A DNA stretch of 35,902 nt from Deltaproteobacteria bacterium (GTDB lineage: Bacteria; Myxococcota_C; UBA6777), in NCBI GenBank assembly GCA_002731275.1, contig PCBK01000178.1:1-35902 (forward strand), in the 5' to 3' direction. Below, one piece after another: positions 1-35,902 of this stretch (its first letter is position 1; each line of letters begins with the position of its first letter). A program made the translations under genes and the position numbers. Under the pieces are notes generated by a model. That model did not search any database. It was not told the DNA's origin and saw nothing but the letters and a program-made list of their open reading frames with translations.

Positions 1-245
1 AGAGGAAGGGGGAAGGCCGAAGGCCAGGGGGATGGAGAGGTTTGTAGAAGGGGTGGTTGCAAAGTGGCCTCGCAAATGACAACCGCATATGTTGACCGAG
101 CAGTCGAGCATGTGAAGGATGTCGCTTGCGACATACGTATGATCATGAGGGATTGTATCGTACATTCGGGTGCACTTTGCGAAGACACAAGTGCAACTGC
201 GCCTGGATCAGATTTCGAGTATCCCCCATGTATACAGTATGTTTC
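1..245. other. Gene-free left edge with clustered palindromes
   Basis: I find no convincing gene here; the open frame beginning at 64 runs antisense into pnkp and looks like a shadow. The stretch lies 3' of pnkp. It holds several perfect dyads: ATGTCGC-TT-GCGACAT at 119-134, CATACGTATG at 132-141, ATGATCAT at 139-146, and TGCACTT/AAGTGCA arms at 171-177 and 189-195 with an 11-nt loop. The last could act as a hairpin at the end of the pnkp transcript, but no T-run follows it on the minus strand. Confidence 0.5.
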
Positions 246-2807
246 TTATAATCGAGGATCGACGCCTTCGGATTCGAGGGCGAGGACACCAAAGACACAC
301 TCGTGGATTTTGCGTAGGGGTTGTCTCTCTACAAAGCGATTGAGCCCTTCGAGACCCAAACAGAACTCTCGAATCGCGAGACTTCTTTTTCTAGAAAGTC
401 CACGTTTACGTAACCTCTTCATATGCTCAGGGAGGGTATACTCCATCCCATAGATAATCCTGAGATACTCCTGACCACGGCATTTCACGGCAGGCTGGAT
501 AATATCTTTCTTATGCCTGACGATAAAGTCGAGCGGCTTGATCACCATCCCTTCTCCACCACGTGAGGTCATCTCTTCCCACCACGCCATGCCTTGTCGA
601 CAGCTCTCCTCATCCTCCACGTCAACAAGCTTATACTTCGTCGACTTAAAGAGTTGAGGACATTCTTTTGCCCACGTCTCAAAGAGCTCCATATGCCAAG
701 TGTGTGGTTTGTCCGTATGGACATGACCTTCTGTCGCCATCAAGTGAAAAGGTGCGAGCTTGTAATCTTCGAGCGATACGACAGACCAGCAATATTGACG
801 ATAGGCTTGCTGATACGATTCAACCAATCCATGACGCTGTTGGATCTGTGACAGCTCCTCCTCAAGTGGAAGACCCCTCTCTACAGCCTTTTGCAAATGT
901 TGTGCTGCATGAGAAAAGCTAGACGCAGCCGCCAATCCCACAGGTGCATATTGTTGCTGTAATAGAACCTGTGCCTTCGCGGACCAGGGCATCAACTCCG
1001 TATCCAGACAACACCAATCCGTCTCAAACGCCTCCCAAAAACCTGTCTGTGTGAGGACATCCTGGACCCGCTCTAAGAAAGCACGCTCCAACGCCGCATC
1101 CTTAAAGAACGGACGCCCTGTCCGTGTATAGCATACGCCAAAGGTCTCATCTTCTATACCAAAGCGCTGTTTTGCAGCCTCCACTGAACGACATATTACG
1201 ATCACAGCTCGTGACCCCATATGCTTCTCTTCACAGATCACCTGCTGCACATCGCGCTTGCGATAATATTGGAAGGCTTTGTCCGGATATTCGAGATACC
1301 CATCCCTCGAAGACGTCTCCGAAGGCGACATCGTCGGAGGGAGATAGATCAACCAGCGTGGATCAACCGCGAAACGACTCATCACCTCAAGCGCCGCAGC
1401 GGCGTTCTCCTCGCGGATCGTTAGATGACGACGCCAACGTGTCTCGATGAGCCTTTTGCCCTGGACATCTTCAATGTGTAAGAGGTCATCATGCTGCTGT
1501 TGGGCAGAGAGGGCTGTCCTCTCCTCTGGAAGAGGGCGGATCGGCTCACAATACACCTGCGCTGCATCGACCTGGACGATCTCACGTTCGGGATAACGCA
1601 ACGCTGAGAGCTTGCCACCAAACACACAGCCCGTGTCGAGACAGAGCGTGTTATTCAGCCACTCCGTATCGGGGACAGGGGTGTGTCCGTACACAACCAT
1701 CGCGCGACCTCTGTATTCAGCGGCCCAATCATACCGGATCGGAAGACCAAATTCATCGGTCTCACCGATCGTCTCACCGTACAACGCAAATTGACGTACA
1801 CGTCCAGATGCTCGACCCTGGTAAGATTCAATCATCCCCGCGTGGGCGACGACGAGCTTCCCATCATCCAAGACATAGTGGCTGATCAGTCCATCGAGGA
1901 ATTCGATAACGCGCTCGCGAAATGCATCTGACTCATGAGACAATTGTTCGATACTCTCAGCGAGTCCGTGTTTGAGCTTGACGTTTTTACCGCGCAGCTT
2001 TTTGATGAGTTTGACGTCGTGGTTCCCTGGAATACAGATGGCTTGGTTGGCCTCAACCATGTCCATGACGAGTCTCAAGACCTCAGGTGTCTTCGGGCCA
2101 CGATCGACGAGGTCACCGAGGAAGATGGCCTTCCGACCTGTTGGAGGCGTGACCTTATATGTCCCGCCAGCCTCCGAAGGCTTGTGTTGAATGTCGTAAT
2201 CGAGCTTCGTGAGGAGCTGGTGCAACTCGTCGAAGCAGCCGTGGATGTCACCGATGATATCAAAGGGGCCGTGTTCATCCTCTTTATCCGTCCACAGACG
2301 CTGACGTTGGATGGTGACGGCATCGACCTCTTCGGGAGAGTTTAGCACGTAGATGTATCGAAATCCCTCTTTCTTTAGGCGTTTGATGGTGCGACGACAT
2401 TGACGGACATGTGTGCTGATGACATGTGGTCCAAATGAACGGTCTTCGCGAGCTTTGTTTCGCTCATGGCAAAGTTTTTCGGGCATATTGAGGACGATCG
2501 CGACGGGTAGACAGTGGAATTGTCGTGCGAGCTGGATGATCGGTTTGCGCGCCTCATCCTGGACGTTGGTCGCGTCGATGACTGTCAGGCGTTTGGCGGC
2601 GAGTCGTTTGGAGGCGACGTAGTGCAGGACATCGAAGGCGTCATTGGTCGCGTCCATATCATTCTCGTCATCACTGACCCAGGCGCGGAAGCGGTCGGAG
2701 GAGAGGACCTCTGTCGGGAGAAAGTGCTTGGCCGCGAAGCTCGACTTTCCCGCACCAGAGGGACCGACGAGGGCGATAAGTGAGAAGGCTGGTAAGGTTA
2801 TTCGCAT
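246..2807 (-). CDS. pnkp: Polynucleotide kinase-phosphatase-ligase (bacterial Pnkp, RNA repair)
   Basis: This is a three-domain RNA end-healing and sealing enzyme, 853 aa, close to the roughly 870 aa of the Clostridium thermocellum enzyme. Residues 1-170 are a 5'-OH polynucleotide kinase with P-loop GPSGAGKSS (15-23, K21 and S22), then D38, R41 and R116. Residues about 180-420 are a metallophosphoesterase with GDIHG (D187, H189), GDLVDRG (D232), GNHD (N262, H263), H322 and GHTP (H375); this 2',3'-phosphatase removes cyclic or 3' phosphates. Residues about 470-853 are a nucleotidyltransferase (ligase) domain with EEKHMGSR, where K528 is the likely AMP-accepting lysine. Key residues of all three domains are visible, so the enzyme should be active. 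It starts inside the hen1 stop region (10-bp overlap), which implies translational coupling. In this family Hen1 2'-O-methylates the repaired end and activates sealing by Pnkp, acting in the cytoplasm after ribotoxin cleavage. Confidence 0.95.
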   Translation of the reverse strand: MRITLPAFSLIALVGPSGAGKSSFAAKHFLPTEVLSSDRFRAWVSDDENDMDATNDAFDVLHYVASKRLAAKRLTVIDATNVQDEARKPIIQLARQFHCLPVAIVLNMPEKLCHERNKAREDRSFGPHVISTHVRQCRRTIKRLKKEGFRYIYVLNSPEEVDAVTIQRQRLWTDKEDEHGPFDIIGDIHGCFDELHQLLTKLDYDIQHKPSEAGGTYKVTPPTGRKAIFLGDLVDRGPKTPEVLRLVMDMVEANQAICIPGNHDVKLIKKLRGKNVKLKHGLAESIEQLSHESDAFRERVIEFLDGLISHYVLDDGKLVVAHAGMIESYQGRASGRVRQFALYGETIGETDEFGLPIRYDWAAEYRGRAMVVYGHTPVPDTEWLNNTLCLDTGCVFGGKLSALRYPEREIVQVDAAQVYCEPIRPLPEERTALSAQQQHDDLLHIEDVQGKRLIETRWRRHLTIREENAAAALEVMSRFAVDPRWLIYLPPTMSPSETSSRDGYLEYPDKAFQYYRKRDVQQVICEEKHMGSRAVIVICRSVEAAKQRFGIEDETFGVCYTRTGRPFFKDAALERAFLERVQDVLTQTGFWEAFETDWCCLDTELMPWSAKAQVLLQQQYAPVGLAAASSFSHAAQHLQKAVERGLPLEEELSQIQQRHGLVESYQQAYRQYCWSVVSLEDYKLAPFHLMATEGHVHTDKPHTWHMELFETWAKECPQLFKSTKYKLVDVEDEESCRQGMAWWEEMTSRGGEGMVIKPLDFIVRHKKDIIQPAVKCRGQEYLRIIYGMEYTLPEHMKRLRKRGLSRKRSLAIREFCLGLEGLNRFVERQPLRKIHECVFGVLALESEGVDPRL

Positions 2808-4195
2808 CGTGTAAAGACCCCCATCTGTGTTGGGCTACCCCATTGTTCGTCAGTATCGCCGATCCCTGTGATCTCGACTGTATAGGAAAAGCGCGCGCAG
2901 ATATCCTCACACCACGCCTTGAATTGGGCACGATCCCACTCAAATCGGTGGTCGCTGTGACGCATCGAACCTTCTTTCATACCCTCAAAGGTCTTGTTGT
3001 ACTCGACGTTCGGTGTGGTGAGGACGACGACACCGGGCCGCGCCTGTTCAAAGACCACGCGGGCAAAGGAGGAGAGACGATTTTCGTCGATGTGTTCGAT
3101 GACCTCGACAATCGCAGCGCCTTCAAAGTTGGCGAAGCGTTGATCTTTATAAGTAAGAGAGGATTGAAAGAGGTCGATACGTGCGCGCATTCTGTCTGTC
3201 ATTTGGTCGAGACGAAGACGTTTGGCGGCGCGTTTAAGGGACTGTGTGGAGATGTCTGTGCCGACGATCTTCTTGAATTGTTTGATCCTGAACAACCTCT
3301 TGAGCAGCTTGCCATCACCACAGCCGAGGTCGATGACCTCTGTGACGCCTGCCTTCTTGAGTGTTTGTGCGACGACATCGAGGCGGTGGTCATGAAGACG
3401 GAGGGTCGTTTGTGTCTCTTCGTCGGCATCTTCTGTGTCTGTTGTTTCCTCTGTGTGGGGGAGCGGCTCATCTTCGAGTCGTTCGAGTGCGCTCTGTGTG
3501 AGCGCGCGTTGGTGGATCAGGTAGCGTCTTGTGATGAGCTCCTTGGCGGGGTGGTCTTCGATCCATCCTTGCCCTGCGGAGAGGAGTTTTTCGACCTCAT
3601 CATGTGAGACCCAGTAGTGTTTTTCGTCGTCAAATACAGGGATCAGGACGTAGAGGTGTTTGAGGAGCATGGAGAGGGTACAGGTGACGTTGAGTGTGAC
3701 GTCGTGGTAGGGGGATGGTCCCCACTCTGGGAAGTTGGGATCGAGCATCCCATGTGTGGCTTCCACCTGATAACCGAGTGGTTCAAACAGACGACGAAGG
3801 AGGCCATCTCCACCTCGACAGGGCAACGTGGGGATGTGGACTTGCCAGGGAAGCGCTTGCTGCGCGAGCTCCGGTTTGGGTTCACAGATCCCTTTGAGGG
3901 CGGAACCAAACATCCGCGCGATCGCAACAGACAAAAAGGAACAGGCTGCGTAGGGGCGATCGTTGACGTAAGGATGTAAGGCGAACTCTTGCCCTTTGTG
4001 TGCACGTCTTACGAGCCCGATGGGGTCGATGTCGAGGAACAGCACAGCGGTTGTCTCTTCATCGCTCGCTTCGGGGAAGAAGACCGTCGCACGACCGAAC
4101 GCCAGCGATTTTGTGTGCAATCGGTCTGGGTGTTTGTAGAGCAGATAGCCCAGATCCCGTGCAGGGGGATGTGTCGTGGTGATGGAAAAGAGCAT
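2798..4195 (-). CDS. hen1: 3'-terminal RNA ribose 2'-O-methyltransferase Hen1
   Basis: Partner of Pnkp in bacterial RNA repair: it methylates the 2'-OH of the 3'-terminal nucleotide at a break before ligation, protecting the repaired RNA from being cut again at the same site. The 465-aa protein has the bacterial Hen1 layout. An N-terminal domain starts MLFSITTTHPP and supports Pnkp ligase activity. After an acidic linker (about 240-262) comes a SAM methyltransferase with DLGCGDG (289-295) and the Hen1 metal site EVIEH (E364, E367, H368), plus H413/H416 in MRHSDHRF. The start at 4195 is chosen because AAGGAG lies 6 nt upstream and the protein then begins like its family; the frame stays open further upstream but that stretch is low complexity. 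The 3' end overlaps pnkp by 10 bp. Confidence 0.95.
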   Translation of the reverse strand: MLFSITTTHPPARDLGYLLYKHPDRLHTKSLAFGRATVFFPEASDEETTAVLFLDIDPIGLVRRAHKGQEFALHPYVNDRPYAACSFLSVAIARMFGSALKGICEPKPELAQQALPWQVHIPTLPCRGGDGLLRRLFEPLGYQVEATHGMLDPNFPEWGPSPYHDVTLNVTCTLSMLLKHLYVLIPVFDDEKHYWVSHDEVEKLLSAGQGWIEDHPAKELITRRYLIHQRALTQSALERLEDEPLPHTEETTDTEDADEETQTTLRLHDHRLDVVAQTLKKAGVTEVIDLGCGDGKLLKRLFRIKQFKKIVGTDISTQSLKRAAKRLRLDQMTDRMRARIDLFQSSLTYKDQRFANFEGAAIVEVIEHIDENRLSSFARVVFEQARPGVVVLTTPNVEYNKTFEGMKEGSMRHSDHRFEWDRAQFKAWCEDICARFSYTVEITGIGDTDEQWGSPTQMGVFTRCE

Positions 4196-4214
4196 AGAGT
4201 CTCCTTCGTGTCTG

Positions 4215-4249
4215 GACACTCTCGTGGATATCAAATTGTCGGGAGTGTC
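4215..4249. promoter_or_regulatory. Inverted repeat upstream of hen1-pnkp
   Basis: GACACTC at 4215-4221 is matched by GAGTGTC at 4243-4249, a perfect 7-bp dyad with a 21-nt spacer. It lies 20-54 nt before the hen1 start codon in the 61-nt gap after the upstream gene. It could be a regulator site or a transcript hairpin for the RNA-repair pair. I found no clear promoter hexamers, so the role is inferred from position only. Confidence 0.35.
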
Positions 4250-4256
4250 AGGGGGG

Positions 4257-5267
4257 TTAGTTGCTTGTGTGCAGCAGCGTGGAGCCGTGAAACAGATGAT
4301 GATGAGGGAACAGAGGAGCGTTTGTTGGTTTGGCAGGTGTGCTTGTAAAGAAGGTGATGATGCCTGTTGCCGTCGCGATCGAACCGACTGCGAGCGCTGC
4401 GATCCCTGCTGTATAAAGTGGGACACCTTGCGCGATACTGGTCTCCAATTCGTTACGGAGACGATTCATCTCGGTGGTAGGGGTCTCCTCTTTGTTCGCT
4501 TTGGCGTTGGCTTCTGCCTCATCGTATTGGGTGCGCAGTGATTGTGAAGGGAGCGTCGCGATGAGCATCAACGCGCCTCCCACACCTGCGACGACGACAC
4601 CTGAGATGAGGAGAACGACAGGAAGTGTCTTCGAGGGGGCTGCCGATGGTGAAGGGATCGTTGTCGTAAATGACTCGACAGTCGATGCGTTGGAAGCGAG
4701 CGTGATCGTACGGGAAATGGGGGGTTTTCCTTCGATTTTGGCTTTGAGTTTGTATGTCCCAGGTCGCAATCGGTAACTCTTGTTGGGGGGTAGGGTGTAT
4801 TGTTGTTCGAATTTGTAGCCCGTGAGCTGTACGACAGCTTTTTGGTTGGCGACAAGTGTGAGCGTGGCGTGCCCTATCTCTTGTGAGATCTTGTAGAGGG
4901 TGGCCTGGATCTTTTGGCAGCGGAGCTTTTTCAGGCACAGCTTCTCGTCAAGATAGCGTTTGTATAGTTGAAGCGCACGCTCTTGATAGAAGGCGCGAGT
5001 GGAGGGGGTCTTTTCGTCCTGGACGCCCTTTAAAAAAGCTTTGGCGCCGTTGAGCAGGTAGATACCTTTTGTGCGCTTGTCAAAGGTCGAAAGTTTGGAG
5101 CCATGTCCCATCGATTGTGCGACTTTGTCGAAGCATTCGCCTGCTGCTGCGTATTGTTTCTTCTTGATCATCTCCAGACATGGTTTGGTGTCTGTTTTGG
5201 ACCAGGCGAATGAGGCACACCATTGTGTACATACATAGACGAAGAGGATGACAGAGGGACGGCTCAT
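4257..5267 (-). CDS. Secreted/envelope protein with PEGA-like domain and two membrane segments
   Basis: I do not recognise a named family. The 336-aa product has a possible N-terminal signal (hydrophobic to about residue 22, ending near SFAWS) and a helical, Cys-containing region (about 27-130) reminiscent of TPR-like domains. A beta-rich stretch follows (about 135-200, with LPPNKSYRLRPGTYKLKAK) that resembles PEGA domains. Two Gly/Ala-rich membrane segments at about 216-239 and 285-308 flank a charged loop with DEAEANAKA. The same plan occurs in the protein at 28930-29979. The ORF can also start at an adjacent TTG (5268-5270); the ATG is preferred, with AGGAG 12 nt upstream. It lies 61 nt before hen1 on the same strand and might be cotranscribed. 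Function unknown. Confidence 0.75.
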   Translation of the reverse strand: MSRPSVILFVYVCTQWCASFAWSKTDTKPCLEMIKKKQYAAAGECFDKVAQSMGHGSKLSTFDKRTKGIYLLNGAKAFLKGVQDEKTPSTRAFYQERALQLYKRYLDEKLCLKKLRCQKIQATLYKISQEIGHATLTLVANQKAVVQLTGYKFEQQYTLPPNKSYRLRPGTYKLKAKIEGKPPISRTITLASNASTVESFTTTIPSPSAAPSKTLPVVLLISGVVVAGVGGALMLIATLPSQSLRTQYDEAEANAKANKEETPTTEMNRLRNELETSIAQGVPLYTAGIAALAVGSIATATGIITFFTSTPAKPTNAPLFPHHHLFHGSTLLHTSN

Positions 5268-5373
5268 CAAACGGTAACACTCCTGCTTACAAGGCCGTAA
5301 GGGATCTTTTTCACGAAAACACTTCGCGAAAAGATTCTACGAAACTTTACAACGGACGACAATGACTGAAAGT

Positions 5374-7551
5374 TTATTTTTTGTGTGAAGGGGGTGCGGA
5401 GGTTGGATCGCCAAGTGGGATGAAGTCGCCCTCTAACCATGCCTTGATGCCTTTCCCGTAGCCCGGCCCCCAGGGGAGCTCAGAGGCACCACCGGCGATG
5501 TTGTACCAGCCACCTTGTTCGCTCATGTCCATCAAGTAATGAAACGCAGGACCAAAATACAACGGCTCACCGTACAGTTTGATTCGTCGACTCTGGAAGG
5601 CGCAGACCGGTCCACCTGGAAGACGAACGGGAGGTTGACTGACGCCCAAAAAGCTCGGGAGCTGTCCATCTGTCAGGACATTCTTGAAGGGGGCGTGGAC
5701 AGGGAGCGCCCAATCCTCCGACTGTGTGAGCTTGAGGGCGCGAGGCCATGCCATGTGAAGAAGTTCCTTGAGGGTCTTTTGGTCGAGGATGTCAGGCTTT
5801 TCGAGTTTGAGAACTGGATCGATGTGGTGTTGGAAGTATAACGTCAACGAGAAGTCATTGAGGAAGCGTTCGATGCGCTTTTGTCCAAAGTAGGGCAGAA
5901 AGAATGCTCTCAGGACTTCTTGATGTAAGGCGTGGAACAGTGATATCGACGCGTGTGCCTTGTCGTCGGCGTATGGGGTCTGTGTGGCAGCCCACGCACA
6001 GAGCGCTTTGCAGCGGGGATCGTCTGGCAGCAGCGGTTCCCAGATCGCGAGTAGTTCTTGTGCGCAGAGGTCGACTTCATCGTAAGAAGCTGCGACCATG
6101 TCGTGGTGACCGACTTGATCGAGATCTTCTAGGAGCTGTGTGAGACGTCGCAATCTGTAAGAGGCCTCTGGCAGGGAGGTCCAGGTCTCTTCATCCTTGC
6201 CTGTGATGTGTGCATTGGCCGAGACGACAACCCCTGATGTCGGGTCGATGTTGTGAGGACGTGCGGACTCCGGGAGCGTTTCAAATGTGCGCTCAGTCCA
6301 CTGCCAACCTGGGTATGGGAAGGGACCCGTCCAATCTTTGGGGCGTAAGTCGACCTGACCGGAGTGGATGGAACCAATGCGTCCGTGACAATCTGCGAAG
6401 ACACCTTCGAGTGAGAGGACGCGGATCTCTCTCTGGAGAGCAGCGAATTCATCGATATTGCGGGTGTTGGCCATCCTGTGTGCGGCTTCGATGTCAGAAG
6501 CACCACCGTGAATACCGCTCCATCGAACACATGGATAATCACCGGTTTTGCTCGCGTCACCGAGGACCGTGCCGTATTCGTTGTCGTAAAAGATCCACTC
6601 GACGGGCTGTGTGTTCTTCATGTGGGCGGTCTCGACGCGCCGTGTGAGAGGCTTCCAGGTGTCCCCTACGAGGTACTGTTCGTCTTTGCAGCGTTCGATG
6701 AGGATGTCGATATTGTCTGCGTGTCCGAATGTGTAGGACCAACCGACTTCGCGATTGCGTCCGGCGCTCAGCCACGCGAGCCCAGGGATGCCGATCCCCT
6801 GGTAGTAGTTGTCCGGGTAATCGATATGGAAGGCATAGAGTACAGGCGGAAATTTGCCGATCTCCATGTGAAATTCACCCATCAAGAGGGCGCCGTCGGT
6901 CGCAGAGCGTTGGCTGTCGACTGCGAAGGCGTTGGAGCCGCCGACGTGTGGAGGTGCGAGGAAGACGTCTTCTGGGAAGGTCGCCATCTGCGCGAGTGCG
7001 TTGTAGTGGATGTCTCTGGCGCTCTCACCGATCAAGACCTCCATGATGTGACTCGGGACACGTAGTTTGACGAACTCTGCGGTAATGGCTTCTGCGAGAT
7101 GTTGCATAGAGGACAGGCCAAAATATGCGACAAATCGGTAGATGAGCATGATGTCTTTGGGTTCGAGCGGGGTTGAAGGGAGGCCGATAAGTTTGAGCAG
7201 GTAGGGGCGCCGGCTCTTCTTTGTGTAGGCGTTGAAGCCGTCACAATATGTCTGAAGAAAGTCCCTCGTGTAGGGCGTCATCGTATCGAGCTGTGAGGAG
7301 AGGTGACGCTGCAGGTCGAGTGAGCGGACGGCGCGGTCCATCATACGGGCGAAAGGGACATCGCCAGTGATCTCCATGACACGTCCTCTCGCCAACATCA
7401 GGGTGAGATAGACCTGGATCATGCGGTCTTTGGCGTGCAGGTAGCCTCTCGCGAAGGTCCCATCATCTTCGTCTCTTGCGTAGATCCTGGGGTAGCCAAA
7501 GTCATCACGTATGTAGTAGATCGGTCCTTTGGGGCCGTGTATCGAAGACAT
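5374..7551 (-). CDS. Penicillin acylase family protein (N-terminal nucleophile hydrolase), no signal peptide
   Basis: The 725-aa product resembles the penicillin G acylase / N-acyl-homoserine-lactone acylase / aculeacin acylase family, which cleave amide bonds after self-processing into alpha and beta chains. The signature GGSNAFAV (S206 when counted from the ATG at 7551) supplies the Ser that becomes the N-terminal nucleophile of the beta chain; the N-terminal GYLHAKDRMIQV stretch and the downstream SAGRNREVGWSYTFG block also fit. The start at 7551 is preferred over a frame-extending ATG at 7590 because AGAGGAG sits 5 nt upstream. Neither start gives a Sec or Tat signal peptide, which is odd because most of these enzymes are periplasmic. 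Substrate cannot be told from sequence. It is transcribed divergently from the CpsB-like gene. Confidence 0.85.
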   Translation of the reverse strand: MSSIHGPKGPIYYIRDDFGYPRIYARDEDDGTFARGYLHAKDRMIQVYLTLMLARGRVMEITGDVPFARMMDRAVRSLDLQRHLSSQLDTMTPYTRDFLQTYCDGFNAYTKKSRRPYLLKLIGLPSTPLEPKDIMLIYRFVAYFGLSSMQHLAEAITAEFVKLRVPSHIMEVLIGESARDIHYNALAQMATFPEDVFLAPPHVGGSNAFAVDSQRSATDGALLMGEFHMEIGKFPPVLYAFHIDYPDNYYQGIGIPGLAWLSAGRNREVGWSYTFGHADNIDILIERCKDEQYLVGDTWKPLTRRVETAHMKNTQPVEWIFYDNEYGTVLGDASKTGDYPCVRWSGIHGGASDIEAAHRMANTRNIDEFAALQREIRVLSLEGVFADCHGRIGSIHSGQVDLRPKDWTGPFPYPGWQWTERTFETLPESARPHNIDPTSGVVVSANAHITGKDEETWTSLPEASYRLRRLTQLLEDLDQVGHHDMVAASYDEVDLCAQELLAIWEPLLPDDPRCKALCAWAATQTPYADDKAHASISLFHALHQEVLRAFFLPYFGQKRIERFLNDFSLTLYFQHHIDPVLKLEKPDILDQKTLKELLHMAWPRALKLTQSEDWALPVHAPFKNVLTDGQLPSFLGVSQPPVRLPGGPVCAFQSRRIKLYGEPLYFGPAFHYLMDMSEQGGWYNIAGGASELPWGPGYGKGIKAWLEGDFIPLGDPTSAPPSHKK

Positions 7552-7633
7552 TCCCGCTCCTCTTTGCTTTGGTCTGTCGAAGGTGCTCACTTCATTGGAT
7601 ATATGGGATGGGTGGTATCAGCTTGGTGTGGGT

Positions 7634-7712
7634 GTGTCAAGTGTATCGGCACCTTGACACGATCGGTGGGCTCCGATTCAATGAAGGCAGAGCTTGTGTA
7701 CACGGAGTACAC
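7634..7712. promoter_or_regulatory. Three consecutive dyads in the divergent acylase/phosphatase promoter region
   Basis: The 223-bp region between the two divergent genes carries three perfect inverted repeats: GTGTCAAG/CTTGACAC (7634-7641 and 7653-7660, 11-nt spacer), ATCGG/CCGAT (7662-7666 and 7673-7677) and GTGTAC/GTACAC (7696-7701 and 7707-7712, 5-nt spacer). The last has the size and symmetry of a repressor operator. No T-run follows any of them, so terminators are unlikely. Regulator identity is unknown. Confidence 0.4.
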
Positions 7713-7774
7713 CATCGCCGTTCAAAACGGGGGCGGTCTATTCGCCTTCTTCTATTGGATATTGGGAGTCAGCT

Positions 7775-8545
7775 GTGTGGTTTTTTCGTAAGAAGGTCGA
7801 GTTACCAAAGGGGATGGCAGATCTCCACAATCATATCGTTCCAGGAATCGACGATGGTGCGAGGGATATGGAGGAATCACTTGCGATGCTGCGTCTCTTT
7901 CAGGAGACAGGTTTTTCGACGATGGTTGCGACCTCTCACCTGGATCACCCGATGTTCTCCAAGGTCCAACCCTCGATGATCTGTGAAGGGGTCGAGCAGC
8001 TCAAGCAACGCGCCACACAAGAAGGTCTCTCAATCGAGCTGCATCCCGGCGCTGAAGTGTATTACGGCGATGGATTGCTCGAAAAGGTCCAGACTCCTGC
8101 CTGTATGACACTTGCAGGGGGATCGTATATTTTGATTGAATTCCCACCACTCGATCCGATGCCTCACCTCAAACAGCTCGCCTTTGAATTGAGTGTGCGT
8201 GGTGTGTTGCCTGTCCTCGCGCACCCTGAACGCTATGAGATATTGCTCGACCGTCCACAACTCGCGAAGGATTGGGTACACGCAGGTTGGGTGTTACAGC
8301 TCGACCTGCCGAGTCTTATCGACGCCAACGGGAAGGCTGTCAGGAAGGTCGCACAGACGCTCTTGCGTCAGCGACTGTATGGTCTCGCGGCGTCTGATAT
8401 GCACCACCCCGATCCACCTGAAGCCCTTCGGGACTCTCTCGAAGCGCTCGTGCGGTATGTCGGTGATGACGAAGCACAACGCCTCATGGTCGATAACCCA
8501 CACCGTATCATCAAGGGCAAGGGCATTATTGATTTTGACGATTGA
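7775..8545 (+). CDS. CpsB/YwqE-type tyrosine-protein phosphatase (PHP domain)
   Basis: This is a PHP-fold metallophosphatase of the kind that dephosphorylates bacterial tyrosine autokinases controlling exopolysaccharide export. The 256-aa length is normal. Metal-ligand motifs are all present: DLHNHIVPGIDDG (D16, H18, H20), SHLDH (H55, H58), E94 in GAEVYYGD, H150 in LAHPERY, and D208/H210 in ASDMHHP. The start is a GTG with GGGAG 6 nt upstream; it gives MWFFRKKVELPKG, a typical lead-in for this family, whereas the next ATG would cut close to the first motif. No Wzc-like kinase or polysaccharide genes are in the window, so it is an orphan here. A role in histidinol-phosphate or other PHP chemistry is less likely given the close YwqE-like motifs. 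Confidence 0.85.
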   Translation: MWFFRKKVELPKGMADLHNHIVPGIDDGARDMEESLAMLRLFQETGFSTMVATSHLDHPMFSKVQPSMICEGVEQLKQRATQEGLSIELHPGAEVYYGDGLLEKVQTPACMTLAGGSYILIEFPPLDPMPHLKQLAFELSVRGVLPVLAHPERYEILLDRPQLAKDWVHAGWVLQLDLPSLIDANGKAVRKVAQTLLRQRLYGLAASDMHHPDPPEALRDSLEALVRYVGDDEAQRLMVDNPHRIIKGKGIIDFDD

Positions 8546-8575
8546 TGTGTGTCTCCAGAAATCTGCGTTTCTTTT

Positions 8576-8611
8576 TTGATCTGGATCAAATGTGGTTTTG
8601 ATCTTGATGAC
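8576..8611 (+). promoter_or_regulatory. FNR/FixK-like box (perfect) plus degenerate second box upstream of hppD
   Basis: TTGAT-CTGG-ATCAA at 8576-8589 matches the FNR consensus TTGATN4ATCAA exactly. A weaker copy, TTGATCTTGATGAC, sits at 8598-8611, exactly 22 bp (two helical turns) downstream. AT-rich -10 candidates lie at 8624-8629 (TATATA) and 8635-8640 (TATACA). The HPPD start is at 8744. The site match is direct; control of the O2-consuming HPPD/PAH pathway by a CRP/FNR-family regulator is inferred. Confidence 0.65.
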
Positions 8612-8743
8612 CCTTCCTACCTTTATATATCGGTTATACATGTCGCTAGAAACACGAAGCTAACAGGAGATGTGTATCCTGTCGCCTTCCTCTTTTTCGG
8701 CCCCGACGATCCATACCACCTTTATCTGCAAGGAGAACCCATT

Positions 8744-9790
8744 ATGTCTTCAGCGCAAAACCCCATTGGTCTTCAAGGTATTGACTTTGTTGAGTATGCC
8801 AGCCCCGATCCAGGATTTATGGAGAAAACCTTCTTGGGCTTTGGTTTCTCGAAGCTGAGTAAACACCGCGAACAGCCGGTGGAGTCATTTCGTCAAAATG
8901 ACATCCACTTCTTGTTGCACAAAGGGGGAGAGGAATCCTTCGCAGGTCGCTTCGCGAAGGCACATGGACCCTCCATTTGTACGATGGGATGGCGTGTGGA
9001 GAATGCAGAGCAGGCGTTCAACGACGCGCTAGCTCGTGGCGCAGAAGCCTATGATGATAGCGAAGGTGCAAAGACCTTTGACCTCCCTGCAATCCGTGGT
9101 ATTGGTGGCAGCCTGATCTACTTTGTCGACAAGTGGAATACGGACAACTCCCCTGTCGCTGCCGAGCTTGTTCCTCTCGAAGAGCCCATCCACGTCGAAG
9201 AGAAAGGGTTCTTGCTGATCGACCACCTGACCAACAACGTCTACAAAGGCACGATGGAGAAGTGGTCGAACTTCTACAAAGACATCTTTGGCTTCACCGA
9301 GGTCCGAACCTTTGACATCAAAGGCCGCAAGACCGGGCTGATGTCTTACGCACTGCAATCCCCATGTAAAGGGTTTTGCATTCCCATCAACGAAGGTAAT
9401 GAAGACAAGTCACAGATCGAAGAGTATCTTCGCGATTACAACGGTCCTGGCGTCCAACACCTCGCTTTGTTGTCCAAGGATCTGCTCGCCTCACTCGATG
9501 CCCTTGAAGGTTCAGGAATCGAGACACTGGATATCCATCCCAATTACTACGAAGAAGCCTTTCAACGTGTGCCTGACGTGACAGAAGACAGAGAGCACAT
9601 CAAGCGCCACCAAGTCCTTGTCGACGGCGATCCCGAAGGATACCTGCTCCAGATCTTCACGAAGAACCTGTTTGGTCCCATCTTTTTCGAACTGATCCAA
9701 CGTAAAAACCACAACTCATTTGGTGAAGGCAACTTCCAGGCGCTCTTTGAGTCGATCGAACGAGATCAAGAGCGCAGAGGTGTCATCTAA
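8744..9790 (+). CDS. hppD: 4-hydroxyphenylpyruvate dioxygenase
   Basis: Fe(II) dioxygenase converting 4-hydroxyphenylpyruvate plus O2 to homogentisate and CO2 in tyrosine catabolism, cytoplasmic. The 348-aa length is typical of bacterial HPPD. Two vicinal-oxygen-chelate halves are present, and the C-terminal half carries the iron triad: H161 (LLIDHLTNNV), H239 (GPGVQHLALL) and E316 (FFELIQRKN). The start is fixed by AAGGAG 8 nt before the ATG at 8744; the frame stays open upstream but that part overlaps the promoter. It precedes the phenylalanine hydroxylase gene by 93 nt, so the pair would carry phenylalanine to homogentisate given a tyrosine aminotransferase elsewhere. An FNR-like box lies upstream. 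Confidence 0.96.
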   Translation: MSSAQNPIGLQGIDFVEYASPDPGFMEKTFLGFGFSKLSKHREQPVESFRQNDIHFLLHKGGEESFAGRFAKAHGPSICTMGWRVENAEQAFNDALARGAEAYDDSEGAKTFDLPAIRGIGGSLIYFVDKWNTDNSPVAAELVPLEEPIHVEEKGFLLIDHLTNNVYKGTMEKWSNFYKDIFGFTEVRTFDIKGRKTGLMSYALQSPCKGFCIPINEGNEDKSQIEEYLRDYNGPGVQHLALLSKDLLASLDALEGSGIETLDIHPNYYEEAFQRVPDVTEDREHIKRHQVLVDGDPEGYLLQIFTKNLFGPIFFELIQRKNHNSFGEGNFQALFESIERDQERRGVI

Positions 9791-9830
9791 TCACATCTTG
9801 TTCACCAACCACCCACTTGACGGTGGGATA

Positions 9831-9864
9831 GGCCGTGGCGGGCTGAGCGAGCCCTGCCACGGCC
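9831..9864 (+). other. Strong GC-rich hairpin between hppD and phhA
   Basis: The arms at 9831-9843 (GGCCGTGGCGGGC) and 9851-9864 pair over 13 bp with a single bulged base around a 7-nt loop (TGAGCGA). The hairpin ends 9 nt before the GGAGG ribosome-binding site of the hydroxylase gene. No U-run follows, so a classical terminator is unlikely. It may be an mRNA stability or processing element, or an attenuator tuning phhA against hppD. A short possible competing stem (CCCAC/GTGGG) lies just upstream near 9811-9826. Confidence 0.5.
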
Positions 9865-9883
9865 TCTGTAGCTGGAGGTTACC

Positions 9884-10792
9884 ATGACCAGTCGAGTTTC
9901 TGTGACCATCGATCAGATGAGTGATGTCGGTTCAACAGCCAACTCCTTGATCTCTCTGGACCGCGATCAACGTGCGGTCGTGGAGTTGGACCCTGAACAC
10001 CCAGGATTTCGCGATATGGAGTATCGCGAGCGGCGCAACCAGATCGCGCAGATTGCGATGGAGTATATTCCTGGCGAAGCCGTCCCTGATGCACCCTACG
10101 TCGACGCCGAGCACAATGTCTGGAAGACTGTGTGGGAGGCGATCGATCCAGTGCATGAGAAGCACGCATGTCAGGCGTATCTGGACGCAAAGGCCGCGCT
10201 TGATTTGCCGAAAGACCACCTGCCACAGCTCAACGAGGTCTCCGCGAAGCTGCAAAAGCTCAGTGGATTTCGTCTCGAACCTGCTGCTGGTCTGGTCGAA
10301 CCCGGTGTGTTTTTGGCGGCATTGGCTGAAGGGACGTTTATGTCGACGCAGTACATTCGCCACCCCTCGGCGCCTCTGTATACACCTGAACCTGACGTCG
10401 TACACGAGATCATCGGTCACGCTGTGACTCTTGCCAATCCCGACTTTGCGGAGCTAAACAGGCTCGTTGGGCAGGCTGCGTTGCGCTGTAAAACGTCGGA
10501 AGAGCTCGACAGACTCGGACGTATTTATTGGTATACGATTGAGTTTGGTGTGCTTCGCGAGAAGGGTGAGGTCAAGGCATACGGTGCAGGGTTGTTGTCA
10601 TCGGCGGGTGAGCTTGAGCAGATGCCCGAAGCGGAGATTCGCCCCTTCAATCTCGAAGAGATGGAGGCGTTGGACTTTGACGTGACGGTCTACCAACCTG
10701 TGCTGTTTTGTGCTGATTCACAAGAAGATATCTTCCGCCACATCCGCCCTCGTATCCTCCGCTTTGGTGAGTCATCATCCCACAGTGTGTGA
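9884..10792 (+). CDS. phhA: Phenylalanine 4-monooxygenase (bacterial type)
   Basis: Non-heme iron, tetrahydropterin-dependent hydroxylase converting phenylalanine to tyrosine, the step before the pathway served by the adjacent HPPD. The 302-aa monodomain protein lacks the ACT regulatory domain of animal enzymes, as bacterial versions do. The iron triad is visible as HEIIGH (H174, H179) and E220 in IYWYTIEFG, and the LEPAAGLVEPGVFLAALA block is typical of the family. The start is supported by GGAGG 5 nt upstream. A strong hairpin precedes it, and it converges with a CBS gene three bases beyond its stop. No pterin carbinolamine dehydratase (phhB) is seen in the window. Confidence 0.95.
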   Translation: MTSRVSVTIDQMSDVGSTANSLISLDRDQRAVVELDPEHPGFRDMEYRERRNQIAQIAMEYIPGEAVPDAPYVDAEHNVWKTVWEAIDPVHEKHACQAYLDAKAALDLPKDHLPQLNEVSAKLQKLSGFRLEPAAGLVEPGVFLAALAEGTFMSTQYIRHPSAPLYTPEPDVVHEIIGHAVTLANPDFAELNRLVGQAALRCKTSEELDRLGRIYWYTIEFGVLREKGEVKAYGAGLLSSAGELEQMPEAEIRPFNLEEMEALDFDVTVYQPVLFCADSQEDIFRHIRPRILRFGESSSHSV

Positions 10793-10797
10793 TGACT
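10770..10797. terminator. Candidate bidirectional terminator hairpin spanning two convergent stop codons
   Basis: AGTCATCA (10770-10777) and TGATGACT (10790-10797) form a perfect 8-bp stem with a 12-nt loop. It covers the stop codons of both convergent genes (phhA ends at 10792, the CBS gene at 10796). No clear T-run follows on either strand, so it may work by blocking or stabilising 3' ends rather than as a classical intrinsic terminator. Confidence 0.4.
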
Positions 10798-11260
10798 ACT
10801 TCTGGTTTTCTTCCCTCATCATCTCGTATTCACCGAGACTATAGATATCAAACTCGATAGGAAAGTCGTCGCCATCGTCGGTACTTGCAGTGTATTCGAT
10901 GATGTCTGTAGAGGTGATCAGTCCGACGAGTTTGTCCTCTTTGAGGATGGGCACGGCGTCGATCCCGTAGGAGAGCATGTGTTCGGCGATCTGTGAGATG
11001 GTCGCCTTGGGGGTGCATGTCTTGAGGGAGGTGGTCATGACATCTTTGAGCGCGAGCGCCGGGACATTGAGTGTTCCATCCTCGTTGAGTGTCGCGTTGC
11101 GGAGGATGTCTCGATCGGAGAGCATCCCGACGAGGACCTTGTCTTCGAGGACGGGGATGTGTCGACATTGGTTGTCGAGCATCAACTGGTATGCCCGTCG
11201 TAACTCGTCTTGGGGGTGGAGATAGACGATCTCGCGGGCCATAATCTCTTTGGCTTTCAT
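10796..11260 (-). CDS. CBS-domain pair protein
   Basis: A 154-aa stand-alone Bateman module: two CBS domains (about 1-60 with HIPVLEDKVLVGMLSDRDIL, about 72-130 with AVPILKEDKLVGLITSTDII) and a short acidic tail. Such modules usually sense adenine nucleotides or SAM and regulate a partner, but the ligand cannot be told here. The start at 11260 lies 1 nt after the stop of the upstream CBS gene, with AGGTGAG nearby, so the two are translationally coupled. It is clearly paralogous to the CBS gene at 24248-24706 (same RHIP-x-L and GMLSDRD blocks and an acidic/aromatic tail). The operon has an FNR-like box upstream. Confidence 0.85.
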   Translation of the reverse strand: MKAKEIMAREIVYLHPQDELRRAYQLMLDNQCRHIPVLEDKVLVGMLSDRDILRNATLNEDGTLNVPALALKDVMTTSLKTCTPKATISQIAEHMLSYGIDAVPILKEDKLVGLITSTDIIEYTASTDDGDDFPIEFDIYSLGEYEMMREENQK

Positions 11261-11261
11261 A

Positions 11262-11720
11262 CTACTCACCTGCCTCAAGGTGGAAGGCCGCTCTGATCAC
11301 GTCTGATTTTGTGATGACACCGAGCAACAGTTCACCGTCGAGGACGGGGAGCAAGGTGATGTGTTTTTCGACCATCGTGGTTGCGATGTCGGAGACTTTG
11401 GTCTCGGGGGAGACGATGATGGGGTCTTCAGTCATGATGTCTTTGACAAACATCCCGGCGATCTTTTCGAGCTCTTTTTTGACCTTTTGTGGGGCTTCGA
11501 GGGGGATGATCGAGTCCATGATGGTCAAAAAGTGGGGGATGTGTGGATTCTTCTCCTGGAAGACGAGGTCCATCGTGGTGACGACACCGACGAGTTTTCC
11601 ATCTTTGAGGACACAGGCGCCGTCGGCTTTTTGACCGAGCAGGCGACGTGCGAGTCCAACAACTGGAAGGTCTGGGTCGACGACGATGGCTTCTTGCATG
11701 AGTTCTTTAGCGAGTTGCAT
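11262..11720 (-). CDS. CBS-domain pair protein, first gene of coupled pair
   Basis: A 152-aa protein with two CBS domains (about 7-60, with ADGACVLKDGKLVGVVTTMDLV; about 90-148, with ITLLPVLDGELLLGVITKSDVI) joined by a helical linker. It is less like the other two CBS proteins of the window than they are to each other. The ATG at 11720 is preferred (GGAG 9 nt upstream) over an in-frame TTG 15 nt earlier. It is cotranscribed with the next CBS gene (1-nt gap). A partner protein is not obvious; the pair may act as a heteromeric energy sensor. Expression is probably driven by the FNR-like promoter at 11829-11842. Confidence 0.85.
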   Translation of the reverse strand: MQLAKELMQEAIVVDPDLPVVGLARRLLGQKADGACVLKDGKLVGVVTTMDLVFQEKNPHIPHFLTIMDSIIPLEAPQKVKKELEKIAGMFVKDIMTEDPIIVSPETKVSDIATTMVEKHITLLPVLDGELLLGVITKSDVIRAAFHLEAGE

Positions 11721-11775
11721 GTCTCTATTCTCCAAGCGGTGAAGAGTGATCTTCGAGCGAATCTTTTTCGTGATA

Positions 11776-11808
11776 AACAGAATACAACAGGTGAGGAGCT
11801 ATTCTGTT
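11776..11808. promoter_or_regulatory. Long inverted repeat over the predicted -10/start of the CBS operon
   Basis: AACAGAATA (11776-11784) and TATTCTGTT (11800-11808) form a perfect 9-bp dyad with a 15-nt spacer. On the minus strand one arm contains the -10-like CAGAAT (11806-11801), which lies 22 nt after the FNR-like box, and the predicted start (about 11794) falls in the spacer. This looks like a repressor operator overlapping an activator-dependent promoter; the regulator is unknown. Confidence 0.4.
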
Positions 11809-11828
11809 GACAAAAGCGGATTGAATTC

Positions 11829-11842
11829 TTGATCTGGCTCAA
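11829..11842 (-). promoter_or_regulatory. FNR/FixK-like box upstream of the CBS gene pair
   Basis: On the minus strand the sequence reads TTGAG-CCAG-ATCAA, one mismatch from the FNR consensus, with the same CTGG spacer (read on the plus strand) as the boxes at 8576 and 24842. A -10-like CAGAAT begins 22 nt downstream, the class II (-41.5) geometry. The site overlaps the last codon and stop of the upstream gene at 11839-12258. Confidence 0.55.
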
Positions 11843-12258
11843 ATGTCTTGTTGGTAGTTGAGCGCTTGTGCTTTGGCGAACGCCTCAGGGCGGGCCCAAA
11901 AGAGTTTGATGTCATGGACCGGGATATGTTTGTAGAGAGTGCGCATAAACTCATCTTCTTCGTGTGTGGGTCGGTGCAGCGCGGCGATGACGAGGAACTT
12001 TCTCTCCTCTACGTAGTCGATGGGCAAGATCCCAAAGCGCTGTGACAGGCTCAATGGGACGAGCGCGAGCGCTTGTTCATCCGCGCCTCTGAGCAGGCGT
12101 TCCTCGTTGATATAGGACTCCAGAAAGGCGTGCCACAGGATCTCGTAGTACTCTTGAAGGCTGAATCCGACGGCTTCGGCTTTCTGTTCGAGGATCTCTT
12201 CGCTGCGCATCTCTTCGGGGAGCCAATTCATTAACTCTTGTTTTTGTTGTTCGTTCAT
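11839..12258 (-). CDS. Small protein with GspE/MshE N-terminal-like domain
   Basis: 139 aa, no ATPase domain. Residues 62-135 (ALALVPLSLSQRFGILPIDY ... FWARPEAFAKA) resemble the N-terminal domain of type II secretion / type IV pilus ATPases (GspE, PilB, MshE), which is often found alone in Deltaproteobacteria. The RLGxx(L/V)(V/I)xxG c-di-GMP motif of true MshEN domains is not visible, so nucleotide binding is doubtful. Residues 1-60 are helical and acidic. The start at 12258 has AGGA 5 nt upstream. It lies upstream of the CBS pair on the same strand and diverges from the ChaC gene. A signalling or adaptor role is a guess. Confidence 0.65.
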   Translation of the reverse strand: MNEQQKQELMNWLPEEMRSEEILEQKAEAVGFSLQEYYEILWHAFLESYINEERLLRGADEQALALVPLSLSQRFGILPIDYVEERKFLVIAALHRPTHEEDEFMRTLYKHIPVHDIKLFWARPEAFAKAQALNYQQDI

Positions 12259-12360
12259 TATTATCCTGCCCGTTACAATGAGGTGTTGTGCAACCTGGAA
12301 GATACGCGATACATCGAAAGAGAGCAACTATCATTTTGCCAACAATGACAAGGATAGAGG

Positions 12361-12900
12361 ATGATGTGGATTTTTGGGTATGGTTCGTTGATCTGGAGGC
12401 CAGATTTTCCGTTTACAGAGAAAAGAGTTGCGGTACTACATGATTGGGAGCGGCGTTTTTACCAAGCGTCTCCTGATCATCGTGGAACACCAGCAGCACC
12501 TGGGCGTGTTGTGACTTTGCTACAGGCTCCCGGTGAGGCCGTCTGGGGAATGGCGTACAAGCCCCAGCCAGAGGTCTTGGAGACGATCCTCTACGACCTC
12601 GATGTCCGCGAACAGGCGGGATATGAACACCACCGGGTTGTCGTCGACTGGATGGAGGATGGAGAGCACGTCGGGACCATCGAAGACGTTCTCGTCTACG
12701 TGGCAGGTCCCAACAACCCCAACTTCATTGGGGAGGCTCCTTATGAGGACATGGCCGCACATATTCTCCGATCGAGAGGTCCAAGTGGTGACAACATCGA
12801 ATATCTCCTCAAGCTCGCCGAGAGCCTCAAGGAGATGGGGGCGTTTGACGAGCATGTCCTGACACTTGCAGAGATAGCGCGCAAAAAGATCCTCTCCTGA
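12361..12900 (+). CDS. ChaC-like gamma-glutamylcyclotransferase
   Basis: A 179-aa protein of the ChaC family, cytosolic enzymes that release 5-oxoproline from glutathione (or other gamma-glutamyl peptides). It begins with the diagnostic FGYGSLIW (5-12), the substrate-binding loop, and has the candidate catalytic glutamate E84 in LDVREQAGYEHH. The length fits the family. Two adjacent ATGs are possible (12361 and 12364), with AAGGA 6-9 nt upstream. It is monocistronic in appearance and diverges from the GspE-N-like gene. The glutathione-specific assignment rests on overall ChaC similarity. Confidence 0.85.
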   Translation: MMWIFGYGSLIWRPDFPFTEKRVAVLHDWERRFYQASPDHRGTPAAPGRVVTLLQAPGEAVWGMAYKPQPEVLETILYDLDVREQAGYEHHRVVVDWMEDGEHVGTIEDVLVYVAGPNNPNFIGEAPYEDMAAHILRSRGPSGDNIEYLLKLAESLKEMGAFDEHVLTLAEIARKKILS

Positions 12901-13015
12901 GAGGGGCAAATCGGGTATGATGGATGGACAAAAAGAGATCTTTCTATGTTGTCGTCTTCGTTGTCTCTTTTGAGGTCCAATGGTTTGGGAACACGAGCAA
13001 ATGGTAGGTAAATCG

Positions 13016-14992
13016 ATGGGTATGTTGAGATTTGGGTTATGTTTCGCAGTGTGGGGCGCTTTATGGGGTGTCCTTGGTGTCGGGGAAGGTCTTGCACAGA
13101 CTCCGCCGTCGAGCTGCACAAGACCTTCGGGAGCGAGTGGGCAGCAGGATGGTGGTTCGAGTGGTGACGCTTACGGTTGTATCCGCTCTGCAAAGAAACT
13201 ACAGTACGGGTATTCGAGCTTTTTGAAGGGATACTTGCAGAGGCTCGTTTCGATTTACGACGACACAGATGTCTACTACTACGATTACGGAAAGAGTGTC
13301 TTGGATGTTGGACACTTCTACTGTGTCGAATTTCGGACGCCCTCTGGCTCTCCCACACAGATCAACTCGGACGTACGGTTTCGGGTCTGGCAATCCAACT
13401 ATCTCTCAAGCTCGTCGATCAAATACGTGGGGACTGTCACTACGACCAAAGGCGTTGGATTCTACGTCTCCGCGAAGACTCGATACTATTACGATTTTTA
13501 CATGACACGTGCGAGCTGGGGAGGGCATTACGCCTTCAAAATCACGAGGGACAAGAATTGTGGAGGACAGGCACCCCTTGTAGGACTCGATTATGAACCG
13601 ACAGCCGCTTACAAGTCCGATACCTATACAGGTGGCAGCGGGATCACGTCGACTGATGGCAAGGGGGTCGCGTTGTTGCGCTCTTTCGATCGTAGTCCAT
13701 TAGGGACTGGCCCAAACGTGACGAATAAGGACGGTGATCGCTTCTCCTTTGTCGTGCGAAGCTCTATTGAACCGAAGTATTCGTTCTATCTACAACTTTA
13801 CTATCGGGACAAGAACCAATCGACATGGCGCACAAAGTCACTGGTCAAGGACGCTTTGTTTTCTGCTCCTTCTGGCGCAAAATACCCATATCGCTACTAC
13901 TACACGTTGACATGTTCCTCGAAGACCGGGAGCAACAACATCGGTCGTGGGACGGACTACCAGTACTACTTTAAACTTCAGCATGATGGAAAGACGATCT
14001 ATCTGCCACCACAAGCGGCGCAAGGACAGTATCTCGACGCTCCTGATTGCAACCTTCCTTTGCCACCAGAGCCTGTGTCAGAGCCGACACCTGAACCTGT
14101 GATGGAGCCGGTTGTTGATGGTGGGAGCGCCGAGCAACGTCCCGAAGGGACTGTTCCAGAGCCGAAACAAGATGGGCCTGCTGGTCAATGTGTCCCTGCG
14201 TGTGGTGCGGGGCAGCGTTGTGTGATGGGACAGTGTGTGCCGTTTGATTGCTACGTGGATGGTTGTCTCGACGGTCAGATCTGTCGCAACGAGAAGTGTG
14301 AAGCCGATCCTTGTGCCAATAAGAATTGTCCTGGTGGGCAATTTTGTCGAGAAGGAAAATGTGTGGGGACATGTGTTGGGGTGTCTTGTGAGAGCGCGCA
14401 GCACTGTGTGGATGGAAAGTGTATCAACAACCCATGTGCAGGTGTTCAATGTCCAGAGGGCGAGTATTGTAACACCGCTGGTAAGTGTGCCTCTGATCCA
14501 TGCTATCGCAAGACCTGTCCTGCCGGGCGTGTATGTGTTTCAGATCACGGCAATTGTGTAGATGATCCTTGCAATGGGGTCTCTTGCCCTGGGATCTTCG
14601 CGAGCTGTGTGATGGGCCAGTGTGTTGGTAGAGCCCCGAAAGAGCCCAATGTGACAGAGTCTTCTTCTGAACCCTCCGAGGAGCCCGTGCAAGACAACAC
14701 TGAGTCTGTGGGGGGGCAAGAGTCGGTTTCCGAAATACAGACAGATGGGACAAAAACAGAGCAAACGAGCGGTGTCGAGATAGTGGCAGACGCAGGCTCT
14801 GAAAAGACGGGAGATGAAGACAGGTTGTGGGATGGGGCGCTTGGGGATGGTCTCAGAGATGGTCTTCTCGGTGATGGTGTGGGGCGGCCTGGATGTGGTT
14901 GTTCGGTCGGCGGCGATGACGGAGGTGGAGCGTTTATGTTGTTGTTGTTTGTGTTGGTGGGGATACTCCGGAAGGGCCGACGCTTATTTTAG
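13016..14992 (+). CDS. Secreted Cys-rich repeat protein with MYXO-CTERM-like anchor
   Basis: An export-targeted protein of about 658 aa. N-terminus: a signal peptide (MGMLRFGLCF... to GEGLAQ). Residues about 60-340 are Tyr-rich, beta-type sequence in two parts that resemble each other loosely. A Pro/Glu linker (PEPVSEPTPEPVMEP) leads to seven short Cys modules of the form C-x(4-5)-C-x(5)-C-x(4-5)-C between about residues 391 and 538, EGF- or foldon-like. A second acidic Ser/Thr/Glu linker contains GDGLRDGLLGDGVG. The C-terminus has GCGC, a 15-residue hydrophobic stretch and RKGRR, the layout of MYXO-CTERM sorting signals that anchor and display proteins on the myxobacterial surface. The start is uncertain: an ATG at 12980 is in frame, but 13016 gives the cleanest signal peptide. 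Role: probable surface adhesin or scaffold; no enzymatic motif seen. Confidence 0.8.
   Translation: MGMLRFGLCFAVWGALWGVLGVGEGLAQTPPSSCTRPSGASGQQDGGSSGDAYGCIRSAKKLQYGYSSFLKGYLQRLVSIYDDTDVYYYDYGKSVLDVGHFYCVEFRTPSGSPTQINSDVRFRVWQSNYLSSSSIKYVGTVTTTKGVGFYVSAKTRYYYDFYMTRASWGGHYAFKITRDKNCGGQAPLVGLDYEPTAAYKSDTYTGGSGITSTDGKGVALLRSFDRSPLGTGPNVTNKDGDRFSFVVRSSIEPKYSFYLQLYYRDKNQSTWRTKSLVKDALFSAPSGAKYPYRYYYTLTCSSKTGSNNIGRGTDYQYYFKLQHDGKTIYLPPQAAQGQYLDAPDCNLPLPPEPVSEPTPEPVMEPVVDGGSAEQRPEGTVPEPKQDGPAGQCVPACGAGQRCVMGQCVPFDCYVDGCLDGQICRNEKCEADPCANKNCPGGQFCREGKCVGTCVGVSCESAQHCVDGKCINNPCAGVQCPEGEYCNTAGKCASDPCYRKTCPAGRVCVSDHGNCVDDPCNGVSCPGIFASCVMGQCVGRAPKEPNVTESSSEPSEEPVQDNTESVGGQESVSEIQTDGTKTEQTSGVEIVADAGSEKTGDEDRLWDGALGDGLRDGLLGDGVGRPGCGCSVGGDDGGGAFMLLLFVLVGILRKGRRLF
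14187..14628 (+). repeat. Seven tandem Cys-rich modules
   Basis: Seven in-frame modules of about 20 codons each encode patterns such as DPCxxxxCPxGxxCxxGKC. Copies differ mainly between the cysteines while the Gly-x-Cys endings recur, which points to old tandem duplication. Such modules are usually disulfide-stabilised spacers outside the cell. Confidence 0.75.
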
Positions 14993-15080
14993 GGGGAAGA
15001 GAATCTTTTGTACCATGAAGATCTCCAAAGACAAGAGTGTGTGTTCCGTTTTGCGTTGATTTCAGTCTTTGGGGATATGG

Positions 15081-16793
15081 ATGTCTCTTCAGTTTACTTC
15101 GGCTATGTGGGTGTATGTGTTAGGCGCGACCTTTGGTCTTGTGTTGGCCTATCAGTCCTGGAGATTGCACCCTGCACACGGCGCTCGTTTGTGGAGCGTG
15201 GTGATGCTCTTCGCTGGCACGTGGTGTGTTGGCGAGATGTTCGTCTTGTCTGTGACGACGTTGCCATTAAAGATACTCGCCGCCAAATTTCTTTACATCG
15301 GGATCATCGGGACGCCGTTCTCGTGGTTTCTGTTTGCGGTGTACTACAGCACAAATGGGCGATGGCTCAAAGCCCGAAATATTTTTCTGGTCTCTGTGAT
15401 TCCGCTGCTCACCCTTGTGCTTGTATTCACGTTGGAGCGGCATACGTGGTTTTACAAAGAGATTGTGTTGCATGATGTCGCCGGTTTGATCGTGACCAAG
15501 AAGGTGTACGGGGTGTGGTTTTGGGTGTGGTCAGCTTACGCCTACACGATCATTATCGGAGGGGCATTGGTTCTCGTGCGTTCAGTCATTCGTTTTCCCG
15601 CGTTGTTTCATGGTCAGGTGTTGTGGTTGTTACTCGCTGCGATCTGCCCAATCTTCTCCAATGTTTTGTATTTGACAGGGAACAATCCTTTTGCGCCCTA
15701 CGATCCATCCCCACTGGCGTTTGCGTTGAGTGGTGGGTTTGTGATGCTGAGCTTGCTCCGCTATCGGTTTTTGGATATCACACCGACGGCGCTGGATCTT
15801 GTCTACCAACGTGTCAACAACGGTGTGATGGTCGTCGACTTGCGAAAGCGGGTGAGCAACGTCAACCCAAAAATTGAAGAGATATTTGGGGTGAAGGCTG
15901 ACGAATTAATTGGGGAGATTGTGTGGGAAAAGATTCCTTTTTTGCACGAATTGGAGGAGGATCTCGCGCCTGATGCGTCTCGTATATTTGAGGTCACAAT
16001 CGAAGAGACAATGTGCACCTATGAACTTGAACTGACGACATTGCATAGTCGATTTGGTCGACATATTGGCTGGTTGCTCTTGTTTTACGACATCACCGCG
16101 TTGAAGTTGGTCTCAGAGGAGCTCGATGCGTACGCGCACACAGTAGCACATGACTTGAAAGCACCACTGACTGTCATCCGTGGATATGAACGTTTGCTTG
16201 TGGGGATGTTTGAGAAAGGGGAGTACGAAGGTGCGATACAAAAGCTACATCGTATCGATGAGTACGTCTTGCGGATGAGGAACATCATCGATGAACTCCT
16301 GCTACTCGCGAGCATTCGGCAATCGAAGGAGATCGCCAAGCGTACATTTTCGATGGAGGAGCCCGTACGTTCCGCGCTAGAACGCTACAAGCCGCTGCTT
16401 GAGAGGGTGGGGGCACACGTCGATGTGATCGATGAGTGGCCATCGGTTGTTGGACACGCACCTTGGGTCGAGGAGGTCTGGTGCAATTTCATCAGCAACG
16501 CGATGAAGTACGGTGGCACGCCGCCAAAGATCGAGCTTGGCATACGAGTCGTGAATGGGGTCATACGGTTCTATGTGACGGACAATGGGAAAGGTTTGAC
16601 GCAGGAAGAGAAGGCGGAAGTGTTTTCCAAGTTTTCGCGTCTGGACAATGTGCGCGCAGAGGGACACGGACTGGGGCTCTCTATTGTGAAACGGATCATT
16701 GAGAGGCTCAACGGCACACTTGGTGTGGAGGACGCACCTGGAGGAGGTTGCACGTTTTGGTTTACTCTCCCACCAGATGAGGAAGAGCGTTGA
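15081..16793 (+). CDS. Sensor histidine kinase with 7TM N-terminus and PAS domain
   Basis: A 570-aa inner-membrane kinase. Residues about 8-230 form seven hydrophobic helices like the 7TM sensor module of bacterial histidine kinases. About 235-345 is a PAS domain (NNGVMVVDLRKRVSNVNPKIEEIFG). The dimerisation box has the phosphorylated His in TVAHDLKAPLT (H357), and the ATPase domain has an N box (NFISNAMKYGG), DNGKGL and GHGLGLSIV. All catalytic motifs are intact. The start is the ATG at 15081 with GGGGA 5 nt upstream; an in-frame TTG lies 12 nt earlier. No response regulator is adjacent, so it is an orphan kinase, common in Myxococcota. The signal is unknown. Confidence 0.92.
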   Translation: MSLQFTSAMWVYVLGATFGLVLAYQSWRLHPAHGARLWSVVMLFAGTWCVGEMFVLSVTTLPLKILAAKFLYIGIIGTPFSWFLFAVYYSTNGRWLKARNIFLVSVIPLLTLVLVFTLERHTWFYKEIVLHDVAGLIVTKKVYGVWFWVWSAYAYTIIIGGALVLVRSVIRFPALFHGQVLWLLLAAICPIFSNVLYLTGNNPFAPYDPSPLAFALSGGFVMLSLLRYRFLDITPTALDLVYQRVNNGVMVVDLRKRVSNVNPKIEEIFGVKADELIGEIVWEKIPFLHELEEDLAPDASRIFEVTIEETMCTYELELTTLHSRFGRHIGWLLLFYDITALKLVSEELDAYAHTVAHDLKAPLTVIRGYERLLVGMFEKGEYEGAIQKLHRIDEYVLRMRNIIDELLLLASIRQSKEIAKRTFSMEEPVRSALERYKPLLERVGAHVDVIDEWPSVVGHAPWVEEVWCNFISNAMKYGGTPPKIELGIRVVNGVIRFYVTDNGKGLTQEEKAEVFSKFSRLDNVRAEGHGLGLSIVKRIIERLNGTLGVEDAPGGGCTFWFTLPPDEEER

Positions 16794-16840
16794 CGTTGTA
16801 AGAGAGTGTTGTTTGGGGAGCTTTGTAAGGGATAAGGGGA

Positions 16841-17032
16841 TCAGGTGTCTTGGGAGGTTTTTTCGGGGAGCGCTTTTTTATTTTGTTGGCTTTGGCTGAG
16901 TGCGTTTCGGAATTGGAAGATACCCTCGCCGAGGGCTTTGCCGAGCTGTGGGAGGCGACTCGCGCCGAACAAGACGACGACGATCACTGTGACAAACAAC
17001 AACTCGGAGCCTGATAAGAATGCAAAAAACAT
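16841..17032 (-). CDS. tatA: TatA/E-family twin-arginine translocase subunit (copy 1)
   Basis: 63 aa: one N-terminal membrane helix (ELLFVTVIVVVLFGASRLPQLGK) followed by an amphipathic helix (LGKALGEGIFQFRNAL), the canonical TatA fold that forms the size-adaptable pore for folded Tat substrates. It lies 12 nt downstream of an almost identical tatA; 35 of the first 38 residues match, while the tails differ. The weak ribosome-binding site (AGAGA) suggests lower expression or coupling to the previous gene. No tatB or tatC in the window. Confidence 0.92.
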   Translation of the reverse strand: MFFAFLSGSELLFVTVIVVVLFGASRLPQLGKALGEGIFQFRNALSQSQQNKKALPEKTSQDT

Positions 17033-17044
17033 AGTGTGATTCTC

Positions 17045-17251
17045 TTATGAAGGATCGTTTGTGGGTGTGCTCTCTTCTTTTTTGGGAGCGGGCTTTTTGT
17101 CATCTGTTTTCCCATCAAGCGCGCCTTTGAAGTTTGTGATACCTTCGCCGAGGGCTTTGCCGAGCTGTGGGAGGCGGCTCGCGCCGAACAGTACGACAAC
17201 GATGACCAGGACGAAGAGCATCTCACTGCCTGATAGAAATGCGAACAACAT
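17045..17251 (-). CDS. tatA: TatA/E-family twin-arginine translocase subunit (copy 2)
   Basis: 68 aa with the same membrane helix and FGASRLPQLGKALGEGI hinge/amphipathic helix as its neighbour, then a Lys/Asp/Pro-rich cytoplasmic tail (DGKTDDKKPAPKKEES). AGAGGA 8 nt upstream supports the start. It follows the barrel protein gene by 28 nt, so barrel, tatA and tatA probably form one transcript. The two copies look like a recent tandem duplication with divergent tails. Confidence 0.92.
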   Translation of the reverse strand: MLFAFLSGSEMLFVLVIVVVLFGASRLPQLGKALGEGITNFKGALDGKTDDKKPAPKKEESTPTNDPS

Positions 17252-17279
17252 GGTGTTTATCCTCTTGTATCCGATCTCG

Positions 17280-18203
17280 CTAGAAAGAGAACGAGATCTT
17301 TGCGTTAAATTGAGAGATCATTGTGGGTAATTTGGCTTCATCTGTCTCGTCTGGGAAGTTACCAGCGTCCGAGAAGTTGAACGCACCTTCGAGTGTTCCT
17401 GTGATAAAGAACCAGACGATGCGGAGGCCAAAGAACATTCTGTGCCCGATCAGGTTTTCGGGGATGAAGACGAAGTTACCTGTCTCGGGACTTTCGTTGT
17501 CAGCAAAAGATTTGGGCGTGGGATCGAGAACGCCACTCTGTGCGCGGATGTAGAGGAGACTATAACCTGCGTAGGGAGTGAGTGTGAACATCCCAGCGAT
17601 CGCAAATTGTTTGCTCATCCAAAAATCGACATTGACCGTGAAGATGTCAAGATCGCGTGACGAGAAGGTGCGGCTTACGCCACCGCGGACCGCGAGATCA
17701 GGGAAGTACTTGAACCCTTCGTTGAGGGCCCACTTGAGACCGAGGCCCGCGACCATCGAAGTGCTATCGTAGATAAAGCCGATGTTTCCGTCCAACTCAA
17801 AGCTGAAGGGGAGTCCTTTGCGCAGACGAAGGCGCGTGATAAACAGTTGGTTATCAGGACGTTCATCTTCGATCGCGCGACGCCAGTGCTCTTTCAACTC
17901 TGGAATGTCGGAGAGGGAGAACTCGACACCGATGTCCAACCCTGCCAGACCTGTCGTTTCAGCAGTCGACGTGACGGGGTTGGTGATGGAGAGCCCATAC
18001 TCGACTGCGAGCAGACGAAAGTTCTTTTGTTGAAGGGCCACACGATCCGATGATTTTCCTTCGTAAAGAAAGTGCAGGTGGATGTCGTTATTGGCAGCCG
18101 ATGCTGGCGCAGCCCATAGCAACAACAGGGTGAGAATCGACCACGCAAGGCAACGCATACGGGATGACTCGCTTGCTCGCTTTTGAAGTGCAACATTTGT
18201 CAT
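17280..18203 (-). CDS. Predicted outer-membrane beta-barrel protein
   Basis: A 307-aa protein with a signal peptide (CLAWSILTLLLLWAAPASA, cleaved near residue 37), then alternating beta strands of 8-12 residues and a C-terminal Phe (AKISFSF), the classic barrel-assembly end. Aromatic girdle residues and glycine turns recur. No family name is recognised. The ATG at 18203 is chosen because GAGG lies 6 nt upstream; an in-frame ATG seven codons earlier is possible. First gene of the probable barrel-tatA-tatA transcript. Function could be a porin or structural barrel. Confidence 0.75.
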   Translation of the reverse strand: MTNVALQKRASESSRMRCLAWSILTLLLLWAAPASAANNDIHLHFLYEGKSSDRVALQQKNFRLLAVEYGLSITNPVTSTAETTGLAGLDIGVEFSLSDIPELKEHWRRAIEDERPDNQLFITRLRLRKGLPFSFELDGNIGFIYDSTSMVAGLGLKWALNEGFKYFPDLAVRGGVSRTFSSRDLDIFTVNVDFWMSKQFAIAGMFTLTPYAGYSLLYIRAQSGVLDPTPKSFADNESPETGNFVFIPENLIGHRMFFGLRIVWFFITGTLEGAFNFSDAGNFPDETDEAKLPTMISQFNAKISFSF

Positions 18204-18328
18204 GGAAAACCTCGAAAAACACATGCTTTCGACCTTCAGTTTTGAACTCGTCGACCATTAGGGCGTTTGAGAATACATCACGATGTGATTCGTGTGCTTC
18301 TGGGAGCACAACGCAATACCACTCATCC

Positions 18329-18357
18329 AAGCTAACGGAAACCCAAAACAGTGTCAA
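18329..18357 (-). promoter_or_regulatory. Sigma-70-like promoter for the barrel-tatA transcript
   Basis: On the minus strand a perfect -35 TTGACA (18357-18352) is followed after 17 nt by TAGCTT (18334-18329), a modest -10. The predicted start near 18322 leaves a leader of roughly 120 nt before the barrel gene. The rest of the 199-nt gap after moeA holds no convincing gene. Confidence 0.4.
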
Positions 18358-18402
18358 GAATCAGCATGTCCTTGATGTGCGCATTCATCTCGATCATGGT
18401 GG

Positions 18403-19620
18403 TCAAGAGTAAAAGGGACGAAAGGGCAAGACCTTTACGAACTCTCCGGCAGGCACATCGTCTTTTTGTGGGGGGAGGATGGCCACCGCGTTGACGCGCC
18501 TCATCGTCAGTAAATTTCCAGAGGATTGTGACGCGAGTGGGGTAAATTGCAATCCCTCCGTTGTTTGTTCGAGTCGTCCACGTACGAGATGGGTGCGGGT
18601 TTGGGTTGTTGGACCCTTTTGTGCCAACTGTGCGTCGAGTGTCGCCGGAAAAAGTTGGGTGTGGCCGAGGAATTGGCGAATCGCAGGTTTTACAAAGAAG
18701 TCAAAGGTCATCATGGACGAGATCGGGTTGCCAGGCAGACCAAAGATCAGTGTGTCTCCTCTGCTACCAAACACAAGTGGTTTCCCTGGTTTGATCGCGA
18801 CTTTCCAAAAATGCATTGTCACACCTAACTCTTCGAGCATCGGACGGACCAGATCGTAGTCGCCCGCAGAGACACCCCCTGAAGACAACAAGATATCTGC
18901 GTCCAGACCCTGTTCGAGCGCTTGCTGTAACTGTTTTGGATCGTCTTTGACGAGCGGTAGCAGAAAAGGATCGCCGCCAGCTTCTTTGACTTGGACGTGA
19001 AGCGCGAAGCGGTTGGATTCGAGGATCTTTCCAGGCAGTGGGTGTTGGTATAGCTCCATCAGCTCATCACCACAGGAGAGGATGGCGACGCGAGGACGAC
19101 GTGAGACCTGGACAACACTACGCCCCACCGAAGCGAGAAGACCGATCTCGCCAGCTTGCAATGTGTCGCCACGCTTGAGAAGAAGCTCGTCTTTTTGAAG
19201 ATCGCGGCCTTGTTTGCGCACATTGTTGGTTGTCGGGACAGCACGCTCAAACGTCACTGTGTCATCTGTGCGTTGTGTATTCTCCTGCATCACGACGGCG
19301 TCGGCGCCTGGAGGGAGGGCGGCACCTGTAAAGATGCGCACGCATTCACCTGGCTGGACGATCTGCCCGGACCACTCGGAGGCGCGAATTTCACGGACAC
19401 ATTGGAGTTGCACAGGGGTGGTCGACGAGGCCTGTTGGAGGTCTTCTGCTCGCAGCGCGTAGCCATCCATTGCGGAGTAGTCAAAGCGAGGAAAGTCCCA
19501 GGGAGCCGATATATCCTCCATGAGGATGCGCCCTGATGCGTGGAGGATGTCGACAGTCTCGGGACGAGGAGATTTTATTTGTAATTGGATCTTGCTTCGT
19601 GCTTCTTCTATCGATAGCAT
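18403..19620 (-). CDS. moeA: Molybdopterin molybdotransferase MoeA
   Basis: Inserts molybdate into adenylylated molybdopterin to finish molybdenum cofactor, in the cytoplasm. The 405-aa length is typical. Motifs: the N-terminal FDYSAMDGYALRAED, the TGAALPPGADAVVMQE block, the MoCF-domain SSGGVSAGDYD and FGLPGNPISSMMTF, and a C-terminal beta domain with VRGRLE and NLLTM. The start ATG at 19620 has only a weak AAGG 9 nt upstream but aligns with the family N-terminus (MLSIEEARSKI). It is isolated from other mo-genes. Molybdoenzymes are typical Tat cargo, so proximity to tatA is suggestive, though the barrel gene has its own promoter. Confidence 0.95.
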   Translation of the reverse strand: MLSIEEARSKIQLQIKSPRPETVDILHASGRILMEDISAPWDFPRFDYSAMDGYALRAEDLQQASSTTPVQLQCVREIRASEWSGQIVQPGECVRIFTGAALPPGADAVVMQENTQRTDDTVTFERAVPTTNNVRKQGRDLQKDELLLKRGDTLQAGEIGLLASVGRSVVQVSRRPRVAILSCGDELMELYQHPLPGKILESNRFALHVQVKEAGGDPFLLPLVKDDPKQLQQALEQGLDADILLSSGGVSAGDYDLVRPMLEELGVTMHFWKVAIKPGKPLVFGSRGDTLIFGLPGNPISSMMTFDFFVKPAIRQFLGHTQLFPATLDAQLAQKGPTTQTRTHLVRGRLEQTTEGLQFTPLASQSSGNLLTMRRVNAVAILPPQKDDVPAGEFVKVLPFRPFYS

Positions 19621-19713
19621 TTAGCCACACCTTTCACCACCGCAAAGGTGGAGTCAAAAAACGAAAACCAATGAAGTCGTGTTGTCGCGACGTCCCCAGA
19701 CGAGAGGAAGTCT

Positions 19714-21258
19714 ATGTTACAAAAAGCCTTGGAAAACGCTCGCGAAGTCATGCTCTTAAACCTTGGGCTTTTCCTCCTTGTGTCGTCGGGATTTGTCATC
19801 AAGTGGTCCTTTACGGATGATCCCGTGCGCCACCTCACAAGGCAGCTCCTGCAAAAAGATGGTGAACAACTCGTCGCGCTGATCTCTCATCCCAAGGTCA
19901 TCAAAGCCGTTCGCGACATGACCGCGCCTGATCCCAAGCAGCCTCGCTTCGATCTCGGTCGTTATATCGCAGATCGTCTGCTAGAGAAAGATGGAAAGCT
20001 GCTCTCTGGAGTCTCTAATAAGCTCCTACAGCAACCCTCCATCCAAAAGGCGATACAAACACTGACACAACCTCAAACTCCTCCTGCGAGGAGCACAAAG
20101 CCTGCGTGGGTACCTCTCGCCAAATACGCGACAGACCAACTCCTTGGCAACGAAGCCGAGCTGCTCTCCAAGATCACAGCTCGCGTCATCACACAGCTGC
20201 AAAAACTACAGGCAAATGCTCCCAAACAAGTTGCCCCCAACCCATTCGTCAAGCTCTCCGAAAAGCTCGCGACACAAACGCTCAAGCGTCTACTCGAACA
20301 TGACGGGAGATTGCTCAAGAGTGTCAGCACACAGCTCATCACGACCTTACAAAAATCATCACAGAGCGCGCCCACCAAAGCATCAAAAGGTCCAGCGCCT
20401 ATCGTCGAGATCTCCGAAAAGTTAGGTAAAGTGCTCTTCTCGAATTTGTTCGCCAACGATGCGAAATTGCTCAGAGTGGTGATTCGAGATGTCCTGCCCA
20501 AACCCAAAAAGGGCAAGCAAGCCAAGGGAAAAAACAACCGCGGCCCCATCACACCTGAAGTCATCGAGAAGATCGGAAAGTACATCGTCGATCGAACGCT
20601 CCATGCGCGGGCCAAACCTCTTCGCGCGATCCTCCAGGAGCTCGTCGGTGCTGAGGCGATGAGGCTCGTGCGCGAAGTTCGTCAGACTGTCCAACAGGTC
20701 AATCGTCAGGTGCAAAGTATGCGGATCGATCGACTTCTTCGTGAGGTCGCATATGAGACAGGGAAGGGCGCGCTCGAAGGCTTCATCCAAAAACAGAGCA
20801 CGAGAGAGCGCAAGTTTGCACGGACTCGTCGGCTTGTAGAACGAAAGTTACCGGCTCTTCGTGGTGAGATGAAGGCCCACATGAAGTGTATCGCACCTGC
20901 GCGCAAAAAGTGGGCGACTGTCGAGAAGGGCGCACTCAATGTCTTTGTCCGCTATCAAAAATCCAAACCCAAACAGTGTCCACTTGTCCGCTGTGAGCAA
21001 GCAAAAGGTGCCTTGTGGACATTTTTGACCTCCAACAAGCGTCTGTCTCTTCATCCTAATGATGTGCAGGTGACATTTGAACCTTCTTGTCAATCACTGC
21101 GAGAGGCCAAAGAAGCGCCGACACAAACCAGTCCAGCTCCTCGCAAGGTGAAGACAAAAGCCAAGGGGAAAGTGCCCCCAAAGAGTCGCGTCACGTTGGA
21201 CGTGAGTAAGAGCAAAAAGACACCTGCTGTTCGTCGCCCTGCCCCTCGCAAGAAGTGA
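19714..21258 (+). CDS. Unrecognised membrane-anchored helical repeat protein with basic tail
   Basis: 514 aa, no family recognised. One membrane segment at about 14-32 (LLNLGLFLLVSSGFVIKWSF), so the bulk is probably outside the inner membrane. The body contains about six degenerate repeats of 30-38 residues (about 38-67, 79-110, 133-165, 178-215, 230-263, 281-315), each of the form LxKYxxDxLLxxDxxLLxxVxxxLIxxLQK, separated by Pro/Gln linkers. Residues about 320-460 are charged helix with four cysteines. The tail (about 464-514) is Lys/Pro/Ala-rich, histone-H1-like. GAGGA precedes the ATG by 5 nt. It is followed 30 nt later by the CcmC-like gene. The repeats suggest a self-associating or scaffold protein; the basic tail could bind polyanions. 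Confidence 0.8.
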   Translation: MLQKALENAREVMLLNLGLFLLVSSGFVIKWSFTDDPVRHLTRQLLQKDGEQLVALISHPKVIKAVRDMTAPDPKQPRFDLGRYIADRLLEKDGKLLSGVSNKLLQQPSIQKAIQTLTQPQTPPARSTKPAWVPLAKYATDQLLGNEAELLSKITARVITQLQKLQANAPKQVAPNPFVKLSEKLATQTLKRLLEHDGRLLKSVSTQLITTLQKSSQSAPTKASKGPAPIVEISEKLGKVLFSNLFANDAKLLRVVIRDVLPKPKKGKQAKGKNNRGPITPEVIEKIGKYIVDRTLHARAKPLRAILQELVGAEAMRLVREVRQTVQQVNRQVQSMRIDRLLREVAYETGKGALEGFIQKQSTRERKFARTRRLVERKLPALRGEMKAHMKCIAPARKKWATVEKGALNVFVRYQKSKPKQCPLVRCEQAKGALWTFLTSNKRLSLHPNDVQVTFEPSCQSLREAKEAPTQTSPAPRKVKTKAKGKVPPKSRVTLDVSKSKKTPAVRRPAPRKK

Positions 21259-21288
21259 TTGTTTTTCTCAAAAAAAGGAGTGTTTTGG

Positions 21289-21915
21289 ATGCGATTGATA
21301 TGGAGGAGTGTGGGGGGGCTTGTCGTGGTCTTGCTGATCGCCTGGGTTGCAGCGCTGAATGCCCCTTCTGAGCAGTCTTTGGGCACAGGCATCAGGTTGG
21401 TTTACATCCACGTGGGGTTGATTTGGGTGGGGCTGCTTGGAATCACCGTGGCCGGGCTGTGTGGTCTTGTTGCGCTAGCCTTTGCGTCGCCGTGGTCTGA
21501 GCGTTGGTTGGGACCGCTTGCGTGGGTGGGGTTGGGGATGTTCATTGCGGGGTTTCTCTTCAGTATGCCCGCAGCGAGTGTCAATTGGGGGGCGATTTTT
21601 TGGGCTGAACCGCGGTATTTTGCGATCTCACTGGCGATCTGTGTGGGACTGCTCACACAGGCTGCTTACGGATGGCTCCCGTGGTTGCGTGCGAAGGGAG
21701 CGATACAAGCGGGATATGCGTTGTACGTGACCTTCTCGATCCTCCTCACGCCGTTGGTCTTGCACCCAAGGAATCCCGCATTTCAGGATGGTTCGGGGCT
21801 GATCCCTTACTTCTTTGTGGGGTTCTTTTTGTTGTTTTTGTCCTACGCGGTGTGGTTGGTGTGGTCGATTTCACAGTGGCTTCAAGAGGATATGGGAGGT
21901 GTCGAGAATGGATAA
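21289..21915 (+). CDS. Divergent CcmC/CcsA-like heme-handling membrane protein
   Basis: 208 aa with about six hydrophobic helices. GIRLVYIHVGLIWVGLLG resembles the first His-containing helix of CcmC (RxxYxHVPxAW). The central NWGAIFWAEPRYFAISL sits where cytochrome-c assembly proteins have the Trp-rich WWxWDxRLTS heme-binding loop, and LTPLVLHPRNP could supply the second His. The Trp motif is clearly altered, so it is not a standard CcmC. No other ccm genes are present; instead its stop overlaps the start of a sirohydrochlorin chelatase gene by 8 bp, hinting at tetrapyrrole handling. The start at 21289 has AAGGAG 8 nt upstream. Alternatives: an unrelated polytopic protein with chance similarity. 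Confidence 0.6.
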   Translation: MRLIWRSVGGLVVVLLIAWVAALNAPSEQSLGTGIRLVYIHVGLIWVGLLGITVAGLCGLVALAFASPWSERWLGPLAWVGLGMFIAGFLFSMPAASVNWGAIFWAEPRYFAISLAICVGLLTQAAYGWLPWLRAKGAIQAGYALYVTFSILLTPLVLHPRNPAFQDGSGLIPYFFVGFFLLFLSYAVWLVWSISQWLQEDMGGVENG

Positions 21916-22309
21916 CACAGCGCTAATTGTGGTCGATCATGGTAGTCGACGAGAAGCCTCCAATGCGATGCTCGAATGTCTTACAGGACTCGTCGCGAAG
22001 CTCTCTGAGACGCGATATCACTATGTGACCTATGCACATATGGAGTTGGCACCTCCGACGATCGACGAAGCCGTTCAATTATGTGTGGAGCAGGGGGCGA
22101 CGAAGATCGTGTTGGCGTTGTTTTTCCTGGGACCTGGGAGGCACGCACGTGAGGACATCCCACGGATGGCCAAAGAAGCCTCTGAAAAGTACGGCGTTGA
22201 GGTCCTGGTGACAGCACCTTTGGGCACGGATGAACGCATCGCACGTTTGCTTTTGCAGCGCGCTGAAGAGGTGCTTGGTGGGGATGGAGGGGACTTTATT
22301 GTTTGTTGA
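21908..22309 (+). CDS. Short sirohydrochlorin chelatase (SirB/CbiX type)
   Basis: 133-aa single-domain class II chelatase that inserts Fe or Co into sirohydrochlorin, for siroheme or early cobalamin. Metal-binding motifs VVDHGSRR (H11) and FFLGPGRHAREDIP (H79) are intact, and AHMELAPPTIDEAV plus VTAPLGTDERI match the short SirB-like group. GGAGG precedes the start by 8 nt, and the gene overlaps the CcmC-like stop by 8 bp. At its 3' end it overlaps the convergent radical SAM gene by 14 bp. Fe versus Co cannot be decided. Confidence 0.85.
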   Translation: MDNTALIVVDHGSRREASNAMLECLTGLVAKLSETRYHYVTYAHMELAPPTIDEAVQLCVEQGATKIVLALFFLGPGRHAREDIPRMAKEASEKYGVEVLVTAPLGTDERIARLLLQRAEEVLGGDGGDFIVC

Positions 22310-23678
22310 GGCGTTCTTTGATGGTGTCTTGATCAAAAGCCGCCTTCACCTTTGTGTCGAGTGAGAGGACGTCTTGGATGGGGATTCCAAGGATCGTTGG
22401 GGTGTCTGCTTCACCTTCTGGGATATCTTCGACGATCACTTCGAAGCGTCCGTTGTCGAAGGGGATGCCTGGGGCTTGCTCGACCTTCTCGATGCGTTCG
22501 CGTTTACCTTGCTCCTCAAACTGAAGCGCTCTGTGAATACAGTAAGGGTTGTTGCCTGGTTTGGCGAACAGGGAGTGGGAGGTCCAGCTACAACCGGCCT
22601 TACAGATGTCGCCGTAGTAACAAGTTTTACAGTAGCCCCAAAGATCATCACGTGTGCGTTCGCGGAACATCTTCAGTTGTGGGCTGTTGGCGACGACATC
22701 TTTCAGTTTGTCAGTGCGGAAGTTCCCACCTGTGTAAGGGACAGATTGCAAGGACGGGCAGCCTTTGATCTTGCCATCAGCTTCCAGACCAAGGGTCCAT
22801 TTTCCTGCTGAGCATCCAGCCCAGTGTGCGCCGAGATCTCCACCGTATCGCAGAAGGTGCTCATAGGGACCGAAGTAACCGATATTGTTACCGGGGAAGA
22901 TCTGGATGCCGTTGGGATCGAGCTTGTTTTGTTTGATCCACACGAGCAGTGGAAAGAGTTCGAGGAGGTCGTAAGGTTGGGGGAGTAAGTCTGGGCGATC
23001 TGCGGCGCGTCCCATCGCGACAGTGAGTTGGAGCTGCCATGCACGTGAGTTCAACTCTATCAAGAGGTCAGCGAGAGCGGGCAGCTCAGGCATGGAGAGG
23101 CGATTGATCTGTGTGTTGGTCGCGAGGCGGATGTCGGTCTCGGAGACGCGCTTTGCGGCGTCGATGGCGGCACGCCATGAACCCTTTGCGCCACGGATGG
23201 AGTCATGTGTTTGTTCGAGTCCATCGATGGAGATGGAGATCGTCTTGAGGCCAGCTTCGACGGCCTGGTCGACGCGTCTTTGATCGAGGTTACGCGCACC
23301 TGTTGTCATCCCACAGGACATGCCCATACGAGTGACCTCTTTGGCGATGATCGGCCAGTCTTCACGTAGGTAGGCTTCGCCGCCGATCAGGGTGACTTCT
23401 CGTACACCAATATCGGCGAGCTGATGGACGACATCGAGACACTCCTCTGTGCTCAGCTCTTGGCTGCGGATTTTGCCGGCGCGTGAGCCACAGTGACGAC
23501 ATCCAAGGTCACAGCGAAGGGTGATCTCCCATACTGCATAGAGCGGGTGGGGATTGTCCCAGTCGATATCTTGTGGGGTTCTGTAGAGATGCTTTGGGTT
23601 ACCGTCGTAGTCCTTTTCTTTTTGTTCTTTTTTGTCTGGTACGGCACCAATCGGGGGGGCTGTATGTTGCTTCTCCAT
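22296..23678 (-). CDS. Radical SAM/SPASM enzyme, candidate peptide maturase
   Basis: 460 aa. Residues about 46-260 form a radical SAM domain with the cluster motif CDLGCRHC (C56, C60, C63) and TLIGGEAYL, the SAM-binding GGE. Residues 289-380 form a SPASM domain with seven cysteines (C289, C307, C350, C353, C359, C363, C380) for auxiliary Fe-S clusters. SPASM enzymes typically modify ribosomally made peptides or proteins (thioethers, C-C or C-O crosslinks) in the cytoplasm. The start at 23678 is set by GGAG 5 nt upstream; the open frame extends 333 nt further but there it runs antisense-like through the neighbour. It lies 43 nt after the gene for a protein with two YGIP repeats, the natural candidate substrate. 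Its N-terminus (APPIGAVPDKK) faintly echoes the end of that protein (PPYGIPPDK). Probably expressed from the FNR-box promoter at 24842. Confidence 0.9.
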   Translation of the reverse strand: MEKQHTAPPIGAVPDKKEQKEKDYDGNPKHLYRTPQDIDWDNPHPLYAVWEITLRCDLGCRHCGSRAGKIRSQELSTEECLDVVHQLADIGVREVTLIGGEAYLREDWPIIAKEVTRMGMSCGMTTGARNLDQRRVDQAVEAGLKTISISIDGLEQTHDSIRGAKGSWRAAIDAAKRVSETDIRLATNTQINRLSMPELPALADLLIELNSRAWQLQLTVAMGRAADRPDLLPQPYDLLELFPLLVWIKQNKLDPNGIQIFPGNNIGYFGPYEHLLRYGGDLGAHWAGCSAGKWTLGLEADGKIKGCPSLQSVPYTGGNFRTDKLKDVVANSPQLKMFRERTRDDLWGYCKTCYYGDICKAGCSWTSHSLFAKPGNNPYCIHRALQFEEQGKRERIEKVEQAPGIPFDNGRFEVIVEDIPEGEADTPTILGIPIQDVLSLDTKVKAAFDQDTIKERLNKQ

Positions 23679-23721
23679 AAGGGCTCCATAACGAAGTGTA
23701 TAGGATGTTTGTGGGGAGGAC

Positions 23722-24099
23722 TTACTTATCTGGAGGGATACCATATGGAGGTTGCGCACCTGCGTCGGCCGCTTTTTCTGTCTCTGTGGGTTTCTCTTCG
23801 AGCTGCTCGGCGGGGATACCGTAAGCTGGTTGGACGCTCGCGTCCTGGACTTGTTCGTTGTTATTCGGGCCATCTCCACATGCGGTGAACATGGAAAAGC
23901 CGAGCAGAGATGCTGCGAGCAGCGCCCCACGACCTGTTGCGAGCGCGCGTGTTTTTTGTAGGACGCCATCTGATGGGGTGGAGGAGGTAAGTGTGGCGCC
24001 ACAAAAATCACAGGAGGAGGTCTCTTCTTGTACCTTGATATGTGCCTGACAGGAGGGGCATTTGCCTAGCCCATGCCGTGAAGTGGGAAGCTGTGTCAT
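23722..24099 (-). CDS. Zinc-ribbon / membrane or lipoprotein with two C-terminal YGIP repeats; candidate radical SAM substrate
   Basis: 125 aa in three parts. Residues 14-33 form a zinc ribbon (C14, C17, C30, C33; CPSC...CDFC). Residues about 57-74 are hydrophobic after two arginines and end in MFTACGDG, lipobox-like with C74, so the tail may be exported or lipid-anchored. The tail (75-125) is flexible and acidic and carries two copies of a 14-residue unit, DASVQPAYGIPAEQ (86-99) and DAGAQPPYGIPPDK (112-125), the second at the very C-terminus. AAGGA lies 9 nt before the ATG. The start overlaps the small upstream ORF by 4 nt (ATGA), and the radical SAM/SPASM gene follows after 43 nt. I infer a modification substrate with Y-G-I-P as the core. 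An alternative is a structural lipoprotein that merely shares the operon. Confidence 0.8.
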   Translation of the reverse strand: MTQLPTSRHGLGKCPSCQAHIKVQEETSSCDFCGATLTSSTPSDGVLQKTRALATGRGALLAASLLGFSMFTACGDGPNNNEQVQDASVQPAYGIPAEQLEEKPTETEKAADAGAQPPYGIPPDK

Positions 24100-24251
24100 G
24101 ATCTACATTCCTTTTGTTGTCCATTGAGATAGATGTCTGCATTGTACTCATCTTGTGGGCTGAGGACAATCTTTGTGATGTTGTAGGGGAGCTGAGGAAG
24201 TTGTCGGAGGAGGGGATTATCGGTCGGAGAGCGTTCTTTGAGTGGTCTCAA
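24096..24251 (-). CDS. Small ORF (51 codons) coupled to CBS gene and YGIP protein
   Basis: Reading the minus strand from TTG at 24251 gives 51 codons with good amino-acid texture, for example LPYNITKIVLSPQDEYNADI near the C-terminus. It overlaps both neighbours: its TTG shares bases with the TGA of the CBS gene, and its TGA shares ATGA with the next start. No ATG/GTG start and no strong ribosome-binding site are present, so translation would depend on coupling. It fills the whole gap between the two genes without a stop, which favours a real gene. Function unknown; an accessory peptide for the radical SAM system is one possibility. Confidence 0.45.
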   Translation of the reverse strand: MRPLKERSPTDNPLLRQLPQLPYNITKIVLSPQDEYNADIYLNGQQKECRS

Positions 24252-24706
24252 CTGAAGTAGGACATATTGCGTGCGTTGTTGAGCTCAAACGTGAAGGGGA
24301 GCTGCATTTTGGGGGAGTGGGTCTCCGGGAAACGCAGCAATTCGAGCAAGTCTGTGCTCGTGACGAGGCCCTTCATTCGATCGTTGTCATCGAGCACTGG
24401 CAGCGCATCGATTTTGTGTTCGAGCATCTTGTCCACGACGTCTTCAATGGTGTGTTGCAGGCGACATGTCAGCACACCTTTTGTCATGTGGTCTTCGATG
24501 CGGACATCGGGGACCACAAAATCATCTCCTTCCCACTTACCGATGCGGAACAGATCACGATCGGACAGCATGCCGACAATCTCTGTCGCGTCGAGGATCG
24601 GGATGTGCCGAATGTGAAGCTTCTGCATAAATGTATACGCTTCTGCCATGCTGTCTGTCGGAAGCAGAAAAAAGACCTGCTTAGTCATTGAATGTTCGAC
24701 TTTCAT
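24248..24706 (-). CDS. CBS-domain pair protein, first gene of the radical SAM operon
   Basis: 152-aa Bateman module: CBS1 (about 5-60, RHIPILDATEIVGMLSDRDLFR), CBS2 (about 70-130, IDALPVLDDNDRMKGLVTSTDLLEL) and a tail LPFTFELNNARNMSYF. It is paralogous to the gene at 10796-11260. The start at 24706 is supported by GGAG 6 nt upstream; the frame stays open further upstream through the promoter region. It heads a probable four-gene operon (CBS, small ORF, YGIP protein, radical SAM/SPASM) and may sense an adenosyl ligand such as ATP, AMP or SAM. Linking that to SAM chemistry is speculation. Confidence 0.85.
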   Translation of the reverse strand: MKVEHSMTKQVFFLLPTDSMAEAYTFMQKLHIRHIPILDATEIVGMLSDRDLFRIGKWEGDDFVVPDVRIEDHMTKGVLTCRLQHTIEDVVDKMLEHKIDALPVLDDNDRMKGLVTSTDLLELLRFPETHSPKMQLPFTFELNNARNMSYFS

Positions 24707-24841
24707 CACCGTCTCCATCTCAAAAATCGCAGATGTGTGTCCATCTGCTGTGTGTCTTTGGCCACGAAAACCCGTTCGGAAAAGCGATGGCCAACTGTTT
24801 GCTCCTTTTCTATTCAGTATCCTGGTTTTTACACATCTCCA

Positions 24842-24855
24842 TTGATCTGGATCAA
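24842..24855 (-). promoter_or_regulatory. Perfect FNR/FixK-like box upstream of the CBS/radical SAM operon
   Basis: TTGATCTGGATCAA matches TTGATN4ATCAA exactly; the 14-mer is identical to that at 8576-8589. On the minus strand a -10-like GATACT begins about 20 nt downstream (24821-24816), near class II activator geometry. The CBS start codon lies about 135 nt downstream. Low-oxygen induction would suit an oxygen-labile radical SAM enzyme. Confidence 0.65.
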
Positions 24856-25068
24856 ATCGTTTTCTCATCGCTTTTTTGTTTGCGCTTCTTGGACAAGCTC
24901 TCTGCGATCGTTCATGTTTTTCTCCACGATCGTTGAAATCACCGCATATGATTTTTGACCTGTCCGCATCCTCGTATCTGTTCTATCTTTTTGTGTTGTC
25001 ATCACTTTTTTTCTTTTTGCGGGAGGGCTTTGGGGATTGGCATAGTTTGTGCTGAAGGAGTAAAGCGA
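24856..25068. other. Intergenic region between divergent operons
   Basis: No gene is seen. The stretch is T-rich on the plus strand around 24990-25020. At 25037-25053 a sigma-54-like element reads TTGGCATAGTTTGTGCT, with GG at 25039-25040 and GC at 25051-25052 exactly 10 bp apart. A start would fall near 25063, ahead of the tail-anchored protein gene at 25122. Confidence 0.35.
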
Positions 25069-25134
25069 ATGAGCAAGCAGGTGCCAGGATGGTCTCTGCG
25101 TTACGATAAAAGGAGAGAGCGATGTCCGCATTAG
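25069..25134 (+). CDS. Possible 21-codon leader peptide
   Basis: ATG at 25069 has an ideal AAGGAG (25055-25060) 8 nt upstream and reads 21 codons (MSKQVPGWSLRYDKRRERCPH), basic and aromatic, ending 13 nt inside the next gene. The strong site and overlap are compatible with a coupled leader peptide. If the sigma-54-like promoter at 25037 is used, that ribosome-binding site would lie before the transcript start, which argues against it. Confidence 0.22.
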   Translation: MSKQVPGWSLRYDKRRERCPH

Positions 25135-25670
25135 CACAAAAATTTTTCTATGGTGAAGACAGATGTTTTTCATCCTTTTCAACCGACGAGACTGTGGGGA
25201 TCGACATGACAAAAGCAAGCACAAAGAAACGTCTCCTTGAATTGAACCAGACAGCCTCTGCTGAGAGCTTCGATCATTTGCACACGATGGATATGTTTCC
25301 TGCCGAGGAGTTAGGGAGCGCATTACCTCCCAAGAAAGTGGACGCTTTGGGGGACACCTTTTCATTTGCAGGGATGTATCACGTCCAAACAAACGAATCT
25401 ACCGAGGTTGGTTCTATCTCCTCAATGAGGACAGTGTTGGAAGTGGAGCCAAAGCCTGTCGCTAAAAAGGCAAAGGCACCAAAGATTCGTTCAGGTGCAG
25501 AGACCGTCATTTTGGTGGGGGGTGAAGAGCAACCAAAAGGAGCGAGAGGCATCACAAGCGCACGAATCAAGCCCTTACAGGACAAGCGCTTGCGCAAAGA
25601 TCCTGTTGTTTATCTCTCCGGTATTGTCGTTGTGTTGGCGACTGTTCTTGTGGGGCTGCTCGTCTTTTGA
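25122..25670 (+). CDS. Predicted tail-anchored membrane protein
   Basis: 182 aa, no family recognised. The body (1-160) is polar and looks largely disordered, with Lys/Ala/Pro stretches (VEPKPVAKKAKAPKIR). The last 21 residues (VVYLSGIVVVLATVLVGLLVF) are a single hydrophobic segment ending two residues of space from nothing cytosolic, so the protein is probably C-tail-anchored with its body in the cytoplasm. AAAGGAG 7 nt before the ATG is an excellent ribosome-binding site, which is the main support for this frame over the antisense one. It diverges from the CBS/radical SAM operon. Function unknown. Confidence 0.7.
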   Translation: MSALAQKFFYGEDRCFSSFSTDETVGIDMTKASTKKRLLELNQTASAESFDHLHTMDMFPAEELGSALPPKKVDALGDTFSFAGMYHVQTNESTEVGSISSMRTVLEVEPKPVAKKAKAPKIRSGAETVILVGGEEQPKGARGITSARIKPLQDKRLRKDPVVYLSGIVVVLATVLVGLLVF

Positions 25671-25714
25671 GGTTTGACTTTTGTTGTCGTTTGAAAGTCG
25701 AACATCGTTGTGAC

Positions 25715-25756
25715 TTGCTCTGGATCAAGTTGTTCGTTGATCGACACTATTATACT
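25715..25756 (+). promoter_or_regulatory. FNR-like class II promoter upstream of the DksA-like gene
   Basis: TTGCT-CTGG-ATCAA (25715-25728) is one mismatch from the FNR consensus. A near-consensus -10, TATACT, follows at 25751-25756 after 22 nt, placing the box centre at -41.5 from a predicted start near 25763, the textbook class II spacing. The 5' leader to the start codon would be about 81 nt. Confidence 0.6.
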
Positions 25757-25843
25757 TGCGTTTGAAAGAGATATTGTGTTGAAGACATGGCGTCTTTTCG
25801 GTGTCATGATATCCTTGGACCTCTTTTGACGGAGATAACGAAG

Positions 25844-26191
25844 ATGAGCGAGTTACAAGCAGAAAACCGAAAGATCCTTGAGGCCAAGTTGGCAAAATTG
25901 CGCGGTCGGATGAACAAGATCACAGACGATCTCCGTCAGGAAAAAGGAGCGCTCAGCCCGGACTTTGCAGAGCAGGCTGTTGAGCTAGAGAACTCCGAGG
26001 TGCTTGAGCATCTTGACGGGAGCGGTCGTCGCGAAGCTGATGAGATTGTCGCTGCACTTAATCGCATGGATGAAGGTGAGTACGGAATCTGTGTGGAGTG
26101 TGGTGATGGGATCAAGGAAGGACGCTTGAAAGCTGTCCCCGCCGCGTCGATGTGTATTTCCTGCGCCAATGAAGCTGAAAAAGCAGCGTAA
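25844..26191 (+). CDS. DksA/TraR-family zinc-finger protein
   Basis: 115 aa: a coiled-coil N-terminal half (about 5-60) with acidic residues at the hairpin tip (ITDDL), then a C4 zinc finger CVEC...CISC (C83, C86, C104, C107) in GEYGICVECGDGIKEGRL. Proteins of this family bind RNA polymerase through the secondary channel and alter initiation, often with ppGpp. It is shorter than E. coli DksA (151 aa), nearer to TraR/YbiI-like variants with longer coiled coils. The start at 25844 has GGAG 9 nt upstream; an in-frame ATG at 25787 lies inside the leader. The FNR-like promoter ties it to the redox-linked genes. Confidence 0.88.
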   Translation: MSELQAENRKILEAKLAKLRGRMNKITDDLRQEKGALSPDFAEQAVELENSEVLEHLDGSGRREADEIVAALNRMDEGEYGICVECGDGIKEGRLKAVPAASMCISCANEAEKAA

Positions 26192-26237
26192 CCGACCTCT
26201 TATAACCTGCCTTGTCATCCCATTGTAGCGAAAAAGA

Positions 26238-26657
26238 TCAAGTTTGAGGTGGGAGCGCATACGTTACGTTCGCGTGTGCGACCGCACCTTCCGTTCCCTC
26301 CGAGAAGATCAAAACATCCCCTACACATAAACTTCGACCCAGCTTGAGAATCCTGGCCTGTGCACGCAGTGTGCCGGGACGTGGTTTTCGCATGAAGTTG
26401 ATGTTGACGTTGGTGGTCACGGTCAGCGCTTCTGGACCTATGTGTGCGAGTGTCACGACATAAAAGGCGAGGTCTGCGAGTGAAAAGAGTGTGGGGCCTG
26501 AGATCGTCCCTCCAGGGCGTAGATGTTTGTCCTCTGTATACAATTCAACCTCTGCAGCGCCTGAAGACAGAGAAGTAATCGCGTAGGAAATGTTCATCTG
26601 CGGAAAGACCTTGCCCAGAAATGACTCGATCTCTTCTTTTTGCATGACAGGTTTCAT
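26238..26657 (-). CDS. PaaI-type hotdog-fold thioesterase
   Basis: 139-aa acyl-CoA thioesterase-like protein. The PaaI block GGTISGPTLFSLADLAFYVV carries the conserved Gly-rich helix start and Asp, and VTTNVNINFMRKPRPGTL is the following beta hairpin. Substrate is not predictable; phenylacetate or general acyl-CoA housekeeping is possible. Start chosen at 26657; an ATG five codons later is also plausible, and neither has a strong ribosome-binding site. It follows the lipoprotein hydrolase gene by 34 nt on the same strand. Confidence 0.8.
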   Translation of the reverse strand: MKPVMQKEEIESFLGKVFPQMNISYAITSLSSGAAEVELYTEDKHLRPGGTISGPTLFSLADLAFYVVTLAHIGPEALTVTTNVNINFMRKPRPGTLRAQARILKLGRSLCVGDVLIFSEGTEGAVAHANVTYALPPQT

Positions 26658-26691
26658 GAGGGACTCGCTTTTTGGGGGGTAGGCAACAATC

Positions 26692-27939
26692 TTACTTGCT
26701 TCGCGACGTTGCGGTGCCTTTTTGTGTGAGTGTTTGTATCCAACTGCCAGAGATGTAGGTGCTGATATCAGCACCTCGTAAAGTGGATTCAGCCCACGCG
26801 ATCAAGGCGACCTGTGTGATCTCGCGGACCTCTTTGTCTTGTAAAGAACCACTACTACAGGCGAGGCAAGAAAAGCAACCTGATTGGCTGTCTAGAAATT
26901 GCATATGCCCGGCTTCTGGTAAGAAGATCTCCCATGCTTTGGTGGTCGCTGCGTTAAAGAACTTCTCGTAATTATCCGCAGCAGGTGCACAGGGTTGGAA
27001 ACCTCCTGCGCTTTTTCCAGCGCCAACAGTCGCGAAGGGGGCGCTTGTTTTGTTCATATTTTTGATCGCAGAGTGCGTGTTGGTCTGTCCGGGAGGCGCG
27101 GAGTCGACAGGGTCAATGCCGAAGATGGCTTTGATTCGTGCGTCACTTTGGGCGGCGAGGGCGCTGATCTTTCCTCCTCGCGAGTGACCTGCGACCATCA
27201 GCTTGCTCATGTCCAGTTTTCCGGCCAACGCGCTGCCAGCTTTTTTGTTCTCTGCATCGAGCCAGTCGACGATTGCTACTAACATCTTCCCTAGGACGTT
27301 ATGCGCAAGCGCTGAGAACGCGCTCTCTTGGTTGGTGTCCCAACGGACAACGACATATCCCCATTTCGCGAGTCGCTCTGCGTACGTTTTGTAACGCTCT
27401 GCTTTGAGCAAAAAGCCATTTGAAAAGATGATGACGGGGTAAGGAGCTTTACGCGTTGTGTTGCCTGCTGAGGGCATATCAATGTTTAAGAAGACCTTGC
27501 ATTTTGATCCCGAGCAGCCTGTTGAAGTCGGCAATGTCGGAGAGGCTTGTGTGTTGGCCGCTAGAGTGAGAGGTCCTTGTTGTGTATAGTCTTCAGATGA
27601 GGCTGGAACATCTGCTGGCGCCGCGTCTTTTTGAGGCTCAGGGATGGGGGTTTTCTCGACCTCAGTGGTGTCTGGTGTTGTGGTATTGTCCGGCTGGGGT
27701 GCCTCCATACCCGCATCGGCCTCTGTGTCTTGTGTGGGCTCTTGTTGGGTTGGCTCCTGCTGGTTTGGCTCTTGTTGGCTTGGTTCCTGTTGGGTCGCTT
27801 CTTTTGTACTCTCCGTCACAGTCTTTTCTTGTGTTTGCTCGTTTGTTGTTGGTGTTGTTGAGCAACCATGTGTGAGAAGAGTTGTTGATGTCAGGAAGAG
27901 AAGTGCCATCAATGCATATGAGGTGATTTGTCTTGACAT
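26692..27939 (-). CDS. Chlorophyllase-like alpha/beta hydrolase lipoprotein
   Basis: 415 aa. The N-terminus is a signal peptide ending in a lipobox-like LLTHGC (C26), then a low-complexity QQEP[STN] repeat (about 49-70) and an acidic linker to about 115. The hydrolase domain (about 145-400) has GHSRGG (nucleophile S253), GIDPVD (candidate acid D276) and EAGHMQFLD (candidate H345); all three resemble plant chlorophyllase motifs. A cysteine cluster GCFSCLAC (354-361) may form disulfides. It is expected to be anchored in the envelope and to hydrolyse an ester. In a heterotroph the substrate is unlikely to be the organism's own chlorophyll. The lipobox is imperfect (Thr at -3). Confidence 0.82.
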   Translation of the reverse strand: MSRQITSYALMALLFLTSTTLLTHGCSTTPTTNEQTQEKTVTESTKEATQQEPSQQEPNQQEPTQQEPTQDTEADAGMEAPQPDNTTTPDTTEVEKTPIPEPQKDAAPADVPASSEDYTQQGPLTLAANTQASPTLPTSTGCSGSKCKVFLNIDMPSAGNTTRKAPYPVIIFSNGFLLKAERYKTYAERLAKWGYVVVRWDTNQESAFSALAHNVLGKMLVAIVDWLDAENKKAGSALAGKLDMSKLMVAGHSRGGKISALAAQSDARIKAIFGIDPVDSAPPGQTNTHSAIKNMNKTSAPFATVGAGKSAGGFQPCAPAADNYEKFFNAATTKAWEIFLPEAGHMQFLDSQSGCFSCLACSSGSLQDKEVREITQVALIAWAESTLRGADISTYISGSWIQTLTQKGTATSRSK

Positions 27940-28097
27940 ATGTCTGCCTATTGTTGGTGAGAGACGAAATACTCATGTATGTATCGAATATATTCTTCAA
28001 AAGGTGCGTGTTTTGTGTGAGGCAAAGGTGTGCTTTTTGAAAGGATATGTCAAGGGATTTGTGTTGTGTGAGGGGCAGCGTGGGGTCTTTTGAGGTG

Positions 28098-28688
28098 TTA
28101 TGCTGGTTTCTTTGCAATGAACTGAACCACTGCACTTTGGCCTTTGTGACCTTTGCCTTCTTCGATGTACCGTTCAACTTCGACACCGTGTGTCACTTCA
28201 AGTCCAGAGAGCTCCTGTTTGAGAGGCGCAAGCTCGATCATGAGCGCTGCGACGGGAGGTCCTCCAGTCTTCCATTCGAGCTGTTTGGGGGTGTAGGCTT
28301 CGAGTAAGAAGGTGCCACCAGGACGCAGTGATTGGACGACACCACTATGAACTTTCGCACGCAGTGGAGGGGGGAGATGGCAGAAGATTGAGACGATCGC
28401 GTCCCAGGCGTCCGCTTCCCAGGAGAACTCTGCAAGATCGACGACTTGTGTTGTGATCTTGACGCCTCGTTCACTTGCGAGTTGTTGTGCTTTGTTGAGT
28501 CCGACGGAGGAGGCATCCACTGCGGTCACATCGAATCCTTGCTCTGCAAGGAAGACGCTATTTCGCCCTTCACCATCTGCGAGACATAGCACGCGCCCTT
28601 TGGGCAGTTGTTCGACGTGTTCTTTTAGAAAGTCGTTGGGCTCTGTTCCATAAACGTATTCTTCATCGTTGTATTTTTCATCCCACAT
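28098..28688 (-). CDS. Class I SAM-dependent methyltransferase (TehB-like)
   Basis: 196 aa. N-terminal MWDEKYNDEEYVYGTEPNDFLKE is typical of small methyltransferases related to TehB and thiopurine methyltransferases. The SAM motif VLCLADGEGRNSVFLA has Ala-Asp in place of the more common Ala-Cys, and AVDASSVGLNKA is motif II. DAIVSIFCHLPP contains the usual post-II region. The start at 28688 is supported by AGGAG 7 nt upstream. The acceptor may be a small molecule, metalloid or thiol. It diverges from the gene at 28930. Confidence 0.85.
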   Translation of the reverse strand: MWDEKYNDEEYVYGTEPNDFLKEHVEQLPKGRVLCLADGEGRNSVFLAEQGFDVTAVDASSVGLNKAQQLASERGVKITTQVVDLAEFSWEADAWDAIVSIFCHLPPPLRAKVHSGVVQSLRPGGTFLLEAYTPKQLEWKTGGPPVAALMIELAPLKQELSGLEVTHGVEVERYIEEGKGHKGQSAVVQFIAKKPA

Positions 28689-28798
28689 ATATTGGCTCCT
28701 TTTCATTGCGTTTTGGGTGTGTGTTGGAGATAGGAGACGTTATGTTTGGGATGGGCGCATCAATTTGTCAATGAACTTGTTCCATAGGGGAGAACGGC

Positions 28799-28827
28799 TT
28801 GACAAGTGCGGTGATTTTGGCAATTAT
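28799..28827 (+). promoter_or_regulatory. Sigma-70-like promoter upstream of the gene at 28930
   Basis: A perfect TTGACA at 28799-28804 is followed after 17 nt by AATTAT (28822-28827), four of six matches to the -10 consensus. The predicted start near 28834 leaves a leader of about 96 nt. Confidence 0.4.
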
Positions 28828-28929
28828 CTTAGGCCTTATCTTTCGAGAGCAAATGTTCGTTGTAAATACGCGTATGGTGTATAGAGGCAATCCGTGAAGG
28901 TCTATACATCTGTAAGGGGTAATCTTCCG

Positions 28930-29979
28930 ATGAGATGGTTGGTTCTGTCAGGTCTAGTTGTATCTTTGTTGGTGTTTTCTGGAGATGTGATGGCAGCAAA
29001 GACGAAGACTTTCTCTTTATGTCAGAAAGCCCAAAAGGCGCTCGCGAAGGGGGATGTCGTTGGGTGGGGACGCGCTTTACAGGCTGCACAGCAGGCATTT
29101 GAGAAGGAGAAGGATACAATGTCTCTCTTTCAACGTTACAACCAAGAGCTGTGGTTGAAGCTGTTGGCCTTCAAATACCACCAAATCAGAGGTGAGGAGC
29201 TGGTGATCAAAAATATCGAGGGGTTTCGCAAGAAAAGCGAGCTGCAAGGGTATATCAAGAAGGTCGACGAGAGTATCGAACACATGGGGAAGGCGCTGAT
29301 CTCACTCAAGCGCTACCACTGGCTCTTCACGAGAGTGGTGATCGAGTCCAAAAAGGGGAATCTCGTCTGGATGAGGAATGTCCTGCCACTTGATATCGAA
29401 CGCAGCCAACGAGATGCAAAGATCTACCGCTCCTTGTTGTTGTACGCATCCAAACATTGGAGTGACCGCAGCAAGGTACGCTCCCAATTGCAAAAACGCA
29501 GAGGAGACGTGAGTGGCCTACGTGAGGCGCTTGCGAAGCGCAAAGTGGACGCAAAGGTCCAACAACAACGGCAGAAGAATATCGCGAAAGCCCTCTTTGA
29601 CGCGCAAACGCTCTACGACAAACAACAAAAAGACCAGAAAGGTCGTATCGCATTGGGGAATGGGCTCTTTTGGATCGGTGTCGGTTTGTGTGCTGTGGGG
29701 ATTGGGGGAGGCATTTTTGGGGCGTATCTTTGGAATGATGCAGAGGCAAAGCGCGTGACGATCCCTCACGCCGAACGTGAATCTCTTATTAACTGGGGGG
29801 TGCGATTTGTCACAATTGGTGTCGTCGTTCTGGCCGCTGGTGTTGGAGGAGTTGTCACTGGCTTGCTCATCAAGCCGACTGTCCTCGACCGAGCTCGTGG
29901 TGTGCTCAAAGCGCAAGAGCTGTACCTCGACGCTGAACGAAAAAACCTCCCCTCAGGACAAATCCTCTACCACAACTAA
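28930..29979 (+). CDS. Envelope protein with two Gly-rich membrane segments
   Basis: 349 aa with a signal peptide (MRWLVLSGLVVSLLVFSGDVMA), a long charged helical region (about 25-240, coiled-coil-like), and two Gly-rich membrane segments (about 244-267 and 291-313) around a short loop with WNDAEAKR. The plan mirrors the protein at 4257-5267, so I treat the two as a loose paralogous type common in Myxococcota. The start at 28930 is chosen because it yields a signal peptide, with AAGGGG 10 nt upstream; the frame extends 12 codons further. A terminator-like hairpin follows. Function unknown. Confidence 0.75.
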   Translation: MRWLVLSGLVVSLLVFSGDVMAAKTKTFSLCQKAQKALAKGDVVGWGRALQAAQQAFEKEKDTMSLFQRYNQELWLKLLAFKYHQIRGEELVIKNIEGFRKKSELQGYIKKVDESIEHMGKALISLKRYHWLFTRVVIESKKGNLVWMRNVLPLDIERSQRDAKIYRSLLLYASKHWSDRSKVRSQLQKRRGDVSGLREALAKRKVDAKVQQQRQKNIAKALFDAQTLYDKQQKDQKGRIALGNGLFWIGVGLCAVGIGGGIFGAYLWNDAEAKRVTIPHAERESLINWGVRFVTIGVVVLAAGVGGVVTGLLIKPTVLDRARGVLKAQELYLDAERKNLPSGQILYHN

Positions 29980-30012
29980 GCTCCAACGGTTCAGAGTTGG
30001 TAGACCTTTTTT
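29966..30012 (+). terminator. Intrinsic terminator after the gene at 28930
   Basis: TCTACCA-C-AACT (29966-29977) pairs with AGTTGGTAGA (29995-30004), 11 bp with one bulge, followed by cc and six T (30007-30012). An inner alternative stem CCAAC/GTTGG (29983-29987 and 29996-30000) is also possible. It overlaps the 3' end of the convergent uxaC. Confidence 0.55.
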
Positions 30013-31394
30013 GTCAGGTCATACGTCAACGCTGTGAGCATACGTCTGGCTTGTTGTTCATCGATGATATGTGTACAGACAAGTCGGGCGAGGAAGTCAC
30101 AATCCATGCGTCTGGCGAGGTCATGCCGCGCAGGGATGGAGAGTAGAGCCCTTGTGTCATCGATAAACCCGACAGTGTTGTAAATACTCGCGGTCTCCCA
30201 GATCATCTGGCGAAAGCGCTTCATGCCCTGATAACTGTCGTGAAACCACCACGCTGGACCAACATGTAGCGCCGGGTAGTGTCCGGCAAGTGGAGCGAGC
30301 TCACGTGAATAGGTGCTCTCATCGAGGGTAAAGAGCACGAGTTTGAAGCGGTGATCATTCCCGAAGGCGTTGAGGAGGGCGTGAAGACCGCGAGTGTAAT
30401 CCATGGGGAGTGGGATGTCCGAGCCTTTGTCAGGTCCAAATCGCCTGTATACGTCTTTGTTGTGGTTGCGAAAGGAGCCGGGATGGATCTGCATGGTCAT
30501 CCCATCTTCGACGCTCATCCTCGCCATCTCTATCAACATGTGCCCCGAAAAACGATGATTGTCTTCCTCGTTCGCTTCTCCTTTGAGTGCCCGTGTGAAG
30601 AGCGCAGAGACCTCCTGTTGGCTGAGCTGAGCGGTCATCACGGACTCGACGCCGTGATCGGTCGAGACAGCGCCTTGTTTGCGAAAAAAGTCTCGTCGCT
30701 CCTCAAGTGCCTGAAGAAACGTCGTATAGTCGTGGATATCGATCCCACTGAGTGAGGAGAGCGTTTCGACATTTTGCTTCCACTGCGGATGGTGGAGATT
30801 CAGTACGTCGTCTGGACGAAGACATGGCAGGATGCGACCATTCCACTCGGAGTCTTGAAGGGTTTGGTGATGGATAAGCGGATCCGTCGCTCCATTGGTC
30901 GTTGAGAGGACCTCTACATTGAACGAGTCAAACAACGCACGTGGGCGAAATGCTGGCGTTTGTAACGCCTCGTTGATCTGGTCGTAGAGCGCTTCGGCGT
31001 TGTCTTCAGACAGTCTCTCCTCAATACCAAACAACGTACTCAGCTCATAATCAAACCACGCACCGGAGGGTGTTCCGTCGAACAGATAATAGTGTTTGGC
31101 GAATTGTATCCACGCCTGCTTGCGATCTTGTTGGTATGGCGCATCATCTTTGGGCTGTACACCGAGGGATTCGAGGGAGACACCTTGTGAGTAGAGCAGG
31201 CGCAGCAGGTAATGGTCAGGGAGCAAGAGCAGCTCGGTGGGATCGGCAAAAGGTTGATTGTCCGCAAACCAACTCGCTTCCACATGTCCGTGTGGGCTGA
31301 GAATCGGTGTGTCTTTGATCTCTTCGTAGAGTGCTCGTGCGAGTTGTCGAATGTCGGGATGTGGGTCAAAAAAGCGATTGGGATGAAGAAGCAT
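29991..31394 (-). CDS. uxaC: Glucuronate isomerase UxaC
   Basis: 467 aa, normal length, amidohydrolase-like TIM barrel. It isomerises D-glucuronate to D-fructuronate (and galacturonate to tagaturonate) in the cytoplasm. The N-terminal SPHGHVEASWFADN (H35, H37) is the family metal-binding motif, and the C-terminal ARRMDCDFLARLVCTHII block also fits. AGAGGA lies just before the start ATG at 31394. Last gene of a GH31-SDR-uxaC operon (54 nt after the SDR gene). Paired with the SDR it would give D-mannonate; no mannonate dehydratase (uxuA) is in the window. Confidence 0.95.
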   Translation of the reverse strand: MLLHPNRFFDPHPDIRQLARALYEEIKDTPILSPHGHVEASWFADNQPFADPTELLLLPDHYLLRLLYSQGVSLESLGVQPKDDAPYQQDRKQAWIQFAKHYYLFDGTPSGAWFDYELSTLFGIEERLSEDNAEALYDQINEALQTPAFRPRALFDSFNVEVLSTTNGATDPLIHHQTLQDSEWNGRILPCLRPDDVLNLHHPQWKQNVETLSSLSGIDIHDYTTFLQALEERRDFFRKQGAVSTDHGVESVMTAQLSQQEVSALFTRALKGEANEEDNHRFSGHMLIEMARMSVEDGMTMQIHPGSFRNHNKDVYRRFGPDKGSDIPLPMDYTRGLHALLNAFGNDHRFKLVLFTLDESTYSRELAPLAGHYPALHVGPAWWFHDSYQGMKRFRQMIWETASIYNTVGFIDDTRALLSIPARHDLARRMDCDFLARLVCTHIIDEQQARRMLTALTYDLTKKVYQL

Positions 31395-31447
31395 AGGTTC
31401 CTCTGTGTTTTTGATGAAGGGTGTTTGTTGAGGTTGAGAGATAGGCT

Positions 31448-32278
31448 CTAGATCCCACCAAAGGCTGAGAATCCACCATCAACAGGGACGACGATCCCCG
31501 TGACAAAGGCTGACGCCGGTGAGAGCAACCACAGCAGGGTGCTGATCAGGTCTTTAGGGTCGCCCAATCGGCCCATCGGTGTGTGGTCGATGATACTTTG
31601 TCCGCGAGGGGTGTATCCATCGCCTTCTTCGTCGAGGAGCAAAAAGCGGTTTTGTTCCGTCAAGAAAAAGCCCGGTGCGATCGCGTTGACACGGATTGAA
31701 GCCGCATATTCTTGCGCCATGTGGACAGAGAGCCACTGTGTGAAGTTGGTCATTCCAGCCTTGGATGACGCGTACGCCGGGATCTTTGTCAGCGGCTTGA
31801 GCGCCGCCATCGAGGATATGTTGATAATATTTCCGCGTTTCTGTTCGGCCATCACACGTCCAAACACCTGACAGGGGAGGATTGTACCGAGCAGATTGAC
31901 AGATACGACAGATTGCAGGGCTTCTTGGGGGAGGTCGAAGAACGACTGGGTTGGACTGGTCGTGGCACCTTTCTGGTTGCCTCCTGCGGCGTTGATCAAC
32001 GTCGTGACCTGTCCCAGATCTTGTTGGATTTGTTCTGCGTTGTCTTCGAGTATGTCGCGTTGAACGACGTCACTCTTGTAAGCCCTCAGGCGTCCCTCTG
32101 GAGCCTCCTTGATCAGGTCTTCAGCGCGCTCAGGGCGACGTGTAAGGATCGCGACCTTGGCTCCTAATCCCAACAGCGCACGCACCATCTCCGAACCCAA
32201 TACACCTGCACCACCTGTAAACACGATCACTTCGTTTGTAAAATCGAATTGTTCTTGGAGCCATGTCTTGTCAAACAT
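31448..32278 (-). CDS. uxuB: SDR-family D-mannonate oxidoreductase (fructuronate reductase)
   Basis: 276-aa short-chain dehydrogenase. Nucleotide motif TGGAGVLG (21-28), NAAGG (96-100), and catalytic S156, Y169 and K173 (INISSM ... YASSKAG). Blocks GGNQKGATTSP, LTKIPAYASSKAGMTNFTQWLSVH and APGFFLTEQNR match the Bacillus YjmF/UxuB-type fructuronate reductases rather than the long-chain E. coli UxuB. It reduces D-fructuronate to D-mannonate with NAD(P)H. AGAGG sits 5 nt before the start. Its position next to uxaC supports the substrate call. Confidence 0.85.
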   Translation of the reverse strand: MFDKTWLQEQFDFTNEVIVFTGGAGVLGSEMVRALLGLGAKVAILTRRPERAEDLIKEAPEGRLRAYKSDVVQRDILEDNAEQIQQDLGQVTTLINAAGGNQKGATTSPTQSFFDLPQEALQSVVSVNLLGTILPCQVFGRVMAEQKRGNIINISSMAALKPLTKIPAYASSKAGMTNFTQWLSVHMAQEYAASIRVNAIAPGFFLTEQNRFLLLDEEGDGYTPRGQSIIDHTPMGRLGDPKDLISTLLWLLSPASAFVTGIVVPVDGGFSAFGGI

Positions 32279-32293
32279 CTCTACCTCTGTGTT

Positions 32294-34705
32294 TTATTGC
32301 CCCGAAGGGATCGGGGTATATGCGTGGATCATTCCATCTTCATCAAGGGTGACACGTGTGGCACCTCGTAGCTCGCGGTCTTCGCCTTGTGGGAAGATCC
32401 ACTCTAATTCTCGATAGGGCAGCACGTACCCACTTTGTGTCAGCTGTACATCGATTTGTATATGCTCTTTAGACGAAGACATCGAAAGTTGGAGTGTTGT
32501 GACCTCGCCATGTTTGTAACCTGTGGTGTTGCCATCGTCTTCGGTCAATGTGAACGTGTGTGTTCCTCCCTCGGGTGATGGGAAGGCTAGAATAGAGCGG
32601 CTCGTATCGTGTTGCGGCGAGACATATCTCATCTTCGGTCCCATCGGGATGAGGCCGTTCTCCCTGACAAAGGTCGGGAGCGAGGTGAGAGGGGCGTCAC
32701 AGTCGATGGTTTGGCCACCTTTGTACCATGTTCCTGTCTCAAAATGACACCACATCGAACCTTCCGGAAGGTAGACAGGGCGCCTTCGACATTGATCTTC
32801 CCAGATCGAAGCGATCAGCCAGTGGGAGCCCAATAAAAAGTCAAAGGAAGCATCATGGCACTCTTGATCTTCCGGGAACTCCAGTACGAGTGGTCTGATA
32901 ATAGGTAGACCACTTTGATGTGTTTCGACAAACAGGCTGTAAAGGTAGGGGAGCATTTGGTAGCGAAACTCCAGTGTCTCGCGGATGATGGGAAGGACTT
33001 CTGGGTACATCCAGGGTTCATTTACGGAGCCGTCGTCATGCCAGGAGTGGATGGTAAAGCGTGGATGAAAGATCCCATTTTGCACCCATCTGACGAAGAG
33101 CTCGGGAGAGGGCTTGTCACCAAAGAAGCCACCGACATCATGGCCGATGTTTGGCATCCCTGAGAGTCCTAGCCCCAATCCCATCGGGATGTTGTACTGG
33201 AGCGTGTGCCAATTACAATCGTTGTCGCCTGTCCATGTCTGCGCAAAGCGCTGTATACCAGGACAGCCCGAACGTGTGATGACAAAGGGGCGCTGTGTTG
33301 GGTGGGTCTCTTCGAGCGCTTCGAAGGAGGCCTGCGCCATAAGCAGTGTCTGGAGCGGACGTCCAGATCTTGAGATCGTTGTTTGTTCGCCAAAACCGTC
33401 AATCCGAGCTTCATCATCCCAGATCGTGAATTCGTTGTTGTCATTCCAGATCGAGTCGACACCGTAAGCGAGGAGGTGTGTCTTGAGCTGTTGTTTCCAC
33501 CACGCGAATGTCTCGGAATGGGTGAAGTCGAGATGTGCACCTTCACCGTCCCAGAAGGGATCGAGTTGGGGTGTGTCTTCTTCTGCGCACATCACAAAAC
33601 CGTCCATCTGTGAAACTTCCTGAAAACGGGGGTGAGTCGTGAGTAGACAGGGTTTGACGTTGGCGGAGAGCTTGATGTTGTGAGTGTGAAAGTCAGCGAC
33701 CATCTCTTCGGGAGTTGGGATGCGATCACGGTTCCAGTTGAACACATAACGCTTTCCATCGTCCTTCATGGTGTAACCGGAGGAGAGGTGGAACATATCA
33801 CAGGGGATCTGGTGTTGTTCGCAGAGTTGGGCAAATTGTTTGAGTTGCTCTTGTGCGTCTTCGGCGTCTGTGTATGTCATCGTCGAGCCGAGATAGCCGA
33901 GAGACCAGCGTGGGGGGAGGTGCATATACCCTGTGAGGCGGGCGATTTTTTGCACGACATCTTTGAGTGTCGGGCCAAAGAGGAAGTAGTAGTCGAGGTC
34001 ACCGTCTTCACACTCTACATATCTGTAGGGAGGAAGAAAGTTGTGGTGTTCGCTGCCCATATCGAATGTCGAGGTGGAGAGATTGTCGTAGAGCAGGGCG
34101 TATGCGCTTCCTGTCTCTGGCAAAAAAGTGATATAGCAGGGGAAGTGTTTGTAGAGGGGGTCACTATGTTCAGCGTTGTAGCGGGCTGCGTCGAGGTTGA
34201 GCATCCTCATCCGGCGTCCATGTTTGTTGAGAGGGCCGGATTTTTCGCCAAAACCGTAAAATTTCATGTCATAGGTGCGCTCCATATAATGATATACGTT
34301 GGGAGAGCGCAGATCGTATGCATAAGCTCGTTCGGGAAGATCTCTGGCGAGGAGCTGCCCTTGTTTGTCATGCCATGTGAGCCGTAGAGGTGCCAACTCG
34401 ACGTGTATGTCGAGCGCTTCAGTCTCGATGTGTAGAGACGCATTGTTTTTTGTCAGGGTGTATTGGGGGCATGAAAACGCGCTGGCGTCATCTCTTCTTC
34501 GTCCCTCTGTTGGGACGTTTCCGTCTATGTCTGTGAGCAACCATGTCCTATCATGTCGCGATGTCCCGTCGGGATGATGGTAGACACGTATGATATCGTC
34601 TTCAAGGACGGAGAGACCAAACACTTCTTGTTTGGTGCCTTGTAACGTGACGCGGTGTGCCTCTTGTGAATGGAGCGCGAAGGCCGGTGGCATGTACATT
34701 CGCAT
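32294..34705 (-). CDS. GH31 family glycoside hydrolase (alpha-glucosidase type)
   Basis: 803 aa, cytoplasmic (no signal peptide). The catalytic nucleophile is D422 in GVDSIWNDNNEF, the GH31 WxDMNE motif with Asn for Met; the acid/base is D494 in TRSGCPGIQRFAQTWTGDND. Domains: N-terminal beta sandwich (about 1-240), barrel (about 260-600), C-terminal beta domains. Retaining alpha-glucosidase or alpha-xylosidase activity is usual in GH31. It heads an operon with the SDR (15-nt gap) and uxaC, so a uronate-bearing alpha-glycoside may be the natural substrate. GAGGA is 9 nt before the ATG at 34705. Exact specificity is not predictable. Confidence 0.9.
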   Translation of the reverse strand: MRMYMPPAFALHSQEAHRVTLQGTKQEVFGLSVLEDDIIRVYHHPDGTSRHDRTWLLTDIDGNVPTEGRRRDDASAFSCPQYTLTKNNASLHIETEALDIHVELAPLRLTWHDKQGQLLARDLPERAYAYDLRSPNVYHYMERTYDMKFYGFGEKSGPLNKHGRRMRMLNLDAARYNAEHSDPLYKHFPCYITFLPETGSAYALLYDNLSTSTFDMGSEHHNFLPPYRYVECEDGDLDYYFLFGPTLKDVVQKIARLTGYMHLPPRWSLGYLGSTMTYTDAEDAQEQLKQFAQLCEQHQIPCDMFHLSSGYTMKDDGKRYVFNWNRDRIPTPEEMVADFHTHNIKLSANVKPCLLTTHPRFQEVSQMDGFVMCAEEDTPQLDPFWDGEGAHLDFTHSETFAWWKQQLKTHLLAYGVDSIWNDNNEFTIWDDEARIDGFGEQTTISRSGRPLQTLLMAQASFEALEETHPTQRPFVITRSGCPGIQRFAQTWTGDNDCNWHTLQYNIPMGLGLGLSGMPNIGHDVGGFFGDKPSPELFVRWVQNGIFHPRFTIHSWHDDGSVNEPWMYPEVLPIIRETLEFRYQMLPYLYSLFVETHQSGLPIIRPLVLEFPEDQECHDASFDFLLGSHWLIASIWEDQCRRRPVYLPEGSMWCHFETGTWYKGGQTIDCDAPLTSLPTFVRENGLIPMGPKMRYVSPQHDTSRSILAFPSPEGGTHTFTLTEDDGNTTGYKHGEVTTLQLSMSSSKEHIQIDVQLTQSGYVLPYRELEWIFPQGEDRELRGATRVTLDEDGMIHAYTPIPSGQ

Positions 34706-34832
34706 AGCTTGGATTCCTCACAGAATGGGGTAGAGATGGAAGCACAAAGATGTTGTTGTTGTGCCATATTGTGAGGGTGAGGACAACTGTTGTGGGAGGG
34801 GAAAAGTGGCGGAAGCTCTTTGCTGTAAGGGA

Positions 34833-35273
34833 CTAGAGGGCTTGCTGGATCCACTGCTTCATCATGGGGCCAGGCATCGCACCTGATTGTCTCGTGCTCT
34901 CCTGACCACCTTTAAACATGATCATTGTCGGGATACCCGTGATCCTGAATTGTGACGAGACGTGGGGTTCTTGGTCTGTATTGAGTTTGAGGATGAGCAG
35001 CTTTCCGTCGAACTCTTTGGCCATTTGTTCGAGGACTGGGGCGATCATACGACAGGGTCCACACCACGGCGCCCAAAAGTCGACGAGGACCGGGAGCGCG
35101 CTCTGTGAGATGATGTTGTAAAAGGCTTTTGTATCGACAGCGAGGGGAGCTGCTGTCTCTAATTGTTCATGACAGCGTCCACACTTGGGATGTTGTGTCC
35201 ACCGGTCGAGTTTGATGCGATTCATTTGTCCACAAGATGAACATGGCCACACGATGTTTTGATTTTGGCTCAT
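34833..35273 (-). CDS. trxC: Thioredoxin 2 (TrxC type with zinc ribbon)
   Basis: 146-aa cytosolic disulfide reductase. An N-terminal zinc ribbon (C11, C14, C31, C34) precedes a thioredoxin fold with active site WAPWCGPC (C71, C74) and the cis-Pro in GIPTMIMFKGG. The start at 35273 has AAGGAG 6 nt upstream; upstream ORF extension is spurious. TrxC proteins are linked to oxidative stress. Same strand as the GH31 operon but separated by 127 nt. Confidence 0.95.
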   Translation of the reverse strand: MSQNQNIVWPCSSCGQMNRIKLDRWTQHPKCGRCHEQLETAAPLAVDTKAFYNIISQSALPVLVDFWAPWCGPCRMIAPVLEQMAKEFDGKLLILKLNTDQEPHVSSQFRITGIPTMIMFKGGQESTRQSGAMPGPMMKQWIQQAL

Positions 35274-35352
35274 GGATGGCTCCTTGTATTGCGAGGTGAG
35301 TCGTGCAGAGGCACAATCCACCACTGTACTTATTGGTATGTCGACGTCATCC

Positions 35353-35378
35353 TACATCCAGGAAGATCCACGGATGTA
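35353..35378. promoter_or_regulatory. Inverted repeat upstream of trxC
   Basis: TACATCC (35353-35359) and GGATGTA (35372-35378) form a perfect 7-bp dyad with a 12-nt spacer, about 80-105 nt before the trxC start. The surrounding 35274-35509 holds no gene I can support; a short frame at 35338 lacks a ribosome-binding site. Confidence 0.35.
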
Positions 35379-35509
35379 TCGGAGAGTCAGCTCCCTTGTC
35401 GTGAGAGCTATCAAAAATATGACCATTGATTTGGAGACGTCAAATGGGGAAGGGGTGCACGTGCAGGGTGTTGATGTTCTTTTGTGATGAACAGTTTTTT
35501 GTGGTGGGT

Positions 35510-35731
35510 CTATTGTATGGTGACTCTTTGGGCTGCGGCGTTGTTGTTCTCATTGAACTCTGCGACTGAATTTGTGCTGTCTACAATGCAGCCGATGTAT
35601 CCCACTCCCAATTGATTTGGAATGAGGAGGCCTCCTGGTGGGCTAACACCTACACTTTCGCCAGGGTTCATGTTCCTGACCAAGCGAAAGCTCGCCAACT
35701 GTGTATCGCCTGTGGTGCTCGTGGCATCCTT
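35510..35731 (-). pseudogene. 3' remnant of a CARDB-domain protein gene
   Basis: About 74 codons are left, ending at TAG 35510-35512. The translation (SKDATSTTGDTQLASFRLV at its start, IVDSTNSVAEFNENNN near its end) matches the closing part of CARDB beta-sandwich domains, which occur in secreted multi-domain proteins. There is no plausible start codon with a ribosome-binding site; the frame runs back into the right end of a TnpB-type element and meets its stop at 35744-35746. I infer that the element inserted into the gene and that the 5' part lies beyond the window or is lost. Confidence 0.65.
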
Positions 35732-35732
35732 T

Positions 35733-35798
35733 GAGTAGTGAACTTACTCGCCCCTAAAGGAGCGAGCTTCCGAGGGCATCTGAGAATCAGAGCCTCGG
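35733..35798 (-). ncRNA. Candidate omegaRNA/reRNA scaffold at the right end
   Basis: Three consecutive hairpins overlap the tnpB 3' end and continue to the element boundary: CCGAGG-type (35798-35770), CTCGCTCC-TTTA-GGGGCGAG (35766-35747) and GAGTA-TACTC (35749-35733). In TnpB systems this region is transcribed as the guide scaffold and the flanking DNA beyond the right end becomes the guide. Here the guide would begin near 35731 and read into the CARDB remnant. The RNA role is inferred from family knowledge. Confidence 0.45.
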
Positions 35799-35902
35799 CT
35801 TCCTGTTTCAGCCACAAGACTTGCTTTGATGAACGGAATACTCTCGAGTTTCTCGAACATCATCACAGCGGTCTTCATGTCCACAGGCGTTTCGTAGGAT
35901 GG
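35744..35902 (-). CDS. tnpB: TnpB / OrfB transposon-associated RNA-guided nuclease, C-terminal end (partial)
   Basis: Only the last 52 codons are present; the 5' part is outside the window. The reading from 35902 gives ETPVDMKTAVMMFEKLESIP, then KASLVAETGSRG and a Ser/Arg-rich end, closely matching the closing ETPVD ... IPxxKASLVxETGS tail of IS1341-type TnpB proteins. It stops at TAA 35744-35746. TnpB proteins are RuvC nucleases guided by an RNA made from the element's right end. The catalytic residues cannot be checked here. Confidence 0.7.
   Translation of the reverse strand, partial: PSYETPVDMKTAVMMFEKLESIPFIKASLVAETGSRGSDSQMPSEARSFRGE

Follow-up and report, generated by a model that had tools for sequence, protein, structure and literature searches.

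A radical SAM/SPASM enzyme beside a zinc-ribbon lipoprotein with X-Tyr-Gly repeats: a predicted splicing pair found mainly in Myxococcota-like bacteria

The window, by which we mean the whole stretch of 35,902 nucleotides of contig PCBK01000178.1 that was analysed, carries on its minus strand the gene of a short lipoprotein and, 43 bp beyond it, that of a radical SAM/SPASM enzyme (Table 1). The lipoprotein is composed of a zinc ribbon, a hydrophobic stretch running to Cys74 and two 14-residue YGIP units, the second placed exactly at the C-terminus of the 125-aa protein, as the original prediction had described it. Its two sites, AYG and PYG, show the X-Y-G feature of spliceotide substrates. 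Its hydrophobic segment ends in FTAC, in agreement with a lipobox ([AGS]C); the long n-region holding the zinc ribbon is unusual for a bacterial lipoprotein. For the enzyme we used the 460-aa frame from the ATG at 23678; a 571-aa ORF starting at 24011 was discarded as a mechanical extension running into the lipoprotein gene. Past the enzyme gene lies, on the plus strand, a CbiX-like chelatase gene (21815-22309), which converges with the enzyme gene and overlaps it by about 14 bases, and a gene for a CBS-domain protein precedes the pair. Neither neighbour seems to belong to the system, and no small partner gene was apparent among the ORFs beside the pair.

Table 1. Features of the lipoprotein-enzyme gene pair in the window.
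Feature	Positions	Strand	Basis
Substrate candidate, lipoprotein of 125 aa with a zinc ribbon and two X-Y-G sites	23722..24099	-	ORF and residues
Zinc ribbon CPSC...CDFC, Cys 14, 17, 30 and 33; proposed docking element/leader	24001..24060	-	Cys invariant in A3 and A5
Hydrophobic segment with lipobox-like FTAC (Cys74)	23878..23922	-	Cys in 84/84 relatives
Repeat unit 1, DASVQPAYGIPAEQ, residues 86-99; AYG site at 23818-23826	23803..23844	-	Sequence
Repeat unit 2, DAGAQPPYGIPPDK, residues 112-125, C-terminus; PYG site at 23740-23748	23725..23766	-	Sequence
Predicted splicease (radical SAM/SPASM enzyme), 460 aa	22296..23678	-	Pfam Radical_SAM and SPASM
CxxxCxxC for the SAM [4Fe-4S] cluster, Cys 56, 60 and 63	23490..23513	-	Invariant
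SPASM region, seven Cys (289-380); two auxiliary clusters expected	22539..22814	-	Invariant

The ten cysteines by which the enzyme had been recognised as a SPASM protein, namely Cys 56, 60 and 63 and the SPASM Cys 289, 307, 350, 353, 359, 363 and 380, were invariant among 34 homologues. Against curated models the enzyme scored 486 bits with TIGR04103 (nif11-class peptide radical SAM maturase 3), which we take to be the same family as IPR026482 and to which it is homologous over the whole rSAM/SPASM length, and 478 bits with TIGR03913 (GDL-motif peptide, DUF1843 maturase). As the cut-offs are 725 and 592, respectively, the enzyme was filed as an equivalog of neither family, and the DUF1843 neighbour that goes with the latter was also missing. 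TIGR04133 (rSAM_w_lipo), a rSAM/SPASM family associated with lipoproteins by name, was distant (163 bits, cut-off 425). Judged from sequence, the window enzyme is a sister group of TIGR04103 and TIGR03913 and falls outside the TIGR04103 clade on a tree built by a quick method, with SH-aLRT support values and no bootstrap. A TIGR04103 profile search of 386 genomes brought no genomes beyond those already in the set. The structure model of the enzyme (pLDDT 86.6) matched the folds of SkfB, PqqE and SuiB best in Foldseek; its first 25 or so residues were disordered and no obvious recognition domain was seen. Sequence and Foldseek searches of solved structures found no splicease, the matches being other radical SAM enzymes.

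In order to collect relatives of the pair, 84,980 genomes were scanned with six homologous enzymes, which yielded 80 loci, mostly from Myxococcota-like bacteria and some from Alphaproteobacteria, Acidobacteriota and Burkholderiales. The pairing of a maturase with a repeated-core substrate, on which the original prediction rested, recurred among them: a zinc-ribbon lipoprotein lay at most 180 bp from the enzyme in 54 of the 80 loci, and 48 of these 54 carried YGx1-2P in the tail, so that homologues of the SPASM enzyme do not consistently lack a YGxP neighbour (48 of 80 loci). Several zinc-ribbon lipoprotein genes were present at 22 of the 80 loci, and lipoprotein and enzyme were on the same strand in 81 of 82 cases. 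We rejected a chance repeat, since the tails of 89 homologous zinc-ribbon ORFs contained 192 YGx1-2P motifs versus 7.3 expected by shuffling (maximum 16 in 500 shuffles), and since their density of 17.6 per 1000 aa was about 150-fold that in the remaining long ORFs at these loci (0.12). Glycine followed 203 of the 230 tail tyrosines, with the site consensus [VI]-x-P-L-Y-G-[AGL]-P-P, in which X was mostly Leu and then Ala, Met, Val or Arg. The zinc ribbon and lipobox-like segment were likewise borne out: the hydrophobic segment, usually preceded by positive charge, ended in Cys in all 84 lipoprotein relatives, with Gly, Ala or Ser at position -1 in 81 of them. Among 80 YG-bearing lipoproteins, YG always stood C-terminal of the lipobox Cys and never before it. 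In four lipoproteins (L082, L090, L101 and L103) Y-[SAR] took the place of YG, as I/V-Y-[SAR]-A near the C-terminus, possibly a relaxed target site.

The zinc ribbon was the only reliable part of the lipoprotein structure model (residues 11-40, pLDDT 81-91), and it gave weak Foldseek matches to zinc fingers. A profile built from the lipoprotein zinc ribbons only also detected C-terminal zinc-ribbon fusions in TIGR03913-type enzymes (L057, L066, L084, L100, L102, L105, L106 and L108), an N-terminal fusion in one enzyme (L104) and small separate ORFs with a zinc ribbon that lie at the end of the enzyme gene or behind it (L053, L062, L067 and L088). On the enzyme tree the fused forms grouped in one clade (SH-aLRT 95) and those with the zinc ribbon on an ORF of its own in a second (SH-aLRT 96). 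Both clades belong to the same section as the window enzyme; the Nif11/GG/MYG-repeat enzymes have no zinc ribbon and formed a separate clade (SH-aLRT 100). That the zinc ribbon can sit on the substrate, be part of the enzyme or stand alone fits a portable docking module, and we somewhat favour the view that the zinc ribbon docks the lipoprotein on the enzyme in place of a leader and recognition pair. As a recognition element it would explain how enzymes that have no recognition domain find their substrates, and it would offer a compact tag with which splicing could be directed to chosen proteins. L104 is on a plasmid of Tropicibacter oceani, where the cluster also contains other radical SAM genes and genes for a trypsin-like and an M23 peptidase.

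To avoid selection by substrate, 20 neighbourhoods were picked by enzyme similarity alone. An X-Y-G partner was present in 17 of them on hand inspection, which is laxer than the lipoprotein counts, as single YG motifs close to a gene are not uncommon. Ten of these partners were zinc-ribbon proteins with ACYG, and four were peptides in which a leader-GG was followed by xYG[LI]PP; the other three were a protein with five repeats of MYG type, a protein with four copies of MRYGLRPP and a tail-anchored protein bearing four YG[AM]P. A further neighbourhood showed a GG-SARYALPPP variant. Outside this sample, the partners were DUF1843 peptides with PYG, IYG-bearing NHLP-like proteins and pairs of MYGV proteins. 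By sequence, X-Y-G is the element common to unrelated partner architectures (Nif11, GG-leader, DUF1843 and MYG repeats). The Nostoc TIGR04103 enzyme (853 bits) likewise adjoins a Nif11 precursor ending in GGRGSIALYGLPPELF (ALYGLPPELF). Several DUF1843 peptides near zinc-ribbon-fused TIGR03913-type maturases (L106, L108, L105, L084, L100 and L102) had PYG near the N-terminus, and the presence of PYG beside these 'GDL motif' maturases with a C-terminal zinc ribbon suggests that DUF1843 peptides are splicease substrates too.

Individual neighbourhoods showed further features. Throughout one enzyme clade (L011, L013, L014, L138, L141, L144, L147, L149-L152 and L154) the partners have YG directly after the lipobox Cys (ACYG), and some of these partners then bore a MopE-type metal-binding motif (PF11617 in L014). 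The short GG-leader peptides with xYG[LI]PP were next to the enzyme in L137, L139, L140 and L143; in L139 and L140 a 423-aa ORF, LanC-like by eye, came after the enzyme. The tail-anchored protein with four YG[AM]P (L156, 4480-5031) lay downstream of the enzyme and had a C-terminal membrane anchor and no zinc ribbon. In a sister-genus genome (L012, on contig C26 of G003), a near-TIGR04103 enzyme (691 bits) was followed by two tandem proteins of about 100 aa (LSNYGYP...FVPWSNIAY) and preceded by a 280-aa protein with repeated QAMYGVIMPG (feature coordinates 667-960, 1061-1444 and 2752-3594). By sequence, this locus has the look of a classical spliceotide system with many sites and PlpY-like partners.

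PlpX, a member of one SPASM subclass (IPR026482), cuts tyramine out at Xaa-Tyr-Gly (PMC11002830). MYG and LYG are both processed by PlpXY, and splice tags of the form GGPIRP-x-YGLPI, e.g. PIRPLYGLPI, have been described (PMC10533398); several splices are possible per precursor (PMC10373908). The window pair resembles the Pleurocapsa PlpXY system in the kind of SPASM enzyme, the X-Tyr-Gly target, the several sites per substrate and the Pro-rich context, a likeness judged through the TIGR04103 model and the X-Y-G target. In contrast, the substrate of PlpXY is a peptide with a Nif11/NHLP leader whereas that of the window would be a zinc-ribbon lipoprotein, the window enzyme belongs to a sister clade and no PlpY-like gene was found with it. 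No such gene was found beside the other zinc-ribbon enzymes either, when the query was a PlpY-like candidate family taken from L012, L153 and L155; this family, with a conserved FVPWxN, occurred only in those three loci, which are in the Nif11/GG/MYG-repeat clade. Compared with the homologous TIGR03913 enzymes, whose C-terminal zinc ribbon resembles that of the lipoprotein, the window system has its zinc ribbon on the substrate.

Taken with these likenesses, the pair is probably a two-gene splicing system of the PlpX kind, in which tyramine would be excised at each XYG. The score of the enzyme with TIGR04103, whose Nostoc member adjoins the LYGLPPELF-ending precursor, argues for splicing, as do the recurrence of the gene pair, the X-Y-G partners in 17 of the 20 enzyme-chosen neighbourhoods and the placing of every YG after the lipobox Cys. 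Its position below the TIGR04103 cut-off and outside that clade argues against it, together with the failure to find a PlpY-like partner and with the four relatives that read YS, YA or YR and not YG. ACYG is also hard to reconcile with lipidation of an already spliced protein, because splicing would alter the residue to be lipidated. In the proposed sequence of events, the zinc ribbon of the lipoprotein would dock on the enzyme in the cytoplasm, and tyramine would then be removed at each XYG with a loss of 135 Da per site. After export, signal peptidase II would cut off the zinc ribbon like a leader and lipidate Cys74, and the membrane-anchored tail with its electrophilic ketoamides would act outside the cell, most plausibly on proteases. 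Proteases are proposed as the target because spliced peptides inhibit proteases (PMC10373908, citing Scott 2022). Protease inhibition at the cell surface may be the likeliest use of the tails, but as an assignment it is doubtful.

A different chemistry at the YG site that evolved from splicing, e.g. epimerisation, thioether formation or backbone cleavage, would suit zinc-ribbon clades that score below the TIGR04103 cut-off and sites reading YA, YS or CYG; with an X-Y-G target identical to that of the TIGR04103 clade and all the radical SAM and SPASM cysteines kept, we consider it unlikely. The original prediction had proposed a Tyr-based crosslink, which as a cyclophane or ether would cost 2 Da per YGxP unit. 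SPASM peptide maturases often crosslink aromatic residues, and the window enzyme shares its fold with SkfB, PqqE and SuiB, but the unit offers no constant partner side chain: the residue after YG was Ala in 68 and Gly in 52 of 203 sites, and where Gly stands there is no side chain to crosslink. In addition, the nearest named enzyme family adjoins X-Y-G precursors of the splicease type, and the target has the form of a PlpX-type splice site, so that the crosslink was given up as the leading reading and now appears quite improbable. That the lipoprotein is not a substrate, in which case YGxP would serve in binding or be mere low-complexity sequence and the enzyme would act on something else, would agree with the low-complexity, D/T/P-rich tails, but it is very hard to reconcile with the 150-fold enrichment, the shared strand and the recurrence of YG as the common denominator of many unrelated partners beside this enzyme clade.

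Through spliceases, ribosomal proteins acquire beta-amino acids and reactive ketoamides, and Scott et al. 2022 (Chem) reportedly covers 939 predicted systems under the words 'peptides and proteins'. To call the system undescribed, as had been done, was too strong in that both this kind of enzyme and the reaction, though rare, are known; what may be new is the branch acting on zinc-ribbon lipoproteins, though it is perhaps already listed in Scott 2022 or Richter 2024 (Chem Sci). In the literature searched, to which these two papers did not belong, we found no report of zinc-ribbon lipoprotein substrates and none of YGVP together with a radical SAM/SPASM enzyme. The relatives provide a large natural set of predicted membrane-anchored splicease substrates with one to five sites each, and the predicted lipoprotein splicing seems meant to yield exported proteins and not small natural products. 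Tentatively, the loci could represent a widespread unreported system, mainly of Myxococcota-like bacteria, in which lipoproteins with a zinc-ribbon leader would be tyramine-spliced at one to five X-Y-G sites, lose the leader to signal peptidase II and display beta-amino-acid ketoamide tails on the membrane. The zinc ribbon would then be a new portable recognition module, exchanged among substrates, enzymes and free-standing proteins.

The genome of the window and its phylum were also searched. A search for the YGIP pattern in the DNA of the whole genome was uninformative, giving 56 matches versus 25 with the reversed control, most of them in unrelated places. With the lipoprotein profile, five genomes of the phylum were covered, a small sample in which full-length matches occurred only in the two enzyme-bearing genomes and the other three gave only weak partial zinc-ribbon matches. 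A phylum-wide search with this profile scored 31 candidates per genome at its first look, and its absence counts carry little weight. In the window genome, five proteins matched the zinc-ribbon/lipobox profile over their full length: the window lipoprotein, one protein beside a second copy of the enzyme (contig C8) and three whose contigs (C121, C40 and C69) had no enzyme match. These three end in YGLPP tails, have two or three YG[ILV]P sites apiece and are presumably served in trans.
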